Below, piece by piece: positions 1 to 64,000 of a stretch of 64,000 bases of DNA (position 1 is the first letter of the stretch; the number at the start of each line of letters is the position of its first letter). The notes under the pieces were generated by a model. The model was given only the letters and a program-made list of their open reading frames with translations. It did not search any database and had not been told where the DNA came from. The stretch spans positions 1,674,001 to 1,738,000 of the forward strand of contig NZ_AP012322.1 in assembly GCF_001025155.1 (NCBI RefSeq), given 5' to 3'. A program made the translations under genes and the position numbers. Source of the DNA: Bifidobacterium angulatum DSM 20098 = JCM 7096 (GTDB taxonomy: Bacteria > Actinomycetota > Actinomycetes > Actinomycetales > Bifidobacteriaceae).

Positions 1-125
1 TTGGCGGCATGCGGCGTCTTCAGATATGCGAGACGCAACGCCTCGGAAAGAGCATCATCAAGTGTTTCAGCGTCAATACCCTGCTCCGCTGCGAGCTTAT
101 GAATTCCTGCCAGGTCCAGTTCCAT
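1..125 (-). CDS. nusA: Transcription termination/antitermination factor NusA, N-terminal fragment
   Basis: Only the first 41 codons are present; the frame runs off the left edge. The translated start (MELDLAGIHKLAAEQGID...) matches the N-terminal domain of actinobacterial NusA, which binds RNA polymerase and modulates pausing, termination and antitermination. The start ATG (123-125) is preceded on the minus strand by a strong AGGGAGGT ribosome binding site. The gene is divergent from the lipoprotein gene at 201, so promoters for both must lie in the 75-bp gap. Identification rests on a short stretch but the motif is characteristic. Confidence 0.85.
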   Translation of the reverse strand, partial: MELDLAGIHKLAAEQGIDAETLDDALSEALRLAYLKTPHAA

Positions 126-200
126 GTTCCGCAAGACCTCCCTTTAAATTATTGCGTACTAGGCTCATATGGTCATAGTTAGTGTTTATTCTACTGTTTT

Positions 201-1031
201 ATGCAGACACTTCGAGACGCTTCCCTTCATGGCACAAAGGCTCTGGCGATAGCAGCCGCCGGAGCCCTTCTTCTGTCTCTTGAGGGATGCTCGACTCCGA
301 ATCTCGAAGCACAGGTCAACGAGGCCGCCAAACCAGACACTTGTGAAAGCGCCTACGAATCCGCCGTATCCAGCAATAGCGCCATGGCAGCCGGCAGACC
401 GCTGATGAGCCGCTACCTCAACGCCCTGATCGCAGCCTCGTCCTGGTCCTCCGTGTCCGTCTCGTGCCCGGCAAGAGCCGCTGAAGGCATCGCACACGCC
501 GCACAGGCGGCTTATACGGCCCAGCAGCTCGCAGGACGCTTGGGACTCGCCGCGGCATCTGCGCCCAGCGTGGATTTCGGCGCGTTGGTCAAGCTCGATA
601 TGGACACTGACGTATTGCTCGATATCGCCTTGGAAGAGGATCGTGCGGGTTTCTCGCTTGGCGTATTGGCCGCACGTGGCGTCGATAACGCCACATTGGC
701 GGCCAGCGACGCCCATAAGACCGCAGCCCAACGTCTGGTCTCGCTCTCCGGTGCGAGCTCGGATCCACGGCAGAAAGTGTATGCCGTCGACCAGCTGATT
801 TCGCATCCGCAGACCGTTCACGACCCGGCGAATATGCTTGAGACTCCAACGCTCGCCGCCATCGAGATGAATTGCGCTCGATCCTATCTCACGGCTCTTA
901 CGGATTCGAAGCATATTTCCAAGAACACCCTTGCCTGGCTTGCCGATACGGCAAAGGCAAGGCTCTGGCATGCCTACGAGCTGGGCTATCCGCTTGTTGA
1001 CGAGGCAGTGCTATCCCAGCAATCCGAGTAG
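201..1031 (+). CDS. Putative lipoprotein of unknown function
   Basis: 276 aa. The N-terminus has a basic region, a hydrophobic stretch (about residues 13-28) and a cysteine in the context LSLEGC, which reads as a lipoprotein signal peptide cleaved before the Cys; Glu at -2 is unusual for a lipobox. The rest is an Ala-rich, probably helical extracytoplasmic domain with no motif I recognise. There is no Shine-Dalgarno sequence before the ATG; instead TATTCT (187-192) sits 8 nt upstream, so translation may be leaderless. It ends before the bidirectional terminator at 1111-1144. Membrane anchoring is inferred; the function is unknown. Confidence 0.75.
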   Translation: MQTLRDASLHGTKALAIAAAGALLLSLEGCSTPNLEAQVNEAAKPDTCESAYESAVSSNSAMAAGRPLMSRYLNALIAASSWSSVSVSCPARAAEGIAHAAQAAYTAQQLAGRLGLAAASAPSVDFGALVKLDMDTDVLLDIALEEDRAGFSLGVLAARGVDNATLAASDAHKTAAQRLVSLSGASSDPRQKVYAVDQLISHPQTVHDPANMLETPTLAAIEMNCARSYLTALTDSKHISKNTLAWLADTAKARLWHAYELGYPLVDEAVLSQQSE

Positions 1032-1110
1032 TCAGAACCGATGCACATAGACGGCACTTGTATCGCCTAAAGCGACCAAGGATGCTTTGGCGATAAGAAC
1101 CGTTACATAA

Positions 1111-1144
1111 CAGAAAACCGCAGCCGTTGGGCTGCGGTTTTCTG
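1111..1144. terminator. Bidirectional hairpin terminator
   Basis: A perfect 15-bp inverted repeat (1111-1125 and 1130-1144) with a GTTG loop. The arms carry A4 and T4 at their outer halves, so it can end both the plus-strand lipoprotein transcript and the minus-strand tRNA-Ser transcript. Confidence 0.8.
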
Positions 1145-1147
1145 TAT

Positions 1148-1236
1148 TGGCGGATAAGGCGAGATTCGAACTCGCGGAGGGGTTCGCCCTCACACGCTTT
1201 CGAGGCGTGCTCCTTAGACCGCTCGGACACTTATCC
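1148..1236 (-). tRNA. tRNA-Ser (anticodon CGA)
   Basis: A 7-bp acceptor stem (1152-1158 with 1230-1236), discriminator G, an encoded 3' CCA (1148-1150), the T-loop sequence GTTCGAATC and a long variable arm typical of serine tRNA. The anticodon loop CTCGAAA gives anticodon CGA, reading UCG codons. The terminator at 1111-1144 follows immediately on the minus strand. Confidence 0.95.
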
Positions 1237-1315
1237 ATTGTTGCAAAGCAACTTGTCTATTATGCCATAAAAAACCGATACGGCAAATCGTGTCGGACGT
1301 GTCATGTCTTTGCCC

Positions 1316-1790
1316 TACGAACACGCCTCCAGGCGGGGTGACGCCGTTCACTTGCGGATAATAGCCGGCCGACGTGTAGACGAATTCCTCGGGTATCACG
1401 CCGTCGTGAACGATCTGCTTATCGGAATAGATGTCGTTCAGATAGGCGTTCAACGCCTGCACACGCTGCTTAAGGCCTGCTTCAAGACGGTCGAACTCAT
1501 CGGATTCGATGATGCGCGGCACGGGATCATAGGGGAACAACCGATCGTGATATTCGCCGTCCTTGTATACGCCGGAACGCACACCGTTGCGGCTGAGCTC
1601 GCGATTGATCTCCTCGCGCCGGGATACCAGCTCCTTTGCCAATGTACGTGCCGCTGATTCGATCATTCGCCCGACCCCTTCCGCTCGTTCGACATTCCCG
1701 CCGTCTGGCGGTGCCTGCGATACGAACGAACGTAGAGAACCGGCGTTACCGTAAGCGGGCTTTGATGTTACGGTCTTGACACGTCGGAAA
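1316..1790 (-). pseudogene. Truncated circularly permuted ATP-grasp protein remnant
   Basis: The reading frame from the ATG at 1666 encodes a recognisable N-terminal portion of circularly permuted ATP-grasp proteins (DUF404/DUF407 type). Motifs such as DGEYHDRLFPYDPVPRII, GLKQRVQALNAYLNDIY and GVTPPGGVFV are visible. Homology stops at about residue 117 (near 1316), where the family continues for several hundred residues. Here the frame runs instead into unrelated sequence and the tRNA-Ser gene. The same frame is open upstream all the way from the truA stop codon with no canonical start other than 1666. This looks like a decayed fragment left by a deletion; expression is doubtful. Confidence 0.65.
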
Positions 1791-1840
1791 TATCCCTGAA
1801 AAACGGGAGCATCGAAGGCTCCTTGACCCCGCCTATGCCG

Positions 1841-2749
1841 TCACGGCAAGGTGCGCTTCGCCCGAATCGCCTGCGCACGAGCGGCCAGCTGATCGTCTGC
1901 CGGGTAGGCGACGTGTTCCAAGGTCAGCCCCTGCGGTGCGATCGGTCCTGTGCTGCCTTCTCGCTTGGGAACGGCCATCTTGCCTTTGAACCAGTCGAGA
2001 TCGCGCTTGTCCAACCCAACCTGCACACAGCCATTGACCAGCGAACGTACCATATTCCGGGCGAAGGCATCGGCGACGATGGTGAAGCACACCAATCCCG
2101 ATTCGAATGTCGGCACGACATACCCCTTCCCCGCCATCGGCTGGGCAATCAACGGTTGCGCCGGTACCCTCGCCCAATCCGCCTGTTTCACCTCACGGAT
2201 TGTGGTGCCTCCGGGATTGGGCGTGGCAAAGGATCCAAAATCGTGCAGCCCAATGGTCTGCGCCGCGGCAAGATTCATCGCCTCGATATCGAGATCGCCG
2301 TCGATATGCAGCACGCAGCCGCGCAGACGCGGGTCGACTTCGCTGCTTCGATCGGCGATGCGATACACATAGGTGCGTTCCAGGGCGGAGAATCTGGCGT
2401 CGAAGCCGACTGGCGCCTCGCTGATGCGATGGATGGTGATGTCGTCGGGCAGCACCCGTTGCAGACGATGTTCCAAAGCCGTCACTGCAGGCACTTTCAT
2501 ATGGCCGACCGCTCGTTCCAGTATGTCCGGCGACATGTCGATATGGCATACCTGATGGCTGGCGTGCACGCCGGTGTCGGTGCGACCGGCGACCACCAGG
2601 CGAAGCGGTTCTGACGCATCGTTCGGATCGACGCGCAGAATACGATGCAAAGCTTGTTCGATCTCCCCCTGGACCGTGCGAATATCGGGCTGTACCGCCC
2701 ATCCATAGAATCCGCCGCCGTCATATGCCAAATCAATCCGAAGTCTCAT
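1841..2749 (-). CDS. truA: tRNA pseudouridine(38-40) synthase TruA
   Basis: 302 aa. It isomerises uridines 38-40 in the anticodon stem-loop of many tRNAs to pseudouridine. The catalytic motif GRTDTGVHA (residues 55-63) contains the nucleophile Asp58, and the N-terminal DLAYDGGGFYGWAVQP region is conserved. The protein is somewhat longer than the usual 245-270 aa, consistent with an actinobacterial insertion. It lies downstream of rplQ, a common actinobacterial arrangement, but the rplQ terminator at 2887-2913 separates them. TACTAT ends 8 nt before the ATG and a weak GGGGGA is adjacent, so it may have its own, possibly leaderless, promoter. Confidence 0.95.
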   Translation of the reverse strand: MRLRIDLAYDGGGFYGWAVQPDIRTVQGEIEQALHRILRVDPNDASEPLRLVVAGRTDTGVHASHQVCHIDMSPDILERAVGHMKVPAVTALEHRLQRVLPDDITIHRISEAPVGFDARFSALERTYVYRIADRSSEVDPRLRGCVLHIDGDLDIEAMNLAAAQTIGLHDFGSFATPNPGGTTIREVKQADWARVPAQPLIAQPMAGKGYVVPTFESGLVCFTIVADAFARNMVRSLVNGCVQVGLDKRDLDWFKGKMAVPKREGSTGPIAPQGLTLEHVAYPADDQLAARAQAIRAKRTLP

Positions 2750-2886
2750 AATCCCCCATAGTACGAAATCCCTCGGCCTTCACCACCATTGGTCCCTTCA
2801 CCACCATGGACTAGACGCCATCGGTATGCCGATCCGGCTTGCCGGCAGACGCACTTGTCTACTGCATGCGCGTCGAATATGGAAAA

Positions 2887-2913
2887 GGCCGGGAATCACA
2901 CGGATTCCCGGCC
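2887..2913 (-). terminator. Rho-independent terminator after rplQ
   Basis: An 11-bp perfect GC-rich stem (2887-2897 and 2903-2913) with a 5-nt loop, followed on the minus strand by TTTTC. It ends the alpha operon just after rplQ and before truA. Confidence 0.85.
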
Positions 2914-2936
2914 CCTCAGTCAGTTATGGAACCGAC

Positions 2937-3404
2937 TCACTCAGCCTTCTCGGCCTCGTCCTTGGCTTCCTCAGCAGGAACTTCAGCTTCGGCGGCAACC
3001 TTGGTTGCGGCTTCGGCTTCCTTCACGACAGCCTTCTTCGGGCTCACCGGCTCGGTGACGAGCTCGATGATGGCCGCAGGCGCATTGTCGCCGGTACGGG
3101 AGGCGATCTTCACGATGCGGGTGTAGCCGCCTTCGCGCTGCTCCATCTGCTCAGCGATCTCAGTGAACAGCTTATGCACCACGGACTTGTTGCGGATGAC
3201 GCGCATCACGCGACGGCGGGAGTGCAGATCACCGCGCTTGGCGAAAGTGATCAGACGCTCAGCCAGCGGACGAAGACGCTTGGCCTTCGGCAGCGTGGTC
3301 GTGATACGGCCGTTCTGGAACAGGCTGGTAGCCATGTTCGCGAGCATAAGGCGCTCGTGTGCCGGGCTGGACGCCAGACGCGGGCCCTTCTTGGGTGTAG
3401 GCAT
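2937..3404 (-). CDS. rplQ: 50S ribosomal protein L17
   Basis: 155 aa. It binds 23S rRNA near the peptide exit tunnel. The first ~115 residues ([21 protein letters not shown]...) are the conserved L17 fold. Residues ~116-155 form an Ala/Glu/Lys-rich acidic tail typical of actinobacterial L17. It is the last gene of the alpha cluster, 84 nt downstream of rpoA, and is followed by the terminator at 2887-2913. A purine-rich AAAAGGAG ribosome binding site precedes the ATG. Confidence 0.97.
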
Positions 3405-3488
3405 TGTTACTCCTTTTGCCAGGCCGGTTCAGGTGGGCAAGAGCCCGAACATCCGAACCGGTCAAGCGGTTGGTCGAAGATTATGCGA

Positions 3489-4487
3489 TCACTCGTCTTC
3501 CGGGGAGAAGAAAGTGCCGCCTTCGAGATTATTGGGGTCGAAGTCGCCGAGCGGCGAAGCCTTCAGGGAAAGACCCAAGGACTGGAGCTTCTCCTTAACC
3601 TCGTCAATGGACTTCATACCGAAATTACGGATGTCGAGCAGATCCTGCTCGGTGTGGGAGACAAGCTCACCGATGGTGTGGATGCCCTCACGCTTCAGGC
3701 AGTTGTAGCTGCGCTGAGTGAGGTTCAGATCCTCAATCGGCACGGCATGCTCAGGATTGGCTTCCTCCACCACGGGAGCGGAACCAACCTCAACGCCTTC
3801 AGCCTGAACATTGAGCTCACGGCACAGACCGAAGAGCTCCACCAGGGTGGAACCGGCGGAAGCCACCGCATCACGCGGGGAAATGGCCGGCTTGGTCTCC
3901 ACGTCCAGAATGAGCTTGTCGAAATCCGTGCGCTGTTCCACACGGGTGGCTTCGACCTTGTAGCTCACCTTGAGCACCGGGGAGTAGATGGAATCAACCG
4001 GAATACGGCCGATTTCGTCAGCATCCTGCTTGTTCATCGACGCCGGCACGTAGCCACGGCCACGTTCGACGGTGAACTCGATCTCGAGTTCGCCGTCTTC
4101 GGCCAGAGTGGCGATGTGCTTATCGGGGTTGGCGATGGTTACGCCGGCAGGAGGGGTGATATCGCCAGCAGTGGCTTCACCCTTGCCGCTCTTGCGCAGG
4201 TACATCACAACAGGCTCATCGTATTCGCTGGTCAGCACGATGCCCTTGATGTTCAGCAGGATCTCGGTGACGTCTTCCTGCACGCCCGGCAGAGTGGTGA
4301 ACTCATGCAGGGCACCGGAGATACGTACCGAAGTGACAGCGGCACCCGGAATCGAGCTCAACAGGGTACGGCGCAGCGAGTTGCCAAGCGTGTAGCCGAA
4401 GCCCGGTTCAAGCGGTTCGATAGTAAAACGGGAGCGCTGAGGATTCAGCGATTCCTCGGTAAGAGTCGGACGCTGTGCAATAAGCAC
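3489..4487 (-). CDS. rpoA: DNA-directed RNA polymerase alpha subunit
   Basis: 332 aa. The alpha dimer scaffolds RNA polymerase assembly; its C-terminal domain contacts UP elements and activators. The NTD signature [17 protein letters not shown] is at about residues 29-45, and the alphaCTD helix-hairpin-helix region ([21 protein letters not shown]) begins near residue 250. A short acidic tail ends the protein. It sits directly between rpsK and rplQ with 78 nt and 84 nt gaps. The rpsD gene that separates rpsK from rpoA in many bacteria, including mycobacteria, is absent here. Confidence 0.98.
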
Positions 4488-4565
4488 TGTGGTATCCTTT
4501 CAGCTTCTGATCGGCGGTGCACTCGCCGAACATAAGCACGTTGGATGAATATTGTCTTATAGTGC

Positions 4566-4964
4566 TCAGACGCGACGGCGCTTCGGGGGGCGAACGCCGT
4601 TGTGTGCTTGCGGGGTGACGTCGGTGATGGAACCGACTTCAAGACCTGCAGACTGCAGGGAGCGGATAGCGGTTTCACGACCGGAACCCGGGCCCTTCAC
4701 GAATACGTCGACCTTCTTGACGCCGTGTTCCATCGCCTTGCGGGCGGCGGACTCGGCAGCCATACCGGCAGCGTACGGCGTGGACTTACGGGAGCCCTTG
4801 AAACCGACGTCGCCACCGGAAGCCCAAGACACCACAGCGCCGGACGGATCGGTGATCGAGATGATCGTGTTATTAAAAGTGGACTTGATATGCGCCTGCC
4901 CGACCGGGACCGACTTACGGTCGCGGCGACGAGGCTTGCGCGCGGCTTGCTTCTGAGCTGCCAT
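4566..4964 (-). CDS. rpsK: 30S ribosomal protein S11
   Basis: 132 aa. S11 sits on the 30S platform and helps shape the mRNA exit region with S7 and S18. Conserved features include [27 protein letters not shown] and the C-terminal [12 protein letters not shown]. The N-terminal extension ([16 protein letters not shown]) is Lys/Arg-rich. It is in the alpha cluster, 82 nt after rpsM. Confidence 0.98.
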
Positions 4965-5046
4965 TGATCCTCGTTTCCTAGTAACGAATTTCTTGCAGGC
5001 CTACGCGATGAGGATCCACTCCTCGTGGCGTATGCCATGCCACCTA

Positions 5047-5424
5047 CTACTTGGTGGCCTTCTTCTTTCCGGCGACCGTGCGCTTCGGGCCCTTGCGGGT
5101 ACGAGCATTGGTCTTGGTGCGCTGACCGCGCACAGGAAGACCCTTACGGTGACGCTGGCCTTGATAGCAGTTGATCTGAATCTTACGACGGATATCGGCG
5201 TCGATCTCACGACGCAGATCGCCCTCGATCTTGAAGTTGGCTTCGAGGTAGTCACGCAGCGTGATCAGCTGCTCGTCGGTAAGATCCTTGACGCGAATAT
5301 CCGGGTTGATTCCGGTCGCAGCAAGCGTTTGCTTCGCACGAGTACGACCCACACCGAAAATGTAGGTGAGGGCGATCTCAATGCGCTTCTCGTTAGGGAT
5401 GTCGACTCCGGCAAGACGTGCCAT
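5047..5424 (-). CDS. rpsM: 30S ribosomal protein S13
   Basis: 125 aa from the ATG at 5422-5424, chosen because family members begin [14 protein letters not shown]; the frame is open further upstream but not conserved there. S13 lies in the 30S head and contacts the P-site tRNA and the A-site finger bridge to 50S. The helix-two-turn-helix region and the basic C-terminal tail ([24 protein letters not shown]) are complete. It lies 145 nt downstream of rpmJ, the largest spacing within the alpha cluster. Confidence 0.97.
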
Positions 5425-5569
5425 TGCGATTCCTTCTGTTCTCCGTAGGTCTTGCACCCTCTCGTCCGGTTGGACCGGCACGAGCCTACGTACTCGTGGT
5501 TCAACGTCGCTTCCCAAGGGAAGGCGCTGTGAGAAAGTGCCTTGTTACTTATGCCGCTGGGGAATCTGC

Positions 5570-5683
5570 TCAGCCCTGGCGCTGCTTGTGGCGCGGGTTG
5601 ACGCAGATCACCATGACGCGGCCGTGACGACGGATCACGCGGCAGTTTTCGCAGATCCTCTTCACACTAGGGCTGACCTTCAT
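5570..5683 (-). CDS. rpmJ: 50S ribosomal protein L36
   Basis: A 37-aa protein too small for most gene callers: [17 protein letters not shown]... to ...NPRHKQRQG. It carries the zinc-ribbon ligands Cys11, Cys14, Cys27 and His32, so it is the zinc-binding (C+) form of L36, which stabilises 23S rRNA tertiary contacts. It follows infA by 21 nt and precedes rpsM, the canonical infA-rpmJ-rpsM order. The zinc-containing form suggests that a C- paralogue, if present, would be elsewhere and zinc-regulated. Confidence 0.97.
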
Positions 5684-5704
5684 GGTTTTCCTTTACTTGT
5701 ACCT

Positions 5705-5923
5705 TTACTTATAACGGTACGTAATGCGTCCGCGAGTCAGATCGTACGGGCTCATTTCGAGCACCACGCGATCCTGCGGGAGGATGCGGATGTAATTCTT
5801 CCGCATCTTTCCGGAGATAGTGGCCAGCACGATGTGCTTGTTCTCAAGTTCAACGCGAAACATGGCGTTCGGCAGCGCTTCGACTACCTGACCTTCGACT
5901 TCAATCACACCGTCTTTTGCCAT
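5705..5923 (-). CDS. infA: Translation initiation factor IF-1
   Basis: 72 aa, the standard length. It is an OB-fold protein that binds the 30S A site during initiation with IF-2 and IF-3. The motifs [39 protein letters not shown] and [15 protein letters not shown] are intact. The gene is preceded by a 177-nt gap from adk containing a long hairpin (5995-6047), so it may be expressed separately from secY-adk. It leads the infA-rpmJ-rpsM-rpsK-rpoA-rplQ group. Confidence 0.98.
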
Positions 5924-5994
5924 AAGCTCCAGTCCATCCTTGTGGGTGCATTACTTGACGTTTCCGAAGAAACACCAACTTGCAAGAATACACA

Positions 5995-6047
5995 GCAGGG
6001 CCCCCAAGATCACAGACGGCGTGTCTTTGCGATCTTGGGGGCCCTGC
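5995..6047. repeat. Long hairpin between adk and infA
   Basis: A perfect 17-bp inverted repeat (5995-6011 and 6031-6047) with a 19-nt loop that itself contains an AGAC/GTCT mini-stem. It lies between the adk stop and the infA start. No U-run follows on the minus strand, so it is not a clean intrinsic terminator. It could act as an attenuator, an RNA processing site or a read-through-reducing barrier. Confidence 0.6.
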
Positions 6048-6100
6048 AGCTACCGTTTACACGGTGGTTTGCCATTCCCTCTCAGGGAATTACCACCGGA

Positions 6101-6667
6101 TCAGCGCGCATCGAGCGCTTCGACGATGTTCTTCTGGATGGCGTCGATCTCGCCGACACCATCGATGGCAACCAGCTGACCACGGCTCTTATAGGTGTCC
6201 AGCAGCGGAGCGGTCTCCTTGGCATAGGTGGCAAGGCGCTTGGCAATGGCGTCCGGAGTGTCGTCGGTACGGCCCTGCTCTTCGGCACGCTTGGCGATGC
6301 GAGCCATCAGCACGTCATGGTCGGCGTCAAGGGCGACGACGGCATCAAGCGGGGTGCCCAGCTCTTCGAGCATGGCGTCAAGGGCTTCGACCTGAGCCGC
6401 GTTACGCGGATAGCCGTCGAGGATCCAGCCGTTCTTGGTGTCGTCTTGAGCCAGACGATCCTTGACGATGGAGTTGGTGAGCTCGTCAGGAACAAGCTCG
6501 CCCTTGTCCGTGTAGGCGATGACCTTAAGACCAAGCTCGGTCTTGCCTTTGATGTTGGCACGGAAGATATCGCCGGTGGAGATGGCGGGAATGCCGTAAT
6601 GCTCGGCAAGCAGAGCAGCCTGAGTACCCTTGCCAACGCCCTGGGGGCCCATAATCAGCAGACGCAT
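6101..6667 (-). CDS. adk: Adenylate kinase
   Basis: 188 aa. It catalyses ATP + AMP to 2 ADP and balances cytoplasmic adenylate pools. The P-loop GPQGVGKG is at residues 7-14, followed by the AMP-binding STGDIFRA and DGYPRN motifs. The LID region is short and lacks the zinc-binding cysteines, consistent with the ~188 aa length. It follows secY by 103 nt, the usual secY-adk pairing, although a hairpin (6707-6744) lies between them. A map (methionine aminopeptidase) gene is not found between adk and infA. Confidence 0.97.
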
Positions 6668-6706
6668 GAGATTTCTCTTTCTATTCTGTTGGGGTGGTTA
6701 TACGTA

Positions 6707-6744
6707 ACGGAGCGCTACCGAAGTGAATTTCCGTAGCGCTCCGT
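6707..6744 (-). terminator. Hairpin between secY and adk
   Basis: A 12-bp perfect inverted repeat (6707-6718 and 6733-6744) with a 14-nt loop, located just after the secY stop. No strong U-tract follows on the minus strand, so it may attenuate rather than fully terminate secY transcription. Confidence 0.5.
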
Positions 6745-6770
6745 GGAAAGGCTAGGTCAGAGTCGACCTA

Positions 6771-8108
6771 TCACTTGCCTTCCTTATGATCGGTGTTTTC
6801 GAACAGGAAACCAGCATACTGGAACTGCTCGGTCTGAGCCTTCGCCTGGCGCAGCGTATCAAGGCCGACGCCTGCGATGATCAGGATGGTCGTACCACCG
6901 AACGGAAGCTTGGCGTTGAGGTTCAACGCCATGATCAGTACAGTCGGAATCAACGCCACGAACAGCAGGTACACGGCGCCGACGGTGTTCAGACGGTTCA
7001 TCACGTAGGTCAGGTAGCGGCTCGTGGCGCTGCCTGCACGGATACCGGGAATGAAGCCGCCGTACTGCTTCATGTTGTCGGCGGTCTCGTCCGGGTTGAA
7101 CGTGATCGACGTGTAGAAGAAGCAGAAGAACACGATCATCAGTGCATATAGCGCGATGTACCACACCGAAGTGGTGTTGGCCAGATTGGCGTTGATCCAC
7201 TTGACCCAGGACTGGTCGGAATTGCCGAACTGTGCGATCAGCGTCGGGATGGCCAGGATGGAGGAGGCGAAGATGGGCGGGATAACGCCGGACATGTTGA
7301 TCTTCAGCGGCAGGTAGGTGGAGGAGCCGCCGTACATCTTACGGCCGATCATACGGCGGGTGTACTGCACCGGGATACGGCGCTGGCACAGTTCGACGAA
7401 ATCGACGAAGATGAGGATGACCACCAGCACGGAGACCACGATGGCGAACTTGCCCCAATCGCCGTTCTTGCCGTTGGTACCGTAGCCGATCTCCCACAGC
7501 TGGGGCAGGAAGCCGGAGCAGATGGACATGAAGATCAGGACGGACATGCCCTGGCCGATGCCCTTATCGGTGATGAGCTCGGCCATCCACATGATAAGGC
7601 CGGTGCCGCCGGTCATGATCATGACCATGACCACAAGATTCCATACAGAGCCATCGGGGATCACCTGGGAGCACTGGTAGTTGAACAGTGCGCCGGAGCG
7701 AGCGGTGACGAGAATGGTGGTGGACTGCAGCACTGCAAGTCCGATGGTCAGATAACGCGTGTACTGGGTCAGCTTGGTCTCACCGGACTGGCCTTCCTTG
7801 TGCAGCGCCTCGAAGCGAGGAATCACCACACGCAACAGCTGGATGACGATGGACGCGGTGATGTACGGCATAACGCCCAGTGCGAAGATGGACAACTGGA
7901 GCATGGCGCCGCCGGAGAACAGATTGACAAGTCCGATGAAGTTCTCCTGATTGCCGGACAGCGTGGTAACGCACTTCTGCACGACCTTGTAGTCCACACC
8001 CGGGGTAGGAATGAACGAGCCAATGCGATAGATAATGATGATGAAAAGAACGAAGAGGATCTTCTTCCTCAGTTCCTTCGTCTTCAAGGCCTGGATTAAC
8101 GTCCTCAC
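6771..8108 (-). CDS. secY: Preprotein translocase subunit SecY
   Basis: 445 aa, GTG start (8106-8108) preceded by AAGGGAGGA. SecY is the protein-conducting channel of the Sec translocon in the cytoplasmic membrane, working with SecE, SecG and SecA. Around ten hydrophobic segments can be seen. The N-terminus (MRTLIQALKTKELRKKILFV) and the cytosolic loop YTRRMIGRKMYGGSSTYLPLK are characteristic. It is separated from rplO by a strong terminator (8228-8270), so it probably has its own promoter in the 8109-8227 gap; I could not assign one confidently. Confidence 0.98.
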   Translation of the reverse strand: MRTLIQALKTKELRKKILFVLFIIIIYRIGSFIPTPGVDYKVVQKCVTTLSGNQENFIGLVNLFSGGAMLQLSIFALGVMPYITASIVIQLLRVVIPRFEALHKEGQSGETKLTQYTRYLTIGLAVLQSTTILVTARSGALFNYQCSQVIPDGSVWNLVVMVMIMTGGTGLIMWMAELITDKGIGQGMSVLIFMSICSGFLPQLWEIGYGTNGKNGDWGKFAIVVSVLVVILIFVDFVELCQRRIPVQYTRRMIGRKMYGGSSTYLPLKINMSGVIPPIFASSILAIPTLIAQFGNSDQSWVKWINANLANTTSVWYIALYALMIVFFCFFYTSITFNPDETADNMKQYGGFIPGIRAGSATSRYLTYVMNRLNTVGAVYLLFVALIPTVLIMALNLNAKLPFGGTTILIIAGVGLDTLRQAKAQTEQFQYAGFLFENTDHKEGK

Positions 8109-8227
8109 CTAGATTCCTCCCTTATGGTGTTAGGCGCACAATTGACACACCACAAAACAAATGCAATTCACTAACGCACGAGCATAGTCGACAGTGTCTA
8201 CTTCGTGTGAACACATCTCACAAAAAA

Positions 8228-8270
8228 ACGAATATGGCTCCCTTGTACAAGACAAGGGAGCCATATTCGT
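8228..8270 (-). terminator. Strong Rho-independent terminator between rplO and secY
   Basis: A perfect 19-bp inverted repeat (8228-8246 and 8252-8270) with the loop ACAAG, followed on the minus strand by an uninterrupted run of T (A7 at 8222-8228 on the plus strand). This ends the spc-type transcript after rplO and makes secY a separate unit. Confidence 0.92.
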
Positions 8271-8292
8271 ATCACACTACCGAAAACTTCAA

Positions 8293-8745
8293 TCAGTCTT
8301 CGGAGATGGAACCGCCTGCGGCCTCAATCTTGGCCTTGGCGGAGGCGGAAGCCTTCACGCCCTTGAGCGTGTACTTGACGGTGGTCTCACCATCGCCAAG
8401 GACCTTCACCGGGTAGCCGTCGCGGACGGCGCCCTTGGCAACCAGATCGGCCACCGTCAGCTCGCCACCCTCCGGGAAGAACTCGGCAAGCTTGGCGATG
8501 TTGATGACCTGATATTCGGTCTTGAACGGGCTCTTGAAGCCACGCAGCTTCGGCAGGCGCATGTACAGCGGCAGCTGGCCACCTTCAAAGCCCGGACGAA
8601 CGTGCGTACGCTTGGTCTGACCCTTAGCGCCACGACCAGCGGTCTTGCCCTTGGAGCCTTCACCACGGCCCACACGAATGCGGTCCTTCTTGGCGCCCGG
8701 GGCGGGCTTCAGATCGTGCATCTGCAGAATTTCGTTATCTGCCAT
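8293..8745 (-). CDS. rplO: 50S ribosomal protein L15
   Basis: 150 aa. It is an early 50S assembly protein with an extended N-terminal tail that threads into 23S rRNA. The Gly/Lys/Arg-rich stretch [20 protein letters not shown] and the C-terminal L15 fold ([22 protein letters not shown]) are evident. It starts 2 nt after the rpmD stop, which suggests translational coupling, and is the last gene before the 8228-8270 terminator. Confidence 0.97.
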
Positions 8746-8747
8746 AA

Positions 8748-8933
8748 TCAGTCAGCCTCCTCAACGGTGACCAGGTGACGAAGCGCATTGACCATGCCGC
8801 GCACAGCCGGAGTGTCCTCGCGGACAACAGTCTGGCCGATCTTGCGCAGGCCGAGGGTCTGTGCAGTCGCACGCTGGTTCGGCTTACGGTTCACGAGACC
8901 GTGGTGCAGAGTAATCTTCAGGTTCTTAGCCAT
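8748..8933 (-). CDS. rpmD: 50S ribosomal protein L30
   Basis: 61 aa from the ATG at 8931-8933 ([20 protein letters not shown]...), matching the normal length; an upstream in-frame ATG three codons earlier is unlikely. L30 is a small ferredoxin-like protein at the 50S periphery. It is tightly packed between rpsE (5-nt gap) and rplO (2-nt gap), the canonical spc order. Confidence 0.96.
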
Positions 8934-8938
8934 GTGAA

Positions 8939-9667
8939 TCACTCACCATCCTTCGCTTCAGCGGCAGCCTCTTCGCGAGCCTTGCGAGCTTCGGCAATGC
9001 CGGCTGCACGAGCGCGCAGCAGAGCATCCGGAGCAACTTCCTCGAGGGACAGGCCACGGCGAGCAGCGATCTCCTCCGGCTCCTCAAGCTGCTTGAGGGC
9101 GTCGACGACCGCACGCACCATGTTGATCGCGGTGGGCGAACCCATGGACTTGGTCAGAACGTCGGAGATGCCAGCGCACTCCATGACGGCGCGCACCGGA
9201 CCACCGGCGATTACACCAGTACCGGGAGCGGCCGGACGCAGCAGAACGGTGCCTGCGGCATCATGACCGATGACCGGGTGGGTGATGGTGCCACGCACGC
9301 GCGGCACGTTGAACATGTGCTTCTTGGCGTCCAGCTGACCCTTGGCGATAGCAGCCGGGACCTCACGGGACTTGCCGTAGCCGACACCCACGGTGCCGTT
9401 GCCGTCGCCGACCACCACGAGGGCGGCGAAGCTGAACGTACGACCACCCTTGTGGGTCTTGGACACGCGGTTGATGGTCACAACGCGATCAAGGAGCTCG
9501 TCGCCCTTGTTCTCTTCGCGACGGTTGCGACGCTCACCACGACGGCCTTCGCCACGCTGGCCGCGACGGCCACCACGACGATCGTCGTTGGACTTCTCTT
9601 CAGCCGGAGCGGCCTGAGTGTTCTGAGTCTCTTCAGCCACTTGAGTTTCCTTCACTTCTTCGCTCAC
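8939..9667 (-). CDS. rpsE: 30S ribosomal protein S5
   Basis: 242 aa, starting with GTG (9665-9667) that overlaps the rplR stop codon by 4 nt (GTGA), implying coupled translation. S5 lies at the mRNA entry channel and affects decoding fidelity. The conserved core from about residue 58 ([23 protein letters not shown]) holds the S5 double-stranded-RNA-binding-like domain. It is preceded by an unusually long Glu/Arg/Gly-rich N-terminal extension, a trait of actinobacterial S5. Confidence 0.97.
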
Positions 9668-10035
9668 AGTGCCAGACCTCCCTCACGGGCGCCTTCAGCA
9701 ACAGCTGCGACACGACCGGTGTACTTGTTGCCACCACGGTCGAACACGACGCTGTCGATGCCAGCGGCCTTGGCCTTTTCGGCAACCAGCTCGCCGACCT
9801 TCTTGGCGGCCTCGACCTTGGTGCCTTCAAAACCAGCGAATTCAGCGGTCAGAGTGGAAGCGGACACCAGGGTAATGCCCTTGGTGTCGTCCACAATCTG
9901 GGCGACCATGTGACGGTTGGAACGGGTGACCACCAGGCGCGGACGCTCGGCGGTACCAGCGATGTGCTTGCGGATGCGTGCGTGACGGCGCTTGAGAGCA
10001 ACCTTCTTGCCTTTTCCGAGAATAGCTACGCTCAT
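9664..10035 (-). CDS. rplR: 50S ribosomal protein L18
   Basis: 123 aa from the ATG at 10033-10035 ([20 protein letters not shown]...). Upstream in-frame sequence overlaps rplF and is not L18-like. L18 binds 5S rRNA with L5 and L25 to form the central protuberance. The C-terminus [25 protein letters not shown] is diagnostic. The start is 1 nt after the rplF stop and the stop overlaps the rpsE start. Confidence 0.97.
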
Positions 10036-10036
10036 A

Positions 10037-10576
10037 TCACTTACCAGCCTTTCCAGCCTTGCGCAGAATGCGCTCGTCGGTGTACTTGACACCCTTGCCC
10101 TTGTAGGGTTCCGGAGCGCGCAGCTTGCGGATATTCGCAGCAACCTGACCCACAACCTGCTTGTCGGTGCCCTTGACGATCACCTGGTTGGGGTTCGGCA
10201 GTTCGAACTCGATGCCTTCCGGCGGGTTCACGGTAATGGTGTGGGAGTAGCCGAGGAAGAACTCGATGCCCTTGCCCTTAGCGACGGCGCGGTAACCGGT
10301 GCCGACGATATCCAGGGTCTTGGTGTAGCCTTCGTGCACACCCTTCACCATGCCGGCGATGATGGAGCGGCTCAGACCGTGCATTGCACGAGTCGTGCGC
10401 TGATCGTCAGCCGGGGTCAGGACGATTTCATTGCCTTCGACGGCAGCGGTGATGCCCTCAGGAATCACGTAGGAATCGGAGCCCTTAGCGCCCTTAACCG
10501 AGAAGTTCTGACCTTCAATCTTGACTTCCACGCCAGCAGGAACGGTGACGGGGAGCTTACCAATATGCGATGCCAT
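10037..10576 (-). CDS. rplF: 50S ribosomal protein L6
   Basis: 179 aa, standard length. L6 consists of two related alpha/beta domains and lies near the sarcin-ricin loop and GTPase centre. The start [20 protein letters not shown] and the C-terminal [19 protein letters not shown] motif are clear. It is 17 nt downstream of rpsH and 1 nt upstream of rplR. Confidence 0.98.
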
Positions 10577-10593
10577 GTTTCAGCTCTCCTTTC

Positions 10594-10992
10594 TCACCAC
10601 ACGTAAGCGACGATTTCGCCGCCAATGCCTCGGTCGAGGCATTCCTTCTGGGTCAGCAGTCCCGACGAGGTCGAGATGATTGCAATACCAAGGCCACCGA
10701 GCGGCATCGGCAGGGAATCGGACTTTGCGTAACGACGCAGGCCCGGCTTGGAGATGCGCTTGATACCCTGGATGGAACGTTCGCCGTTGGGGCCGTACTT
10801 GAGGGTGACCTCAAGAGTCTGGCCGACTCGTGCTTCCTTGGCGGTGAAGTCCTTGATAAAGCCTTCGCGCTTCAGAATCGCGGCAATGTTCGCCTTGAAC
10901 TTGGAGTACGGCATATCCACGGTTTCGTGCTTTGCCGCGCTCGCATTACGCAGACGCGTAAGCATGTCTGCGATCGGATCTGTCATTGTCAT
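10594..10992 (-). CDS. rpsH: 30S ribosomal protein S8
   Basis: 132 aa. S8 binds helix 21 of 16S rRNA; in E. coli it also represses the spc operon by binding the rplE message. The start ([17 protein letters not shown]) and the C-terminal [17 protein letters not shown] and GGEIVAYVW motifs are conserved. It lies 83 nt after rpsN. Whether a comparable S8 feedback site exists here is unknown; the structured RNA before rplN is a candidate. Confidence 0.98.
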
Positions 10993-11075
10993 TGTGGGCT
11001 AGTGCCCTTTCTCGCCGTGGTTTCCGCCGCCTATCCCCTATCGGAGAATCAGCCGCGGACCTTCAGCGTCGATGT

Positions 11076-11261
11076 TTACCAACTGGACTTCGTAACGCCG
11101 GGCAGCTCGCCGCGGTGTGCCTTCTCACGAAGGCAGATGCGGCACAGGCCGAACTTACGATACACGGAATGAGGACGACCGCAGACCTGGCAGCGCGTGT
11201 AAGCGCGCACCTTGAACTTCGGCTTAGCGGCCGCCTTGTTCTTCAGAGCGGTTTTTGCCAT
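11076..11261 (-). CDS. rpsZ: 30S ribosomal protein S14, type Z (zinc-binding)
   Basis: 61 aa from the ATG at 11259-11261 ([20 protein letters not shown]). This is the short, zinc-ribbon form: the ligands Cys24, Cys27, Cys40 and Cys43 are present (CQVC ... CRIC). S14 sits in the 30S head near the A and P sites. It lies between rplE (1-nt gap) and rpsH, the normal position of type Z S14. The zinc-containing form implies normal growth uses zinc-replete ribosomes, as with L36. Confidence 0.97.
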
Positions 11262-11262
11262 A

Positions 11263-11838
11263 TCAGTTCTCCTTGAAAGGGAAGCCAAGGTGCTTAAGCA
11301 GAGCGTAAGCTTCCTTGTCGTCCTTGGTGCTGGTCACCACGGTGATATCCATACCGCGCTGGTGATCGATCTCGTCCGGGATGATCTCGTGGAACATGGA
11401 CTGTTCGGTGAGACCGAAGTTGTAGTTGCCCTGTCCATCGAACTGGTGGCCGTTGATGCCGCGGAAATCGCGGATACGCGGCAGAGCCAGAGTCAGGAGA
11501 CGATCCAGGAACTCCCACATACGATCGCCACGCAGGGTCACGTATGCACCGATGGCCTGGCCTTCACGCAGATGGAACTGTGCGACGGACTTCTTGGCCT
11601 TGGTGATCTTCGGCTTCTGGCCGGTGATGGCGGTGAGGTCCTTGACTGCGCCTTCGATGAGCTTGGAATCGCGGGCTGCAGCGCCGACGCCCATGGAGAC
11701 GACGACCTTCTGCACACGTGCGACCTGCATGGGGTTGGAGTACTTGAACTCCTTCTCCAGCTCAGGCACGATCTGCTCGTTGTACTGCACCTTCAAGCGC
11801 GGAGTTGCCGGCGCTTCGACGGTAGTGGTGTCGGTCAT
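11263..11838 (-). CDS. rplE: 50S ribosomal protein L5
   Basis: 191 aa. L5 binds 5S rRNA and contacts the P-site tRNA from the central protuberance. Motifs include [35 protein letters not shown] and [13 protein letters not shown] short N-terminal extension ([19 protein letters not shown]) precedes the core. The start codon overlaps the rplX stop by 4 nt (ATGA), indicating coupled translation. Confidence 0.98.
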
Positions 11839-12170
11839 GCCAGCTCCTTTCCGGACTTCTTGGCAACGCGCACACGCACGGTCTTGACCTTGCCGTCGCG
11901 AGCCTCTTCCTTGACGTTCACGCCAACGCGGGTGGGCTTCTTGGTCTCCGGGTCGATCAGCATCACGTTAGAGCGATGGATCGGAGCCTCGACGGAGACG
12001 ATGCCTGCCTGCTGACCCTGCTGGGTGGCGCGCACGTGCTTCTTGACGATCTGAACACCTTCGACGATCAGACGATCGTTGGAGAGCACGCGGGTAACGG
12101 TGCCTTCCTTACCGCGGTCCTTGCCACGGATGACCTTGACCAGGTCGCCGCTCTTGATCTTGGCTACCAT
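11835..12170 (-). CDS. rplX: 50S ribosomal protein L24
   Basis: 111 aa. L24 initiates 50S assembly and lies at the tunnel exit. The KOW motif is visible ([21 protein letters not shown], residues ~5-25), followed by NRLIVEGV-like sequence and [16 protein letters not shown]. It starts 1 nt after the rplN stop and overlaps rplE, so the rplN-rplX-rplE group is probably one translational cascade. Confidence 0.98.
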
Positions 12171-12171
12171 A

Positions 12172-12540
12172 TCAGATCACCTCCGGGGCGAGGGACACAA
12201 TGCGCATGAAGCGCTTATCGCGCAGTTCACGAGCAATCGGTCCGAAGATACGAGTGCCCTTCGGTTCACGGCCGGAGCCGAGAATAACCGCAGCGTTCTC
12301 GTCGAACTTGATGTAGGAGCCATCCGCACGGCGGTGCTCCTTGACGGTACGAACGACGACTGCCTTGACAACGTCGCCCTTCTTGACCGATCCGCCAGGG
12401 ATCGCGTCCTTGACCGAGGCGACGATGACGTCGCCCAGGCCGGCATAGCGTCGCTTCGATCCACCGAGCACGCGGATGGCAAGGAGTTCCTTGGCACCCG
12501 TGTTGTCGGCGACATGAAGCCGCGTTTCCTGCTGAATCAT
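12172..12540 (-). CDS. rplN: 50S ribosomal protein L14
   Basis: 122 aa, the standard length. L14 binds 23S rRNA and forms bridge B8 with the 30S subunit. The start [20 protein letters not shown] and the motif [20 protein letters not shown] are characteristic. The gene follows a 139-nt gap after rpsQ that is almost wholly occupied by a predicted three-way-junction RNA (12571-12656). An AAGGAG ribosome binding site (start at ATG 12538-12540) lies outside that structure. It is the first gene of the spc-type group. Confidence 0.98.
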
Positions 12541-12570
12541 TGATTCTCCTTAGCCGAGCTGGTTCTCCCC

Positions 12571-12656
12571 GCACACTGGGCGCAGCAAAGTGACCATCTT
12601 TCCAGATGGCCACAATAGCAACACCCCTAGAGGTGTACTTGCTGCGCCCAGTGTAC
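12571..12656 (-). ncRNA. Candidate structured leader RNA (three-way junction) upstream of rplN
   Basis: On the minus strand the two ends (12637-12656 and 12571-12591) pair into a ~20-bp closing stem with one bulged U and one G-U pair. Inside are two hairpins. One is ACACC/GGUGU based (around 12620-12636). The other is CCAUCU-GGAA-AGAUGG (around 12593-12610), capped by a GNRA-type GGAA tetraloop. No U-run follows, so it is not a terminator. It ends about 30 nt before the rplN start. I do not recognise it as a named r-protein leader. A ribosomal-protein binding site mimic or an RNA-processing signal between the S10 and spc halves are the leading ideas. Confidence 0.6.
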
Positions 12657-12679
12657 GGCGAGCCTTGCCGAACTTTTAT

Positions 12680-12940
12680 TTACTTGGCGCGTTCGATAAT
12701 GCTATCGAGACGCCAACGCTTGGTCTTGCTCAGAGGCCGAGTTTCCATAATACTCACGAGGTCGCCAACATGGGCTTCGTTGTGTTCATCATGGGCCTTG
12801 ACCGTCTTGGTGGAACGAACGACCTTGCCGTACAGCGGGTGGGTCGAACGCTTCTCAAGCTCCACGGAAATGGTCTTGTCCATCTTATCGGACACGACAT
12901 AACCGCGGCGAACCTTGCGGAAGTTGCGCTCTTCTGCCAT
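12680..12940 (-). CDS. rpsQ: 30S ribosomal protein S17
   Basis: 86 aa from the ATG at 12938-12940 ([20 protein letters not shown]). A GTG two codons upstream overlaps the rpmC stop, but the AAGGAG ribosome binding site is spaced properly for the ATG. S17 is an OB-fold primary 16S rRNA-binding protein. The motif [19 protein letters not shown] is diagnostic. It is the last gene before the structured 139-nt gap preceding rplN. Confidence 0.97.
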
Positions 12941-12942
12941 GT

Positions 12943-13194
12943 TCACTTCTCCTTAACGGTTTCAGCGGCCGGCTCAGCGGTGATGCCAAGCTCACGCTCA
13001 CGCAGCACAGTGTACATGCGGGCAATGTCATGCTTGACGGCCTTGAGACGAGCCGTGTTGTCGAGCTGACCGGTGGCGGACTGGAAGCGCAGGTTGAACA
13101 GCTCTTCCTTGGACTTCTTCAGGAAGCCTTCGATTTCCGCGTTGGTCTTCTCGTTGAGATTCTTGATGGAGTACTCTTCGGTTCCGACTGCCAT
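12943..13194 (-). CDS. rpmC: 50S ribosomal protein L29
   Basis: 83 aa from the ATG at 13192-13194 ([20 protein letters not shown]). It is a two-helix hairpin protein near the tunnel exit that forms part of the docking site for SRP and trigger factor. The motif [20 protein letters not shown] is characteristic. A C-terminal Ala/Glu/Val tail is longer than in E. coli. Gaps of 1-2 nt separate it from rplP and rpsQ. Confidence 0.96.
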
Positions 13195-13195
13195 A

Positions 13196-13615
13196 TCAGA
13201 TGTCACCGCCTTCACGTGCAATCACACGGCACTTCATGGGGAGCTTGTCGATTGCGCGGCGCAGAGCCTCGCGAGCGACGTCTTCGGACACGCCACCGAT
13301 CTCGAACATCACGCGGCCCGGGTGAATGTTGGCAACCCAGAATTCCGGGGCGCCCTTACCGGAACCCATTCGAGCACCGAGCGCATGCTTGGTGAGCGGA
13401 CGATCCGGGAAGATGGTGATCCACACACGGCCGCCACGCTTGATGTAACGAGTCATGGCGATACGAGCAGCCTCGATCTGGCGGTTGGTCACGTAGGCCG
13501 GTGCCAGAGCCTGGATGCCGAAATCACCGAAGTTGATCTCGTTGCCGCCCTTGGACATGCCAGTACGAACCGGGCGGTGCTGCTTGCGGTACTTAGTCCT
13601 CTTTGGGATAAGCAT
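13196..13615 (-). CDS. rplP: 50S ribosomal protein L16
   Basis: 139 aa. L16 organises the A-site tRNA-binding region of 23S rRNA near the peptidyl transferase centre. The start [19 protein letters not shown] and the motifs [20 protein letters not shown] and [13 protein letters not shown] are intact. It is 6 nt after rpsC and 1 nt before rpmC. Confidence 0.98.
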
Positions 13616-13621
13616 TCTTGC

Positions 13622-14425
13622 TCACTCCTTCGTTTCCGTGGCAGCGGGAGCCTCGGCAGCGGCTTCGGCCTTAGGAGCCTCAGCGGTCTGCGGCTTGGCT
13701 GCGGAACGGTTGCCACGACGCGGGCGGCGATCGCCACGACGGCCGGAGCGGTTGTTCTGCTGTGCCTGCTGCTCTTCGAACTCACGTTCGGTCATGTCGC
13801 CCTTGTAGATCCAGACCTTCACGCCGATACGGCCGTAAGTGGTCTTGGCCTCGAAGAAGCCATAATCGATCAGGGCGCGCAGGGTCTGCAGCGGAACGCG
13901 ACCCTCGCGGTAGAACTCGGAACGGCTCATTTCCGCACCGCCGAGACGGCCGGAGAGCTTGATGCGGATACCCTTGGCACCGGCGCGCATGGCGTCCTGC
14001 TGGGCCTTGCGCATAGCACGACGGAAGGTCACGCGGTTGGTCAGCTGCTCAGCGATGCCCTGAGCGACGAGCTGGGCGTCCAGCGCGGCGTTCTTGACTT
14101 CGAAGATGTTGAGCTGAACCTGCTTGCCGGTAATCTTCTCCAGCTTGGCGCGAACGCGCTCAGCCTCGGCGCCACGACGGCCGATGACGATACCCGGACG
14201 AGCGGTGTGGATGTCCACGCGGACACGATCACGAGTACGCTCGATCACGATCTTGCTCACGCCAGCGCGCTCAAGATCCTTGCTCATTTCCTTGCGGATC
14301 TTATCGTCCTCGAGCACGAAGTCGCGGTAGCGTTCGCCGGCCTTGTTGGAATCGGAGAACCACTTGGAACGATGGTTCTCAGTAACACCCAGGCGATAGC
14401 CAAAGGGATTAATCTTCTGACCCAT
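13622..14425 (-). CDS. rpsC: 30S ribosomal protein S3
   Basis: 267 aa. S3 lies at the mRNA entry tunnel and has helicase-related function with S4 and S5. The start [20 protein letters not shown] and the KH-domain region ([20 protein letters not shown]) are clear. Beyond the conserved core (to about residue 212) there is a Gln/Arg-rich then Ala/Glu/Pro-rich C-terminal extension of ~55 residues, common in actinobacteria. It lies 2 nt after rplV. Confidence 0.98.
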
Positions 14426-14427
14426 CT

Positions 14428-14787
14428 TTAGCGGTCTCCTTCCTTGTTGGCAACGACGACCGTGATGTGGCTGGTGCGCTTGTTGATACGAGCGGCACGA
14501 CCCTGGGCACGGGCGCGGAAACGCTTCAGCGTCACGCCTTCGTCCACGTAGGTTTCCTTCACGACCAGTTCGTTCTCGCGGAACGGCTCGCCAGCCCTTT
14601 CGGCCTTGACGCGAGCGTTGGCGATAGCGCTCTCCAGGACCTTGCGAACCGGAAGGGACGCGGCCTGCGGAGCAAACTTCAGAATGGTGATGGCTTCAGT
14701 CGCCTGCTTGCCTCGGATGAGGTCGACCATGCGGCGAGCCTTGCGCGGCGTCACGCGGACGTGACGAGCGATTGCTTTAGCTTCCAT
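14428..14787 (-). CDS. rplV: 50S ribosomal protein L22
   Basis: 119 aa. L22 has a long beta-hairpin that lines the peptide exit tunnel at the constriction. The hairpin region ([20 protein letters not shown]...[17 protein letters not shown]) is intact. It is 15 nt after rpsS and 2 nt before rpsC, the S10-operon order. Confidence 0.98.
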
Positions 14788-14802
14788 AAGTCATTCTCTC
14801 CT

Positions 14803-15081
14803 TTAGCGGCGGGCCTTCTTGTCGTCCTTCACGTGACCCTTGAAGGTCTTCGTGGGGGCGAACTCACCGAGCTTGTGGCCAACCATGGATTCGGTGACGA
14901 ACACCGGCACATGCTTGCGTCCGTCGTGGACGGCGAAGGTGTGACCGATGAAGTCAGGGGTGATCATAGAACGGCGGGACCACGTCTTGATGACATTGTG
15001 GGTGCCCTTCTCGTTCTGCTCGTCGACCTTCTTCTGCAAGTGGGCGTCGACGAAGGGGCCCTTCTTGATGCTACGAGTCAT
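14803..15081 (-). CDS. rpsS: 30S ribosomal protein S19
   Basis: 92 aa. S19 forms a dimer with S13 in the 30S head. The start [20 protein letters not shown] and the motif [20 protein letters not shown] are diagnostic. The C-terminus [22 protein letters not shown] is basic. It lies 14 nt after rplB. Confidence 0.98.
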
Positions 15082-15095
15082 CTTCTCGACCTTCC

Positions 15096-15926
15096 TTACT
15101 TGCGGTTCTTACCGTTCGGACGACGACGGACAATCATCTTGTTCGAAGCCTTCTTCGGACGGCGAGTACGAACTTCACCCTTGCCCCACGGGGAAACCGG
15201 CGGCTTGCCACCGCGAGTACGACCGCCGTGCGGGTGGTCGACCGGGTTCATGGATTCACCACGGGTGATCGGGCGCTTGCCCATCCAACGAGCGCGACCG
15301 GCCTTGCCGAGCTGCACGTTGGCGTGCTCTTCGTTGCCGACCTCGCCGACGGTAGCGCGGCAGCGGGCGTCGACGTTACGGATTTCGCCGGACGGCATAC
15401 GCAGCTGGGCGTAGGCGCCGTCCTTAGCCACGAGCTGCACGGAGGTGCCTGCGGAGCGGGCGATCTTCGCGCCGCCCAGCGGGCGGAGCTCAATGGCGTG
15501 AACGATCGTACCGGTCGGGATGTTCTTCAGCGGCAGGTTGTTGCCCGGCTTGATATCAGCCTGAGCGCCGGTCTCGATGACGTCGCCCTGCTTGATGCCC
15601 TTCGGCGCGATGATGTAGCGCTTCTCGCCGTCTGCGTAATGCAGCAGGGCGATGTTGGCGGTACGGTTCGGATCGTATTCGATGTGTGCAACCTTGGCGG
15701 GCACGCCATCCTTGTCCCAACGACGGAAGTCGATGAGACGGTACTGGCGCTTGTGGCCACCACCGCGATGACGGGAAGTCATGCGGCCGTAGGAGTTGCG
15801 ACCACCGGTCTTGGACAGTTTGCGAACCAGCGACTTCTCAGGCGTGGAGCGCGTGATCTCGGAGAAGTCCGAGACGGACGCGTTGCGGCGGCCTGCAGTC
15901 GTCGGCTTATATACGCGGATAGCCAT
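15096..15926 (-). CDS. rplB: 50S ribosomal protein L2
   Basis: 276 aa. L2 is a primary 23S rRNA-binding protein needed for subunit association and peptidyl transferase activity. The OB and SH3-like domains are complete. The C-terminal motif [20 protein letters not shown] contains the conserved His implicated near the catalytic centre. It follows rplW by 36 nt. Confidence 0.98.
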
Positions 15927-15962
15927 AATGTAGTTCTTCCTTTAACTTTTCTCGGCTAACCT

Positions 15963-16259
15963 TCAGTTACCGAAGATGTCGATCGTCTGGCCCTCGGCGA
16001 CGGTCACGATGGCGCGCTTCTGGGAAGCACGCTGGCCGAAACCGGTGCGGGTGCGCTGACGCTTGCCGGCGCGGTTGAGGGTGTTGACTTTCGTCACCTT
16101 GACGTTGAAGATCTCTTCAATAGCCTGCTTGATCTGCACCTTGTTCGCGTTCGGGGCCACCACAAAGGTGTACTGACCACGATCGGAAGCGGCGTAGCTC
16201 TTTTCGGAAACGACGGGCTTAAGAATCACGTCGTGTGCCGGCTTGTGAATAGCGACCAT
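15963..16259 (-). CDS. rplW: 50S ribosomal protein L23
   Basis: 98 aa. L23 lies at the tunnel exit and is the main docking site for trigger factor and SRP. Recognisable motifs are [21 protein letters not shown] and [20 protein letters not shown]. It sits 5 nt after rplD in the S10 operon order. Confidence 0.97.
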
Positions 16260-16264
16260 CTAAA

Positions 16265-16924
16265 TCAGGCCTCCTTCGGCTCGGTCTTCGCAGCAACGAA
16301 AGCCTCGAAGGCTTCCTTGGAGAAGACGACGTACTGCGCGGTGACCACGTCGTACGTGTTGAGCTGATCAACGAAAATCGGGTGAACGGTCGGGATGTTG
16401 CGCACGGAGAGCCACTCGTTCACGTTGTCGCGAGTGAGCACGACGGTGGTGAACTTGTTCTCGGTGATCGGGGTCAGTGCAGCAACAGCGGCCTTGGTGG
16501 AAGGAGCGTCGGCGACAGCAAAGTCAACGACTGCGATGCGATCGGCGTTAGCGCGATCGGACAGCACGTACTTGAGGGCTGCGGCCTTCATCTTCTTCGG
16601 GGTGCGCTGGGAGTAATCGCGCGGCTGAGGACCGAACACGACACCGCCGTGGTACCACTGCGGAGCGCGAATCGAGCCCTGACGTGCGCGACCGGTGCCC
16701 TTCTGCTTCCACGGCTTCTTGCCGCCGCCGGAAACATTGGCGCGGGTCTTGGTGGCGTGAGTGCCCTGACGAGCAGCGGCGAGCTGAGCCACCACAACCT
16801 GGTGGATCAGCGGCACGTGAGCTCGCACCTCTTCGGCGGAGAAGCCGAAGATCTCAGCAGGAGCCTCAACGGTGCCGGTCTTGGCGCCCTTGGCGTCAGT
16901 GACGTTCAGAGTAACGTTTGCCAT
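16265..16924 (-). CDS. rplD: 50S ribosomal protein L4
   Basis: 219 aa. L4 has an extended loop that reaches the exit-tunnel constriction and, in E. coli, mediates autogenous control of the S10 operon. The loop motif (KTRANVSGGGKKPWKQKGTG RARQGS) is visible. Whether L4 regulates this operon is not shown by sequence, but the long leader before rpsJ would be the place to look. It is 6 nt after rplC. Confidence 0.97.
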   Translation of the reverse strand: MANVTLNVTDAKGAKTGTVEAPAEIFGFSAEEVRAHVPLIHQVVVAQLAAARQGTHATKTRANVSGGGKKPWKQKGTGRARQGSIRAPQWYHGGVVFGPQPRDYSQRTPKKMKAAALKYVLSDRANADRIAVVDFAVADAPSTKAAVAALTPITENKFTTVVLTRDNVNEWLSVRNIPTVHPIFVDQLNTYDVVTAQYVVFSKEAFEAFVAAKTEPKEA

Positions 16925-16930
16925 GATTTA

Positions 16931-17581
16931 TCAGGCTCCCTTCACTGCCGAACGGACGAGAACGATGCCGCCCTTGGGGCCGGGGATGGCACCCTTAATG
17001 GCGAGAACGCCGTTCTCAACATCCGCGGAAACGATGGTGAGGTTCTGCACAGTGGAGGTCACATGACCCATGCGGCCAGCCATGCGCTTGCCCTTCAGAA
17101 TACGGCTCGGGGTTGCGCAAGCGCCGACCGAACCCGGACGACGTTCGTTCTTGTGGGAGCCGTGGGTACGACGGTAGGACTTGAAGCCCCAGCGCTTGAT
17201 GGTGCCGGCGAAGCCCTTACCCTTGGTGGTGCCGGTCACGTCGACCTCAGCACCCTCTTCGAACACCTCAGCGGTGAGTTCCTGACCCAGCTCGTACTCG
17301 GTGGCGTTGTCCTCGCGCACCTCGACGAGGTGACGACGCGGGGTAACACCAGCCTTGGCGAAGTGGCCAGCCAGCGGCTTGGTCACCTTGGTCGGGTCGA
17401 TCTGGCCATAGCCGATCTGGACTGCGGTGTAGCCGTCGGTCTCTTCGGTCTTGATGGCGGTCACCACGTTGGTGGACACGTCAACAAGCGTGACGGGAAC
17501 GAAGAAGCCGTTCTCATCCCACACCTGGGACATGCCGAGCTTCCTGCCCAGCAGGGCCTTACGATCTGCTCTTTGCGACAT
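16931..17581 (-). CDS. rplC: 50S ribosomal protein L3
   Basis: 216 aa from the ATG at 17579-17581, which has a GGAGGA ribosome binding site; longer in-frame readings have no support. L3 is an assembly-initiator protein whose extension reaches the peptidyl transferase centre. Motifs [20 protein letters not shown] and [19 protein letters not shown] are diagnostic. It is 16 nt after rpsJ. Confidence 0.97.
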
Positions 17582-17597
17582 AGCGGTTCCTCCTCCC

Positions 17598-17906
17598 TTA
17601 CAGCTTGATCTCGATGTTGACATCTGCGGGCAGGTCGATGTGCATCAGGGAATCCACGGCCTTAGGGGTCGGGTCCACGATGTCGATAAGACGCTTGTGC
17701 GTGCGCATCTCGAAGTGCTCGCGAGAATCCTTGTACTTATGAGGAGAACGAATAACACAGAAAACGTTCTTCTCGGTCGGCAGCGGAACGGGGCCAACAA
17801 CAGTTGCGCCCGCGTTCGTCACCGTTTCGACGATCTTCTTCGCCGATTGGTCGATGACCTCGTGGTCATAGGACTTAAGCCTGATGCGGATTTTCTGTCC
17901 CGCCAT
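17598..17906 (-). CDS. rpsJ: 30S ribosomal protein S10
   Basis: 102 aa. S10 lies in the 30S head and, as NusE, also partners with NusB/NusG in antitermination. The sequence [20 protein letters not shown] and the motif [18 protein letters not shown] are characteristic. It is the first gene of the S10-spc cluster and is preceded by a ~500-bp non-coding region with leader hairpins, so its promoter should lie there. Confidence 0.98.
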
Positions 17907-18424
17907 TGCCGTCCGCCCTTTCTAGCGATTCGTGTACTGTTTACCAGCCTGTTTCGTGTTAAGGGCACCGGCGCGTATGGCCTCCGTTGGACATACGTCC
18001 CACTAGCGGTCATCCATCATCAGTGCGCGGCCCATTGCAATCACCGAAGTAATCGCAACCCCGCGCTCGCTTTTTTAATTCCAATTTGCGAGCCCAAAAC
18101 AGGCAACTTGTTTATTAAAACATTGGGGTGTGACTAATACGGCCGCTTTAGAATCCGGGCGTGTCGCTCCTGCGGCCGGTAGTAGTACATATGCGGATTC
18201 GAGGCTGATGACACGCGTCCCCACGCTACAGGAACAATCCTCGTAATCATATGCTCCACGCCACAAGCTGATCGGCAAGACCATTCAACAGCCATATGGC
18301 ATCCCAAGGAAATGCCGTGCACAACATGAATCCTCGCACCATAATTGGCGCACCACACTCGGCACCGCACGCAGAAGTGCCATGCCGGTATTGTTCCGAG
18401 AATCACTTTACGAATAAACAAATA
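17907..18424 (-). promoter_or_regulatory. Long S10-operon leader region with hairpins
   Basis: About 515 bp without a convincing gene between rpsJ and the adhE terminator. On the minus strand two hairpins are clear. One (18035-18058) is a 10-bp stem with two G-U pairs capped by a C(UUCG)G tetraloop. The other (17974-17997) has GTATG/CATAC arms with an inner TCC-AAC-GGA stem. An inverted GCTCGC/GCGAGC pair lies at 18065-18093. These suggest a long structured 5' UTR, as expected for an autoregulated S10 operon. I could not assign a -35/-10 pair with confidence. Confidence 0.5.
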
Positions 18425-18457
18425 ATGGACCCCACAGATGATCTCTGTGGGGTCCAT
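18425..18457 (-). terminator. Rho-independent terminator after adhE
   Basis: A 14-bp perfect stem (18425-18438 and 18444-18457) with a 5-nt loop, followed on the minus strand by a U-rich TTATTTGTTTA stretch. Located ~100 nt after the adhE stop. Confidence 0.85.
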
Positions 18458-18555
18458 ATCCGCTATTCGCTCATGGATGCGATTATCCGCACCGCATCAC
18501 CTATATACCTATATATAGGCATGCATACGGCGATCTTATCCGTGACTTGAACAGA

Positions 18556-21282
18556 TCACACGCGCTCGGAGGCTTCCTCCGTGGCGGCCTCGCCCTCACG
18601 CTCCACGCGAATCTTGTGGCCTTCGGCCTGAGAGACGCCATAGTACGCGGCCACGGCGATGTCCTTCATATCGTTGATCAGCGGGATACGCGGATTCGCC
18701 GGGGTGCACTGATCCTCGTAGGCACGCATGCCGGCCTGATCGAGGATGGACCAGAAGAAGTCCTCGTCCACACCACACTCCTGGAAGCTCTTGTTCATGC
18801 CGAGCTTGTTGTCGCGGTAATCCTCGACGGCCTTCGCCAGGTTCTCCACACCTTCGGCCGGGGTCTTGCCCGGGTCGACACCCAGGTTCTTGGCAATCTC
18901 CTGGTAGCGTTCCGGCGCGATGTACTTGTTGTACTTCGGCCAGGAGGTGGGTTCCTCAGGAATCTGGCCGTTGTAACGGATCACGTACGGAAGCAGGATG
19001 GAGTTGGTGCGGCCGTGGGCGATGTGCAGCAGCGCGCCCAGCGTGTGGGCCATGCCATGGCACATGCCGAGGAAAGCGGAGCCGAAGGCCATGCCAGCCA
19101 TGGTGGCGGCGTTGTGCATCTTCTCCTGGGCGTTGGTCTTAGCCAAGCCTGGCTCACCGTTGACGGATTCCGCCAGATTGTCCCATACCAGCTTGGCCGC
19201 GTGCAGCGCCATGGCGTCGGTGAAGTCGTTGGCGTACACGGACACATAGGCTTCGAAGGAGTGGGTCAGAGCGTCGAAGCCAGCGTCGGAAGCCAGCTTG
19301 CGCGGCTGGGTGCGTGCCAGCACCGGGTCGACGATGGCCACGGACGGAGTCAGCGCATAATCGGTGATCGGGTATTTGTAGCCGGTCTTGTGATCGGTGA
19401 TCACGGCGAACGGCGTGACTTCGGAACCGGTGCCGGAGGAGGTCGGAATGCACACCAGCTTGGCCTTCTCGCCCAGCGGCGGGATCTTGAAGGCGCGCTT
19501 GCGGATATCGAAGAACTTCTCGCGCACATCGGAGAAGGCGATTTCCGGGTGCTCGTACAGCAGCCACATGATCTTCGCGGCGTCCATCGGGGAGCCGCCG
19601 CCGACCGCGATGATGGTATCCGGCTCGAACTCCTCGCGCATCATCGCCGCGCCCTTCTCGACGGTGTCGACGGAAGGCTCCGGCTCGACGTAGTCGATGA
19701 TACGGAAGGTGACGCGATTGTCGCGCGCACGCAGCTGGTCGATGATCTTATCGACGATGCCGAGCTGTTCCATCACCTTGTCGCACACGATGACGGCCTT
19801 CTCGATGCCGTACATGTCGCGCAGGTATTTGATGGCATTCGGCTCGAAATAGGTCTTGGCCGGGATCTTGAACCACTGCATGTTGTTGTTCCTCCGAGCA
19901 ATGCGCTTGATGTTGATGAGGTTGACGGCCTGCACGTTGCCGGAAACCGAGTTGCCGCCGTAGGAGCCGCAGCCCAGCGTGAGCGACGGGGCGATGGAGT
20001 TGTAGATATCGCCGATGCCGCCAAGAGAGCTCGGCTGGTTCCAGATGATGCGGCATGCGTGCATGCGCAGACCGTATTCACGGACCAGATCCTCGTTGTT
20101 GGTGTGGATGGCGGCGGTATGGCCAGCACCGAGCTTAAGCATGGTCTCGCACATCTCGAAGGCCTGCTCCTTGTTGTCGGCCTTCAGCACGGCCTGCACC
20201 GGGGCGAGCTTCTCGTGGGTCAGCGGCTCGTCGTCGGAGACCTCCTTGCATTCCGCGGCCAGAATGGTGGCGTCGGCCGGAATCTCGAAGCCTGCGGCCT
20301 TGGCGATGAACTGCGGGGATTTGCCCGGCACCACGGAGTTCAGCTTCGGGGTCTGGCCGCTGCCTGCCACGCAGCCGAACATGTACTGCTCGAGCTTGGC
20401 CTTCTCTTCCTTGTTGACGAAGTATGCCTTGCGGAGCTTGAGCTCCTTGATGAGGTCCTTGTAGATGTCTTTGTGGGCGATGATCGCCTGTTCGGTGGCG
20501 CAGATCATGCCGTAGTCGAAGTGCTTGGACAGCACCAGGTCGTTGGCGGCGCGGACGATGTCCACATCCTTGTCGACGTATGCCGGCGCGTTACCGGCGC
20601 CGACGCCGAGGGCGGGCTTGCCGGAGGAGTATGCGGCCTTGACCATGCCCGGGCCGCCGGTGGCGAGGATGGTGGCGATGCCATCATGCTTCATCAGGGC
20701 GCCGGTTGCCTCGATGGAAGGATGCTCGATCCACTGGATGCAGTTCTCGGGGGCGCCTGCCTCGATGGCGGCGTCGCGTACGATCTTGGCGGCGGCCACG
20801 GAACAGTTCTGGGCGCCCGGATGGAAGCCGAAGATGATGGGGCAACGGGTCTTCAGTGCGATCAGGGACTTGAAGATGGCGGTGGAAGTCGGGTTGGTGA
20901 CCGGGGTGACACCGGCGACCACGCCGACAGGCTCGGCGACCTCGTCGATGCCCAGCACATCGTCTTCGCGGATGATGCCGACGGTCTTCTGGCCGGCCAT
21001 GTAATGGGTGACGTGCTCGCAGGCGAAGATATTCTTGGTGGCCTTGTCCTCGACCAGACCACGGTGGGTCTCGTCCACGGCCATCTTGGCGAGTACCAAA
21101 TGCTTGTTCAGCGCCGCCACGGAGGCCTTGGCGACGATATGGTCGACCTGCTTCTGGTCGAGCTTTTCGAATTCGACGAGAGCCTTCTGGCCCTTGGCCA
21201 CGAGTGCGTCCACTTCAGCTTCGGCTGCGGCGAGCTTTTCTTCCGGAGCCGGCTTCGCTGCGCTGTTCTTAGTCTCTGCCAC
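18556..21282 (-). CDS. adhE: Bifunctional acetaldehyde-CoA/alcohol dehydrogenase
   Basis: 908 aa from a GTG start (21280-21282), chosen because it has a GAGGAGG ribosome binding site; longer readings lack one. AdhE reduces acetyl-CoA to acetaldehyde and then ethanol, regenerating NAD+ in the bifid shunt. The N-terminal half (to about residue 440) is a CoA-acylating aldehyde dehydrogenase with the catalytic Cys in GMICATEQ. The C-terminal half is an iron-dependent alcohol dehydrogenase with GGGSPMDAAK and iron-ligand motifs (DALTHSFEAYVS, GMCHGMAHTLGALLHIAHG). A 20-bp operator-like palindrome lies upstream (21360-21379). AdhE typically forms spirosomes. Confidence 0.98.
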   Translation of the reverse strand: MAETKNSAAKPAPEEKLAAAEAEVDALVAKGQKALVEFEKLDQKQVDHIVAKASVAALNKHLVLAKMAVDETHRGLVEDKATKNIFACEHVTHYMAGQKTVGIIREDDVLGIDEVAEPVGVVAGVTPVTNPTSTAIFKSLIALKTRCPIIFGFHPGAQNCSVAAAKIVRDAAIEAGAPENCIQWIEHPSIEATGALMKHDGIATILATGGPGMVKAAYSSGKPALGVGAGNAPAYVDKDVDIVRAANDLVLSKHFDYGMICATEQAIIAHKDIYKDLIKELKLRKAYFVNKEEKAKLEQYMFGCVAGSGQTPKLNSVVPGKSPQFIAKAAGFEIPADATILAAECKEVSDDEPLTHEKLAPVQAVLKADNKEQAFEMCETMLKLGAGHTAAIHTNNEDLVREYGLRMHACRIIWNQPSSLGGIGDIYNSIAPSLTLGCGSYGGNSVSGNVQAVNLINIKRIARRNNNMQWFKIPAKTYFEPNAIKYLRDMYGIEKAVIVCDKVMEQLGIVDKIIDQLRARDNRVTFRIIDYVEPEPSVDTVEKGAAMMREEFEPDTIIAVGGGSPMDAAKIMWLLYEHPEIAFSDVREKFFDIRKRAFKIPPLGEKAKLVCIPTSSGTGSEVTPFAVITDHKTGYKYPITDYALTPSVAIVDPVLARTQPRKLASDAGFDALTHSFEAYVSVYANDFTDAMALHAAKLVWDNLAESVNGEPGLAKTNAQEKMHNAATMAGMAFGSAFLGMCHGMAHTLGALLHIAHGRTNSILLPYVIRYNGQIPEEPTSWPKYNKYIAPERYQEIAKNLGVDPGKTPAEGVENLAKAVEDYRDNKLGMNKSFQECGVDEDFFWSILDQAGMRAYEDQCTPANPRIPLINDMKDIAVAAYYGVSQAEGHKIRVEREGEAATEEASERV

Positions 21283-21359
21283 TGTAGGATCCTCCTCTAA
21301 TAGAGATCTGAAACGTGGTGCGTTATTCCCTAACGCTGATTGCCGCAATGCAGCAGTCC

Positions 21360-21379
21360 TGTCACGGCGACCCGTGACA
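21360..21379. promoter_or_regulatory. Perfect palindromic operator candidate upstream of adhE
   Basis: TGTCACGG-N4-CCGTGACA, a perfect 8-bp inverted repeat about 80 nt upstream of the adhE GTG, with an additional TGTGAC half-site nearby at ~21393. The half-sites resemble CRP/FNR-type boxes but the spacing differs from the canonical TGTGA-N6-TCACA. It is a plausible binding site for a redox or catabolite regulator of adhE; the cognate regulator is unknown. Confidence 0.5.
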
Positions 21380-21651
21380 TTCTCGAATCGCCTGTGACCT
21401 GCCCCACAATATACATGAATGTCTACACCTTTTCACACTCTACGCGGGTTGTGTGTTTCATGTTCGTTATTGATGCATTGATGTGTAATTGCGAACTTTT
21501 TTTGCAAGAAATCATGTTCATTTTAATGATTTTGAGCGTTTTTGTTAGTTTCTACACAGAAGCAAACATGACATATACCCTATTTTCGAAAGTAGTTTTG
21601 TAAAATTAGTATCACATAACGCCTGAATCATACACACTTTACACAACAGGC

Positions 21652-21751
21652 TTTCTAAAAGCGGGGAAAATACTTGGAATTCCAAGGTAATCACGCACGG
21701 AAAATACTGAAGGCAATTACTGCGACCGACTTGCCCGACATTTCTAAAAGC
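21652..21751. promoter_or_regulatory. Palindrome and direct repeats upstream of the ROK regulator
   Basis: A 14-bp perfect palindrome CTTGGAATTCCAAG (21673-21686) is flanked by two identical TTTCTAAAAGC repeats (21652-21662 and 21741-21751). All lie within 150 bp upstream of the ROK gene in an AT-rich stretch (roughly 21470-21760) that contrasts with the surrounding GC-rich genes. They could be operators for autoregulation. The rest of the 21283-21796 gap shows no gene I can support. Confidence 0.4.
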
Positions 21752-21796
21752 CTTTTGATAAAGTGGGGTTCAGACACGCAACGGAAGGAACCAACG

Positions 21797-22930
21797 ATGA
21801 GTTCACCCTCGACCACCATTAAAACCGCAAACCGACAGGCCATCATCAGCCATCTGTATCATCATGGCCCGCAGACCAAACAGATGCTCGAACGTGAGCT
21901 CGGCCTGAGTCTGCCCACCATCACACAGAATCTGCGCACCCTCACCGACGAGGGGCTGGTCGAGCAGGGCGAGCCGATGGACTCAACCGGTGGACGCAAG
22001 GCACAGACCTTCGTGTTCAAAGCGCAATCCCACGCGGCAATCGGCATCACCATGCGAACAAACGCCATCACCATGGTGGCGGTGGATCTTTACGGCAACG
22101 TCATTATGCGCAGGCGCAAACGCGCAACATACTGCAACGACAGCGATTACTACGATATGGTCGGCGACCTGGTCACGGAATTCGCCGGTAAGGTCGTACG
22201 GTCCGGCAGCGAGGTGCTCGGCGTCGCCTATTCCATGCAAGGTATCATCTCCGCCGATGGTACAGCCATTACCTTCGGCAAGATCATGAGCAACACCGGG
22301 CTCACACTGGAAAAGCTCACCCGTCACATCGAACTGCCGGCCATTATGATCCACGATTCCGACGCCTCCGCCATGGCCGAACTGTGGTTCGACCATACGA
22401 TACGCGACGCGGTATGCGTATATCTGGAACGCAGGCCGGGCGGCGCCGTCATCGTCAACGGCTCCCTATACCAGGGCCCGAACCTGAGCAACGGCACCAT
22501 CGAACATATGTGCCTTGTGCCTGGAGGACGAATCTGCTACTGCGGCCAGCGCGGCTGCGTGGACACCTACTGCTCCCCCGAGGCGCTGGCCATCGACGGG
22601 GAAAGCCTATCGGGATTCTTCTCAGTACTGGCGCAAGGCGAGCCTGAGCACAGGCAGCGATACGGGGAATGGATGGACCATGTAGCACAGGCCATTGCCA
22701 ATATTCGCGCCGTATTCTCCGGAGACATCATTATCGGCGGCGAGGCATCGCAGTACCTGGATGACGACGCCATTACGGATCTCAAACGTCGCGTGGAGGC
22801 CCTCAGCCCATTCCATTCCGAGCATTTCTCGCTACGCAAAAGCAGGTGCACTGACGATCAGAACATCATCGGCGCGGCATTGCGTTTCGTGCAGTCCTAT
22901 GTGACCGATATCTGCAATACGGAAGTCTGA
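21797..22930 (+). CDS. ROK-family transcriptional regulator
   Basis: 377 aa from the ATG at 21797, which has a GGAAGGA ribosome binding site 6 nt upstream; an earlier in-frame ATG lacks one. Residues ~10-60 are a winged helix-turn-helix (LERELGLSLPTITQNLRTLT). Residues ~80-370 form the ROK sugar-kinase-like fold. The ROK zinc site is intact: His237 and Cys247, Cys249, Cys254 and Cys259 (CYCGQRGC...C). Such proteins usually repress sugar-use genes and are relieved by a sugar ligand. The neighbours suggest control of adhE or the polyol dehydrogenase region, which is only inference. The kinase ATP-binding signature is weak, so it is a regulator rather than a kinase. Confidence 0.85.
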   Translation: MSSPSTTIKTANRQAIISHLYHHGPQTKQMLERELGLSLPTITQNLRTLTDEGLVEQGEPMDSTGGRKAQTFVFKAQSHAAIGITMRTNAITMVAVDLYGNVIMRRRKRATYCNDSDYYDMVGDLVTEFAGKVVRSGSEVLGVAYSMQGIISADGTAITFGKIMSNTGLTLEKLTRHIELPAIMIHDSDASAMAELWFDHTIRDAVCVYLERRPGGAVIVNGSLYQGPNLSNGTIEHMCLVPGGRICYCGQRGCVDTYCSPEALAIDGESLSGFFSVLAQGEPEHRQRYGEWMDHVAQAIANIRAVFSGDIIIGGEASQYLDDDAITDLKRRVEALSPFHSEHFSLRKSRCTDDQNIIGAALRFVQSYVTDICNTEV

Positions 22931-23139
22931 CGGCCACTGTCAGGAACTGGGAATGGTTTTGATGGCGGAGCGGATGGAGTCCATGCCGGCCCCATCGCTG
23001 AGACGCCTGGCGAAAGCGCAACCGCCGCCAATCCCATTATCGCAATCATGCCCACCGGACTTTCCGCATTCAACAGTCATCAACCTCAACCGCATGCAGA
23101 ACCCTCATACCATACACGCGCAAAGCCGCATGATATATA

Positions 23140-23198
23140 AACGGCGAGGGGTGTGCCTCCATCCGATTTCCATGAATGAAGACACGCCCCTCGCCGTT
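23140..23198. terminator. Terminator between the ROK gene and the VOC gene
   Basis: A 16-bp stem with one wobble/mismatch (23140-23155 and 23183-23198) and a long 27-nt loop, placed between the convergent ROK and VOC genes. It may serve both directions; the AT-rich TTATATATC follows on the minus strand. Confidence 0.65.
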
Positions 23199-23212
23199 AT
23201 CCAGTAACAGAC

Positions 23213-23611
23213 TCAGACGATCTGGCAGAACTCGATGGTCTCGCCGTTCGGCCCGTACACATTGAAGTAGCGGATGCCATGCTCCCAGAAGCTGTCGATG
23301 TGCTGAATCTCGGTGTCTTTGAAGTTCAGACCGAGTTCCTTGGCGTTCTCGAATGCCGCTTCGATGTCCGGAGTATCGAATGCCCAATGGTTGATGGCGC
23401 CAGTGGTCATCGGCGCAGGCTCGCCCTCCCACGTCTCGATGGTCAGATGGCCGTAACGCAGGAATGCACAGCGGTTCTCGCCATTATGAAAGATGCCGGC
23501 CACTTCGAATCCGAGCTTCTTGGTGTAGAACTCGATGGTCTCGTCGAGATCCCTGGCGATCATGCCGGAATGCTGCAGATCAGTGGTGAATGCGGTCATG
23601 GGTTTGCTCAT
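23213..23611 (-). CDS. VOC-family protein (glyoxalase/dioxygenase-like)
   Basis: 132 aa from the ATG at 23609-23611, with AAAGGAG 7-8 nt upstream. The vicinal-oxygen-chelate fold is clear: H14 in LQHSGMIARDL, then FYTKKLGFEV, TIETWEG, INHWAFD and the C-terminal YGPNGETIEFCQIV. The positions of His14, the HLTIE glutamate, the NHW histidine and the IEF glutamate match VOC metal ligands. Lactoylglutathione-lyase-like annotation would be common, but the substrate cannot be read from sequence. It is downstream of a decayed polyol permease and may have belonged to the same sugar/polyol locus. Confidence 0.85.
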   Translation of the reverse strand: MSKPMTAFTTDLQHSGMIARDLDETIEFYTKKLGFEVAGIFHNGENRCAFLRYGHLTIETWEGEPAPMTTGAINHWAFDTPDIEAAFENAKELGLNFKDTEIQHIDSFWEHGIRYFNVYGPNGETIEFCQIV

Positions 23612-23719
23612 GATGGTTCTCCTTTGAAGTAATTGAAATAAATATAACGAATATGCCTTGCACACGCCCCGGCGCAACGCCGTACAGCCTGCCGATCATC
23701 GGTATTCTATTGCGCGGAA

Positions 23720-24294
23720 TCAGTCAGCTTCCGCCCCCTGCCCCGCCGACTTGATGCGGTGACCATGCTCATCGAACCCGGGCTGCTTCGGGCGGATGAA
23801 CAGCGTGAGCACGAACGCCAGCACATACAGCGCAGCATAGGTCCAGCACACACCGCCATAGCCGATGGTCGGCAGCAGTATGGTCGCGATACCGGGACCG
23901 GCGAATGTGGTGAGACCCGCGGCAAGGTTATACGCGGACAATGCGGCACCCTGCCTGCCTTCGCCTGCGTACAGCGTCATGATGGTCGGCAACGACGAGA
24001 AGGCACAGGTGCCGATGCCCACAATGATCGCAGCAATAATCATCATCAGCGCATTCGCGCGCCGAACATCTCGGCAAGTACGCCGGCAGACCACCCGCCG
24101 AATGCCGCGAACAAGCCGTATACGGTGGTGACCAGCAGCGACGCCTGGGACGAGGTGAATCCCTGATCCACCATGAACTTGGACAGGAAGGTGAGTTCGA
24201 AACCATCACCGGTCATGAAAATCGCGACGGCCAAAAAGCCGAGCATCAGTACACGAGGAACGCCGAGACGCTCAAGCACCCTAATCATTTGCAA
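23720..24294 (-). pseudogene. Decayed MFS polyol permease (internal deletion and frameshift)
   Basis: Two overlapping frames encode the two ends of one major-facilitator transporter of the CsbX/DalT/RbtT polyol type. The first ~80 residues (24294 down to ~24055; LGFLAVAIFMTGDGFELTFL... through WSAGVLAEMFGAR) are the N-terminal helices. A second frame (from ~24060 to 23720; GTCAFSSLPTIMTLYAGEGR... ending in FIRPKQPGFDEHGHRIK) is the C-terminal end. Together they are only ~190 residues of an expected ~400. The middle membrane segments are missing, and the join near 24050-24060 is out of frame. It lies next to the zinc polyol dehydrogenase, its likely former partner. Confidence 0.75.
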
Positions 24295-24412
24295 TAACCC
24301 CCACTCGACTTTCGCTCAACACCGAGGAAGCCGCTTCATAATACACACATTGTAACGAGCTGGGGATGCCGCAGCCCCTTTGCCGCAGCACCCGGTATGG
24401 ACGGGGATGGAT

Positions 24413-24447
24413 GGCCGCCGCACCAGAGAGCACAATTTGCGGCGGCC
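24413..24447 (-). terminator. Hairpin after the zinc dehydrogenase
   Basis: A 10-bp perfect GC-rich stem (24413-24422 and 24438-24447) just after the dehydrogenase stop on the minus strand. No U-run follows, so termination efficiency is uncertain. Confidence 0.5.
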
Positions 24448-24490
24448 TTGCAATACCACTGACGAATTGACCTTACAGGGTCACATCGCC

Positions 24491-25495
24491 TCACTTGCCA
24501 ACTTTGACGACGGCCTTGGAAACACCGGTGATCTTACCTTCGAGGAAGTCCTGCACCTCTTCGAGCTTGAGCTCATGGCTGATGAGCCCGCCGATATTCA
24601 TCTTGCCGGAGGAGACCAGCGAGATGGCATCACGGAAGGTCAGCGGGTTGATGAAGGAGCCCCGGATGGTGAGCTGCTTCTTGTAGATGTCGTAGGTGTT
24701 CATCTCGAAGTGGGCCTCCTGCGGACCGACTCCGAACATCAGCACCTGCGCACCCTTGCTGGCTGCGGCGACGGCCTGAGCCTGCGTGGTCGGCAGGCCG
24801 ACCGCCTCGACGATGACATCGTAGGAGTCCGCCGGAATCTGCTCACGCGTGGTGTTGTAGGTTTCGCTCACACCGAACTGCTCCTTGTTGCGCTGCAGCT
24901 TTTCATCGAAGATGCCGGCAAGATCGACCTGATGCACACCATAGGCCTGCAGCAGCTGGGCGAAGATCTGCCCCATGAAGCCGTCGCCGATCACCAGCGC
25001 CTTCTGATACGGGCGCAGCTTGAGCAGGTCGAGACCATGCACTGCGCAAGACACCGGTTCGATGGCCGCAGCATCGCGTAGGGAGACATTGTCGGGCAGC
25101 TTGTAGACCACGGACGCAGGTGCAGTGAACTGTTCGGCAAGGCCACCGTTACGGGTGACACCAACGGCGCTCAGATGATCGCAAAGCTCCGGACGCTGGG
25201 TCAGGCAGAACTCGCACTGGCCGCAGTAGATATTCGGGTCGACGGCTACGCGATCGCCCACCTTGACGTTGGTCACCGCGGAACCGACCGCGGCCACAAC
25301 GCCGGAGTTCTCATGACCAAGCACGATTGGCGGGACTGCGGATGCGGAACCCGGACGGCCTGCATACAGATCGTGATCCGTGCCGCATACGCCGGCATAC
25401 GCCGTGTTGATCAGTACTTCATTCGGAAGAATCTCCGGGGTATCCAGATCCTGGATCTCGAATTCCTTCACACCAGTGAGCACCAGAGCCTTCAT
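24491..25495 (-). CDS. Zinc-dependent polyol/sorbitol-type dehydrogenase
   Basis: 334 aa, medium-chain dehydrogenase/reductase. Catalytic zinc ligands are Cys37, His61 and Glu62 (GVCGTDHDL, LGHENSG). The structural zinc cysteines are Cys91, Cys94, Cys97 and Cys105. The GDGFMGQIFAQLL region forms the nucleotide-binding fold. Closest in character to sorbitol, L-iditol or arabitol(-phosphate) dehydrogenases that oxidise polyols with NAD(P)+. Substrate choice is not certain. AAAGGAAC before the ATG is a good ribosome binding site. The adjacent permease is a pseudogene, so the enzyme may be orphaned. Confidence 0.85.
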   Translation of the reverse strand: MKALVLTGVKEFEIQDLDTPEILPNEVLINTAYAGVCGTDHDLYAGRPGSASAVPPIVLGHENSGVVAAVGSAVTNVKVGDRVAVDPNIYCGQCEFCLTQRPELCDHLSAVGVTRNGGLAEQFTAPASVVYKLPDNVSLRDAAAIEPVSCAVHGLDLLKLRPYQKALVIGDGFMGQIFAQLLQAYGVHQVDLAGIFDEKLQRNKEQFGVSETYNTTREQIPADSYDVIVEAVGLPTTQAQAVAAASKGAQVLMFGVGPQEAHFEMNTYDIYKKQLTIRGSFINPLTFRDAISLVSSGKMNIGGLISHELKLEEVQDFLEGKITGVSKAVVKVGK

Positions 25496-25512
25496 GATTG
25501 TTCCTTTCGTCA

Positions 25513-25528
25513 GCGAAAGCGTTTCTGC
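25513..25528. promoter_or_regulatory. LacI/cre-like operator candidate
   Basis: GCGAAAGCGTTTCTGC lies 18-33 nt upstream of the dehydrogenase start, with GAAA/TTTC arms around a GCG centre. The central CG and A/T arms resemble LacI-family operators, but symmetry is imperfect and the match is short. Confidence 0.3.
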
Positions 25529-25705
25529 ACCTTGCGGATATAACGGTTATTGTCCGGCAGTTCGTTCTGCCTGATGTCCTTCAGCATACATTCTTTTATC
25601 CTGTTTTGCAAATCTGTTTTCTTAAAGTATTTTTCATAAATGGTTTTGTCGGCGCGTCGCGCGAACCAATCACCTGGCGATGCAGTACCTAACGACCAAC
25701 CCACT

Positions 25706-25711
25706 TACAAT
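25706..25711 (+). promoter_or_regulatory. -10 box of a likely leaderless glgX promoter
   Basis: TACAAT ends exactly 7 nt before the glgX ATG at 25719, which would place transcription start on or next to the A of ATG. No Shine-Dalgarno sequence fits this start. No clear -35 hexamer is visible. Confidence 0.5.
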
Positions 25712-25718
25712 GAGAGGT

Positions 25719-28313
25719 ATGCAAAACCCCACGCTTCACCGCTATGCCACAAGACCTGGCCTGTACTTCACCGATGACGGCGGCGCCGATGCCATCGTCC
25801 GTTCCGAAACCGCAGACCAGGTATGGTTCTGCGTCATCGAACCAGTAGACCAGCCCAGCGCCTTCTACAGCGAAGCCATACGACTGTTCCCCAACACTTC
25901 GATTCCGCTCGTCAAACAGATCAGCGAATTCAAGGTATGCACACGCATCATCGAATCGACCTACGTGCGTGAAACCCTATTCAAAATGGAAGGCCCGAAC
26001 TACGGCCTGTGGTCCGTGCATATTCCCAAGGCATGGGACGGCATGCGGTACGGCTACCGTGTGGACGGCGCATGGGACCCCTCGCATGGCGTACGCTTCA
26101 ACCCCTACAAGCTGCTGCTCGACCCCTACGGCAAGGGCATCGATGGCACCATGCAACTCGACCCGGCCGCTTTCGCCTACGAATGCAAACTTGAGGATGG
26201 CAAAATCGTTGGCGACCCGTTCGGCAAAATGAACACCATTGACTCGTTGGGCAAAATGCCGGTATCCGTGGCCATCGACGACCGCGCCACCACCAAGTTC
26301 GACAGCGAAAGCGTGCACCCGCATGTGCCGTGGAGCAAAACCGTCATCTACGAACTGCATGTCAAAGGCTTCACCGCCAACGCGCCATGGCTTCCCGAAG
26401 AACTGCGCGGTACCTACGCCGGCCTCGCACACCCCACCACACTGGCCTATCTGCAGGGCCTGGGCGTAACATCCATCGAACTGCTGCCCATTCAGGCCAG
26501 CCAGCCCGAAGTGTTCCTTCAGGAACGCGGCAAACGCAACTATTGGGGGTATTCCACACTCAGCTACTTCTCCCCCGAAGCCTCATACGCCACCAAAGCC
26601 GCACAGCAGGCGGGCGCGAACGCCGTACGCCAGGAGGTCATCGATATGGTGCAGGCGTTGCATGACGCCGGCTTCGAAGTATTGATGGACGTGGTGTACA
26701 ACCACACCTGCGAAGGCGGCTCGGCCGGGCCAAGCATCTGCTGGCGCGGCCTCGACAATCTCTCGTATTACCGCAGGCAGAAAAACAACATCGCCTACCT
26801 GGAAGACACCACCGGATGCGGCAATACACTCGACTTCACCAACACGCATGTGACCACCTTCGCAGTCGACTCGCTGCGCTACTGGGCCAAGCGCATCGGC
26901 ATCGACGGATTCCGGTTCGACCTTGCCCCAAGCATCGCACGACTGGACGGCGAATTCACCCGGTATCACCCCTTCCTGTATGCGCTGCGCTCCGACCTGC
27001 TGCTCGGCAATCTCAAAATCATCATGGAACCATGGGATCTGGGCAATCAGGGGTGGAGAACCGGCCAGTTCGGCATTCCCTTCGCGGAATGGAACGACAG
27101 GTTCCGCGATACGGCACGCACCTTCTGGCTGTCCGAAGCCGAGCAGACCCAAGGCAACACCATCGGCATGCAGGAGATGGCCACACGCCTGTGCGGTTCG
27201 GCCGATCTGTTCGCCACGGACCCGGGGCGCGGCGCAACCGCCTCCGTGAATTTCGTGGCATGCCACGACGGCTTCACGCTTCACGACCTGACCATGTACT
27301 CGCATAAGCACAACGAGGCCAATGGCGAAAACAACCACGACGGGTCGAACATGAACCGTTCGAACAACTTCGGAGTGGAAGGCCCCAGCGACGACCCCGT
27401 CATCATGTCCAAACGAGAACGCGCCGCGCAGAATCTGCTCGGCATGGTGCTGCTCTCGCTCGGCACGCCGATGATTCTCGCCGGCGACGAGTTCGGCAAC
27501 ACTCAGAACGGCAACAACAACGCCTACTGTCAGGACAACGACATCACCTGGCTGACATGGGATTGGCTGTATCACAGCACCAAAACACCGGAAACGCACC
27601 GCCTGGAATCCGTTTCCAAGCTCATCTCCATCCGCAAATCGTTGGATTTGTACCATCATGAGGATTTCTTCACCAGGCTCAGCCAAATCGGGCTGTTGAA
27701 GCCATCGAGCCGCGTGCAATGGTTCCTGCCGAACGGCACAACGCCGAAGGAGCAGGATTGGTTCGACAAAAGCATCCGCAGCTTCGCGATGCGTCTGTTG
27801 TCCCTCAACGAGCTCGATGTGATCCTGCTGATCAACGGGGAACGCAAGGATATGCAGTTCCATCTGCCTACCGATACCGAATGGCAACCGCTCTGGTGCT
27901 CCGCCGAAACCACCGGTGCCCGCCCTGCCAAGGGAACGAACGTGGAAAAGGTGGATCTATCCAACGAGGATTCCACCTGGACGCATTTCGTGCCAAAAGA
28001 CACCCGCATCGGGCAGGTGATTCAGACCGTGCAATCCGAACAGGACGATGCCGAACAGCAGCCGGCCGCCAAACCGTATGCGCGTACCGAAGACATCACC
28101 GATACCGTCACATTGCCCGGGCTGACAGGTAAAACGCGCGTATACCGCCTTCTGGCCCACAGTGCGGTGCAGCAACGCATATTGCAGGCGCATCGTCACA
28201 GCAAGCCCGCCGATAACAAACAGACCGATAGCAGTACGTCAGCGACGAACGCGAATATATGGACGGTGCCGTCCATGAGCATCACGATCATGCGCCAGAC
28301 CGACTTCGCCTAA
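25719..28313 (+). CDS. glgX: Glycogen debranching enzyme GlgX (isoamylase-type)
   Basis: 864 aa if started at the ATG 25719 (leaderless; in-frame ATGs at 25680 and 25710 have no ribosome binding site). It hydrolyses alpha-1,6 branches left after phosphorylase trimming of glycogen or branched glucans. An N-terminal CBM48-like domain precedes the GH13 barrel. Catalytic motifs are present: nucleophile Asp near residue 400 (GFRFDLAPS), acid/base Glu near 436 (IIMEPWDLG) and the transition-state His-Asp near 516 (VACHDGFTLHD). The C-terminal ~120 residues are longer than usual and Gln/Asp/Ser-rich. It works with MalQ (29790) and phosphorylase to feed maltodextrins into glycolysis. Confidence 0.95.
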   Translation: MQNPTLHRYATRPGLYFTDDGGADAIVRSETADQVWFCVIEPVDQPSAFYSEAIRLFPNTSIPLVKQISEFKVCTRIIESTYVRETLFKMEGPNYGLWSVHIPKAWDGMRYGYRVDGAWDPSHGVRFNPYKLLLDPYGKGIDGTMQLDPAAFAYECKLEDGKIVGDPFGKMNTIDSLGKMPVSVAIDDRATTKFDSESVHPHVPWSKTVIYELHVKGFTANAPWLPEELRGTYAGLAHPTTLAYLQGLGVTSIELLPIQASQPEVFLQERGKRNYWGYSTLSYFSPEASYATKAAQQAGANAVRQEVIDMVQALHDAGFEVLMDVVYNHTCEGGSAGPSICWRGLDNLSYYRRQKNNIAYLEDTTGCGNTLDFTNTHVTTFAVDSLRYWAKRIGIDGFRFDLAPSIARLDGEFTRYHPFLYALRSDLLLGNLKIIMEPWDLGNQGWRTGQFGIPFAEWNDRFRDTARTFWLSEAEQTQGNTIGMQEMATRLCGSADLFATDPGRGATASVNFVACHDGFTLHDLTMYSHKHNEANGENNHDGSNMNRSNNFGVEGPSDDPVIMSKRERAAQNLLGMVLLSLGTPMILAGDEFGNTQNGNNNAYCQDNDITWLTWDWLYHSTKTPETHRLESVSKLISIRKSLDLYHHEDFFTRLSQIGLLKPSSRVQWFLPNGTTPKEQDWFDKSIRSFAMRLLSLNELDVILLINGERKDMQFHLPTDTEWQPLWCSAETTGARPAKGTNVEKVDLSNEDSTWTHFVPKDTRIGQVIQTVQSEQDDAEQQPAAKPYARTEDITDTVTLPGLTGKTRVYRLLAHSAVQQRILQAHRHSKPADNKQTDSSTSATNANIWTVPSMSITIMRQTDFA

Positions 28314-28333
28314 CTGCTTGCATGCAATCGCAT

Positions 28334-28391
28334 ACGGGGCCGGTGCCTTCTACGTTTCCTCAGGGGAGGAACGGGAAAACACCGGCCCCGT
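28334..28391 (+). terminator. Hairpin after glgX
   Basis: A 12-bp perfect stem (28334-28345 and 28380-28391) with a ~34-nt loop directly after the glgX stop. It lacks a U-run, so assignment as a terminator is moderate. Confidence 0.5.
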
Positions 28392-28487
28392 ACGATATGG
28401 ATGCCCGATATAGGTGCTGATGGCCGCGGACGTCCAACTGGCAGGCAAGATACAGGCACTTTCAGGCACTCAGCGCCCAAATATGCG

Positions 28488-28523
28488 AGGAACCCCTCGA
28501 AGGGCTTCCTTCGAGGGGTTCCT
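28488..28523 (-). terminator. Terminator after rpsI
   Basis: A 16-bp perfect stem (28488-28503 and 28508-28523) with a 4-nt GCTT loop (plus strand), 15 nt after the rpsI stop on the minus strand. It ends the rplM-rpsI operon. Confidence 0.8.
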
Positions 28524-28537
28524 GCCGATAAGCGAAA

Positions 28538-29029
28538 TCAACGCTTGGAGAACTGCGGTGCACGACGTGCCTTGTGCAGACCGGCCTTCTTGCGCTCCAC
28601 GACGCGAGCGTCGCGGGTCAGGAAGCCAGCCTTCTTCAGGGTGGCGCGGTTGGCATCGCGGTCGATGGCGTTCAGGGCGCGAGCCACGCCGAGACGGATG
28701 GCGCCGGCCTGACCGGTGGTGCCGCCGCCGTCAACGAGGACGATTGCGTCGAACTTGCCTTCGAGCTTGAGCAGGACGATCGGGGAGTTGACCTCACGCT
28801 GCAGCAGCTTGGAGGGGAAGTACTCCTCCAGGGTGCGACCGTTGATGGTCCACTTGCCGGTGCCGGGAACCAGACGCACGCGGGCGACGGCTTCCTTACG
28901 ACGACCGGTGCCGTAGCCCGGCTCGATCGCGGAGGTACCGGTGCCAGCACCTGCATTGGTCTCGGTGGTGTAGCTGGTGAGCTCCTCTTCGGTTTCCTGA
29001 ACCGCGGAGTTGTTGGTGTTTTCAGCCAT
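28538..29029 (-). CDS. rpsI: 30S ribosomal protein S9
   Basis: 163 aa from the ATG at 29027-29029 ([20 protein letters not shown]). S9 has a C-terminal tail that contacts P-site tRNA. The conserved core begins near residue 40 ([20 protein letters not shown]) and ends with the invariant KR. The first ~35 residues are an acidic Thr/Glu-rich extension typical of actinobacteria. It is 20 nt after rplM, forming the standard rplM-rpsI operon. Confidence 0.97.
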
Positions 29030-29049
29030 GTTCTCTATCTCCCTTCGGT

Positions 29050-29499
29050 TCACTTAGCCTGCTGAGAAACCTGAGCGATCTCAAAGACCTGCGGCTTCTG
29101 CGGGGTGTGCGGATGCTCTTCGCCGGCGAAGACGTGCAGACGACCAAGCTGCACCTTGGCGAGCTTGTTCTTCGGCAGCATGCCCTTGACGGCGCTGGTG
29201 ATGATGCGCTCCGGGTTGTTCTCGAGCAGCTGCGCGTAGGTATCGCGACGCAGGCCACCCGGGCGACCGGAGTGCTTGTACAGTTCCTTGCCCAGCTTGT
29301 TGCCGGTCAGCGCCACCTTGGCGGCGTTGATCACGATCACGTGATTGCCGGAATCAGCGTGGGGAGCGTAAGTCGGCTTGTTCTTGCCGCGCAGAAGGGT
29401 TGCAACCTGAGACGAGAGACGGCCCAGCACCACGTCGGTGGCGTCAACGATGTACCACTCATGGCTCAGATCGGCGGGCTTCGGAGTGAAAGTCTTCAC
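29050..29499 (-). CDS. rplM: 50S ribosomal protein L13
   Basis: 149 aa from a GTG start (29497-29499; [20 protein letters not shown]) with an AAAAGGTAG ribosome binding site; the frame is open far upstream but unrelated to L13. L13 is an early-assembling 50S protein. Motifs are [28 protein letters not shown] and the C-terminal [19 protein letters not shown]. The 29500-29715 gap upstream should hold its promoter and leader; a small GGTTA/TAACC hairpin lies at 29554-29568. Confidence 0.96.
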
Positions 29500-29715
29500 T
29501 GTTCTACCTTTTCTATATATTGTGTTCCGGGTTTTGACGTTCCTTATACGCTTGGTTAGGGCGTAACCGGAAAATCTCCACCTCATTATCCGTGGGCTCC
29601 CTGAAAGTCCTCGATTGCGAGTGGGAATGCGCTTTGAAGGACCCCTTAGGGAAACACAACAACTCACTAGTGTATTGGCCAGGCTTGACATACAACCGAC
29701 ACACGCGAAGACAAA

Positions 29716-29767
29716 AGAACGCGCACGTGCCAAGCCTCTGCCGAGGCCTTGGAAACGTACGCGTTCT
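29716..29767 (-). terminator. Terminator after malQ
   Basis: A two-tier hairpin. The outer arms (29716-29723 and 29760-29767) and inner CCAAGCCTC/GAGGCCTTGG arms pair around a TGCC loop. It is followed on the minus strand by TTTTGTC. Located just after the malQ stop. Confidence 0.75.
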
Positions 29768-29789
29768 CGTGAAATATCGACGCTGAAGA

Positions 29790-31961
29790 TTACTTTTCGT
29801 TGCGCATGATGGCGGCGAGTTCCTTGACATCGGCGCGATCGAACATGGTATCCAGCAGCACGGTGTTGCCCTCGGCATCCGCAAGCGGAACACGCCAGTT
29901 CGGATACTCGTTGTTGGTGCCGGGCTGGTTCTGCGTACGCTTCTCCCCGACCGCGTCGGTGATCGATGCGGCAAGCAGCTTGCACGGCGAACCGTTCAGC
30001 GCACGGTACTGCGCTGCGATGATGTCCTTTTCATGCTCTTCGCGGTGATCGGCGATCTCCTTGTCGATATAGCCGTTATTGAGCAGCATCGTGATCATGG
30101 CGTTCTGCTCGGCCATCGCGGAACGCTCGAAGTCTTCCTTCGGTCCTTCCAGCAGGCCAAGACGCTCACGCAACTTGACGTGCTCCAGCTCAAGATAGCC
30201 GGCTGCCGGCGGCAGATCATGCGTATTGACCGAGGCCAAGGCGTATTCGCGCCAATCGGCGGGGGAACGGAACGTGCCGTCGAACTGTTCGAACCACTCC
30301 ACAGCACAGCCCAGCAGGCCATGGGAGGATAGCGAACTCGCCACATGGGCCGGTACCACGCCAAGATCCTCGCCGACCACAACGCCGTCCGCACGGGACG
30401 CCTCAAGGGCGAGGATGCCCAGCATCACATCGGAGTCGTAGCGCACATACGCGCCGTCATCCGCCTTATGCCCGGACGGAATCCACCACAGGCGGAACAG
30501 ACCGAGAATATGGTCGATACGCACTGCACCGGCATGGGTGAACATGTTGTGCACCATATCGCGGTAGACCTTGTAGCCAGTGCGATCCAAATAGATCGGG
30601 TTCAGCGGAGGCTGGCTCCAATCCTGCCCCTGCTGGTTGAACATGTCCGGCGGCGCGCCGACGGTAGCGCCCTTGGCGAAGCGCTCCGGGCACCACCAGA
30701 CCTCGGAGCTGAGCGGATGGACGCCGACCGCCATGTCGGCCATGACACCGATACGCATGCCGGCGTTGCGGGCATTGCGCTGGGCGCGGTCAAGCTGCTC
30801 GGTGGCGATCCATTCCAGCCAGCGGTAGAAGTTCAACGTGTCGGGGAACTGCTCGCGCAGCGCCTGCACTTCAGGGGATTCCTTCGTATAGCGATGAATC
30901 CAGTTGGTGGCGACGTCTTCGGCGGAGCCCCACTTGTCGTAGCATAGGCACCATGTGGCGTAGGCCTCGAGATCCTCGCCGGACTTGGCGCAGAAGTCTG
31001 CGAACTCACGCTGCCTTGCGGAGGTACGGCCGGCCTTGAAGATAATCCACAACGCCTGCATCTTCGCGTGCCACATGACATCGCGGTCGATCTTTTCGGC
31101 CTTGTTGTTGAGCGGTTCGATGGATTCGAACAGCTTGCGGATCTCGTCAAGGCTTTCAGCACCCAGCAAACGGTATTCCTCGATTGCCTCCGGACGAATA
31201 TAGGTGAAGTTCACCAAGCTGCGGGATACCGGCAGGTACGGGGACGGCGTCAGCGGAGAGACCGGTTCTGCGGCATGCACAGGGTTGATCAGGGTGAAGT
31301 CGGCGCCGGTCTTGCGCTTGGCTTCAATCAGCAGGTTGGACAGATCCTCGAAATCGCCCACGCCCCAGGACTTGGAGGAACGCAGCGAATACAACTGGGC
31401 CATCCAGCCCCACAGGTGGCCGTGCTTCATCTCGTCGAGCAGCTCGACCTTGGCGGGGGCGCTGATCAGCGTGGCGTCCTCGGTGCGATCGCCCACCGTG
31501 ACGTGCAGCGTATGGTAGCCTTCCGGAAGATCTGCAGGAACGACAACGGATGCAGTGACGACGAACCGATCATCCACCGTATGGGCAATGGATCCGTCGC
31601 CGGCGTCGGGAAGAATCACGCCCCTGTACGGCTCGCCGTTCTCAAGGGTGATGGTGGCGCTTGGCACATCGGTCACGCCGACATTCACCAGCACATGGCT
31701 TTCGGAACCGACATTATGCAGGACGGTGGGTGCCACCAGTCTGCCGTACCGTTCGTTCAGAATCTGCTTGGTGGACTGCCTGATAGCCGCGTCGCTTGAA
31801 GCGTCAATGCCCAAAGCTCCCAACACCGCGACCAGAACATCATCTTTGATTTCGTGGTAGTCGCGGCTCATGCCAACATAACTGGTGACAATTCCTGCCA
31901 ACTTCGCCAACTGGATTAGCGGTCGAGCTAGACGCTCTTCGCTTTCGGTTCTCTCGCTCAT
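29790..31961 (-). CDS. malQ: 4-alpha-glucanotransferase (amylomaltase)
   Basis: 723 aa, GH77. MalQ disproportionates malto-oligosaccharides by transferring glucanosyl units, releasing glucose and longer chains. An N-terminal ~170-residue beta-rich domain, common in actinobacterial MalQ, precedes the barrel. Conserved motifs include [42 protein letters not shown] (nucleophile Asp), [10 protein letters not shown] (acid/base Glu) and [18 protein letters not shown] lies 8 nt upstream of the ATG and there is only a weak AAGAG, so it may be leaderless. It complements GlgX in maltodextrin handling. Confidence 0.96.
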
Positions 31962-31999
31962 AATCTCTTAGTGTAACGGCTTAGCTGAGACATATCGAG

Positions 32000-32623
32000 C
32001 TATTTTCCGCGTTCCTTGCGACGTTTTTCGACGGCATGACGAACTTCCGGCGAAGGATCGTTTTCCAACTTAGCTAACGTTTGCAAAGAAACGTTGGGAT
32101 TTAGCGCCACGGCACGACGCACCATGGACGACAACACCTTTGGCGCATCCGGTTCGAGTTCCGTTCCCAGCGTAGCGAGAAAGTCCAGAATCCGAGCATC
32201 GCTGCTTTCGCTTTGCGCTCCCTCAAGTCGCATCTTCCACGACGTCTTCGGATTACGCAACGCCGCGTCGCGCACCTCAAGATCCGGATCCTTGGTCAAT
32301 CTGCCGACCAGCCAGTTCTTATCGTCGGTATTGCCAGCCACGGCCTTGCGCACCGAAGCCTGAGGATCCTTGGCGAGCTTCACCAGCACATTCGGGAACG
32401 GCATCGATTCAGCCAGAAACACTCGATCTTCCAACGGCGTATTCGGATTGCCGCCCACTGCCTCAAGCAGTGCCGTGGCACGCGAAAACGCCGCCTGATC
32501 GTCACGGTCCGGCAACGGTCGACGCGCGAATTCGGAAAGTTCCGTGGCATCGGCGCTATGGCGCAAACGCTCATAGGTAGCGGTCAGCGGCTCAAAATTC
32601 TCGGTGGTTGTTTCGTCAGTCAC
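32000..32623 (-). CDS. Leucine-rich-repeat-variant / HEAT-like repeat protein
   Basis: 207 aa from a GTG start (32621-32623) with GGAAGG upstream. After an N-terminal helical region, residues ~95-200 contain short repeats of the pattern LAKDPQASVRKAVAGNTD, LTKDPDLEVRDAALRNP, LENDPSPEVRHAVEKRR. These match LRV/HEAT-type helical repeats that usually mediate protein or nucleic-acid contacts. No enzymatic motif is visible, so the role is unknown. It starts ~38 nt after malQ's start on the same strand without an obvious terminator, so it may be read through into malQ. Confidence 0.7.
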   Translation of the reverse strand: MTDETTTENFEPLTATYERLRHSADATELSEFARRPLPDRDDQAAFSRATALLEAVGGNPNTPLEDRVFLAESMPFPNVLVKLAKDPQASVRKAVAGNTDDKNWLVGRLTKDPDLEVRDAALRNPKTSWKMRLEGAQSESSDARILDFLATLGTELEPDAPKVLSSMVRRAVALNPNVSLQTLAKLENDPSPEVRHAVEKRRKERGK

Positions 32624-32732
32624 GCCTTCCCAGTGTAGACCAGAGCCGACAGCTGCGAATCGATTCACGCCGGGCACAGGCGCAGGCGAATAACACCAGG
32701 CGGTTTTAGGCCGTACCGACCACGACGCAGCA

Positions 32733-33374
32733 CTAGCGGCTGGCGATGGCGCGGTTCACCGTATCGATGGGTTCGGGGCTGATGGTGGCGTTGAACGTCT
32801 CCCTCACGCGATCCTCGAAGGACGAGGCGTTGCCCAACGGCAACGTGGCGGTCAGCGTGATATCGGCGGCGTACGTTTCATCCGACTGCACGCCGTCGAC
32901 TCCGGCGAGCAATTGCTGGAACCTCGCCAACTGCGGATACTCCAAAGTCACCAAATACCGCTGGCAGGGCACGATATCCGCGCCCTGCGCCGCCTTGACG
33001 GCAATCGATGCGCCCGTGGAATATGCGCGGATCAGACCACCGGAGCCCAGCAGAATACCGCCGAAATACCGGGTGACGGCAACCACGCAATCGGTAAGAC
33101 CATTGGCGCGCAGCACGTCAAGGATCGGCTTGCCCGCCGTACCCGACGGTTCGCCGTCATCGCTCATACGCTCCGACACACGGCCGTCCGAACCGCCCAC
33201 CACGGCGGCATACGCCACATGACGGGCCTTGGGGTGCCGATCACGAATCGTGCCGACAAAGGCGATCGCCTCATCCAGACTGTCGACATGCGCGGCATCG
33301 CCTATGAATTCGGATTTCTTCTCCACAAAGGCGTCGTGCGCCGGCGCGTCAACCGGGTTGAGAATGGTTCGCAT
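32733..33374 (-). CDS. YigZ/IMPACT family (UPF0029) protein
   Basis: 213 aa. The IMPACT-domain signature is plain: EKKSEFIGDA near the N-terminus, ARHVAYAAV and SDDGEPSGTAGKPILDVL at ~72-90, then VTRYFGGILLGSGGLIRAYSTGAS. The C-terminal ferredoxin-like domain follows. Eukaryotic IMPACT inhibits Gcn2 activation; bacterial YigZ function is not established, though a role in ribosome-associated or peptide metabolism has been suggested. The reading frame is complete and of normal length. Confidence 0.93.
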   Translation of the reverse strand: MRTILNPVDAPAHDAFVEKKSEFIGDAAHVDSLDEAIAFVGTIRDRHPKARHVAYAAVVGGSDGRVSERMSDDGEPSGTAGKPILDVLRANGLTDCVVAVTRYFGGILLGSGGLIRAYSTGASIAVKAAQGADIVPCQRYLVTLEYPQLARFQQLLAGVDGVQSDETYAADITLTATLPLGNASSFEDRVRETFNATISPEPIDTVNRAIASR

Positions 33375-33425
33375 AAGCTTCGGGCTCTCTTTCCTTACCA
33401 GCCAGCCGTGTGAATCCGAATACCG

Positions 33426-34463
33426 TCACTCATGCACGACGACATTGCATTCGCCGCCGGTGAGAAACGCGCGTACGCATTCGACCATCTGACGGGTGAG
33501 CTCCCTGAACGCGCCGTCGGTACGCCAACCGACATGCGGCGTGAGCACAATGCCGGGAATCTGGCAGATGGCGTCGCCGGACTTCAACGGCTCATGGTCG
33601 AACACGTCAAGACCGGCCGGAATATCGCCACGCTGCAGGCGCGCAAGCAGCGCCCCCGGCTCGATGACCTCGCTGCGCGCGGTGTTGATGAACAACGTGC
33701 CCGGGCGCAAATGCTCAAGATGCTCCGCGGTGATGATGCCGCGCGTGACACCATCGATAAGCGGCAGATGTACGGAGACGACATCGCTGGACGCGATAAG
33801 CTCATTCATATCCGCGACAGGCTCGGCGCCACACCGCTCGAACAGCGCTTCGGGAACATGCGAACTCCAGGCGCCAACCTCCATGCCGAACGCCTTGGCA
33901 ATCGAAGCGACTGTCGAACCGATGCCGCCCAGGCCGATGATGCCGAGACGACGTCCGGCCAACTGCAGACCATCGCCGCCCTTCCACGCCCAATTACCGG
34001 CCTTGACGTCCTTATCAAGCTCGCCCACATGGCGAATCAGCTCGAACATCAGCGCAAACGCATGCTCGGCGACGGCATGGTCGCCATAATGCTCGGCATT
34101 GCACACGCGCACGCCGAATTCACGAGCCAAGTCCAGATCCACATAGCTCGCCACCCCCGTACCGCAGAACACGATGCACCTGACATGCCCCTCATCGGCG
34201 CCGTTTGGGCCATGGCCTGTAATACGACGCAGCAGATCGTCGCTGATATGGTAGCCGCCGACCAGCAGCACATCCGCATCGCGCAAGCGGCTTGCGATCG
34301 CATCCTCGTCGGACGTGAACTCTTCGAACATGCGCACACGGGCGATATCGTGCAACTGCGGAAACTGCAATCGAATCGGCTCGACCATCGAATCGAGTAC
34401 GGACGGCATTACCACCAATGGCAGGTCGGTACGCTCGGCCTGCGTTTCATACACTTGCGTCAT
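33426..34463 (-). CDS. D-isomer-specific 2-hydroxyacid dehydrogenase
   Basis: 345 aa from the ATG at 34461-34463. It is an NAD(P)-dependent enzyme interconverting 2-oxo and D-2-hydroxy acids. The Rossmann motif LGIIGLGGIGSTVA is preserved, as are the catalytic Arg (INTARSEVIEPGAL), Glu (GLDVFDHEPL) and His (LTPHVGWRTD). Substrate (pyruvate, glycerate, phosphoglycerate or other) cannot be deduced. There is no Shine-Dalgarno sequence; TAGTGT ends 7 nt before the ATG, fitting the leaderless pattern seen elsewhere. It lies 26 nt after capA's stop codon. Confidence 0.88.
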   Translation of the reverse strand: MTQVYETQAERTDLPLVVMPSVLDSMVEPIRLQFPQLHDIARVRMFEEFTSDEDAIASRLRDADVLLVGGYHISDDLLRRITGHGPNGADEGHVRCIVFCGTGVASYVDLDLAREFGVRVCNAEHYGDHAVAEHAFALMFELIRHVGELDKDVKAGNWAWKGGDGLQLAGRRLGIIGLGGIGSTVASIAKAFGMEVGAWSSHVPEALFERCGAEPVADMNELIASSDVVSVHLPLIDGVTRGIITAEHLEHLRPGTLFINTARSEVIEPGALLARLQRGDIPAGLDVFDHEPLKSGDAICQIPGIVLTPHVGWRTDGAFRELTRQMVECVRAFLTGGECNVVVHE

Positions 34464-34489
34464 ACCAGCCACACTACGAGCATCGGACG

Positions 34490-35869
34490 TCAATTGCCCG
34501 CCTGCCTGGCCTGCTGCTCGGCGGTAAGATTCCATTCACGCACCACATTCGTGTCGGCGCCCATGCTGTAAATCACCTTCGAGATGCGTTGCCGTTGCGT
34601 CTCATCCTCGCTCTCGCTCCAACAGGTCCCATCGGGATGGTCGGAGGATATCGGACACCACCGGTACTCCCCTTGGCGCATATTCGCAGTCGGCAGCCAG
34701 TCGATGCGATTCACCCGCCAAGACCCGGCCACGCCTTTCTTACCGGCGAACTGAATGCGGGCGGTCACCCCCTGATTGTTCGTCTCATTACCGGGAATAT
34801 ACGACGTGACCGTCACCGCGTTGCCCACACCATAGATGATCCACGTGTTGTTATATTTCTCGATCGGCTGGGCACAATGGCAGCCGGCGCCATAGATCAC
34901 GTCGAACGCTCCGGTATCCGCCAGCTCATGCGCTTCGGAAACCTGCCACGAATCGGCGTAATCGAGATATTCCTGCACCGAATGCATAGCTATGGCCACC
35001 ACATCGGCCCCCTGCTCGCGCGCCTTCTTGGCCTTGGCGACCGCCTTCTGAATATCGCTGTCGTGATGAGGGTCGCCGCTTTCGCGCAACCGATCGACCT
35101 GCCAGTCCTGATCGGCGGTCATGCCGTTGAGCGACACGGTTCCGGTGACGAGACCCAGCTTGCCGCCACCCGTAGGCGATGTGAGCACCAGAGGCTGAAG
35201 CGAGTCCGCCTCGGTCTTATACGATCCCGTCTGCGCTATGCCATCGGCCTCCAACGTGTCCCACAGGCGGGCGATGCCCTCCGACCCCTGGTCCCAGGAA
35301 TGGTTGGTGGCATGAGTGCACGCCTGATAGCCGACATGCTTGGCGGCATCGGCCACTTCGGGCGGAATATTGAAAATCGGATACGCACTGTACGGGCCGC
35401 CGCGCTGCGCGATGGGCGTCTCGAACTCGCAGACGGCGATGTCGGACGCCTGGATGTACTTCTTCATCGGCTCGAGCAGCGGGTCGAAGTTGAATGCGGT
35501 GCCGTCCGTCGCAGAGGTGTCGGGCCCGGCGAAATGCTCCCACAGCCCTTCGTGGAACAGCAAATCGCCATTGACCAGCATGGAGATGCAGTCCGTGTCT
35601 GGGCAATCCGGCGAATTGCCGTGATGCTTCGCAACGGTTGTTGCGGAATCGGCATTCGACGCCGACGATTTGGATTTCGTCGTATTCGATGAGACCGCGG
35701 CGTTACCTGCCTGCGCGGCCCGTTTGCCATGCGTTGTCGCCGCATGCCATATGCCGACCGCGAGCGCCACGGCCAATGCCAATGCCACAATGGCCGCAAC
35801 GATCATCGGCATGGGTGAGCGTTTCGCCGCATGCTGTCCGTGATAGTGTTCCCCGCTGTCTTGCATCAT
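34490..35869 (-). CDS. CapA/PgsA-family (PGA_cap) membrane-anchored protein
   Basis: 459 aa. A single N-terminal membrane segment (about residues 21-42) is followed by a Ser/Thr/Asn-rich linker and a calcineurin-like metallophosphoesterase fold of the PGA_cap type (MLVNGDLLFHEGLW, ASDIAVCEFETPIA, ACTHATNHSWDQG, VVAIAMHSVQEY, YGAGCHCAQPIEKYNN, IIYGVGNAV). In bacilli CapA takes part in poly-gamma-glutamate capsule export. No other capsule genes are near, so an unrelated envelope role is equally possible. GAAGGGA before the ATG is a good ribosome binding site. Confidence 0.85.
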   Translation of the reverse strand: MMQDSGEHYHGQHAAKRSPMPMIVAAIVALALAVALAVGIWHAATTHGKRAAQAGNAAVSSNTTKSKSSASNADSATTVAKHHGNSPDCPDTDCISMLVNGDLLFHEGLWEHFAGPDTSATDGTAFNFDPLLEPMKKYIQASDIAVCEFETPIAQRGGPYSAYPIFNIPPEVADAAKHVGYQACTHATNHSWDQGSEGIARLWDTLEADGIAQTGSYKTEADSLQPLVLTSPTGGGKLGLVTGTVSLNGMTADQDWQVDRLRESGDPHHDSDIQKAVAKAKKAREQGADVVAIAMHSVQEYLDYADSWQVSEAHELADTGAFDVIYGAGCHCAQPIEKYNNTWIIYGVGNAVTVTSYIPGNETNNQGVTARIQFAGKKGVAGSWRVNRIDWLPTANMRQGEYRWCPISSDHPDGTCWSESEDETQRQRISKVIYSMGADTNVVREWNLTAEQQARQAGN

Positions 35870-36070
35870 TGCAATCCCTTCGTTCCTGTGTTCTTCTCGT
35901 CACATGTCTCTACGAATAAGGGTAGCCGAGCCCGACGGATATTCGAAGCGTCGCTCGACACGCCAGCAGGACTGCGAAATATGAGGAATTTCCCCGATTT
36001 GCGATATTTCGGCGGGTTGACTTGCGTACGTGGTGTAAAGTAACGTGATGTTGCGTCGTAATGACGCACC

Positions 36071-36157
36071 GGAGTGATGCCTGAGTGGCCGAAAGGGGCA
36101 CCCTGCTAAGGTGTTAGCTGCGTTAGCGGCTCGGGGGTTCGAATCCCCCTCACTCCG
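36071..36157 (+). tRNA. tRNA-Ser (anticodon GCT)
   Basis: A 7-bp acceptor stem (GGAGTGA with TCACTCC), T-loop GTTCGAATC, and a long variable arm as in serine tRNAs. The anticodon loop CTGCTAA gives GCT, reading AGC/AGU codons. The 3' CCA is not encoded. A clear terminator follows at 36163-36195. Confidence 0.95.
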
Positions 36158-36162
36158 CGGAT

Positions 36163-36195
36163 AGGGTTTCCGAAGCGATTCGGGAACCCTTTTTT
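36163..36195 (+). terminator. Terminator after tRNA-Ser(GCT)
   Basis: A 12-bp stem with one G-U pair (36163-36174 and 36179-36190) capped by a GCGA (GNRA) loop and followed by T6. Confidence 0.88.
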
Positions 36196-36364
36196 CGTGC
36201 CGAAACGTTCATGGTGGAACCGTTTCGTCAGTCGTTGCGCACGTACATTGCACTTCCACCGCCGACGACCAGTCGATCCGTGCCCACAGTGGGGTCGGCG
36301 CTGGCGGCATACGGCACAGCACCCCGCCAGGTAACCGGCCGACCGCACCGCAACGGAACGACAC

Positions 36365-36380
36365 TCGAACAAGTGTTCGA
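36365..36380. promoter_or_regulatory. LexA/SOS box upstream of dinB
   Basis: TCGAACAAGTGTTCGA, a perfect palindrome matching the Gram-positive/actinobacterial SOS box consensus CGAAC-N4-GTTCG. It lies 32 nt upstream of the dinB start. It overlaps TTCGACA, which sits at -35 spacing from TACCAT (36400-36405), so LexA binding would block the promoter. Confidence 0.85.
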
Positions 36381-36411
36381 CAATCCGCGCCACGGCCCGT
36401 ACCATGAAGAT

Positions 36412-37683
36412 ATGAGCACTGCACCAAGGTTGGCGGCGGCCAAACGCGACTGGGGCCATGACGAGTCCGGATGCACCGTGCTGCATATCGACATGGATGC
36501 GTTCTACGCCTCGCTGGAAGTGGCACGCCAGCCAGAACTGAAGGGCAAACCCGTCGTGATCGGTACCGGCCCGCGATCCGTGGTATCCGCAGCAAACTAC
36601 GAGGCGCGCAGATACGGCATCAATTCGGCCATGCCATCGGCACGCGCACGGCAGCTCTGCCCCAATGCGGTGTTCCTGCCGGTCGACATACGGTACTACC
36701 GCAAAGTCTCCCAATCGATCATGCGCGATGTGTTCCTCACCGTCACCGACCGCTTCGAACAGGTTTCCGTGGACGAAGGATATATGGATGTTTCCGGCGC
36801 ACTGCTGCGCTGGGGCAAGCCCAGCGCCATCGGCGCATGGATCCGGCATGAAGTGGAACGCCGGTTCCACGTAACCTGCTCGGTGGGCATCGCAGCCAAC
36901 AAGCTGGTGGCGAAAATCGCATCCACGAATGCCAAACCCAACGGCATGCTGCTCATCCCCAGCAGCCGGTCGGCGGAGTTCGTGCAGATGATGCCGTTGC
37001 GCAGCATTCCCGGAATCGGCCCAAAACTCGAGCAACGACTGAACACGTGGGGTATCGCATCCGTAGCCGATCTGAGCCAGCTCAGCATGGAACAGCTCAC
37101 CCAGGCCACAGGCTCGCCTGCCAACGCACGGCACCTGTGGATGGCGTCACGCGGCATGGACGATCGCATTGTCACGCCGACGCATGTGGAAAAATCCATC
37201 GGCTCCGAGGAAACGCTGTTGGAGGACACCACCGATCAGCGAATCGCCTGCCAGCAGCTGCGCGAATCCTGCAACACCATCGCCAGATCATTACGCAACC
37301 GTGGTTTCATGGCCCGCACCGTAACCGTAAAACTCCGTTTCACGGATTTACGATACCGCACTCGGTCATGCACCCTCGGCCAGCCGGCTGACGCGGCAAG
37401 CACGCTGTACCCAACATGCGTCACACTGCTGCACGCCATGCTCGACATGCGCGGCGACGACGCCACACAGCCGCTACCCAGACCCGTGCGACTCATTGGC
37501 GTCAGCGTCAGCGGCCTGACCGAAGCGAATAACACCGCGATACAGCCGTCGCTGGATGACCTGCTTGAAGAACATGGACGTACCGACGAAACCACCACAT
37601 CGAACAGACTGCGAGCGGCGGAAGCAGCATTGGACGCCGTACGCAGCAAATACGGCAATCAGGCCGCGAACCTCGGCATCTGA
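36412..37683 (+). CDS. dinB: DNA polymerase IV (translesion, Y family)
   Basis: 423 aa from the ATG 36412; an upstream in-frame ATG would place the LexA box inside the gene. DinB bypasses damaged template bases. Catalytic motifs are intact: HIDMDAFYASLE (first Asp) and VSVDEGYMD (Asp-Glu). The helix-hairpin-helix thumb region (LRSIPGIGPKLEQRLNTWGI) and little-finger domain follow. No beta-clamp motif is obvious at the C-terminus. TACCAT 6 nt before ATG and absence of a ribosome binding site point to leaderless, LexA-controlled expression. Confidence 0.93.
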   Translation: MSTAPRLAAAKRDWGHDESGCTVLHIDMDAFYASLEVARQPELKGKPVVIGTGPRSVVSAANYEARRYGINSAMPSARARQLCPNAVFLPVDIRYYRKVSQSIMRDVFLTVTDRFEQVSVDEGYMDVSGALLRWGKPSAIGAWIRHEVERRFHVTCSVGIAANKLVAKIASTNAKPNGMLLIPSSRSAEFVQMMPLRSIPGIGPKLEQRLNTWGIASVADLSQLSMEQLTQATGSPANARHLWMASRGMDDRIVTPTHVEKSIGSEETLLEDTTDQRIACQQLRESCNTIARSLRNRGFMARTVTVKLRFTDLRYRTRSCTLGQPADAASTLYPTCVTLLHAMLDMRGDDATQPLPRPVRLIGVSVSGLTEANNTAIQPSLDDLLEEHGRTDETTTSNRLRAAEAALDAVRSKYGNQAANLGI

Positions 37684-37801
37684 CACGCACCGCACGCCTG
37701 CCTTCACACGCCATACCAGACGGCGGCGAACACGCAAAAAGACGGGTGGGCGCTACACTGTACCGCAGGAAAAGCGCACATCGACAATGAAAGGTTTTGC
37801 T

Positions 37802-38977
37802 ATGGCGCAAATCGAATATCCGGATCTGGTGGTTGTGGGTGCGGGCCTGTTCGGCCTGACCGTGGCGCAGCAGGCCGTGGAGCACGCGGGCGCGAGGGTC
37901 GAGATCATCGACGTGCGCGACCACATCGGCGGCAACGCGTACAGCTACATGGACGAGGAGACCGGCGCGGAGATCCACAAGTACGGCGCGCACCTGTTCC
38001 ACACGTCCAACAGGAGGGTCTGGGAGTACGTGAACCGTTTCACGTCGTTCACCGGCTACGTGCACCGCGTGTACGCCACGCACGACGGGGAGGTGTACCC
38101 CCTGCCGATCAACCTGGGCACGATCAACCAGTTCTTCCACGCGAGCTACACGCCGGCCGAGGCCAGGGCCCTGATCGCCGGGCAGGCCGGCGAGCTGGCG
38201 GGCACGGACCCGCGGAACCTCAACGACAAGGGCATCTCGCTGATCGGCCGTCCGCTGTACGAGGCGTTCATCAAGAACTACACGGGCAAGCAGTGGCAGA
38301 CCGACCCGAAGGACCTGCCCGCGGGCATCATCAGCCGCCTGCCGGTGCGCTTCAACTACGACAACCGCTACTTCAAGGACACGTGGGAGGGCCTGCCCGC
38401 GGACGGGTACACCGCGTGGATGGAGCGCATGATCGACGACCCGCGCATCCACGTGACCCTGGGGGCCGACTTCTTCGACGGGTCCCAGCCGTTCAACAGG
38501 AAGGACCTGGCCGCGGCGGGCGTGCCGGTCGTGTACACGGGCCCGGTGGACCGCTACTTCGACTACTCCCTGGGCGAGCTCAAGTGGAGGACCGTGGACT
38601 TCAGGGAGGTGCGCTACGACGAGGGCGACCACTTCGGCTGCCCGGTGATGAACTTCTCCGACGCGGACGTGCCGTACACGCGCGCGATCGAGTTCAAGAA
38701 CTTCAACCCGGAGCGCCGGGACTCGCAGAACCCGGACAGGACGGTGGTGTGGGAGGAGTACAGCCGTTTCGCGGAGCGCGGGGACGAGCCGTACTACCCG
38801 ATCAACACGGAGGCCGACAGGGAGCTGTACGCGCGCTACGAGGAGCTGGCGGAGGCGGAGCCGCTCACGGTGTTCGGCGGGCGTCTGGGCACGTACAAGT
38901 ACTACGACATGCACCAGGTGATCGACACGGCGTTGACCGCGTACGAGGAGCGGGTCGCCCCAATGCTCAAGAAGTGA
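37802..38977 (+). CDS. glf: UDP-galactopyranose mutase
   Basis: 391 aa from the ATG 37802, where AAAGGT lies 7 nt upstream; an ATG 15 nt earlier lacks a site. This FAD enzyme isomerises UDP-galactopyranose to UDP-galactofuranose for cell-surface galactofuran. The FAD motif VVGAGLFGLT is at residues 11-20. HKYGAHLFHTSN, GRPLYEAFIKNYTGKQW and the Arg/Tyr-rich substrate region (FNYDNRYFKDTWEGLPADGY) are conserved. Codon use is markedly different from its neighbours: nearly all third positions are G or C, and AGG arginine codons are frequent. This also creates long spurious open frames on the opposite strand. No glycosyltransferases are adjacent. Confidence 0.96.
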   Translation: MAQIEYPDLVVVGAGLFGLTVAQQAVEHAGARVEIIDVRDHIGGNAYSYMDEETGAEIHKYGAHLFHTSNRRVWEYVNRFTSFTGYVHRVYATHDGEVYPLPINLGTINQFFHASYTPAEARALIAGQAGELAGTDPRNLNDKGISLIGRPLYEAFIKNYTGKQWQTDPKDLPAGIISRLPVRFNYDNRYFKDTWEGLPADGYTAWMERMIDDPRIHVTLGADFFDGSQPFNRKDLAAAGVPVVYTGPVDRYFDYSLGELKWRTVDFREVRYDEGDHFGCPVMNFSDADVPYTRAIEFKNFNPERRDSQNPDRTVVWEEYSRFAERGDEPYYPINTEADRELYARYEELAEAEPLTVFGGRLGTYKYYDMHQVIDTALTAYEERVAPMLKK

Positions 38978-39048
38978 GCCGACACCCAGAAAACAAGAGG
39001 TAGCAAACACCAGCCCTCTGGTAGAAGGGATTTGTGAGGATTCGACGG

Positions 39049-39095
39049 AAACCTCTGTTTTTCCGCTCCCATCGGACGAAAAACAGAGGTTTTCT
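39049..39095 (+). terminator. Terminator after glf
   Basis: A 14-bp perfect AT/GC stem (39049-39062 and 39079-39092) with a 16-nt loop, followed by TTTTCTC on the plus strand. Confidence 0.85.
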
Positions 39096-39108
39096 CATGC
39101 CTTATGGT

Positions 39109-39114
39109 TACGAT
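39109..39114 (+). promoter_or_regulatory. -10 box of a likely leaderless PBP promoter
   Basis: TACGAT ends 7 nt before the ATG at 39122, the same spacing as at glgX and ppk. No ribosome binding site fits this start. It lies just after the glf terminator. Confidence 0.5.
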
Positions 39115-39121
39115 AGAACAT

Positions 39122-41479
39122 ATGTCACAAACTCGTAGCGCAAGCAGTGGCCGCAGCACCCACTCGTCGGGTCGATCCGCCGGTTCCGCGAAAACGACCG
39201 GGACCCGTCGCACGAACAGCGGTTCCAAGGCCAGGAAGAGGACGACGAACGCGCCCGCCGCACGCCACTACCGCGGCGGCAACCATCGCACCAACGGCAA
39301 AGGCCCGAAACTCAAAGGCCGCCGCAAGCATCTCATTCTCAAATGGATTCTCGGCCTGATCGGGGCAGGACTCGTCGCAGGCATCGGGCTCTTCGCCTAT
39401 CTGTACATCACCACGGAGATTCCGCAGCCCGAAAAAGTCGCCATGGCGGAGAACACCACCGTGTACTACAACGACGGAGTCACGGAACTCGGCACATTCT
39501 CCAAGCAAAACCGCACCATCATCCAGTGCAACGCTCTGCCGAAATACGTCGGCAACGCCATCGTCGCCTCCGAAAACCGCACATTCTACGAAGACAACGG
39601 CATCGACATCAGGGGCATCGCCCGTGCACTCGTCAACAATCTGACCAAAGGCACGCGCCAAGGCGGTTCCACCATCACCCAGCAGTACGCCGAACGGTAT
39701 TATCTGGGCGAAACCACCAGTTACAAGGGCAAGATCCGAGAAGCCGTCCTTGCGCTGAAGATCGCGCAGACGCAGGACAAGGATGAGGTGCTGTGCAATT
39801 ACATGAACACCATCTACCTGGGCCGCGGCGCATACGGCATCCAGGCGGCAGCCAAAGCCTACTTCAATAAGAACGCCCAGGATCTGACCCTCAATGAGGC
39901 CGCCATGCTGGCCGGCATCATCCCTTCCCCCTCCAACTGGGATCCGGCGGTGAACCAGAAGAAAGCCGAATCACGATTCAAGCGCGTCATCAACATCATG
40001 CGCGAAGACGGCTACATCACCGGCAAGGAAGCGAAGGAAGCTCAAATGCCGGCCACTTCGCAGAACACCCAGCTGCAGGACGTGTACAAGGGGCCGAACG
40101 GCTACCTGCTGCAAATGGTGCGCAGCGAACTGGTGCAAGCCAAGGCCTTCACCACCGATGATCTGGATACCGGCGGATACAAGATCATCACCACCATCGA
40201 CAAGGGCAAGCAGGATCTGATGCAGCAGGTCGTCAGCCCCTCCGACAACGGCATGAGCGGAGTCGTACCGGACGGCATGCAGTTCGGAGCAATGAGCGCC
40301 AACCCGCAGGATGGATCGATCCTCTCCGTGTACGCCGGCGACGACTACCTGGCCAAGCAGTACAACAACGCCACGCAGGCACAGTATGAAGTCGGATCCA
40401 CCATGAAGCCGTTCGCACTGCTCGCCGCGGTGCAGGAAGGCGTGAGTCTGAACACCGTGTTCAACGGCAACTCCTACCGCACCTTCCCCGGCATCACCAG
40501 CACGGTAAGCAACTTCGGCAACGAGAACTACGGCTACATCAACCTGTACCGGGCCACGGCACTGTCGTCGAACACCGTGTTCATGGACCTGCAGACCAAA
40601 CTCGGCACGAAGAAAATCGCCGAAACCGCTCGCACGGCTGGTGTGGAAAGCACTTCGCTCGACGGTTCCGAACCATTCACCGTGCTCGGCAACAACGCGC
40701 TCACCGTCAAGGACATGACCGCGGCATACGCCACACTCGCCAATCAGGGCAACAAGCCGACCCTGCACATCGTGGCCAGCGTGAAAAGCTCCGCAGGCAA
40801 GGACCTGTACCTGGCGCCGTCCTCCACCGAACGTGTGTTCCAAGCCAACGATACGAACCTGGTGACCAAGGCGCTGACCGGCGTCGTGCAATCCGGCACC
40901 GCCACCGAAGCGTTGAATGTCGGGCACACCATTGCCGGCAAGTCCGGTACCTCGAACAACTCGTATGCGGCAAGCTTCTGCGGCTACACGCCCTCCGTGG
41001 TATCTGTGTTCTCGATGTGGTACCCGGATGCGAACGGCAATCCGCAGCAGATCCCGGCCTTCGGACAATGGACCGGCGGCTCCGACTACCCCGTGCACCT
41101 GTTCACGCAGTACATGAAGCAGGCGTTGGCGGACACCACGAACGAGGTATTCCCGACCGCCAAGGACAACGGCAAGGTGGGCGGCTCCGACGGTACCTGG
41201 GGCACCGGCTATTCAAGCTCGTACTCCTACTCCTACCGATCCTATGGCTGGAACTCCACCGGAGGCACCAACAGCAACAGCGGTACCACCGGCAACAGTG
41301 GCACGAACACCAATAGCGGCACCACAAGCGGCGGCACCGATACCGGAGGCAATGCCACCGACAACAGCGGCGGCGCCAACACCGGCACTGGCGGCACGAA
41401 CACCGGCGGAACCACCGACAACAGCGGCGGCACCGGCGGCGAATCCAATTCCGGAGGAACCACCGGAGGCACCGAGTAA
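39122..41479 (+). CDS. Class A penicillin-binding protein (bifunctional peptidoglycan synthase)
   Basis: 785 aa from ATG 39122. The cytoplasmic N-terminus (~70 residues) is Ser/Arg/Lys-rich; one membrane helix lies at about 71-95. The GT51 glycosyltransferase carries catalytic Glu151 (ASENRTFYEDNGID) and GGSTITQQ at 181-188. The transpeptidase has the acyl-serine motif GSTMK near residue 426, SSN near 480, and KSGT near 606 in place of the common KTGT. The last ~85 residues are a Gly/Ser/Thr/Asn low-complexity tail that probably spans or embeds in the cell wall. It polymerises and cross-links peptidoglycan. Confidence 0.95.
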   Translation: MSQTRSASSGRSTHSSGRSAGSAKTTGTRRTNSGSKARKRTTNAPAARHYRGGNHRTNGKGPKLKGRRKHLILKWILGLIGAGLVAGIGLFAYLYITTEIPQPEKVAMAENTTVYYNDGVTELGTFSKQNRTIIQCNALPKYVGNAIVASENRTFYEDNGIDIRGIARALVNNLTKGTRQGGSTITQQYAERYYLGETTSYKGKIREAVLALKIAQTQDKDEVLCNYMNTIYLGRGAYGIQAAAKAYFNKNAQDLTLNEAAMLAGIIPSPSNWDPAVNQKKAESRFKRVINIMREDGYITGKEAKEAQMPATSQNTQLQDVYKGPNGYLLQMVRSELVQAKAFTTDDLDTGGYKIITTIDKGKQDLMQQVVSPSDNGMSGVVPDGMQFGAMSANPQDGSILSVYAGDDYLAKQYNNATQAQYEVGSTMKPFALLAAVQEGVSLNTVFNGNSYRTFPGITSTVSNFGNENYGYINLYRATALSSNTVFMDLQTKLGTKKIAETARTAGVESTSLDGSEPFTVLGNNALTVKDMTAAYATLANQGNKPTLHIVASVKSSAGKDLYLAPSSTERVFQANDTNLVTKALTGVVQSGTATEALNVGHTIAGKSGTSNNSYAASFCGYTPSVVSVFSMWYPDANGNPQQIPAFGQWTGGSDYPVHLFTQYMKQALADTTNEVFPTAKDNGKVGGSDGTWGTGYSSSYSYSYRSYGWNSTGGTNSNSGTTGNSGTNTNSGTTSGGTDTGGNATDNSGGANTGTGGTNTGGTTDNSGGTGGESNSGGTTGGTE

Positions 41480-41528
41480 GTCCGCATCAACGGGCCTAGC
41501 GGCCAGCACAATACGCTGCGAACACAAG

Positions 41529-41568
41529 AACCCCGTTCCATATGATCCCTCATACGGAACGGGGTTTT
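41529..41568 (+). terminator. Terminator after the PBP gene
   Basis: An 11-bp perfect stem (41529-41539 and 41556-41566) followed by TTTTCTC on the plus strand, ~50 nt after the stop. Confidence 0.85.
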
Positions 41569-41655
41569 CTCATAGCTATGGCCGCACTTTCGCCATCGCA
41601 CATACGGCAACAAGGCGCAACGCTCTAGCCCACGAAACGCAACGGCAACAAGCAA

Positions 41656-41691
41656 GGGCTGCACCCGTTCAACGGAAAACAGGTGCAGCCC
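41656..41691 (-). terminator. Terminator after leuA
   Basis: A 10-bp perfect stem (41656-41665 and 41682-41691) with a 16-nt loop, ~35 nt after the leuA stop on the minus strand; followed by TTGCTTG. Confidence 0.65.
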
Positions 41692-41725
41692 TTATCCTTC
41701 ACGCTTGCGCAAGCGTTGCCGGCAA

Positions 41726-43633
41726 TCAGCGCTCGGAACGGTTGATGGCAGAGATGATGGCCTTCAGCGCACTGGTGGTGATGGACGAATCAATGCCGAC
41801 ACCCCAGATGATCTGGGCTTCGGCATCCTCGCCAACCTGGCATTCCACGTAAGAGGCGGCCATGGCGTCGGTACCGACGGACATGGTGTGCTCGGCATAA
41901 TCCATGACGGAAGCCTCGATGCCGAAGTTCGACAGCGCGTTAAGGAACGCGGCGATCGGCCCGTTGCCAATGCCGGAAACCTCACGCTCACGAGGCTCAT
42001 CACCCGGTTCGATGCCACGATCAAGCACCTTGGCCTTCAGCACGGTATCGGAACCGTCCTCACCGGAAGACACAGCCACCTTGAGCAGCTTCAAGCGACC
42101 CCACTGCTTCAGGGTCTCATCGCTGCTGTCACCGACCACCGCGCCAGCGGCAGTGACACCAGACTCCTCGACCGGCAGATACTCGTCCTTGAACAGACGC
42201 CAGATATCCTCGTCCTTGACTTCCTTCTTGGTTTCATCGGCAAAGTTCTGTACGACCTTGTCGAATTCGACCTGCAGGCGCTTCGGCAGATCAAGATTAT
42301 GGTTCGTCTTGAGCAGATACGCCATGCCACCCTTGCCGGACTGGGAGTTCACACGGATGATCGCCTCGTAGGAGCGTCCAATATCCTTCGGATCGATCGG
42401 CAGATACGGCACCAGCCATACGAACTTGTCCAGATCGGCACCAGCACGATCGGCGGCCACCTGACGAGCCTCAAGGCCCTTCTTGATGGCGTCCTGATGG
42501 GAACCGGAGAACGCGGTGAACACGAAGTTGCCCGCATAGGGGTGACGCTCGGAGATCTTGATCTGATTGCAGTATTCGACGGTCTTGCGAATCTCCGGAA
42601 CATTCGAGTAGTCGATCTGCGGATCGATGCCCTGGGTCAGGAAATTCAGGCCAAGCGTGACCAGATCGACGTTGCCGGTGCGCTCGCCATTGCCCAGCAG
42701 GCAGCCCTCCACACGGTCGGCGCCGGCCAGCACCGCAAGCTCGGTGGCGGCGACGCCCATACCCTCGTCGTTATGCGGGTGCAGGGACAGCACGATGGCG
42801 TCGCGGTCGTTCAAATTATTGGACACGTATTCCACTTCGTCCGCGAACACGTTCGGAGTGGTCATCTCCACCGTTGCCGGCAGGTTGATGATCATCGGAT
42901 GCTCGGGGGTCGGCTTGATCACGCCGGTCACGGCGTTGCAGACCTCGACGGCGTATTCCGGTTCGGTGCCGGTGAAGGATTCCGGGGAATACTCGTAGTA
43001 CAGGTCGATGCCTTCGGCTTCGCTTTCCAGGCTCTTGCACAGTTCGGCGGCGTCGATGGCCAGCTTCTTGATCTCTTCCTTGTTCTTACGGAAGACGACC
43101 TCACGCTGCAGCACGGATACGGAATTATAGAAATGCACAATGGCACGCTTGGCGCCCTTCAGCGCCTCATACGTGCGGCGAATCAGATGCTCACGGCACT
43201 GGGTGAGCACGACGATGGTGACATCGTCGGGGATGAGTTCGCGCTCGATCAGCATGCGGATGAAGTCGAAATCGGTTTCGGAAGCCGACGGGAAGCCGAC
43301 CTCGATCTCCTTGAAGCCCATCGACACCAGCAGATTCCAGAAGCGCAGCTTGCGCTCGGAATCCATCGGGTTGACGAGGGCCTGATTGCCGTCACGAAGA
43401 TCGACGGAGCACCAACGCGGTGCACGCTGCAGTCGCTTGCCCGGCCACGTACGCTCCGGGTAATCAAACGGCACCTGCTTATCGTATGCAACGTACTTGG
43501 CGTACGGCATCTTGCTGGGCTTTTGCGGAGCTCCAATGAAACGCGCCGGAGGCAGCAGCGGGTCGTTGTTACCTCCGTTGGACGCCGCAGCCACAGCCGC
43601 GAGATCAAACACAGACGATTGATCCTGACCCAT
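41726..43633 (-). CDS. leuA: 2-isopropylmalate synthase
   Basis: 635 aa from the ATG 43631-43633; a GTG immediately upstream is too close to the AAGGAGG site. LeuA condenses acetyl-CoA with 2-oxoisovalerate, the first committed step to leucine. The TIM-barrel motifs SVDLRDGNQALVNPM and LSLHPHNDEGMGVAATELA carry metal ligands. The C-terminal ~110 residues form the LeuA regulatory dimer domain that binds leucine for feedback inhibition. The long form with an N-terminal extension is the actinobacterial type II enzyme. The short leader contains two small hairpins (GCGCAT/ATGCGC and GCCGG/CCGGC) but no obvious leucine-codon peptide. Confidence 0.97.
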   Translation of the reverse strand: MGQDQSSVFDLAAVAAASNGGNNDPLLPPARFIGAPQKPSKMPYAKYVAYDKQVPFDYPERTWPGKRLQRAPRWCSVDLRDGNQALVNPMDSERKLRFWNLLVSMGFKEIEVGFPSASETDFDFIRMLIERELIPDDVTIVVLTQCREHLIRRTYEALKGAKRAIVHFYNSVSVLQREVVFRKNKEEIKKLAIDAAELCKSLESEAEGIDLYYEYSPESFTGTEPEYAVEVCNAVTGVIKPTPEHPMIINLPATVEMTTPNVFADEVEYVSNNLNDRDAIVLSLHPHNDEGMGVAATELAVLAGADRVEGCLLGNGERTGNVDLVTLGLNFLTQGIDPQIDYSNVPEIRKTVEYCNQIKISERHPYAGNFVFTAFSGSHQDAIKKGLEARQVAADRAGADLDKFVWLVPYLPIDPKDIGRSYEAIIRVNSQSGKGGMAYLLKTNHNLDLPKRLQVEFDKVVQNFADETKKEVKDEDIWRLFKDEYLPVEESGVTAAGAVVGDSSDETLKQWGRLKLLKVAVSSGEDGSDTVLKAKVLDRGIEPGDEPREREVSGIGNGPIAAFLNALSNFGIEASVMDYAEHTMSVGTDAMAASYVECQVGEDAEAQIIWGVGIDSSITTSALKAIISAINRSER

Positions 43634-43713
43634 CACTCCTCCTTATCTTGGTTTTGCCGGTTCCTCCGGCCATCAATTGTTACGCGCATGTTACCTATGC
43701 GCTTGGGCTAATC

Positions 43714-44193
43714 CTAGCGGCTCCCCGCGCCAATGATTAACCGCGTTTCGTGATATGACAACAGTTCGACCAACATGACGGCGGTCCGCCCCCATTCGCA
43801 CTTGAACCCGGCACCTTCGCCCCACCCATCGAAGCCTCGACCCTCATACAAGGTCACGGTCTGCCCGTCGCTAAGCTTGCTGCCGGGGCCGGGAATGGAA
43901 CAGGATACCTTGCCCACGTATTTTTTGGAAGACAACCGCTTCTCCGTCTTGACGGTGTAGCCTCTGGACTCCAGATCCGCCTTCACCCCGGCAACGTCCC
44001 GGCCTACGATATCCGCCGGCAGGCCATCATCGCCTTGCGCAGGTTCCTGCACCGAAATCGCCGGGTCACCCAGATTTTCCCTAGGCTGATCCCGCAGCGC
44101 ATCTTCCTGAGCCACAGCTTCCAAGGCGGCACCACAACTGGTGCAGAACCTATCGTATTCGCCGTTCCTGCTCCCGCATTGCGTGCAGAATAC
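43714..44193 (-). CDS. Zinc-ribbon / PASTA-domain protein with no canonical start codon
   Basis: About 159 aa if it begins at 44193. The first 25 residues form two zinc knuckles (FCTQCGSRNGEYDRFCTSCG, Cys at about 3, 6, 18 and 21), a family trait in which proteins normally begin M-F-C. Here the codon in the Met position is GTA, not ATG or GTG, although AGAGGGG is suitably placed upstream. The nearest later start (TTG at 44124) would delete the zinc ribbon. Residues ~70-120 form a PASTA-like domain (DVAGVKADLESRGYTVKTEK, then GSKLSDGQTVTLYEG). Either a start-codon mutation silenced it or initiation is non-standard. Function unknown. Confidence 0.55.
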   Translation of the reverse strand, partial: VFCTQCGSRNGEYDRFCTSCGAALEAVAQEDALRDQPRENLGDPAISVQEPAQGDDGLPADIVGRDVAGVKADLESRGYTVKTEKRLSSKKYVGKVSCSIPGPGSKLSDGQTVTLYEGRGFDGWGEGAGFKCEWGRTAVMLVELLSYHETRLIIGAGSR

Positions 44194-44298
44194 CCCTATC
44201 CCCTCTCTGACGGTGCGGCAAACCCTTCCACTGTATGCCAGTATATTTGCCGGTCGGCCCCGATGTGATGCGAGACGGCGTCTTTCGCAAACACGGAT

Positions 44299-44435
44299 GG
44301 TTCCGTAGGGGGTTTACGCCTTCCGTAGGTGGTTGGCCGTTGAAAACCACAACAGAAACGGCCTTATGTAAGCCGTTTCTCAAGTCCGGTACTACATCTG
44401 ACCACCTACGGAACCGCAAAACCACCTACGGAACC
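44299..44435. repeat. Four-copy 15-bp repeat cluster, paired and inverted
   Basis: Two copies of GGTTCCGTAGGTGGT-like sequence lie at 44299-44313 and 44319-44333 (20-bp period). Two more in the opposite orientation lie at 44401-44415 and 44421-44435 (also 20-bp period). Between them is a hairpin with a ~9-12-bp stem (44354-44362 and 44372-44380). The 20-bp spacing, about two helical turns, fits cooperative protein binding. The ~410-bp intergenic region 44194-44606 contains no gene I can support besides this cluster. Confidence 0.7.
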
Positions 44436-44606
44436 TATACGGCAGCCCAACCAGACAACACCTTTACTTTATGTATATGCGGGAAAACACCAATGCACCG
44501 CCTTCCGCCGGGGAAAACGCACATAACGGCCCTCACAAGGCCTGATGAACGCCCTTTGCTTCGCGGAACATCGAACCGCTCGGCGCATGCGTGCAGGGCG
44601 GTAGAG

Positions 44607-45227
44607 TCAACGGAACAGGCTGATACCACGGCGGGCGACACAGTAGGCGTTGCCCAGCCACGCGTGGCGGGAGTTCGGCCAGACCGCGCCAAGACGCGGG
44701 GCATTCTGACTCATCCAAATACTCGGCACACGCCCATCCGTCGACCGCGAGCCAAGCAGATTGAACCCGTTCTTGACCTCCAGCCAGTCAGGATGCTGGG
44801 TGGCGATGGCAAGCCCCTCCTCAAGGGTAAGCGGGAGGCGATCGTCGGCATCGATGAGCTTACGCGCCACATCGGGCTCACGATTGAGATAGCAGGTTCC
44901 GGTATGCGGCTCGATCGCCAGATAGAACGGCCCCTCAGGCGGCTCGAATCCGTCCTGCGGAAGAAAACTGGCGATATCACGCGGCGGCATGGTGGTGAAC
45001 CCGGCCATGCGATTGATGGAGGTTCGGGCGATCAACGATTCGGGCGACACCAGCTCACGTGTGGGAATCAGCAGAATCTCAGCCCCCAAGTCGGAGTCCT
45101 CCAACGCACGGATAAGCGGACGCGCCAGCGCACGGAACGCGTCGGCCGACATATCGGCCACATCCGGGTATCCCAACGCCACGATTCGATCCAGCTGCTT
45201 TTGCGCCTCTTCTGATGCCTTCGACAT
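44607..45227 (-). CDS. DUF5701-like protein of unknown function
   Basis: 206 aa from the ATG at 45225-45227. Recognisable features are PPRDIASFLPQDGFEPPEGP in the middle, TYLNREPDVA-like and LPLTLEEGLAIATQHPDWLE segments, and a C-terminal GFNLLGSRSTDGRVPSIWMS ... WLGNAYCVARRGISLF, which match my memory of the actinobacterial DUF5701 family. There is no known activity. No Shine-Dalgarno sequence precedes the start; TACACT (45235-45240) ends 7 nt before ATG. It is upstream of the repeat cluster at 44299-44435, so the cluster is in its 3' region. Confidence 0.7.
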   Translation of the reverse strand: MSKASEEAQKQLDRIVALGYPDVADMSADAFRALARPLIRALEDSDLGAEILLIPTRELVSPESLIARTSINRMAGFTTMPPRDIASFLPQDGFEPPEGPFYLAIEPHTGTCYLNREPDVARKLIDADDRLPLTLEEGLAIATQHPDWLEVKNGFNLLGSRSTDGRVPSIWMSQNAPRLGAVWPNSRHAWLGNAYCVARRGISLFR

Positions 45228-45234
45228 GTCTACT

Positions 45235-45240
45235 AGTGTA
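45235..45240 (-). promoter_or_regulatory. -10 box of a likely leaderless promoter (DUF5701 gene)
   Basis: TACACT on the minus strand ends exactly 7 nt before the ATG at 45227. No ribosome binding site is visible. Confidence 0.45.
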
Positions 45241-45525
45241 CGCACCATGCACGAGCGTTTCCGCCAGCGCAGCACCACGCCAGACCCACGGCATGCGAAT
45301 CATACCGCCGAACAACCATACAACCAGCCGAAACCCCGGCAGGCACCGACGCGCAGACCACCATACGGCCACCATACGGATAGCGGAAACGGCTTGACTG
45401 CACGTTTTCGTAGAATTAAACAACGCGTGTGGCCGCCCACGACGTCGTTTGGGGCCGGCTGGTCGACCTCAAGCGTGAATCATACGAAATTTGCAACAAT
45501 TCCATCATGTAAGCGAGAGGTTGTT

Positions 45526-46620
45526 ATGTCCGAAAAAATCAAAGTCGGCATTCTCGGAGCTACGGGTATGGTCGGTCAGCGTTTCGTCACGCTGCTCGAA
45601 AACCATCCGTGGTTTGAACTGGTCACCCTTGCCGCATCCGCGCATAGCGCCGGCAAGACCTACGAGGAAGCCATCGGCGGCCGCTGGAAGATGGAAACCC
45701 CGATGCCCGAGTTCGTCAAGAACATGGTGGTCAAGAACGTGGCCGACGTTGAAGACGTGGTCAAGGACGTCGACTTCGTATTCTCCGCAGTGAACATGCC
45801 GAAGGACGAGATTCGCGCCATCGAAGAGGAATACGCGAAAACCGAAACCCCGGTGGTATCCAACAACAGCGCCCACCGCTGGACGCCGGACGTGCCGATG
45901 GTCGTGCCGGAGATCAATCCGCAGCATTATGCGATCATCGAACACCAGAGGAAGCGTCTCGGCACCACGCATGGCTTCATCGCCGTCAAGCCGAACTGCT
46001 CCATTCAGGCCTACACCCCGGCACTGGCCGCATGGCAGGAGTTCGAGCCGCATGAGGTTATCGTAAGCACCTACCAGGCCATTTCCGGCGCTGGCAAGAC
46101 CTTCAAGGATTGGCCGGAAATGGTGGGCAACATCATTCCGTTCATCTCCGGCGAAGAGGCGAAGTCCGAGAAGGAACCGCTGAAGGTCTTCGGCCACGTG
46201 GACGAAGCCAAGGGCGAGATCGTGCCGTTCGACGGCCCGCTGAAGATCACGTCGCAGTGCATCCGCGTGCCCGTGCTCAACGGCCACACCGCCACCGTGT
46301 TCATCAACTTCGGCAAGAACCCGACCAAGGATGAGCTCATCGACCGTCTGGTCAACTACACCAGCAAGGCCGCTGAACTCGGCCTGCCGCACGCCCCGAA
46401 GCAGTTCATCCAGTACCTGACCGAGGACGATCGCCCGCAGGTGCTCAAGGATGTGGACTACGAGGGCGGCATGGGCGTCTCCATCGGACGCCTGCGCGAG
46501 GATTCCATCTTCGATTGGAAGTTCGTGGGACTGGCGCACAACACCCTGCGTGGTGCCGCCGGCGGCGCTCTGGAAAGCGCCGAAATGCTCAAGGCATTGG
46601 GCTACATCACCAAGAAGTGA
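45526..46620 (+). CDS. asd: Aspartate-semialdehyde dehydrogenase
   Basis: 364 aa from ATG 45526 with GAGAGG upstream. It reduces aspartyl phosphate to aspartate semialdehyde, feeding lysine (DAP), threonine and methionine synthesis. The N-terminal NADP motif is KVGILGATGMVGQRFVTLL, the catalytic Cys is near residue 158 (AVKPNCSIQ), and EYAKTETPVVSNNSAHRW and IRVPVLNGHTATVFI are conserved. The motif pattern is that of the archaeal/fungal-type enzyme rather than the E. coli type. It is convergent with the split aspartokinase genes that supply its substrate. The 298-bp gap upstream (45228-45525) holds no gene I can support. Confidence 0.96.
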   Translation: MSEKIKVGILGATGMVGQRFVTLLENHPWFELVTLAASAHSAGKTYEEAIGGRWKMETPMPEFVKNMVVKNVADVEDVVKDVDFVFSAVNMPKDEIRAIEEEYAKTETPVVSNNSAHRWTPDVPMVVPEINPQHYAIIEHQRKRLGTTHGFIAVKPNCSIQAYTPALAAWQEFEPHEVIVSTYQAISGAGKTFKDWPEMVGNIIPFISGEEAKSEKEPLKVFGHVDEAKGEIVPFDGPLKITSQCIRVPVLNGHTATVFINFGKNPTKDELIDRLVNYTSKAAELGLPHAPKQFIQYLTEDDRPQVLKDVDYEGGMGVSIGRLREDSIFDWKFVGLAHNTLRGAAGGALESAEMLKALGYITKK

Positions 46621-46686
46621 TTCGCGGCGATGCGGTAATGCGGTAATGCGCCGCATATAACGCACGCGTTCGCATCAATACATCGC

Positions 46687-46731
46687 AGAAACGGAGGCCG
46701 GGTCGGTAAAACCGATCCGGCCTCCGTTTCT
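46687..46731. terminator. Bidirectional terminator after asd
   Basis: A long stem (outer arms 46687-46701 and 46717-46731, plus inner GTCGG/CCGAT) around a TAAAA loop, with AGAAA/TTTCT ends. It can act in both directions between asd and the convergent aspartokinase genes. Confidence 0.82.
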
Positions 46732-46852
46732 GCGCTTATATGGCTGATGCCGCGCAGCATGGCTTGCAGGGAGGCTCGATGCGAAAAACGGTACGCAGCA
46801 TGATGCGCGAATACGCAAATATGCAAACGCACAAACATGCTTACATAACACT

Positions 46853-46889
46853 TGAGGCGGGCCCACACGCTTGCGTGGAACCCGCCTCA
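46853..46889 (-). terminator. Terminator after the aspartokinase regulatory gene
   Basis: A 9-bp outer stem (46853-46861 and 46881-46889) with an inner CCAC/GTGG stem, 30 nt after the stop codon on the minus strand and followed by TTATG. Confidence 0.65.
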
Positions 46890-46917
46890 TGCGGAAAACG
46901 TCGAGTCGGAACCCGAA

Positions 46918-47481
46918 TCAGCGACCGGTGCCGCCGTACACCACGGCCTCCACCTGGTCGGAGTCAAGACCGTACGCGGTGTGCAGCGCCTTGACGGCGT
47001 CGTTGAGCTGATCCAGCGGCACCAGGGCGGCGATACGGATCTCGGAAGTGGAGATGATCAGCACGTTGATGCCCTTGTCGCTCAATGCGTTGAAGAACTT
47101 GGCGGCCAGGCCGGAATGGGTTTTCATACCGACGCCCACCACGGCGACCTTACCCACGTTGGAATCCACGTCAAAGGACTTGTAACCGAGTACATCGTGC
47201 TTTTCGATGAGGATCTCCTGCACCTGCTTGACCGCGGATTCGGGCACGGTGAAGGAAATGTCGGCGGTGCCGACGGAAGCGCCCGCCTGCACGATCATGT
47301 CGACGTTCACGCCGGCCATGGCCAGCTCGGTAAACACCTTGGCCGCCATGCCGGGCTCGTTCGGCACGCCACGCACGGTGGCCAAAGCCTCGCTGCGGTC
47401 GTGCGCAACACCGGAGATGACCGGGGCCTCCGGGCCAAGATCGGGGAACAGGTCGCCCATGGATTCGTTCTTATCGCTCAT
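46918..47481 (-). CDS. Aspartokinase regulatory (ACT-domain) subunit
   Basis: 187 aa. The sequence corresponds to the C-terminal regulatory half of aspartokinase: two ACT domains (ISGVAHDRSEALATVRGVPN..., then VGKVAVVGVGMKTHSGLAAKFFNAL), which in homologues bind lysine and threonine for feedback inhibition. In related actinobacteria this region is produced both as part of full-length LysC and from an internal start. Here it is a separate gene, 42 nt downstream of the catalytic gene, with its own GAAGGC-like site. The two polypeptides probably assemble into an alpha2beta2-like enzyme. Confidence 0.85.
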   Translation of the reverse strand: MSDKNESMGDLFPDLGPEAPVISGVAHDRSEALATVRGVPNEPGMAAKVFTELAMAGVNVDMIVQAGASVGTADISFTVPESAVKQVQEILIEKHDVLGYKSFDVDSNVGKVAVVGVGMKTHSGLAAKFFNALSDKGINVLIISTSEIRIAALVPLDQLNDAVKALHTAYGLDSDQVEAVVYGGTGR

Positions 47482-47523
47482 GTTCTCTTGCCTTCGCTTC
47501 TGTTGGGATGGGGATTTCGTTGA

Positions 47524-48288
47524 CTAGTCGAGATTCGGCAGCGTGCGCGGGTCCACACCATTCGGCACGACCAGCGTGCCCGGCCTGTGGGAGAAGGACG
47601 AACGCACATGCAACGGCATGTTGAAACGCTGGGCGTATTCGACGCAGCGCAGCGCAAGCACCTTCGAACCGCATGCGGCCATTTCAAGAATCGAATCGTA
47701 GTCGATGCTGGGAATGCGCTTGGCGGTCGGGACGATGCGCGGATCGGCGGTGAAAATGCCATCCACATCGGTGTAGATCTCGCACATGTCGGCATCGAGG
47801 GCAACCGCCAAAGCGACTGCGGAGGTATCGGACCCGCCACGACCGAGCGTGGTGGCGTCGCCGTTGGCGTTGATGCCCTGGAAACCGGCGACAATCGCCA
47901 CATCGCCTTCCTCAAGCGCATGCTTCACGCGATCCGGCTTCACGGACTTGATATGCGCCGCACCATACCGAGTGTCGGTGAAGAAGCCGGCCTGTTGACC
48001 AGTGAAGGAACGTGCGCTGGCGCCTTCGGCGTGGATGGCCATGGCGAGCAGGCTCATGGAGATGCGTTCGCCTGCGGTCATCAGCATATCCATCTCGCGC
48101 TCGGGCGGGTTGGAATCGATACTCAGCGCCTGATCGATGAGATCGTCGGTGGTATCGCCCATGGCCGAAACGACCACTGCAACGGAATTGCCCTTTTTCT
48201 TCGTCTCCACAACACGGCGGGCGACGCGCTTGATGGATTCGGCGTCGGCCACGGAGGAGCCGCCGTATTTCTGCACGATGAGAGCCAC
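47524..48288 (-). CDS. Aspartokinase catalytic subunit (amino-acid kinase domain only)
   Basis: 254 aa from a GTG start (48286-48288) preceded by AGGATAGGA. It phosphorylates aspartate to aspartyl-4-phosphate. The kinase motif KYGGSSV is at residues 7-13; [38 protein letters not shown] and the [13 protein letters not shown] motif are conserved. The protein ends ([20 protein letters not shown]) exactly where the linker to the ACT domains would begin in a fused LysC. The ACT domains are encoded by the next gene. Convergent asd (45526) acts on its product. Confidence 0.93.
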
Positions 48289-48431
48289 TGCTGTCCTATC
48301 CTCTGTCTTGAAAGTTTTCAAACCCGCGTCTCATAGTACGCAAGTGTGACGATTATATGGAGAAGCGTATTACCGTTCTTGACCCCGTTCACGATTTGGG
48401 ACGATGCCGATGCCAGTAATACAGCTGACCA

Positions 48432-49034
48432 TCAGGCTTCCCTACGACCGGAAAGCGCACGGCCGAGCGTTATCTCGTCGGCATATTCAAGATCGCTTCC
48501 CACGGGCAACCCGCTTGCCAGACGCGTCACCTTGATGCCGACCTGGCTGAGCAACCGGCTCAGATAGGTGGTCGTGGCCTCGCCTTCGATATTCGGGTCG
48601 AGTGCAAGGATCACCTCGGTAACGCTGCCGTCGCCCAATCGTTCCAGCAGCTTGGCGATGTTCAGATCGTTGGGCCCCACGTTCGCCATGGGGTTAATGG
48701 CGCCACCGAGCACATGGTACAGGCCGTGGTATTCGCGGGTGCGTTCGATGCTCATCACGTCCTTGGGCTCCTCGACCACGCAGATGATGCTGTGATCGCG
48801 GCGCGGGTCCAGACATACCGGGCATGGCGACGCCTCGCATACGTTTCCGCACACCTCGCAGAACTTCACCTTCGCTTTCACCTCGGTGATGGCATCGGCC
48901 AGATCGGCCGCCTCACGTTCGTCACTGCCCAAGATGTAGAAAGCGATGCGCTGAGCGCCTTTGGGACCGATTCCCGGCAGTTTGGAAAAAGCATCGATCA
49001 GCCGTTGGATCGCACCGTCATAAGCCAATGCCAT
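48432..49034 (-). CDS. recR: Recombination mediator RecR
   Basis: 200 aa. RecR acts with RecO in loading RecA at gaps. The helix-hairpin-helix ([20 protein letters not shown]) and zinc finger (Cys59, Cys62, Cys71, Cys74) are clear, as is the Toprim domain ([32 protein letters not shown]). Start ATG is preceded by GAGGAG and lies 3 nt after the dnaX stop, the usual dnaX-recR pairing (ybaB is absent here). Confidence 0.97.
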
Positions 49035-49037
49035 GCG

Positions 49038-51758
49038 TCACTCCTCCGTATGCTTCGTTGTCTGGTGCATGTTACGCGGATTGTGCGGATCGTCGGCCGT
49101 GAACTCCTCGACCTTCTTGACCTCGAACAGGCGCTTGATGTCGTCCATGCTCATGGCCGTAGCCTCCCCCAGGGATTCGTCACTCATCGAGTACTCATCC
49201 TCGTCCGCGGCAACCTGCGGCTGAGGCGGCGCGGCTGCAGCTGCGGACATAGCCCACGGGTCGGGTTCCACCGCCGGGTCGATAGCCAGTTCAGGCCCCG
49301 GAGGGATAGGTTCGCCTGACGCCTGCCATGGGTCAGTCGCCGCGAGCTGGCTGGTGCCGGCATTCTCCTGCTGCTGGACATGCTCGCCTGCGGAGGCACC
49401 CCAATGCGGTTCCTGGGCAGCGTAATCACGCCCCTGCGCATTATGACGACTCGCATCGCCCGTCACGGATTCACCGGTTGCAGACGGTGCCGTCACCGTT
49501 GCGGACTGTTCCGAAGCGGACGATGCAGATTGTGCAGATGCCGATTGTGCGGATGCCGTTGGTACGGCCCACGGATCGATGCCATCGCTGACATCCGGCA
49601 CCGCAACATGTTTGCTTTCATGCTCGCTCTGATGTTCGGGCTGCCCCTCGCCCTGACGATCGGGGTTCGCCGGCACAGCGGGCACTGCAGGCGTCGCCCA
49701 CGGGTCATCGTCGTCCCCCGCTACGGATTGCGCTTCGGCAGCTTGAGACGAGCCATTCCCGTTCTGCTCCGATGCTTGCGAAACCGGTCTTTCCGGGGCG
49801 AACCCGTTCAGCGATCGATGGGAGTCACCATCGTCGGACGCTCCCGGCTGTTCGTTCGACGCGTCGGATTGCTCACGGTCGGCATCATTGGAATTCTCCG
49901 CCCACTGCGAAGCGCCGGCCGCCGTGGAACGCATGTTCTCCTGAAGCACCTGGGCTTTGATGCGCTGCTGTTCGCTCGCCGGAAGCTGCTTGAACGCCGG
50001 CGCACGCACGCCATCGTCCGTCAGCCTGGTAGGAGCGATTTCAACGCGCTCGCCGAATGCCTTACGCACTTCGGCACGCACAATGTCCACGACCTTGGTG
50101 GTGCCGTCGATTTCTTCCTTGGCCACGGCCAGGGCGAATGCATATTTGCTCAATGCCTTATCGAATTTCAGCCATAGGCGAGGATTGCCGGATTTCGACT
50201 GGGCTTCATACTTGATGCGCAGTACTTTGCTGCGGGACACGTACCGACGCACGTCCTCGGGAAGATCGCGCACCAACGCATCCCATGTTTCGTCCGGGGT
50301 GCGGTTATTCGGCACAGTGGCATCCGGCTGCGTTCCCATCGCCCAGCCATCGGCCTGGAGATTCGCGGGAGCCGATACTACGGCAGGTGCGGATTCCGAG
50401 GCATCGGCCGCCTGTACGGGCACCGTCGTCGAGGGTGCCGGCGAAACCGTCACCCCAGCGTTTCCCCGGTCATGCTCCTGATTACGGGCCGCGCCGGCGA
50501 AACCGCCCTGCGCCGGCGCGCCGGCATGACGTGAAGCTCCGGCGAAACCGGTATGCGCGCCCGATGTGACGGCCGGCTTCGTATCGTGAGCAGCGGCATT
50601 GCCGCCGGGCGCGACTGGAACGGCAGCGGTCTGTTGCATGATGGACCATCCGCTCTCATGCTCGGCCAGCAGGCGTGCTGCGAGCAATTCCAATCGCATA
50701 CGCGGCGAAATGGCACCGGTCATAGTGCTCAACGTGGAGTTCATGGTGTCGGCCATTACCGTAAGTGCGGAAAGGCCGAGCGCCTTGGCCTGACGATGCA
50801 GCTCGTCCAGATCCTCGCCCTCGGCGGAGTCGGATAGCACGCTTTCCGCTCGATCGCCAGCCAGCGTAAGCACCATAAGATCACGTACACGAGCCAGAAG
50901 ATCCTCGACAAAACGACGGGGGTCGAAACCACCGACCACGACTTTCTGCACCACGTCGTACAGCGCTTCGCCATTGCCGTCGATAACCGCATCAACGGCC
51001 TGCCCGATAAGCGTTTCCGGCGTGAAACCCAGCAATGCCACGGAAGCGTCATGCGTGATGACCCCATCGACGGAACCAATCATCAGCTGGTCAAGCACCG
51101 ACAAGGTGTCTCGCATGGATCCGCCACCAGCGCGCATGGCCAGTTTCAGCACACCAGGCTCAGGCTTGATGCCTTCCTTGTCGCAGATCTGCTCAAGATA
51201 GGGGCCCATGATCTCCTGCGGCACCAGGCGGAACGGATAATGGTGGGTACGTGAGCGGATAGTGCCGATTACCTTGTCCGGTTCGGTGGTGGCAAAGATG
51301 AACATCACATGTTCCGGCGGCTCCTCAACGATTTTCAGCAAGGCGTTGAAGCCTTGCGGCGTAACCATATGCGCCTCGTCGAGAATAAAGATCTTGTAGC
51401 GGTCGCGAGCCGGCGCGAAACCGGCACGCTCGCGCAGTTCGCGGGCGTCATCGACGCCATTGTGCGAAGCCGCGTCGATTTCGACCACGTCGATGGAACC
51501 GGGGCCTCCGGTAGCGAGATCCTTGCACGACTCGCATTCGCCGCAGGGATGCGAGGTGGGACCTTTAGCGCAATTGACGCAACGCGCGAGAATACGCGCG
51601 GAACTGGTTTTGCCGCATCCCCGCGGCCCGGAAAACAGGTAGGCGTGCGTCAGCTTGCCTTCGTCAAGGGCCCTCATCAGTGGCACAGTGACTTGTTCCT
51701 GCCCGATAACGCCTTCGAACGTATCAGGGCGATAACGACGATAAAGGGCCAACGCCAT
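49038..51758 (-). CDS. dnaX: DNA polymerase III subunit gamma/tau
   Basis: 906 aa from ATG 51756-51758. It is the clamp-loader ATPase and links the polymerase cores. Walker A GPRGCGKTS is at 44-52; zinc-module cysteines are Cys63, Cys72, Cys75 and Cys78; Walker B is ILDEAH, and the sensor 1 motif FATTE follows. Residues ~370-906 are a long Ala/Gly/Ser/Gln-rich region interrupted by a folded segment (VRDLPEDVRRYVSRSKVLRI ... RKAFGERVEIAPTRL). It contains SAQSASAQSASSASEQSA short repeats. No slippery A-run frameshift signal is obvious for a separate gamma form. Confidence 0.96.
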   Translation of the reverse strand: MALALYRRYRPDTFEGVIGQEQVTVPLMRALDEGKLTHAYLFSGPRGCGKTSSARILARCVNCAKGPTSHPCGECESCKDLATGGPGSIDVVEIDAASHNGVDDARELRERAGFAPARDRYKIFILDEAHMVTPQGFNALLKIVEEPPEHVMFIFATTEPDKVIGTIRSRTHHYPFRLVPQEIMGPYLEQICDKEGIKPEPGVLKLAMRAGGGSMRDTLSVLDQLMIGSVDGVITHDASVALLGFTPETLIGQAVDAVIDGNGEALYDVVQKVVVGGFDPRRFVEDLLARVRDLMVLTLAGDRAESVLSDSAEGEDLDELHRQAKALGLSALTVMADTMNSTLSTMTGAISPRMRLELLAARLLAEHESGWSIMQQTAAVPVAPGGNAAAHDTKPAVTSGAHTGFAGASRHAGAPAQGGFAGAARNQEHDRGNAGVTVSPAPSTTVPVQAADASESAPAVVSAPANLQADGWAMGTQPDATVPNNRTPDETWDALVRDLPEDVRRYVSRSKVLRIKYEAQSKSGNPRLWLKFDKALSKYAFALAVAKEEIDGTTKVVDIVRAEVRKAFGERVEIAPTRLTDDGVRAPAFKQLPASEQQRIKAQVLQENMRSTAAGASQWAENSNDADREQSDASNEQPGASDDGDSHRSLNGFAPERPVSQASEQNGNGSSQAAEAQSVAGDDDDPWATPAVPAVPANPDRQGEGQPEHQSEHESKHVAVPDVSDGIDPWAVPTASAQSASAQSASSASEQSATVTAPSATGESVTGDASRHNAQGRDYAAQEPHWGASAGEHVQQQENAGTSQLAATDPWQASGEPIPPGPELAIDPAVEPDPWAMSAAAAAPPQPQVAADEDEYSMSDESLGEATAMSMDDIKRLFEVKKVEEFTADDPHNPRNMHQTTKHTEE

Positions 51759-51949
51759 AATTCTCAACACCTTCCGGTACTAGCCAGCACGCATCGCATA
51801 CGCACCGTCACCTTACCGCATTCCCGTCTCAACATCGTCTTGCCCGCTAAGGGGGAAGACGCACAACACATCTACTGTACTGATTTCCGCCTGCCAACAC
51901 CACAGCCCATCGTACGGTTGTATCCTGCATCATCCCGTACACTGGTGCT

Positions 51950-52555
51950 ATGAGCTCCGGTAATACCCCAATGCCCAGTGGAAAGGGCGACGCCCGGCGC
52001 GCAGCCATCGTGCGCGCGACACGCGACATATGTGCCGAACAGGGCTTCTCCAAAGTCACTGTCAGCGACATCGCGAACCGGGCACATATGACACGCTCCC
52101 TGTTCTACCACTATTTTTCCGATAAAGACGAGGTGGCGGATGCGGTTCTCGACGATGTGGTCGGCGACATTCTCGCGCAGCTGGAGCAGTGGGACGCCTC
52201 CCGCAAACCCGGAGACATCGACGGGTCGTTGAACGACTTCGTCAAGCTCATTCGCAAACTCATCGTGGAGGAAAGCCCCTTCTCGAACCGAATAGTCAAG
52301 GATGGCAACGCCGCGCTGTACATCCGTTTTCTCGACCGTATCACCGACCGCATAGCCGATATGTTGCAGCGGACCACCGCTCAGGATTTCGAGACCCACT
52401 ATGGCATGCCGATTATTTGCGTGCATGAAACGTTCATACTGCTGGTCTCCGGAATGATCTCGCTTATCCGCTCGCACCCTGACGTGCCGAATCTGACGGT
52501 GAAGAAGCTCATCGCGCAAACATTGCATCTCAACGATTACGTTCACCTCGATTAA
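51950..52555 (+). CDS. TetR-family transcriptional regulator
   Basis: 201 aa. The N-terminal TetR helix-turn-helix is clear (DICAEQGFSKVTVSDIANRAHMTRSLFYHYFSDKDEV, about residues 26-62). The C-terminal ligand-binding domain is helical and unassigned, with MISLIRSH near the end. TACACT ends 6 nt before ATG and no Shine-Dalgarno sequence is seen. It is divergent from dnaX and convergent with the lipid kinase gene; targets are unknown. Confidence 0.87.
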   Translation: MSSGNTPMPSGKGDARRAAIVRATRDICAEQGFSKVTVSDIANRAHMTRSLFYHYFSDKDEVADAVLDDVVGDILAQLEQWDASRKPGDIDGSLNDFVKLIRKLIVEESPFSNRIVKDGNAALYIRFLDRITDRIADMLQRTTAQDFETHYGMPIICVHETFILLVSGMISLIRSHPDVPNLTVKKLIAQTLHLNDYVHLD

Positions 52556-52612
52556 ACAGTCTCGGCTTCGTGCCGGCGTAATCCCGGGATGTTTTTCCGA
52601 TGCGTTCCCGGC

Positions 52613-53692
52613 TCATATGGCACGGCCATCGCGTGCGATGAACTGATCGATCTGTTCCTTGCCGCGCCGACCTCGATGCCAGTTGACAACCGCAGGAGGA
52701 AGGAGTACGCGCAACATCTGTTTGCGGGATTCGACATGCAACGGCAGCGGCCCCACGCACTCACCATCGGCCATCGCCGTAGGCGGCTCGTCACCATCAG
52801 CCGACCGCGTGATACTCACGGATCGCACGCGCTGCCAAGACAGGAATCGCGAGGCCAGCAACCTGCCATCATACGCGTGGCGCAAAGCTCGCATAAGCTC
52901 AACGCAGCCAGGCATACGATTCATCCACACCATGTCAAGCAATCCGTCGTCGAGGGACGAATACGGCGAAACCTCGATGCCGCCGCCGATATGCCTTGAA
53001 TTGGCCACTGTGAGCAGCGGTGTGGCCATATCCCATTCCTCGACGGTTCCGTCGGCCGTGGTGGCCTCGACGTGGTACCCGTATCGCTTCATATGCAGCA
53101 GTTCCGCAAGCACCGCGGCAAAGTAGCGCAACGATCCGCCCGGCAGTCGTGAACGGTTGGCTCGATCATTGATGCTCGCATCAATGCCGCAGGACAGCAT
53201 TCCCGCGAAGAAACGCCCGTTTCCAAGCCCGGCGTCACCTGCACCCGGCATGGCGTCGGCCAGGTTCTGCCCGCTCACATACCCCATGTCGATATCCATG
53301 CATGAGCCGCATACGATGGCCCCGACGATGCCCTCCACCGCAGTCTCGATACGGTTCACCGGCAACTTGAGTCCCCTGGCGAAATCATTGCCGGAGCCAA
53401 CCCCGACAATGCCCATTGGCGTGCCGCTATTCGCAACGGCATTGACACCCAGACTGACCATGCCGTCGCCACCGACCACAATCAGATAATCGTAGGTTCC
53501 TTGCGCGGCTTGCATGTTGGCAATGGATTCGGTAACAGTTTCGCCGGTCAGGTCCTTCGCCGCAAAACCGTGTGCCCTGCCTCGCTCATTCAGCAAATCC
53601 AGCACACGGCTGCCGGCTTTGGCTCCTTTGCCGTTGTTTGACGCCGGATTGCCGACTACCGCTACGATCGTATGCCGTTTCTGCTTGTTCAT
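52613..53692 (-). CDS. Diacylglycerol kinase/sphingosine-kinase-like lipid kinase
   Basis: 359 aa from ATG 53690-53692. The DAGK catalytic domain is clear: VVGNPASNNGKGAKAG near the N-terminus, then VVGGDGMVSLGVNAV and GIVGVGSGNDFARGLKLPVN. These match YegS/DgkB-type soluble lipid kinases that phosphorylate diacylglycerol for phospholipid recycling. Substrate is inferred. TATCGT 6 nt before the ATG suggests leaderless expression. The tad pilin genes begin just upstream on the same strand, with a 32-nt gap. Confidence 0.88.
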   Translation of the reverse strand: MNKQKRHTIVAVVGNPASNNGKGAKAGSRVLDLLNERGRAHGFAAKDLTGETVTESIANMQAAQGTYDYLIVVGGDGMVSLGVNAVANSGTPMGIVGVGSGNDFARGLKLPVNRIETAVEGIVGAIVCGSCMDIDMGYVSGQNLADAMPGAGDAGLGNGRFFAGMLSCGIDASINDRANRSRLPGGSLRYFAAVLAELLHMKRYGYHVEATTADGTVEEWDMATPLLTVANSRHIGGGIEVSPYSSLDDGLLDMVWMNRMPGCVELMRALRHAYDGRLLASRFLSWQRVRSVSITRSADGDEPPTAMADGECVGPLPLHVESRKQMLRVLLPPAVVNWHRGRRGKEQIDQFIARDGRAI

Positions 53693-53724
53693 AACCACAC
53701 GATACGCATCGCATGATGCGACAG

Positions 53725-54141
53725 TCAATCGCATGCCGAGGGACCGGCACGCGCCGAAGCGACGACCTTGGAAACCAGGGGTACGCCCACATGCATGGTT
53801 ACGCTCACCTCCACATCGCCCATATGCTCTCCTTCCATATGGCATGACACCATGCTGGCGTTATTCCCCTCAGCCACGGCTCCCGCCAGCGAACACGGAT
53901 CACGCCGACCGTTTCGCCAGGCAAGGGCCGCTGAGAATGCGGCCAGGTCAGCCGCAGATCTGGCCTGGGCATGGCGCACCGCAACATGCCCCGCTCCGCT
54001 CATCACGCTGACGAGTGTTGCAGCCACCATGACCAGCGCGACGCCCACCACGGTTCCAGACCCTTTATCCGACCGGTGCAGACGGATGCAGAGCCGCCGG
54101 ATCGGCAGAAGCAATCGCTGCAATTGACTACGTGCAATCAT
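53725..54141 (-). CDS. TadE-like pseudopilin (Rv3654c/TadF-type)
   Basis: 138 aa. A basic cytoplasmic start (RRLCIRLHRSDKGSG) precedes a hydrophobic helix (about residues 30-50, TVVGVALVMVAATLVSV), as in the TadE-like proteins encoded next to Tad secretion ATPases in actinobacteria. The prepilin Glu at +5 is absent, so it resembles the TadF-type rather than a major pilin. The start overlaps the upstream tadE stop by 4 nt. Likely a minor pseudopilin of the Tad pilus. Confidence 0.75.
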   Translation of the reverse strand: MIARSQLQRLLLPIRRLCIRLHRSDKGSGTVVGVALVMVAATLVSVMSGAGHVAVRHAQARSAADLAAFSAALAWRNGRRDPCSLAGAVAEGNNASMVSCHMEGEHMGDVEVSVTMHVGVPLVSKVVASARAGPSACD

Positions 54142-54554
54142 GTCAGTATTCCCACTGCCCGGCCTTCGACCACGGTAGGCAGCACGCCTCTTGGGTCGGG
54201 CAGTACCGGGCAGCGAGCGACAACGTTCACCCGCTGCCCTGCAGTACTGACGTTCAAGGCGATGCCATCACCGACCGCATTGCGCGCCGCCGCAGACGAA
54301 TCCGCACCGCCGCCAGCGGCGACGGCGGCACGTGCCGCGGCCGATGCCGCATCCTGGCAGCCAATGGACACCCCCACCAGGCGAGTCAACGAAAGCAACA
54401 GCAATGCCACCACCATTACGGCAGGCAGCACTGTGGCGAACTCCGCGGTAACCGAGCCTCGTTCGAGCGGAGCATGCGGCAATGGCACCGCCCGCGGCGC
54501 GCGGCCAATCAATTCGTCGGGCGGGCGGCGAGCACGATGAGCCGTACGCGTCAT
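54138..54554 (-). CDS. tadE: TadE-family pseudopilin
   Basis: 138 aa from ATG 54552-54554 with GGGAGGG upstream. After a ~32-residue basic leader comes RGSVTAEFATVLPAVMVVALLLLS, a TadE signature. Cleavage after Gly33 would leave Glu38 at +5, the prepilin-peptidase pattern. TadE is a minor pilin needed for Flp pilus assembly. It overlaps the downstream TadF-like gene by 4 nt, lies 7 nt after the Flp-like gene, and forms one operon with both. Confidence 0.83.
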   Translation of the reverse strand: MTRTAHRARRPPDELIGRAPRAVPLPHAPLERGSVTAEFATVLPAVMVVALLLLSLTRLVGVSIGCQDAASAAARAAVAAGGGADSSAAARNAVGDGIALNVSTAGQRVNVVARCPVLPDPRGVLPTVVEGRAVGILT

Positions 54555-54561
54555 GGTCGGC

Positions 54562-54852
54562 TCACCCTCCCATGCTGAGTGCCTGTTTGACAATGTCCAG
54601 CAGCATTTTCCGCACTGTTTCCGATTTCATGATTGTGACCAGCAGTGCCGCAAAACCCGTGGCCGCAACGAGTACGACCGCATATTCGGCGGTTGCCGCA
54701 CCTTCTTCCGGTTCGATGCGCCCGAGCCGTGCTTTGGCGTCCATCAGGCACAGCTTTCCGTAGATTCCCTCTCGCACCGTCGATATGTGTCGTTCCGCCC
54801 GGTTTGCGAATCCCGGGCTTTTCCCGGTATTGGATGCAGATGTCTGGCGCAT
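54562..54852 (-). CDS. DUF4244/Flp-like prepilin
   Basis: 96 aa from ATG 54850-54852 with AAGGAGGG 4 nt upstream. The core is EEGAATAEYAVVLVAATGFAALLV; processing after Gly51 would give a mature N-terminus with Glu-Tyr at +5/+6, the Flp pilin hallmark. The hydrophobic helix spans about 56-75. This is probably the structural Flp pilin; the ~50-residue leader is long for Flp. It is the first gene of the minus-strand tad operon, preceded by the duplicated 52-bp module. Confidence 0.82.
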   Translation of the reverse strand: MRQTSASNTGKSPGFANRAERHISTVREGIYGKLCLMDAKARLGRIEPEEGAATAEYAVVLVAATGFAALLVTIMKSETVRKMLLDIVKQALSMGG

Positions 54853-54945
54853 GTTGCCCTCCTTGACTGTAGTCCGTTGCCGATCTGTTTCGACCGGCCC
54901 CATCACTGTGCCCAATGAGTTCGGGCGCCGGCAACGCGTTGGGGG

Positions 54946-54997
54946 ATTGTGGTCGACACTCCCCCTGGTTATCCACACCCCGGCGTGTTATCCACCG
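54946..54997 (-). promoter_or_regulatory. 52-bp module upstream of the flp-tadE operon
   Basis: Read on the minus strand, this sequence is the same as that at 55609-55660 with only two or three mismatches. It contains two GTGGATAAC direct repeats 19 bp apart (DnaA-box-like, TTATCCACA at 54969-54977 and TTATCCACC at 54988-54996 on the plus strand). It ends about 93 nt before the flp start. Confidence 0.75.
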
Positions 54998-55085
54998 CAA
55001 TCAGGCTAGGGCGAATGTTGTGTTCCGTTCGTTTCCCTTGAACCGACACGCCGTCGATATCACGCAAATGCACACAAGGAAACAT

Positions 55086-55208
55086 ATGGATGGAGCGAAG
55101 TGCACATTCCATTTCAAATCACTGTGTTTTCCTGTCGATTTGCACCATTTGAGCACGAAAGCGAACATGGTTTCCGACCAGGTTGCGCAGGCTCTCGAAC
55201 GCGCCTAA
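55086..55208 (+). CDS. Possible 40-aa small protein
   Basis: An ATG (55086) preceded by AAGGAAACAT opens a 40-codon frame ending in a Gln/Ala/Glu-rich helix (SDQVAQALERA). It lies between the two tad modules and upstream of an orphan terminator at 55353-55384. No family is recognised and codon evidence is weak. Confidence 0.25.
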   Translation: MDGAKCTFHFKSLCFPVDLHHLSTKANMVSDQVAQALERA

Positions 55209-55352
55209 ATTGTGAGGTACAAGGACAACAGAACAGAGCAGAGCCCACAAAGAAGTAATGGTCATAAGGACTGGTACGTTGGACGGGCATTGGATAGACT
55301 TACCGTTGCAACGATGATGTTGTGCAGAGATTCTGCTCAGGTTGGACTTGGA

Positions 55353-55384
55353 AGGGAACCCGCTTCGGCGGGTTCCCTTTTTTC
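55353..55384 (+). terminator. Orphan intrinsic terminator between the tad operons
   Basis: A 12-bp perfect stem with a C(TTCG)G tetraloop (55353-55364 and 55369-55380) followed by T6. It has no annotated gene directly upstream on the plus strand, so it may end a small RNA or the 40-aa ORF transcript. Confidence 0.85.
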
Positions 55385-55463
55385 ATGCGTCTGGTCCACC
55401 CTTGTCCAATATCGTTTGCGCACATCCTGTTTCCATACGCCCAGCGATTGAAACAGGCATTCA

Positions 55464-55477
55464 CCCCCCCCCCCCCC
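55464..55477. repeat. Homopolymeric C14 tract
   Basis: Fourteen consecutive C in the intergenic region 238 nt upstream of tadZ. Such tracts are prone to slipped-strand length change and to assembly error. Confidence 0.9.
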
Positions 55478-55608
55478 GCGTTTCCGTTGGCCCCTCCGCT
55501 CCGCTGCCCTTGTCTGCACTCATCGTCTTTTTCGCTCACATAGATCGCGCAAACACACAGAAAAAGACAGATCCACACGTAATATCACATGACATCCGTG
55601 GATCAGGC

Positions 55609-55660
55609 CGGTGGATAACACGCCGGGGTGTGGATAACCAATGGGAGTGTCGACCACAAT
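55609..55660 (+). promoter_or_regulatory. 52-bp module upstream of tadZ
   Basis: The plus-strand copy of the module at 54946-54997. It has GTGGATAAC at 55611-55619 and 55630-55638 (19-bp period) and ends 54 nt before the tadZ start. Both tad operons therefore carry the same module in the same orientation relative to transcription. Confidence 0.75.
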
Positions 55661-55714
55661 ACCCGAACGCCGTTGTGCCCTACCGAAATCACAGGATTCA
55701 ATCGAGGCATGACT

Positions 55715-56632
55715 ATGACATCATTCTCGAACAACACATACAGGCGGCCGGCACCGGCAAGCTCCGCCTTGCAGGCGCATACGTCGGCGGGCAGGCAATC
55801 GTCGATCGCCAACGTGCATACGCCCATGCCACATACCGGCTATGGGAGCATCATCGCCACGCCACGGTACTCGAATCTCATATCGTTTACCTCTCCAAGT
55901 GGCGGCATCGGGCTCAGCACCATCACTGCACTCGTTGCGCTCACGCTCAGCATGCAAGACATCGACTGCGCACTGCTGGACGCCGACATCCCGCATGGAG
56001 GTCTGGGGATTCTGCTTGGCATAGAGCACGAGCCGGGACTCAGCCTGCAGGACATCGACGCCCCGCTGGGCCGGATCGACGGCAAGGCCTTCAATCTTGA
56101 ACTGCCTCATTGGGAAGGCATCAACGTGCTCGCCTGCGCATCATGGCGCGGGCAACTGCCTGAATGGTGGCAGATGCAGGCGGCCATACAGGCCTTATGC
56201 GAAGCCAACCGTATGGTACTGGCCGATGTTGGCGACGGAACGGTTTGGGAATACGTGCCGGAACTGCTCATGGCACAGCATGTTGTCGCCGTGGAGTTGT
56301 CGGTGCTTGGCCTGGCCCGTGCCAAGGCACACCTTGCACGGCTCCAGCGACTGCGCCAGGAGCTTCAGGGAGATGACATCGACCACCCCGCACCGATTGT
56401 GGTGTTTACCGAACCACGTGGGGCGCCAAAACGATCGGCATCATCAGCCATCGCCACCACGGAGGCCATAGCCTACCTTGGCGGTGACGCGCTCGGCCCT
56501 ATACAGCATGTTCCCCGATTATGCGCAGACATCCTGGAAGGTCTTGGCATTGAATCGACCCCTCGATGCAACCGCCCCACCATCGAGGCCCTAAGCGAGC
56601 GGATTGTGCAATCCGCAAACATTCAGACCTGA
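55715..56632 (+). CDS. tadZ: TadZ/CpaE-like pilus localisation ATPase homologue
   Basis: 305 aa from ATG 55715 (GAGG 7 nt upstream). After a ~50-residue leader, FTSPSGGIGLSTITALVALTLS (about 58-79) is a degenerate MinD/ParA Walker A; the signature Lys is replaced (GGIGLST), a feature of TadZ/CpaE-type proteins that localise the Tad apparatus rather than act as partition ATPases. DCALLDADIPHGGLGILLGI and VLADVGDG follow. It begins the plus-strand tad operon, so the Tad assignment is by context and fold. Confidence 0.75.
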   Translation: MTSFSNNTYRRPAPASSALQAHTSAGRQSSIANVHTPMPHTGYGSIIATPRYSNLISFTSPSGGIGLSTITALVALTLSMQDIDCALLDADIPHGGLGILLGIEHEPGLSLQDIDAPLGRIDGKAFNLELPHWEGINVLACASWRGQLPEWWQMQAAIQALCEANRMVLADVGDGTVWEYVPELLMAQHVVAVELSVLGLARAKAHLARLQRLRQELQGDDIDHPAPIVVFTEPRGAPKRSASSAIATTEAIAYLGGDALGPIQHVPRLCADILEGLGIESTPRCNRPTIEALSERIVQSANIQT

Positions 56633-56768
56633 CCAGGCCTGGGCGAGACCAGCCACGAAGCAATGCCGATCACGAAGCGATGGAGAATCCCCCGGCGCAG
56701 GCAGCGCGAATGCAGGAAAGCATGCACAGTCAAAGCATGTACACAGTCAGTCGACACAGGAGACGATC

Positions 56769-57893
56769 ATGACGGTATTACGGCTCGGACCGCTGGAGGA
56801 GCTTGGCGCCGACCCCGGCATCACCGATGTGGCGATCACTTGCGAAGGAAGAGTCTGGGTGGATCGCGGTAACGGAATGAGCGAATATCATCCGCGCATC
56901 CCACTGCGCTCCCCCGCAACGGTACGCGAATACGCCGTTCAGCTATGCTCGCAGCTCGGCCGCAGGCTCGACGACGCCCGCCCGATCGCCGACGCCTCCG
57001 ACGATTACGGAGTGCGCGTGCACGCGGCCATCGCACCGCTGGTACCGCAAGGCGCCTCAATATCCATCCGGTTCCCCGCACAATCCAACCCCACGCTCGA
57101 CGCGCTGCTTCGCCAAGGCATGTTTCCCACCCCATGGCTGCCGGTACTGCGCAATCTGGTGCGGCAGAAGGCAACCATACTCATCACCGGCGGCACCGGT
57201 ACCGGCAAAACCACGCTGATGAAGGCACTGCTGAATGAAACCGAACCCAACGAACGCATCGTCACCGTGGAGGAGACACGCGAGCTGAACGACATTACCT
57301 CGCACAATCATGTGGCATTGGCCACTCGCGAGGCCAATGTGGAAGGTTCCGGCGCCGTGGGCTTGCCGGAACTGGTTAAGGCCACGCTGCGCATGCGCCC
57401 GGATCGAGTCGTGCTGGGCGAATGCCGTGGCGAGGAAATCGCCGACCTGCTTCGCGCATACAATTCCGGCCACCGCGGAGGCATGACCACGTTACATGCG
57501 GACGGCGTGGCACGCGTCCCCTCACGACTCACCTCTTTGGGCATGCTCGCGGGATTGCGCCCCGAAGCGCTCTGTTTGCTCATCGAAGGGGCGTTCGACA
57601 TAGTGATTCATCTTGAACGCACTGCAGGCCACCGACGCATCGCACAACTCGGCGTATTAGGCAGTGCCGGAACACAGCTCGCCGGCATCCCCCTATCGAC
57701 CTGGAGCGGCACTGGACCACCCTCGTATTCAGCGGAATGGAACCGCTTCGCCGGCAGATGGCAATCGTATGAAAGGCCCTATGCCGAGAAAAAGCCGCCC
57801 GCAAGACAGCAGAAGAACAACGCGAAGCCCGTCCGGAAACCGTCGAGGCTGGTTTATCAGCTTGAAAACCAACCGGCTGGGACTTGCCATTGA
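56769..57893 (+). CDS. tadA: TadA/CpaF-type secretion ATPase
   Basis: 374 aa from ATG 56769 with AGGAG upstream. A hexameric ATPase powering Flp pilus assembly. Walker A is GGTGTGKTT (141-149); the Asp box (VTVEETRELN), Walker B (RPDRVVLGECRGEE) and His box (GHRGGMTTLHAD) are intact. The N-terminal domain is short compared with CpaF, and the last ~40 residues are a basic Pro/Lys/Arg-rich tail. It is 136 nt after tadZ and precedes the fused tadB-tadC. Confidence 0.9.
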   Translation: MTVLRLGPLEELGADPGITDVAITCEGRVWVDRGNGMSEYHPRIPLRSPATVREYAVQLCSQLGRRLDDARPIADASDDYGVRVHAAIAPLVPQGASISIRFPAQSNPTLDALLRQGMFPTPWLPVLRNLVRQKATILITGGTGTGKTTLMKALLNETEPNERIVTVEETRELNDITSHNHVALATREANVEGSGAVGLPELVKATLRMRPDRVVLGECRGEEIADLLRAYNSGHRGGMTTLHADGVARVPSRLTSLGMLAGLRPEALCLLIEGAFDIVIHLERTAGHRRIAQLGVLGSAGTQLAGIPLSTWSGTGPPSYSAEWNRFAGRWQSYERPYAEKKPPARQQKNNAKPVRKPSRLVYQLENQPAGTCH

Positions 57894-57984
57894 CGTGGAG
57901 ACTTTAGGGAAATCGATTCCGAGCCAGCGCCAAGCCCCTGAAAAACAATTCGAAACTGGTTTGAGGCCGCTTCACCACCGATTG

Positions 57985-58120
57985 GCAGTCAGACCAATCG
58001 CATGACCAGATCGACAGCACGTCCAAATCAACCACGCAGTCAGACCGACAGCACGACCAGATTGGTTGCACGGCCAGACCGACAGCACGACCAGATTGGT
58101 TGCACGGCCAGACCTGCCAC
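57985..58120. repeat. Tandem repeat between tadA and tadBC
   Basis: A 34-bp unit beginning CAGACCGACAGCACGACCAG occurs twice exactly in tandem (58041-58074 and 58075-58108). More degenerate related copies lie just upstream from about 57985, and a partial CAGACC follows. It lies in the non-coding gap between the tadA stop and the tadBC start. Confidence 0.75.
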
Positions 58121-58168
58121 ATGGCCAAGCCGACCGCAATATTCCGACCATGGCATTGGAGAAACACC

Positions 58169-59515
58169 ATGCGTACCATGCACACCCTGCCCATCATCAT
58201 CACCGTGACGATGGTTGCCACAGCCTTCACAATCCCTTGGATCCGATTACGCTGCGAACAACACCGCATGGCAGGTCTCACCATGGCACGCGCAACACCG
58301 CCCACGAACGCTTCGGGCATCGGTTCCGTCATCGCCGCGATCATCGCACGGACAGCCAGCGGAGGCAGCGCTCTCGAAGCCTTCCAGGAACAGTTCGGCG
58401 CACGATTCGCCACCTCGCGCATCACCACCGAACGCATCGCGATGATACTGCGCCGCCACGCCTCCGATGACGACACCGAGCATGACATCACCCGTATTGC
58501 CGGGCATCTTGCCTCGGCATGCGCATTAAGCGAGCGACTCGGCTGCGAAGTGCACCGCTGCCTGCAATCGGTATCCGACTCATACCGGCGTGAGTGCAAG
58601 GCGCGCGATCTACGCAAGGAGGCATTCGCCGCACCTCAGGCGACCATCCGCCTGATGAGCGCGCTCCCCCTCGCCACAGTGGCGCTCGGCGAATTCATGG
58701 GAGCGCACCCGATAACATTCCTGTTCAGCTCGCCCACCGGATTGGCCTGCCTTGTTGCAGGATCGGTTTGGTACGTTCTCGGACTGCTGTGGATACGCCG
58801 CTTGTTTACGCGATTCAATGCAGGTTGGCACGACGGGCCGCCAGTGCCGTTGGCATTGGAGATGATCGGAGCCGCCATCTCGCAGGGATCGCCCATACCA
58901 ATGGCATTGGCCGCCGTAGGGCAAGCCCTTGAAGGGAACCGAACGGGAGGAATTGCCACGGTATTACGCAACGCGGGAGAGGCATTGCTGAACCAGACAA
59001 CATGGCGCGAAGCGTGGACCGGGGCATGTGCGAGCGCATACCGGAGGCAGCCCCACAGCCCACACCATGTACGGGGAAGGCCCGTCTGTTCCGCCACACC
59101 GGAAGGAATCCCCGTAAGAAGCATCGACGGCATATGCGCCGGCAAAAACGCTAATAGACATGCACGCAAAGGCGCCGGCAAAAACGATGACGACGGCAGC
59201 GCCGGCACCGGCAGCAGCACCAGCAATGGCACTGGCGCTGACAACGGAACCGGCAACGGCAACGATTTCCATAGCGATATCAGCCGTCAGGCAATGCTGA
59301 TCGCCAACTGTCTGGAGGCGGCATGGCATCATGGCGCGTCGCCCATGGCACAGCTTCGTCTTGCCGTTGCGGAACATGAACGCGCCGAGCGCAGCGCCAT
59401 CGAACAATCCGCCGCACGACTTTCCATCCAACTGCTCAGCCCCACCGGACTCTGTTTCCTCCCGGCCTTCATCCTCATCGGCATTATCCCAGCCATCGCC
59501 TCATTCGCCGCCTGA
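58169..59515 (+). CDS. TadB-TadC fused inner-membrane platform protein
   Basis: 448 aa from ATG 58169 (GGAG upstream). Two T2SSF-type platform halves appear joined. The first has membrane segments near residues 8-25 and 160-210 with the cytoplasmic PxAxxR-like helix region (TadB). The second starts near 235 (ALEMIGAAISQGSPIPMALAAVG) and ends with LSIQLLSPTGLCFLPAFILIGIIPAIASF (TadC). A Gly/Asn/Ser/Thr low-complexity linker (about 345-375) separates parts of the second half. Most bacteria encode TadB and TadC separately. The platform anchors the Tad ATPase at the membrane. Confidence 0.75.
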   Translation: MRTMHTLPIIITVTMVATAFTIPWIRLRCEQHRMAGLTMARATPPTNASGIGSVIAAIIARTASGGSALEAFQEQFGARFATSRITTERIAMILRRHASDDDTEHDITRIAGHLASACALSERLGCEVHRCLQSVSDSYRRECKARDLRKEAFAAPQATIRLMSALPLATVALGEFMGAHPITFLFSSPTGLACLVAGSVWYVLGLLWIRRLFTRFNAGWHDGPPVPLALEMIGAAISQGSPIPMALAAVGQALEGNRTGGIATVLRNAGEALLNQTTWREAWTGACASAYRRQPHSPHHVRGRPVCSATPEGIPVRSIDGICAGKNANRHARKGAGKNDDDGSAGTGSSTSNGTGADNGTGNGNDFHSDISRQAMLIANCLEAAWHHGASPMAQLRLAVAEHERAERSAIEQSAARLSIQLLSPTGLCFLPAFILIGIIPAIASFAA

Positions 59516-59751
59516 ACGGCGTGCACACAGCTGAACGGCGTGCGTTACAACCATGCACACGCAACTGCTCGGCGAGCCCACCGGCCACACGGGAAACGCC
59601 TTATAAACCCCAATGGACAGAAGATGCACGAAAGCACAGACAGAGATGCCTTCAGCAGTTAGACACCAAGCGACATACCGTTGGTTATCGAAAATGTAAA
59701 CCCCTTTTGAATTTTGTGGAACCAAACTGGACGTATAGACCTTGGAAAGCC

Positions 59752-59757
59752 TACGAT
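59752..59757 (+). promoter_or_regulatory. -10 box of a likely leaderless ppk promoter
   Basis: TACGAT ends exactly 7 nt before the ppk ATG at 59765, with no ribosome binding site. This repeats the spacing at the glgX and PBP genes. Confidence 0.5.
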
Positions 59758-59764
59758 AAGACCT

Positions 59765-62002
59765 ATGGCACAGATTTTTGACGCACCCTCAAAGGCGATT
59801 CTGCGTAGTCAGATTGCAGAGCACATCGCTGAGACGAACAAGAACGACAGACGAGAGACGCTGGAAGGCGAGGCACCGTTGCCTCCCGATCGTTTCTTCG
59901 ACCGTGAATTGAGCTGGCTGAAGTTCAACAAGCGAGTCCTGGAGCTTGCCGAGGACGAGGATCAGCCGCTGCTGGAGCGCACCAACTTCGCAGCGATCTT
60001 CGCCAATAACCTCGATGAGTTCTTCATGGTTCGAGTGGCCGGTCTCAAACGCCGTATCGACTCCGGCATCGCGGTTCCTTCCGCTTCCGGATTGAGCCCA
60101 CGCCAGCAGTTGCGCGCCATCAGCGACCAGGCGCACGCCCTGCAGGACGAGCACGCCCACTACGTGATCAGTCACATCCTGCCTGCGCTGGCCAAGGAAC
60201 ATGTGGTGCTGCTGAGCTGGGATAAACTCACCACCGAGGAGCAGGAGCGTCTCTCCCGCTACTACCGCCAGCAGGTGTTCCCCGTGCTCACCCCGCTCGC
60301 GGTGGATCCGGCCCACCCGTTCCCCTACATTTCCGGTGGTTCGTTGAACCTCGCCGTATTGGTGGAGAACCCGACCAGCGGCAAGTCCCACTTCGCCCGC
60401 GTGAAGATCCCGGACAACCTCGACCGCCTGGTTCCGGTGGACGACATGACCGATGAGGAATCCAAGGAGGAGCGTTATGGCTTCATCACCATGGAGAACC
60501 TCATCATCGCGCACCTTGAATCGCTGTTCCCGGGCATGATCATCAAGGAGGCACGTTCCTTCCGCGTCACCCGTAACGAAGACATCGACGTTGAGGAAGA
60601 CGACGCCGAAAACCTGCTCAACGCCATGGAAAAGGAGCTGCTGCGCCGTCGTTTCGGGCCGCCGATCCGCTTGGAAATCTCCGACGAGACCAGCCCGTTC
60701 CTGTCCCAGCTGCTCGCGGACCAGCTGCGCGTCAGCGTCGATGAAGTCTACCGTCTGCCGACCCCGCTGGATATGACCGTGCTGTTCGAGCTTGGCGGCA
60801 TCGACCGTCCGGATCTGAAGAACCGCCCGTTCATCCCAACCACGAACCGTCAAATCGCCGAAGTCGAATCCAGCCGTGCACAGGACATTTTCGCCGCCAT
60901 CCGCGAACGTGACATTCTGCTGCACCACCCGTACGATTCCTTCTCCACCTCGGTGCAGGCGTTCCTCTCACAGGCCGCCGCCGACCCGAGGGTGCTGGCC
61001 ATCAAGCAGACGCTGTACCGTACCAGCTCCAACTCGCCGATCATCGACGCGCTGATCGACGCAGCCCATGCCGGCAAGCAGGTGCTGGCTCTGGTCGAGA
61101 TCAAGGCCCGATTCGACGAGGATGCCAACATCAACTGGGCCCGCAAGCTTGAACGTGCCGGCGTGCACGTGGTGTACGGCATCGTCGGCCTGAAGACGCA
61201 CTGCAAACTCATCGAAGTGGTGCGCCAGGAGCAGGATGGCCTGCGCCGCTACTGCCATGTGGGAACCGGCAACTACAATCCGAAGACCGCACGACTGTAC
61301 ACCGATCTTGGCCTGCTGACCTGCGATCCGGTCGTCGGCCAGGATATGACCCGTCTGTTCAACCAGCTGAGTGGCTATGCGCCCAAGTCAAGCTTCCATC
61401 GTCTGCTGGTCGCACCGCGCACCATCCGCACCGGCCTGATCCAGCGCATTCGCCGCGAGGAGGAGGCCGCACGCGCCGGCAAGGAGGCGTGGATCAAGAT
61501 CAAGGTCAATTCGGTGGTGGACGAGAAGACCATCGACGCTCTGTACCGCGCAAGCCAGGCCGGCGTGAAGATCGATATCGTCGAACGTGGCATCTGCTCG
61601 CTCAAGCCCGAGGTTCCCGGGTTGAGCGACAACATCCGCGTCCGTTCGATTCTCGGCCGTTTCCTGGAGCACAGCCGCATCTACGCGTTCTGCAACGCCG
61701 ACGGCCCGCAGATCGGCGAAGGTCCGCTGTCCGGCCCCGAAGTGTGGATCGGTTCCGCCGATCTGATGCACCGCAACCTCGACCGTCGTGTCGAGGCGCT
61801 GGTCCGCATCACCGCGCCGGAACAGATCAACGAACTCGTCAAGTACATCGACATGCAGATGGCCGATTCGACGATCAGCTGGCACATGCAGGCCGATGGC
61901 ACATACGTGCATCATTCCAAGGATGAGGAAGGCAGGCCGCTGATCGACAGCCAGGAATACCTCATCAAGCAGCATCTGCGCCGTCCGGTGACGCATAGCT
62001 GA
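59765..62002 (+). CDS. ppk: Polyphosphate kinase 1
   Basis: 745 aa from ATG 59765 (leaderless pattern). PPK1 reversibly transfers the terminal phosphate of ATP to polyphosphate, a stress and phosphate reserve. The N-terminal domain starts [20 protein letters not shown]. The head contains the catalytic His near residue 478 ([13 protein letters not shown]) and a second conserved His near 498 ([17 protein letters not shown]). The C-terminal [13 protein letters not shown] and [19 protein letters not shown] motifs are intact. It is followed by a strong terminator and then the Nudix gene. Confidence 0.97.
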
Positions 62003-62026
62003 CCGGCATCGCACACTGACTGCATA

Positions 62027-62071
62027 ATGGCAAGGGAAGAGCCCGGTATCCCCGGGCTCTTCCCTTGCCAT
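62027..62071 (+). terminator. Terminator after ppk
   Basis: A 20-bp perfect inverted repeat (62027-62046 and 62052-62071) with a 5-nt loop, located 25 nt after the ppk stop. Only a short T-run follows, but stem strength is high. Confidence 0.85.
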
Positions 62072-62136
62072 TGGCGCTGCGTTGTGCCGCATCACACCCG
62101 CGCACAGTTTTCCCAACCCATGACAGAAGGCATATT

Positions 62137-63174
62137 GTGAGACGAATTGTTGAGGCCGCCGGCGGCATCGTATACCGCAGACGCGCAAGCCAAGACGGCA
62201 ACCCAGGCGAACTCGAAGTATGCCTGGTGCACCGCCCCAAATACGACGATTGGAGCTGGCCGAAAGGCAAACTCGACGCCAACGAATCGCATCGGCATGC
62301 CGCAGTACGCGAAATCAGCGAAGAGACGGGCCTGCCGGTTGTGCTCGGCCCCTACCTGGACGACGTAGAATACCCGTTAAGCGACGAGGGGAAGAAGAAC
62401 CGCAAGGCGAAAAGCACCGCTTCCGTACTCAAACATGTGAAGTTCTGGATGGCCACGCCGATCAGCACCGAGGACGATCGCAAACGGTCGGCGGCGTTCG
62501 GCCCCGTGCACCGTGCGGACGTGGGCGAAATCAACTCGGTGCTCTGGCTCACCCCTGCCGAGGCACGCAAGAAACTCACCCATTCCACCGATAAGGACCT
62601 GCTCGCCGTCTTTATGGATCGCATCAGCGAAGGAGCCGAACAGGCCGTCGCGTTCCTTGTGGTCCGTCACGGCAAGGCCGAGGCGCGCAAAGCATGGAAG
62701 GGCGAGGAGGCCCATCGCCCGATCACCCCACGCGGCGCCGCATACGCGTTCGCGCTCAGCTACGAACTCGCCTGCTTCAACCCGACGAGACTCGTCTCAT
62801 CACCTTGGATTCGCTGCCTGGAAACATTGGACATGTTCTCGTGGCAGACCCATCAGAGCATTGTTCACCTGCCGCAGCTCACCGAGGACGCGTTCGCGCA
62901 GAACCCGCATACATCATGGGAATGCTTTTATACGGAAATGCTGAACGCGGTACGTTCCGGCACACCGACCGCGATCTGCATGCACAGGCCGGTCATCGGC
63001 GGCATGTTCGAGCATATGCGCGGCATCTGCGCCACGAAATCACTGGCCAAACAACTTATCGCCAAAACACCCTACATGGCCACCGGAACGGCCATCGCCG
63101 TATTCGCCATCCCGAAAAGCGATGGCACATTGACCATCATCGACCTGCAAAAGGTGGTACCGCTTGTCTACTAG
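62137..63174 (+). CDS. Nudix hydrolase fused to histidine phosphatase (MutT1-like)
   Basis: 345 aa from a GTG start (62137) with GAAGG upstream. The N-terminal Nudix box [23 protein letters not shown] matches G-x5-E-x7-R-E-U-x-E-E-x-G-U. The C-terminal half carries the RHG phosphatase motif (VVRHGKAEA) and a second conserved His region. This two-domain form is the mycobacterial MutT1 type that hydrolyses diadenosine polyphosphates and 8-oxo-dGTP. The overlap with the next gene suggests translational coupling. Confidence 0.9.
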
Positions 63175-63964
63175 ACCACAGGACCCCAGTTCCTCGAACT
63201 CCTCCGCCGCCGCAGCCGCGTCACGCGCCGCCCGCTACACCGTTAACGGCCCGGGATTCGCGTCGCTACGCACTTCGGGCACCGGCTTCGCCCCCGCACG
63301 TCTTGGGGCGTCACGCCCCTCACGCCCCGGCCAGTTAAGCCCGGCCGTTGCCGAGAATATCGCCGGAGGCATGGATCCGCAAGACATCAGCGAAATCAGC
63401 CACCTGTCCGCCGCGGCGCTGCTCGACCGCGTGCAGCACAGCGAGGACCCCGAGGTGGTCCACCGCGTGCTGACACTGGTAGAGACGGTCGGCGTGGACG
63501 AAATCGCCGAACTGTGGAGCAAATCGGAGCCCGATTCGCTGCCTGGCATCCTGTGGCGCCTGTATCTGCTACGCACCTGGATGCGTACACACCGCGACAG
63601 CATCGCGCGCCTGTGGCGCGTCGGCGAACCCGTGGCGACCAGCGCCTCCGCCATTGCCGGCGTGGATCAGGCGCCAACCGAAGAGGATATCGCACGAACC
63701 GCGGATTCGATTCTCTCCGGTGCGTTCACCGGCGATTTCGCCGTGGCGCTCGACCGTGCGGCCGCCTTCGTAGACGTGGTGACGCTTGGCTTGCGTATCG
63801 AAGCGAAAATCATGATAACCAAAGCAGTGCAGATGCACCCCGAATCGGAAAAGCAGATACGCACGAAGGCGGCACGACTGCTGCACACGGCCGGCAATCT
63901 GAGCGTGACTGCAAAGGATTTCCATCACGGCGCCGCGCTGTGGCGGTGTGGCAAACTCGAATAG
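63164..63964 (+). CDS. Uncharacterised helical protein downstream of the Nudix gene
   Basis: 266 aa, TTG start at 63164 inside the end of the Nudix gene, with AAAAGGTGG 6 nt upstream. A Ser/Ala-rich N-terminus (about 60 residues) is followed by helical segments ([40 protein letters not shown]) and no motif I recognise. The overlap implies co-translation with the Nudix protein. Beyond the stop (63962-63964) a TATACT-like -10 element lies near 63967, probably the promoter of the next gene outside the window. Confidence 0.65.
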
Positions 63965-64000
63965 TGCGTATACTGTTGTCTGCGCCGGGCCGTGCTTAAG

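Follow-up and report, generated by a model that had tools for sequence, protein, structure and literature searches.

Why should two divergent operons of a pilus locus carry the same sequence in front of them, and what would that sequence do? In the 64,000-nt stretch of Bifidobacterium angulatum DNA analysed here (the window), tadZ, tadA, tadE and flp lie together as a Tad/Flp pilus locus; the flp-like, tadE, tadF-like and DAG-kinase-like genes read leftward, and tadZ, tadA and a tadB/C-like frame read rightward (Table 1). Two inverted arms of 62 nt each, 94% complementary and 611 nt apart, precede the two operons. The first-pass annotation had proposed that a 52-bp DnaA-box-like module is duplicated here as a shared promoter/operator coupling both parts of the Tad apparatus. 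The duplication is real, although 52 bp proved too short a measure of it, and the copies do have the same orientation relative to transcription, with copy 1 directed toward flp-tadE-tadF (minus strand) and copy 2 toward tadZ-tadA (plus strand). The same module recurs in bifidobacteria before pilus, DNA-uptake and recombination genes, and we think it likely that each arm is the upstream promoter part of a genus-wide, competence-type regulon of Bifidobacterium.

Table 1. Features of the tad locus (positions within the window)
Feature	Position	Strand	Details
tadF-like gene	53725..54141	-	Named from position; no Pfam match
tadE-like minor pilin (frame)	54138..54593	-	PF07811, 5.5e-07; TadE_Rv3655c, 41.9 bits (cut-off, 40)
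flp-like pilin gene (DUF4244)	54562..54852	-	PF14029, 2.7e-20, on frame 54562-54858; AAGGAGG leader
Predicted core promoter, flp operon	54905..54934	-	TTGCCG 54929-54934, 18-nt spacer, CACAGT 54905-54910; predicted by resemblance only
Module copy 1, before flp-tadE-tadF	54936..54997	-	GTGGATAAC 54987-54995, TGTGGATAAC 54968-54977, CGACCACA 54948-54955
Conserved structured RNA with intrinsic terminator at its end	55200..55386	+	~180 nt, located between copies 1 and 2
Module copy 2, before tadZ-tadA	55609..55670	+	GTGGATAAC 55611-55619, TGTGGATAAC 55629-55638, CGACCACA 55651-55658
Predicted core promoter, tadZ	55673..55702	+	TTGTGC 55673-55678, 18-nt spacer, TTCAAT 55697-55702
tadZ (CpaE-like ATPase)	55709..56632	+	CpaE_hom_Actino, 1.3e-19, under its cut-off
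tadA (T2SSE ATPase), open frame	56604..57893	+	PF00437, 6.5e-39; true start probably further inside the frame
tadB/C-like open frame	58100..59515	+	PF00482, 5.6e-05, just under cut-off; no NCBIfam match

The word GTGGATAAC occurs four times in the window (expected, 0.30), every copy lying within the two modules, and this count was reached in 0 of 100 dinucleotide shuffles of the window; the 19-nt spacing between the words is as the first-pass annotation had it. The likeness to consensus DnaA boxes, also part of the original proposal, holds in full for the inner word, TTATCCACA, which is a perfect match, but not quite for the outer word, TTATCCACC, which differs by one base. In a BLAST search of the organism's own 2.02-Mb genome, the full-length module was recovered only twice. 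The predicted tadZ promoter ends in its TTCAAT 6 nt ahead of the ATG at 55709, for which a leaderless message is predicted; TTCAAT stands at the equal position before tadZ in ten genomes of the genus (G001, G003, G005, G006, G009, G012, G017, G018, G019 and G023), among which the -35-like part is variable. A sigma-70 and terminator scanner returned no prediction for 54800-55800. Two side observations concern the surroundings. A run of 14 C residues (55464-55477), possibly slippage-prone, lies ~130 nt upstream of module copy 2, and no C or G run of ≥9 was found in nine other divergent loci checked. A TetR-family gene (51950-52555, plus strand) stands beside the flp operon and is kept in 8 of the 10 loci with ≥1300 nt beyond the DAGK gene; it shows no link to the module, and a role as the module's regulator would be possible at most.

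Is the module a peculiarity of this locus? In a genus set of 112 genomes, all of which (112/112) hold a tadZ relative, the core GTGGATAACACGCCGNNNTGTGGATAAC (≤3 mismatches) was found in 29 of 112 genomes and the pattern TGTGGATAACN{9,15}CCACA in 105 of 112; a control pattern for the former and a reversed control pattern for the latter each gave 0/112. Searched for in named genomes, the strict pattern returned 108 stretches, Bifidobacterium accounting for 80 of 80 among the matches listed; B. catenulatum subsp. kashiwanohense JCM 15439 is one of the strains matched. Since the panel used to name downstream genes came from such sites and is circular, a profile was trained on 21 tad sites alone, taken from 15 training genomes; its threshold was 15 bits, and 2-mer block shuffles of 360 loci reached a maximum of 11.2 bits. 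Copies 1 and 2 score 41.6 and 43.5 bits, respectively, both sites being in the training set. Scores above 15 bits were obtained upstream of tadZ in 70 of 112 genomes (56 of the 97 outside the training genomes) and upstream of the flp operon in 64 of the 90 genomes with flp located, and other profile matches above 15 bits across the 112 tad loci numbered 3 in 983 kb. There was no tadZ match above 15 bits in 42 of 112 genomes; two of these loci (G072 and G094) are truncated by a contig end, and the 42 include all 11 small genomes that we presume from their size to be Gardnerella (G035, G057, G076, G099 and G104-G110). Where both operons were located (90 genomes), the layout is tandem in 80 and divergent in 10; both operons carry the module above 15 bits in 54 of the 90 (48 tandem, 6 divergent), and it is thus kept irrespective of copy inversion. 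The proposed coupling of the two Tad halves through a shared promoter/operator is well supported by this joint occurrence. A comparison with other bifidobacterial tad loci had been suggested as a check, and it finds the module conserved in relatives and the controls empty.

Site comparison also brought out features absent from the first-pass annotation, i.e., a constant element, CGACCACA, and -35/-10-like elements at a fixed distance from the module. Of the 76 ACCACA-type sites in genomes G000-G023, 75 were examined (G003:C26:18536 was left out). The ACCACA of CGACCACA begins 12-14 nt past TGTGGATAAC in most sites, GACACGCC is present with ≤2 mismatches in 50/75 and missing in 25/75, and in 49/75 the first base of a -35-like word (TTGC or TGGAC) lies 12-13 nt past ACCACA. 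ATG codons opening frames of ≥60 aa peak at 49-50 nt after ACCACA (35/75 sites, with ~1 at each other position), and 6 nt separate the end of the -10-like element (TTCAAT, TCACGCT, TCATCAT or the like) from this ATG. A tally of TANNNT by spacing was weak (7/50 at 18 nt), the ATG-anchored alignment being clearer. Because start codons cluster in this way, we predict a fixed promoter geometry with leaderless transcripts, the candidates for leaderless messages being tadZ, comEA, cpaB and the ftsK-like gene; ribosome-binding leaders are present at flp of the window and at recA. Read 5' to 3', the whole element would consist of GACACGCC, 4-5 nt, TGTGGATAAC (a perfect DnaA-type box), ~12 nt, ACCACA (usually as CGACCACA), ~13 nt, the -35-like TTGC/TGGAC, 17-18 nt, the -10-like element, 6 nt and an ATG that would be leaderless at many genes. 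Separately, the cpaB and comEA leaders contain, by eye, inverted repeats over the predicted -10 and start codon that differ between the genes; operator or leader control is possible there.

With the gene panel cleared of residues encoded by the module itself, the 75 sites precede tadZ-tadA (11), the flp operon (10), M23 (9), comEA-comEC (8), AbiEi/nuclease-like (8), cpaB (7), EssC/FtsK-like (6), a small membrane protein (3), s147 (2), toxin-like (2), RelE-like (1) and recA (1) genes, seven being unmatched. The 113 sites in the 108 named-genome stretches precede flp (19), tadZA (18), com (9), AbiEi (9), CpaB (8), M23 (6), small membrane (4), FtsK (4) and s147 (3) genes, with 33 unmatched; six unmatched sites lie within ~600 nt of a stretch end. 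Pfam matches to SAF, HHH_3, Competence, M23, FtsK_SpoIIIE and RecA back the downstream genes, the comF, EssC and CpaB names are under the NCBIfam cut-offs, the nuclease match is under that of Pfam, and many names at unmatched sites were assigned by eye. One comF-like gene is among the latter (TIGR00201, 41.5 bits, under cut-off), and no regulator gene carrying the module was evident by eye among the unmatched sites. Toxin-antitoxin-like frames, also named by eye, repeatedly lie behind the module (L328, L258, L306, L310, L317 and others), as if captured by the regulon.

For the com, cpaB and recA genes, upstream regions were drawn from the best 30 loci of 109 (comEC), 110 (cpaB) and 112 (recA) genomes. 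Among these best 30 in each case, scores exceed 15 bits at 23/30 comEA-comEC loci (7/30 below), 22/30 cpaB loci (8/30 below) and 10/30 recA loci (20/30 below). The right half, CGACCAC, is found ≤350 nt upstream of recA in 26 of the best 30 loci of 112 (shuffle rate, 3%), 25 of these best 30 having a -35-like word 9-17 nt past it, and G017 carries a full module before recA. At the genus level, a shared cis element therefore stands before pilus and comEA-comEC genes alike, and with G017 and the right-half sites a recombination gene comes within the regulon as well. In the organism's own genome, the intact module is confined to the two tad operons and to a third core site (≤3 mismatches; C1:1920529-1920556) before a 339-aa frame. 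This frame has no Pfam or NCBIfam match; tblastn within the genus groups it with others, two of which, from G020, match REase_MTES_1575 below threshold, and we refer to the group as AbiEi/nuclease-like, the AbiEi part being our assumption. By eye, the resident recA retains GTGTCGACCACA plus a good -35/-10, and comEA and cpaB show CCACA halves in degenerate form; all three loci fail to exceed 15 bits, and no intact shared site precedes the com genes. These three genes thus keep half-sites only, which is the chief weak point of our reading; we infer the regulon for the genus, and it is only partly visible here.

How might such an element work? Paired half-sites well upstream of the -35 are usual for activators, and by extension to the module, one or more activators bound upstream of the -35 would recruit RNA polymerase. 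The left half may be recognised by DnaA or by another protein with similar specificity, and CGACCACA would have a separate reader. This would jointly switch on the Tad pilus (tadZA, flp-tadEF and cpaB), the uptake channel (comEA-comEC) and recA, along with an EssC/FtsK-like ATPase, an M23 peptidase and nuclease-like proteins. The combination suggests that these gut bacteria may induce a whole natural programme of DNA uptake at once, perhaps in stationary phase. In stationary-phase B. lactis A6, both tad operons are upregulated 7.0-12.4-fold according to the available text (6.5-12.1 in the abstract) and tadV 1.5-fold, a comparison made at the level of the operons (PMC8876546).

An alternative is that DnaA itself is the regulator, the module being a cluster of DnaA boxes through which Tad and com expression would follow the replication state; we regard this as possible, with appreciable doubt. 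The left half equals the boxes of the DnaA-box clusters that we find at contig ends (the presumed oriC), where TTATCCACA is preceded by G in 10/13, and a further TTATCCACA lies ≤45 nt upstream of 9/75 sites, including 7 of 21 tad sites. The DnaA-box form TT(A/G)TNCACA tolerates two positions. Among 137 tad profile matches, the left half is exact in 94, and its changes lean toward these two positions (25/54 over nine positions against 2/9 if even; 21/28 once six poorly aligned rows are removed), although substitutions are common to related species, so that independent events are fewer than the counts. Against DnaA as sole regulator, CGACCACA and GACACGCC are not DnaA boxes, and the recA sites keep CGACCACA while mostly lacking the left half; the right half itself reads CCACA in 134/137 rows, in an alignment that favours CCACA. 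Given the left-half pattern and recA sites mostly without a left half, we infer two readers, DnaA or a DnaA-like protein and a further factor. Of separate note, a divergent pair of DnaA-type boxes lies away from the contig ends at G000:C1:1744263-1744331, with like pairs recurring in the relatives G006, G007 and G013.

The regulon could also be read more ambitiously, as a complete, coordinated natural-transformation programme with the Tad pilus at its core, controlled by DnaA (or a DnaA-like reader) and a further factor, in which M23, the EssC/FtsK-like ATPase and a WXG-like protein with its partner hydrolase would form a fratricide arm freeing the DNA of neighbours. Among the unmatched sites, a small frame containing a W-x-G stretch does recur, by eye, in a pair with a larger one; the larger frame has a GHSQGG hydrolase-like stretch in L270, and Pfam gave no match for the small one in L249. 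We hold this fuller programme to be rather unlikely.

Should the regulon instead serve surface adhesion for host colonisation, the com genes would be passengers. In B. breve, Tad pili have a role in colonisation (as cited in the available text of PMC8876546), and three sites stand before sortase-pilin-like frames, so named by eye (L324, L261 and L276). Yet comEA-comEC, recA and nuclease-like genes, which have no known adhesion role, carry the module or a half of it in most loci tested, making an adhesion regulon a poor explanation. Still less probable is a DNA-damage regulon, a reading that the right half before recA would favour; the G017 recA has a separate palindrome, which we take to be LexA-type, upstream of the module, and none of tad, cpaB and M23 is a repair gene.

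A conserved structured RNA lies between the two modules (Table 1). Relatives occur in 105/112 genomes, as partial matches only in at least 13 of those, and the RNA lies near tadZ in 56/112 tad loci. It folds with a z of -4.3, and 12 of 37 pairs covary over 35 sequences, 8 of the 12 in the terminator. Rfam gave no gathering match for the RNA in six loci, and the weak matches to istR and rsmX on 54800-55800, below gathering, were not believed. The RNA is a candidate 6S/Ms1-like or other regulatory RNA; for Ms1, the available text of PMC9130861 finds no intergenic region in Bifidobacterium able to hold it.

That the inverted copies could recombine and flip this interior had been part of the initial proposal, and flips between species are indeed seen. 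In 56/112 loci a conserved segment of the interior is found near tad, and in 8 it is reversed relative to tadZ. The divergent group numbers 13, i.e., ten located genomes plus G071, G072 and G097, which were assigned from where their modules and RNA lie, flp not being located in them. Within it, the segment is reversed in G004, G045, G058, G059 and G097 (flp not located) and not reversed in G000, G016, G029, G055, G065, G068 and G071, and the TadA tree of these 13 genomes requires at least two orientation changes. Less in keeping with the proposal, 3 of the 8 reversed loci (G008, G050 and G111) are tandem and have no module scoring above threshold, so that a flip can occur without modules. Recombination between inverted modules is a simple cause in the divergent genomes, and other routes exist. 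As for an invertible switch of tad expression, both orientations of the interior do occur among divergent genomes, visible between species only. Each promoter, however, lies within its repeat and keeps its direction and its operon, so a flip reconnects no promoter to a different gene and should not switch tad; moreover, 80 of the 90 genomes are tandem and hence without an inverted pair, and the longest frame entirely within the interval is 92 aa. Such a switch is highly improbable. Chance or remnant duplication, in favour of which nothing was found, is refuted by the genus-wide conservation and the empty controls and retains a negligible probability.

We thus return to the competence-type regulon. 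Competence regulons with one shared element include those of ComX/cin-box in streptococci, ComK in Bacillus and CRP-S in gamma-proteobacteria. As in these, one element here marks pilus, comEA-comEC, recA, lytic-enzyme and nuclease-like genes; in contrast to them, the pilus is of the Tad/Flp type, a DnaA-type box forms part of the element, which does not resemble the boxes of those systems, and the DNA uptake is predicted. Among the titles and abstract openings listed in literature searches, none mentioned such a motif or natural transformation of Bifidobacterium, nor did the available portions of PMC12236230, PMC10367592, PMC12519793 and PMC6916266; a Gardnerella genome paper does, in its available text, interpret the presence of ComEA and ComEC as pointing to competence (PMC2928729).

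Closer at hand is Micrococcus luteus, whose transformation requires Flp/Tad pili (PMC4322843), and in which transformability falls at least 1000-fold upon a missense mutation in an FtsK/SpoIIIE-family gene next to tad, the comEA/EC promoter not being directly repressed (PMC8467076). The likeness to our regulon lies in the Tad pilus, the comEA-comEC operon and the involvement of an FtsK/SpoIIIE-family gene, and the difference lies in the shared promoter motif, which the available parts of these two papers do not describe. According to the available text of PMC12849477, the signals, cascade and upstream control of competence in this actinobacterial model have yet to be identified, which is the context in which a sequence-defined regulon supplies genes, a promoter element as a target for mutation and a growth phase in which to look. 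For gut bifidobacteria, a genus called recalcitrant to genetic manipulation (PMC5514069, in part), it would make natural transformation directly testable. The tad2003 pilus of B. breve, finally, has the same kind of tad gene set, but is described in the available text as a colonisation factor, without a com-gene link (PMC8876546, PMC6916266); the regulon would add a possible second function to the Tad pilus of colonisation.
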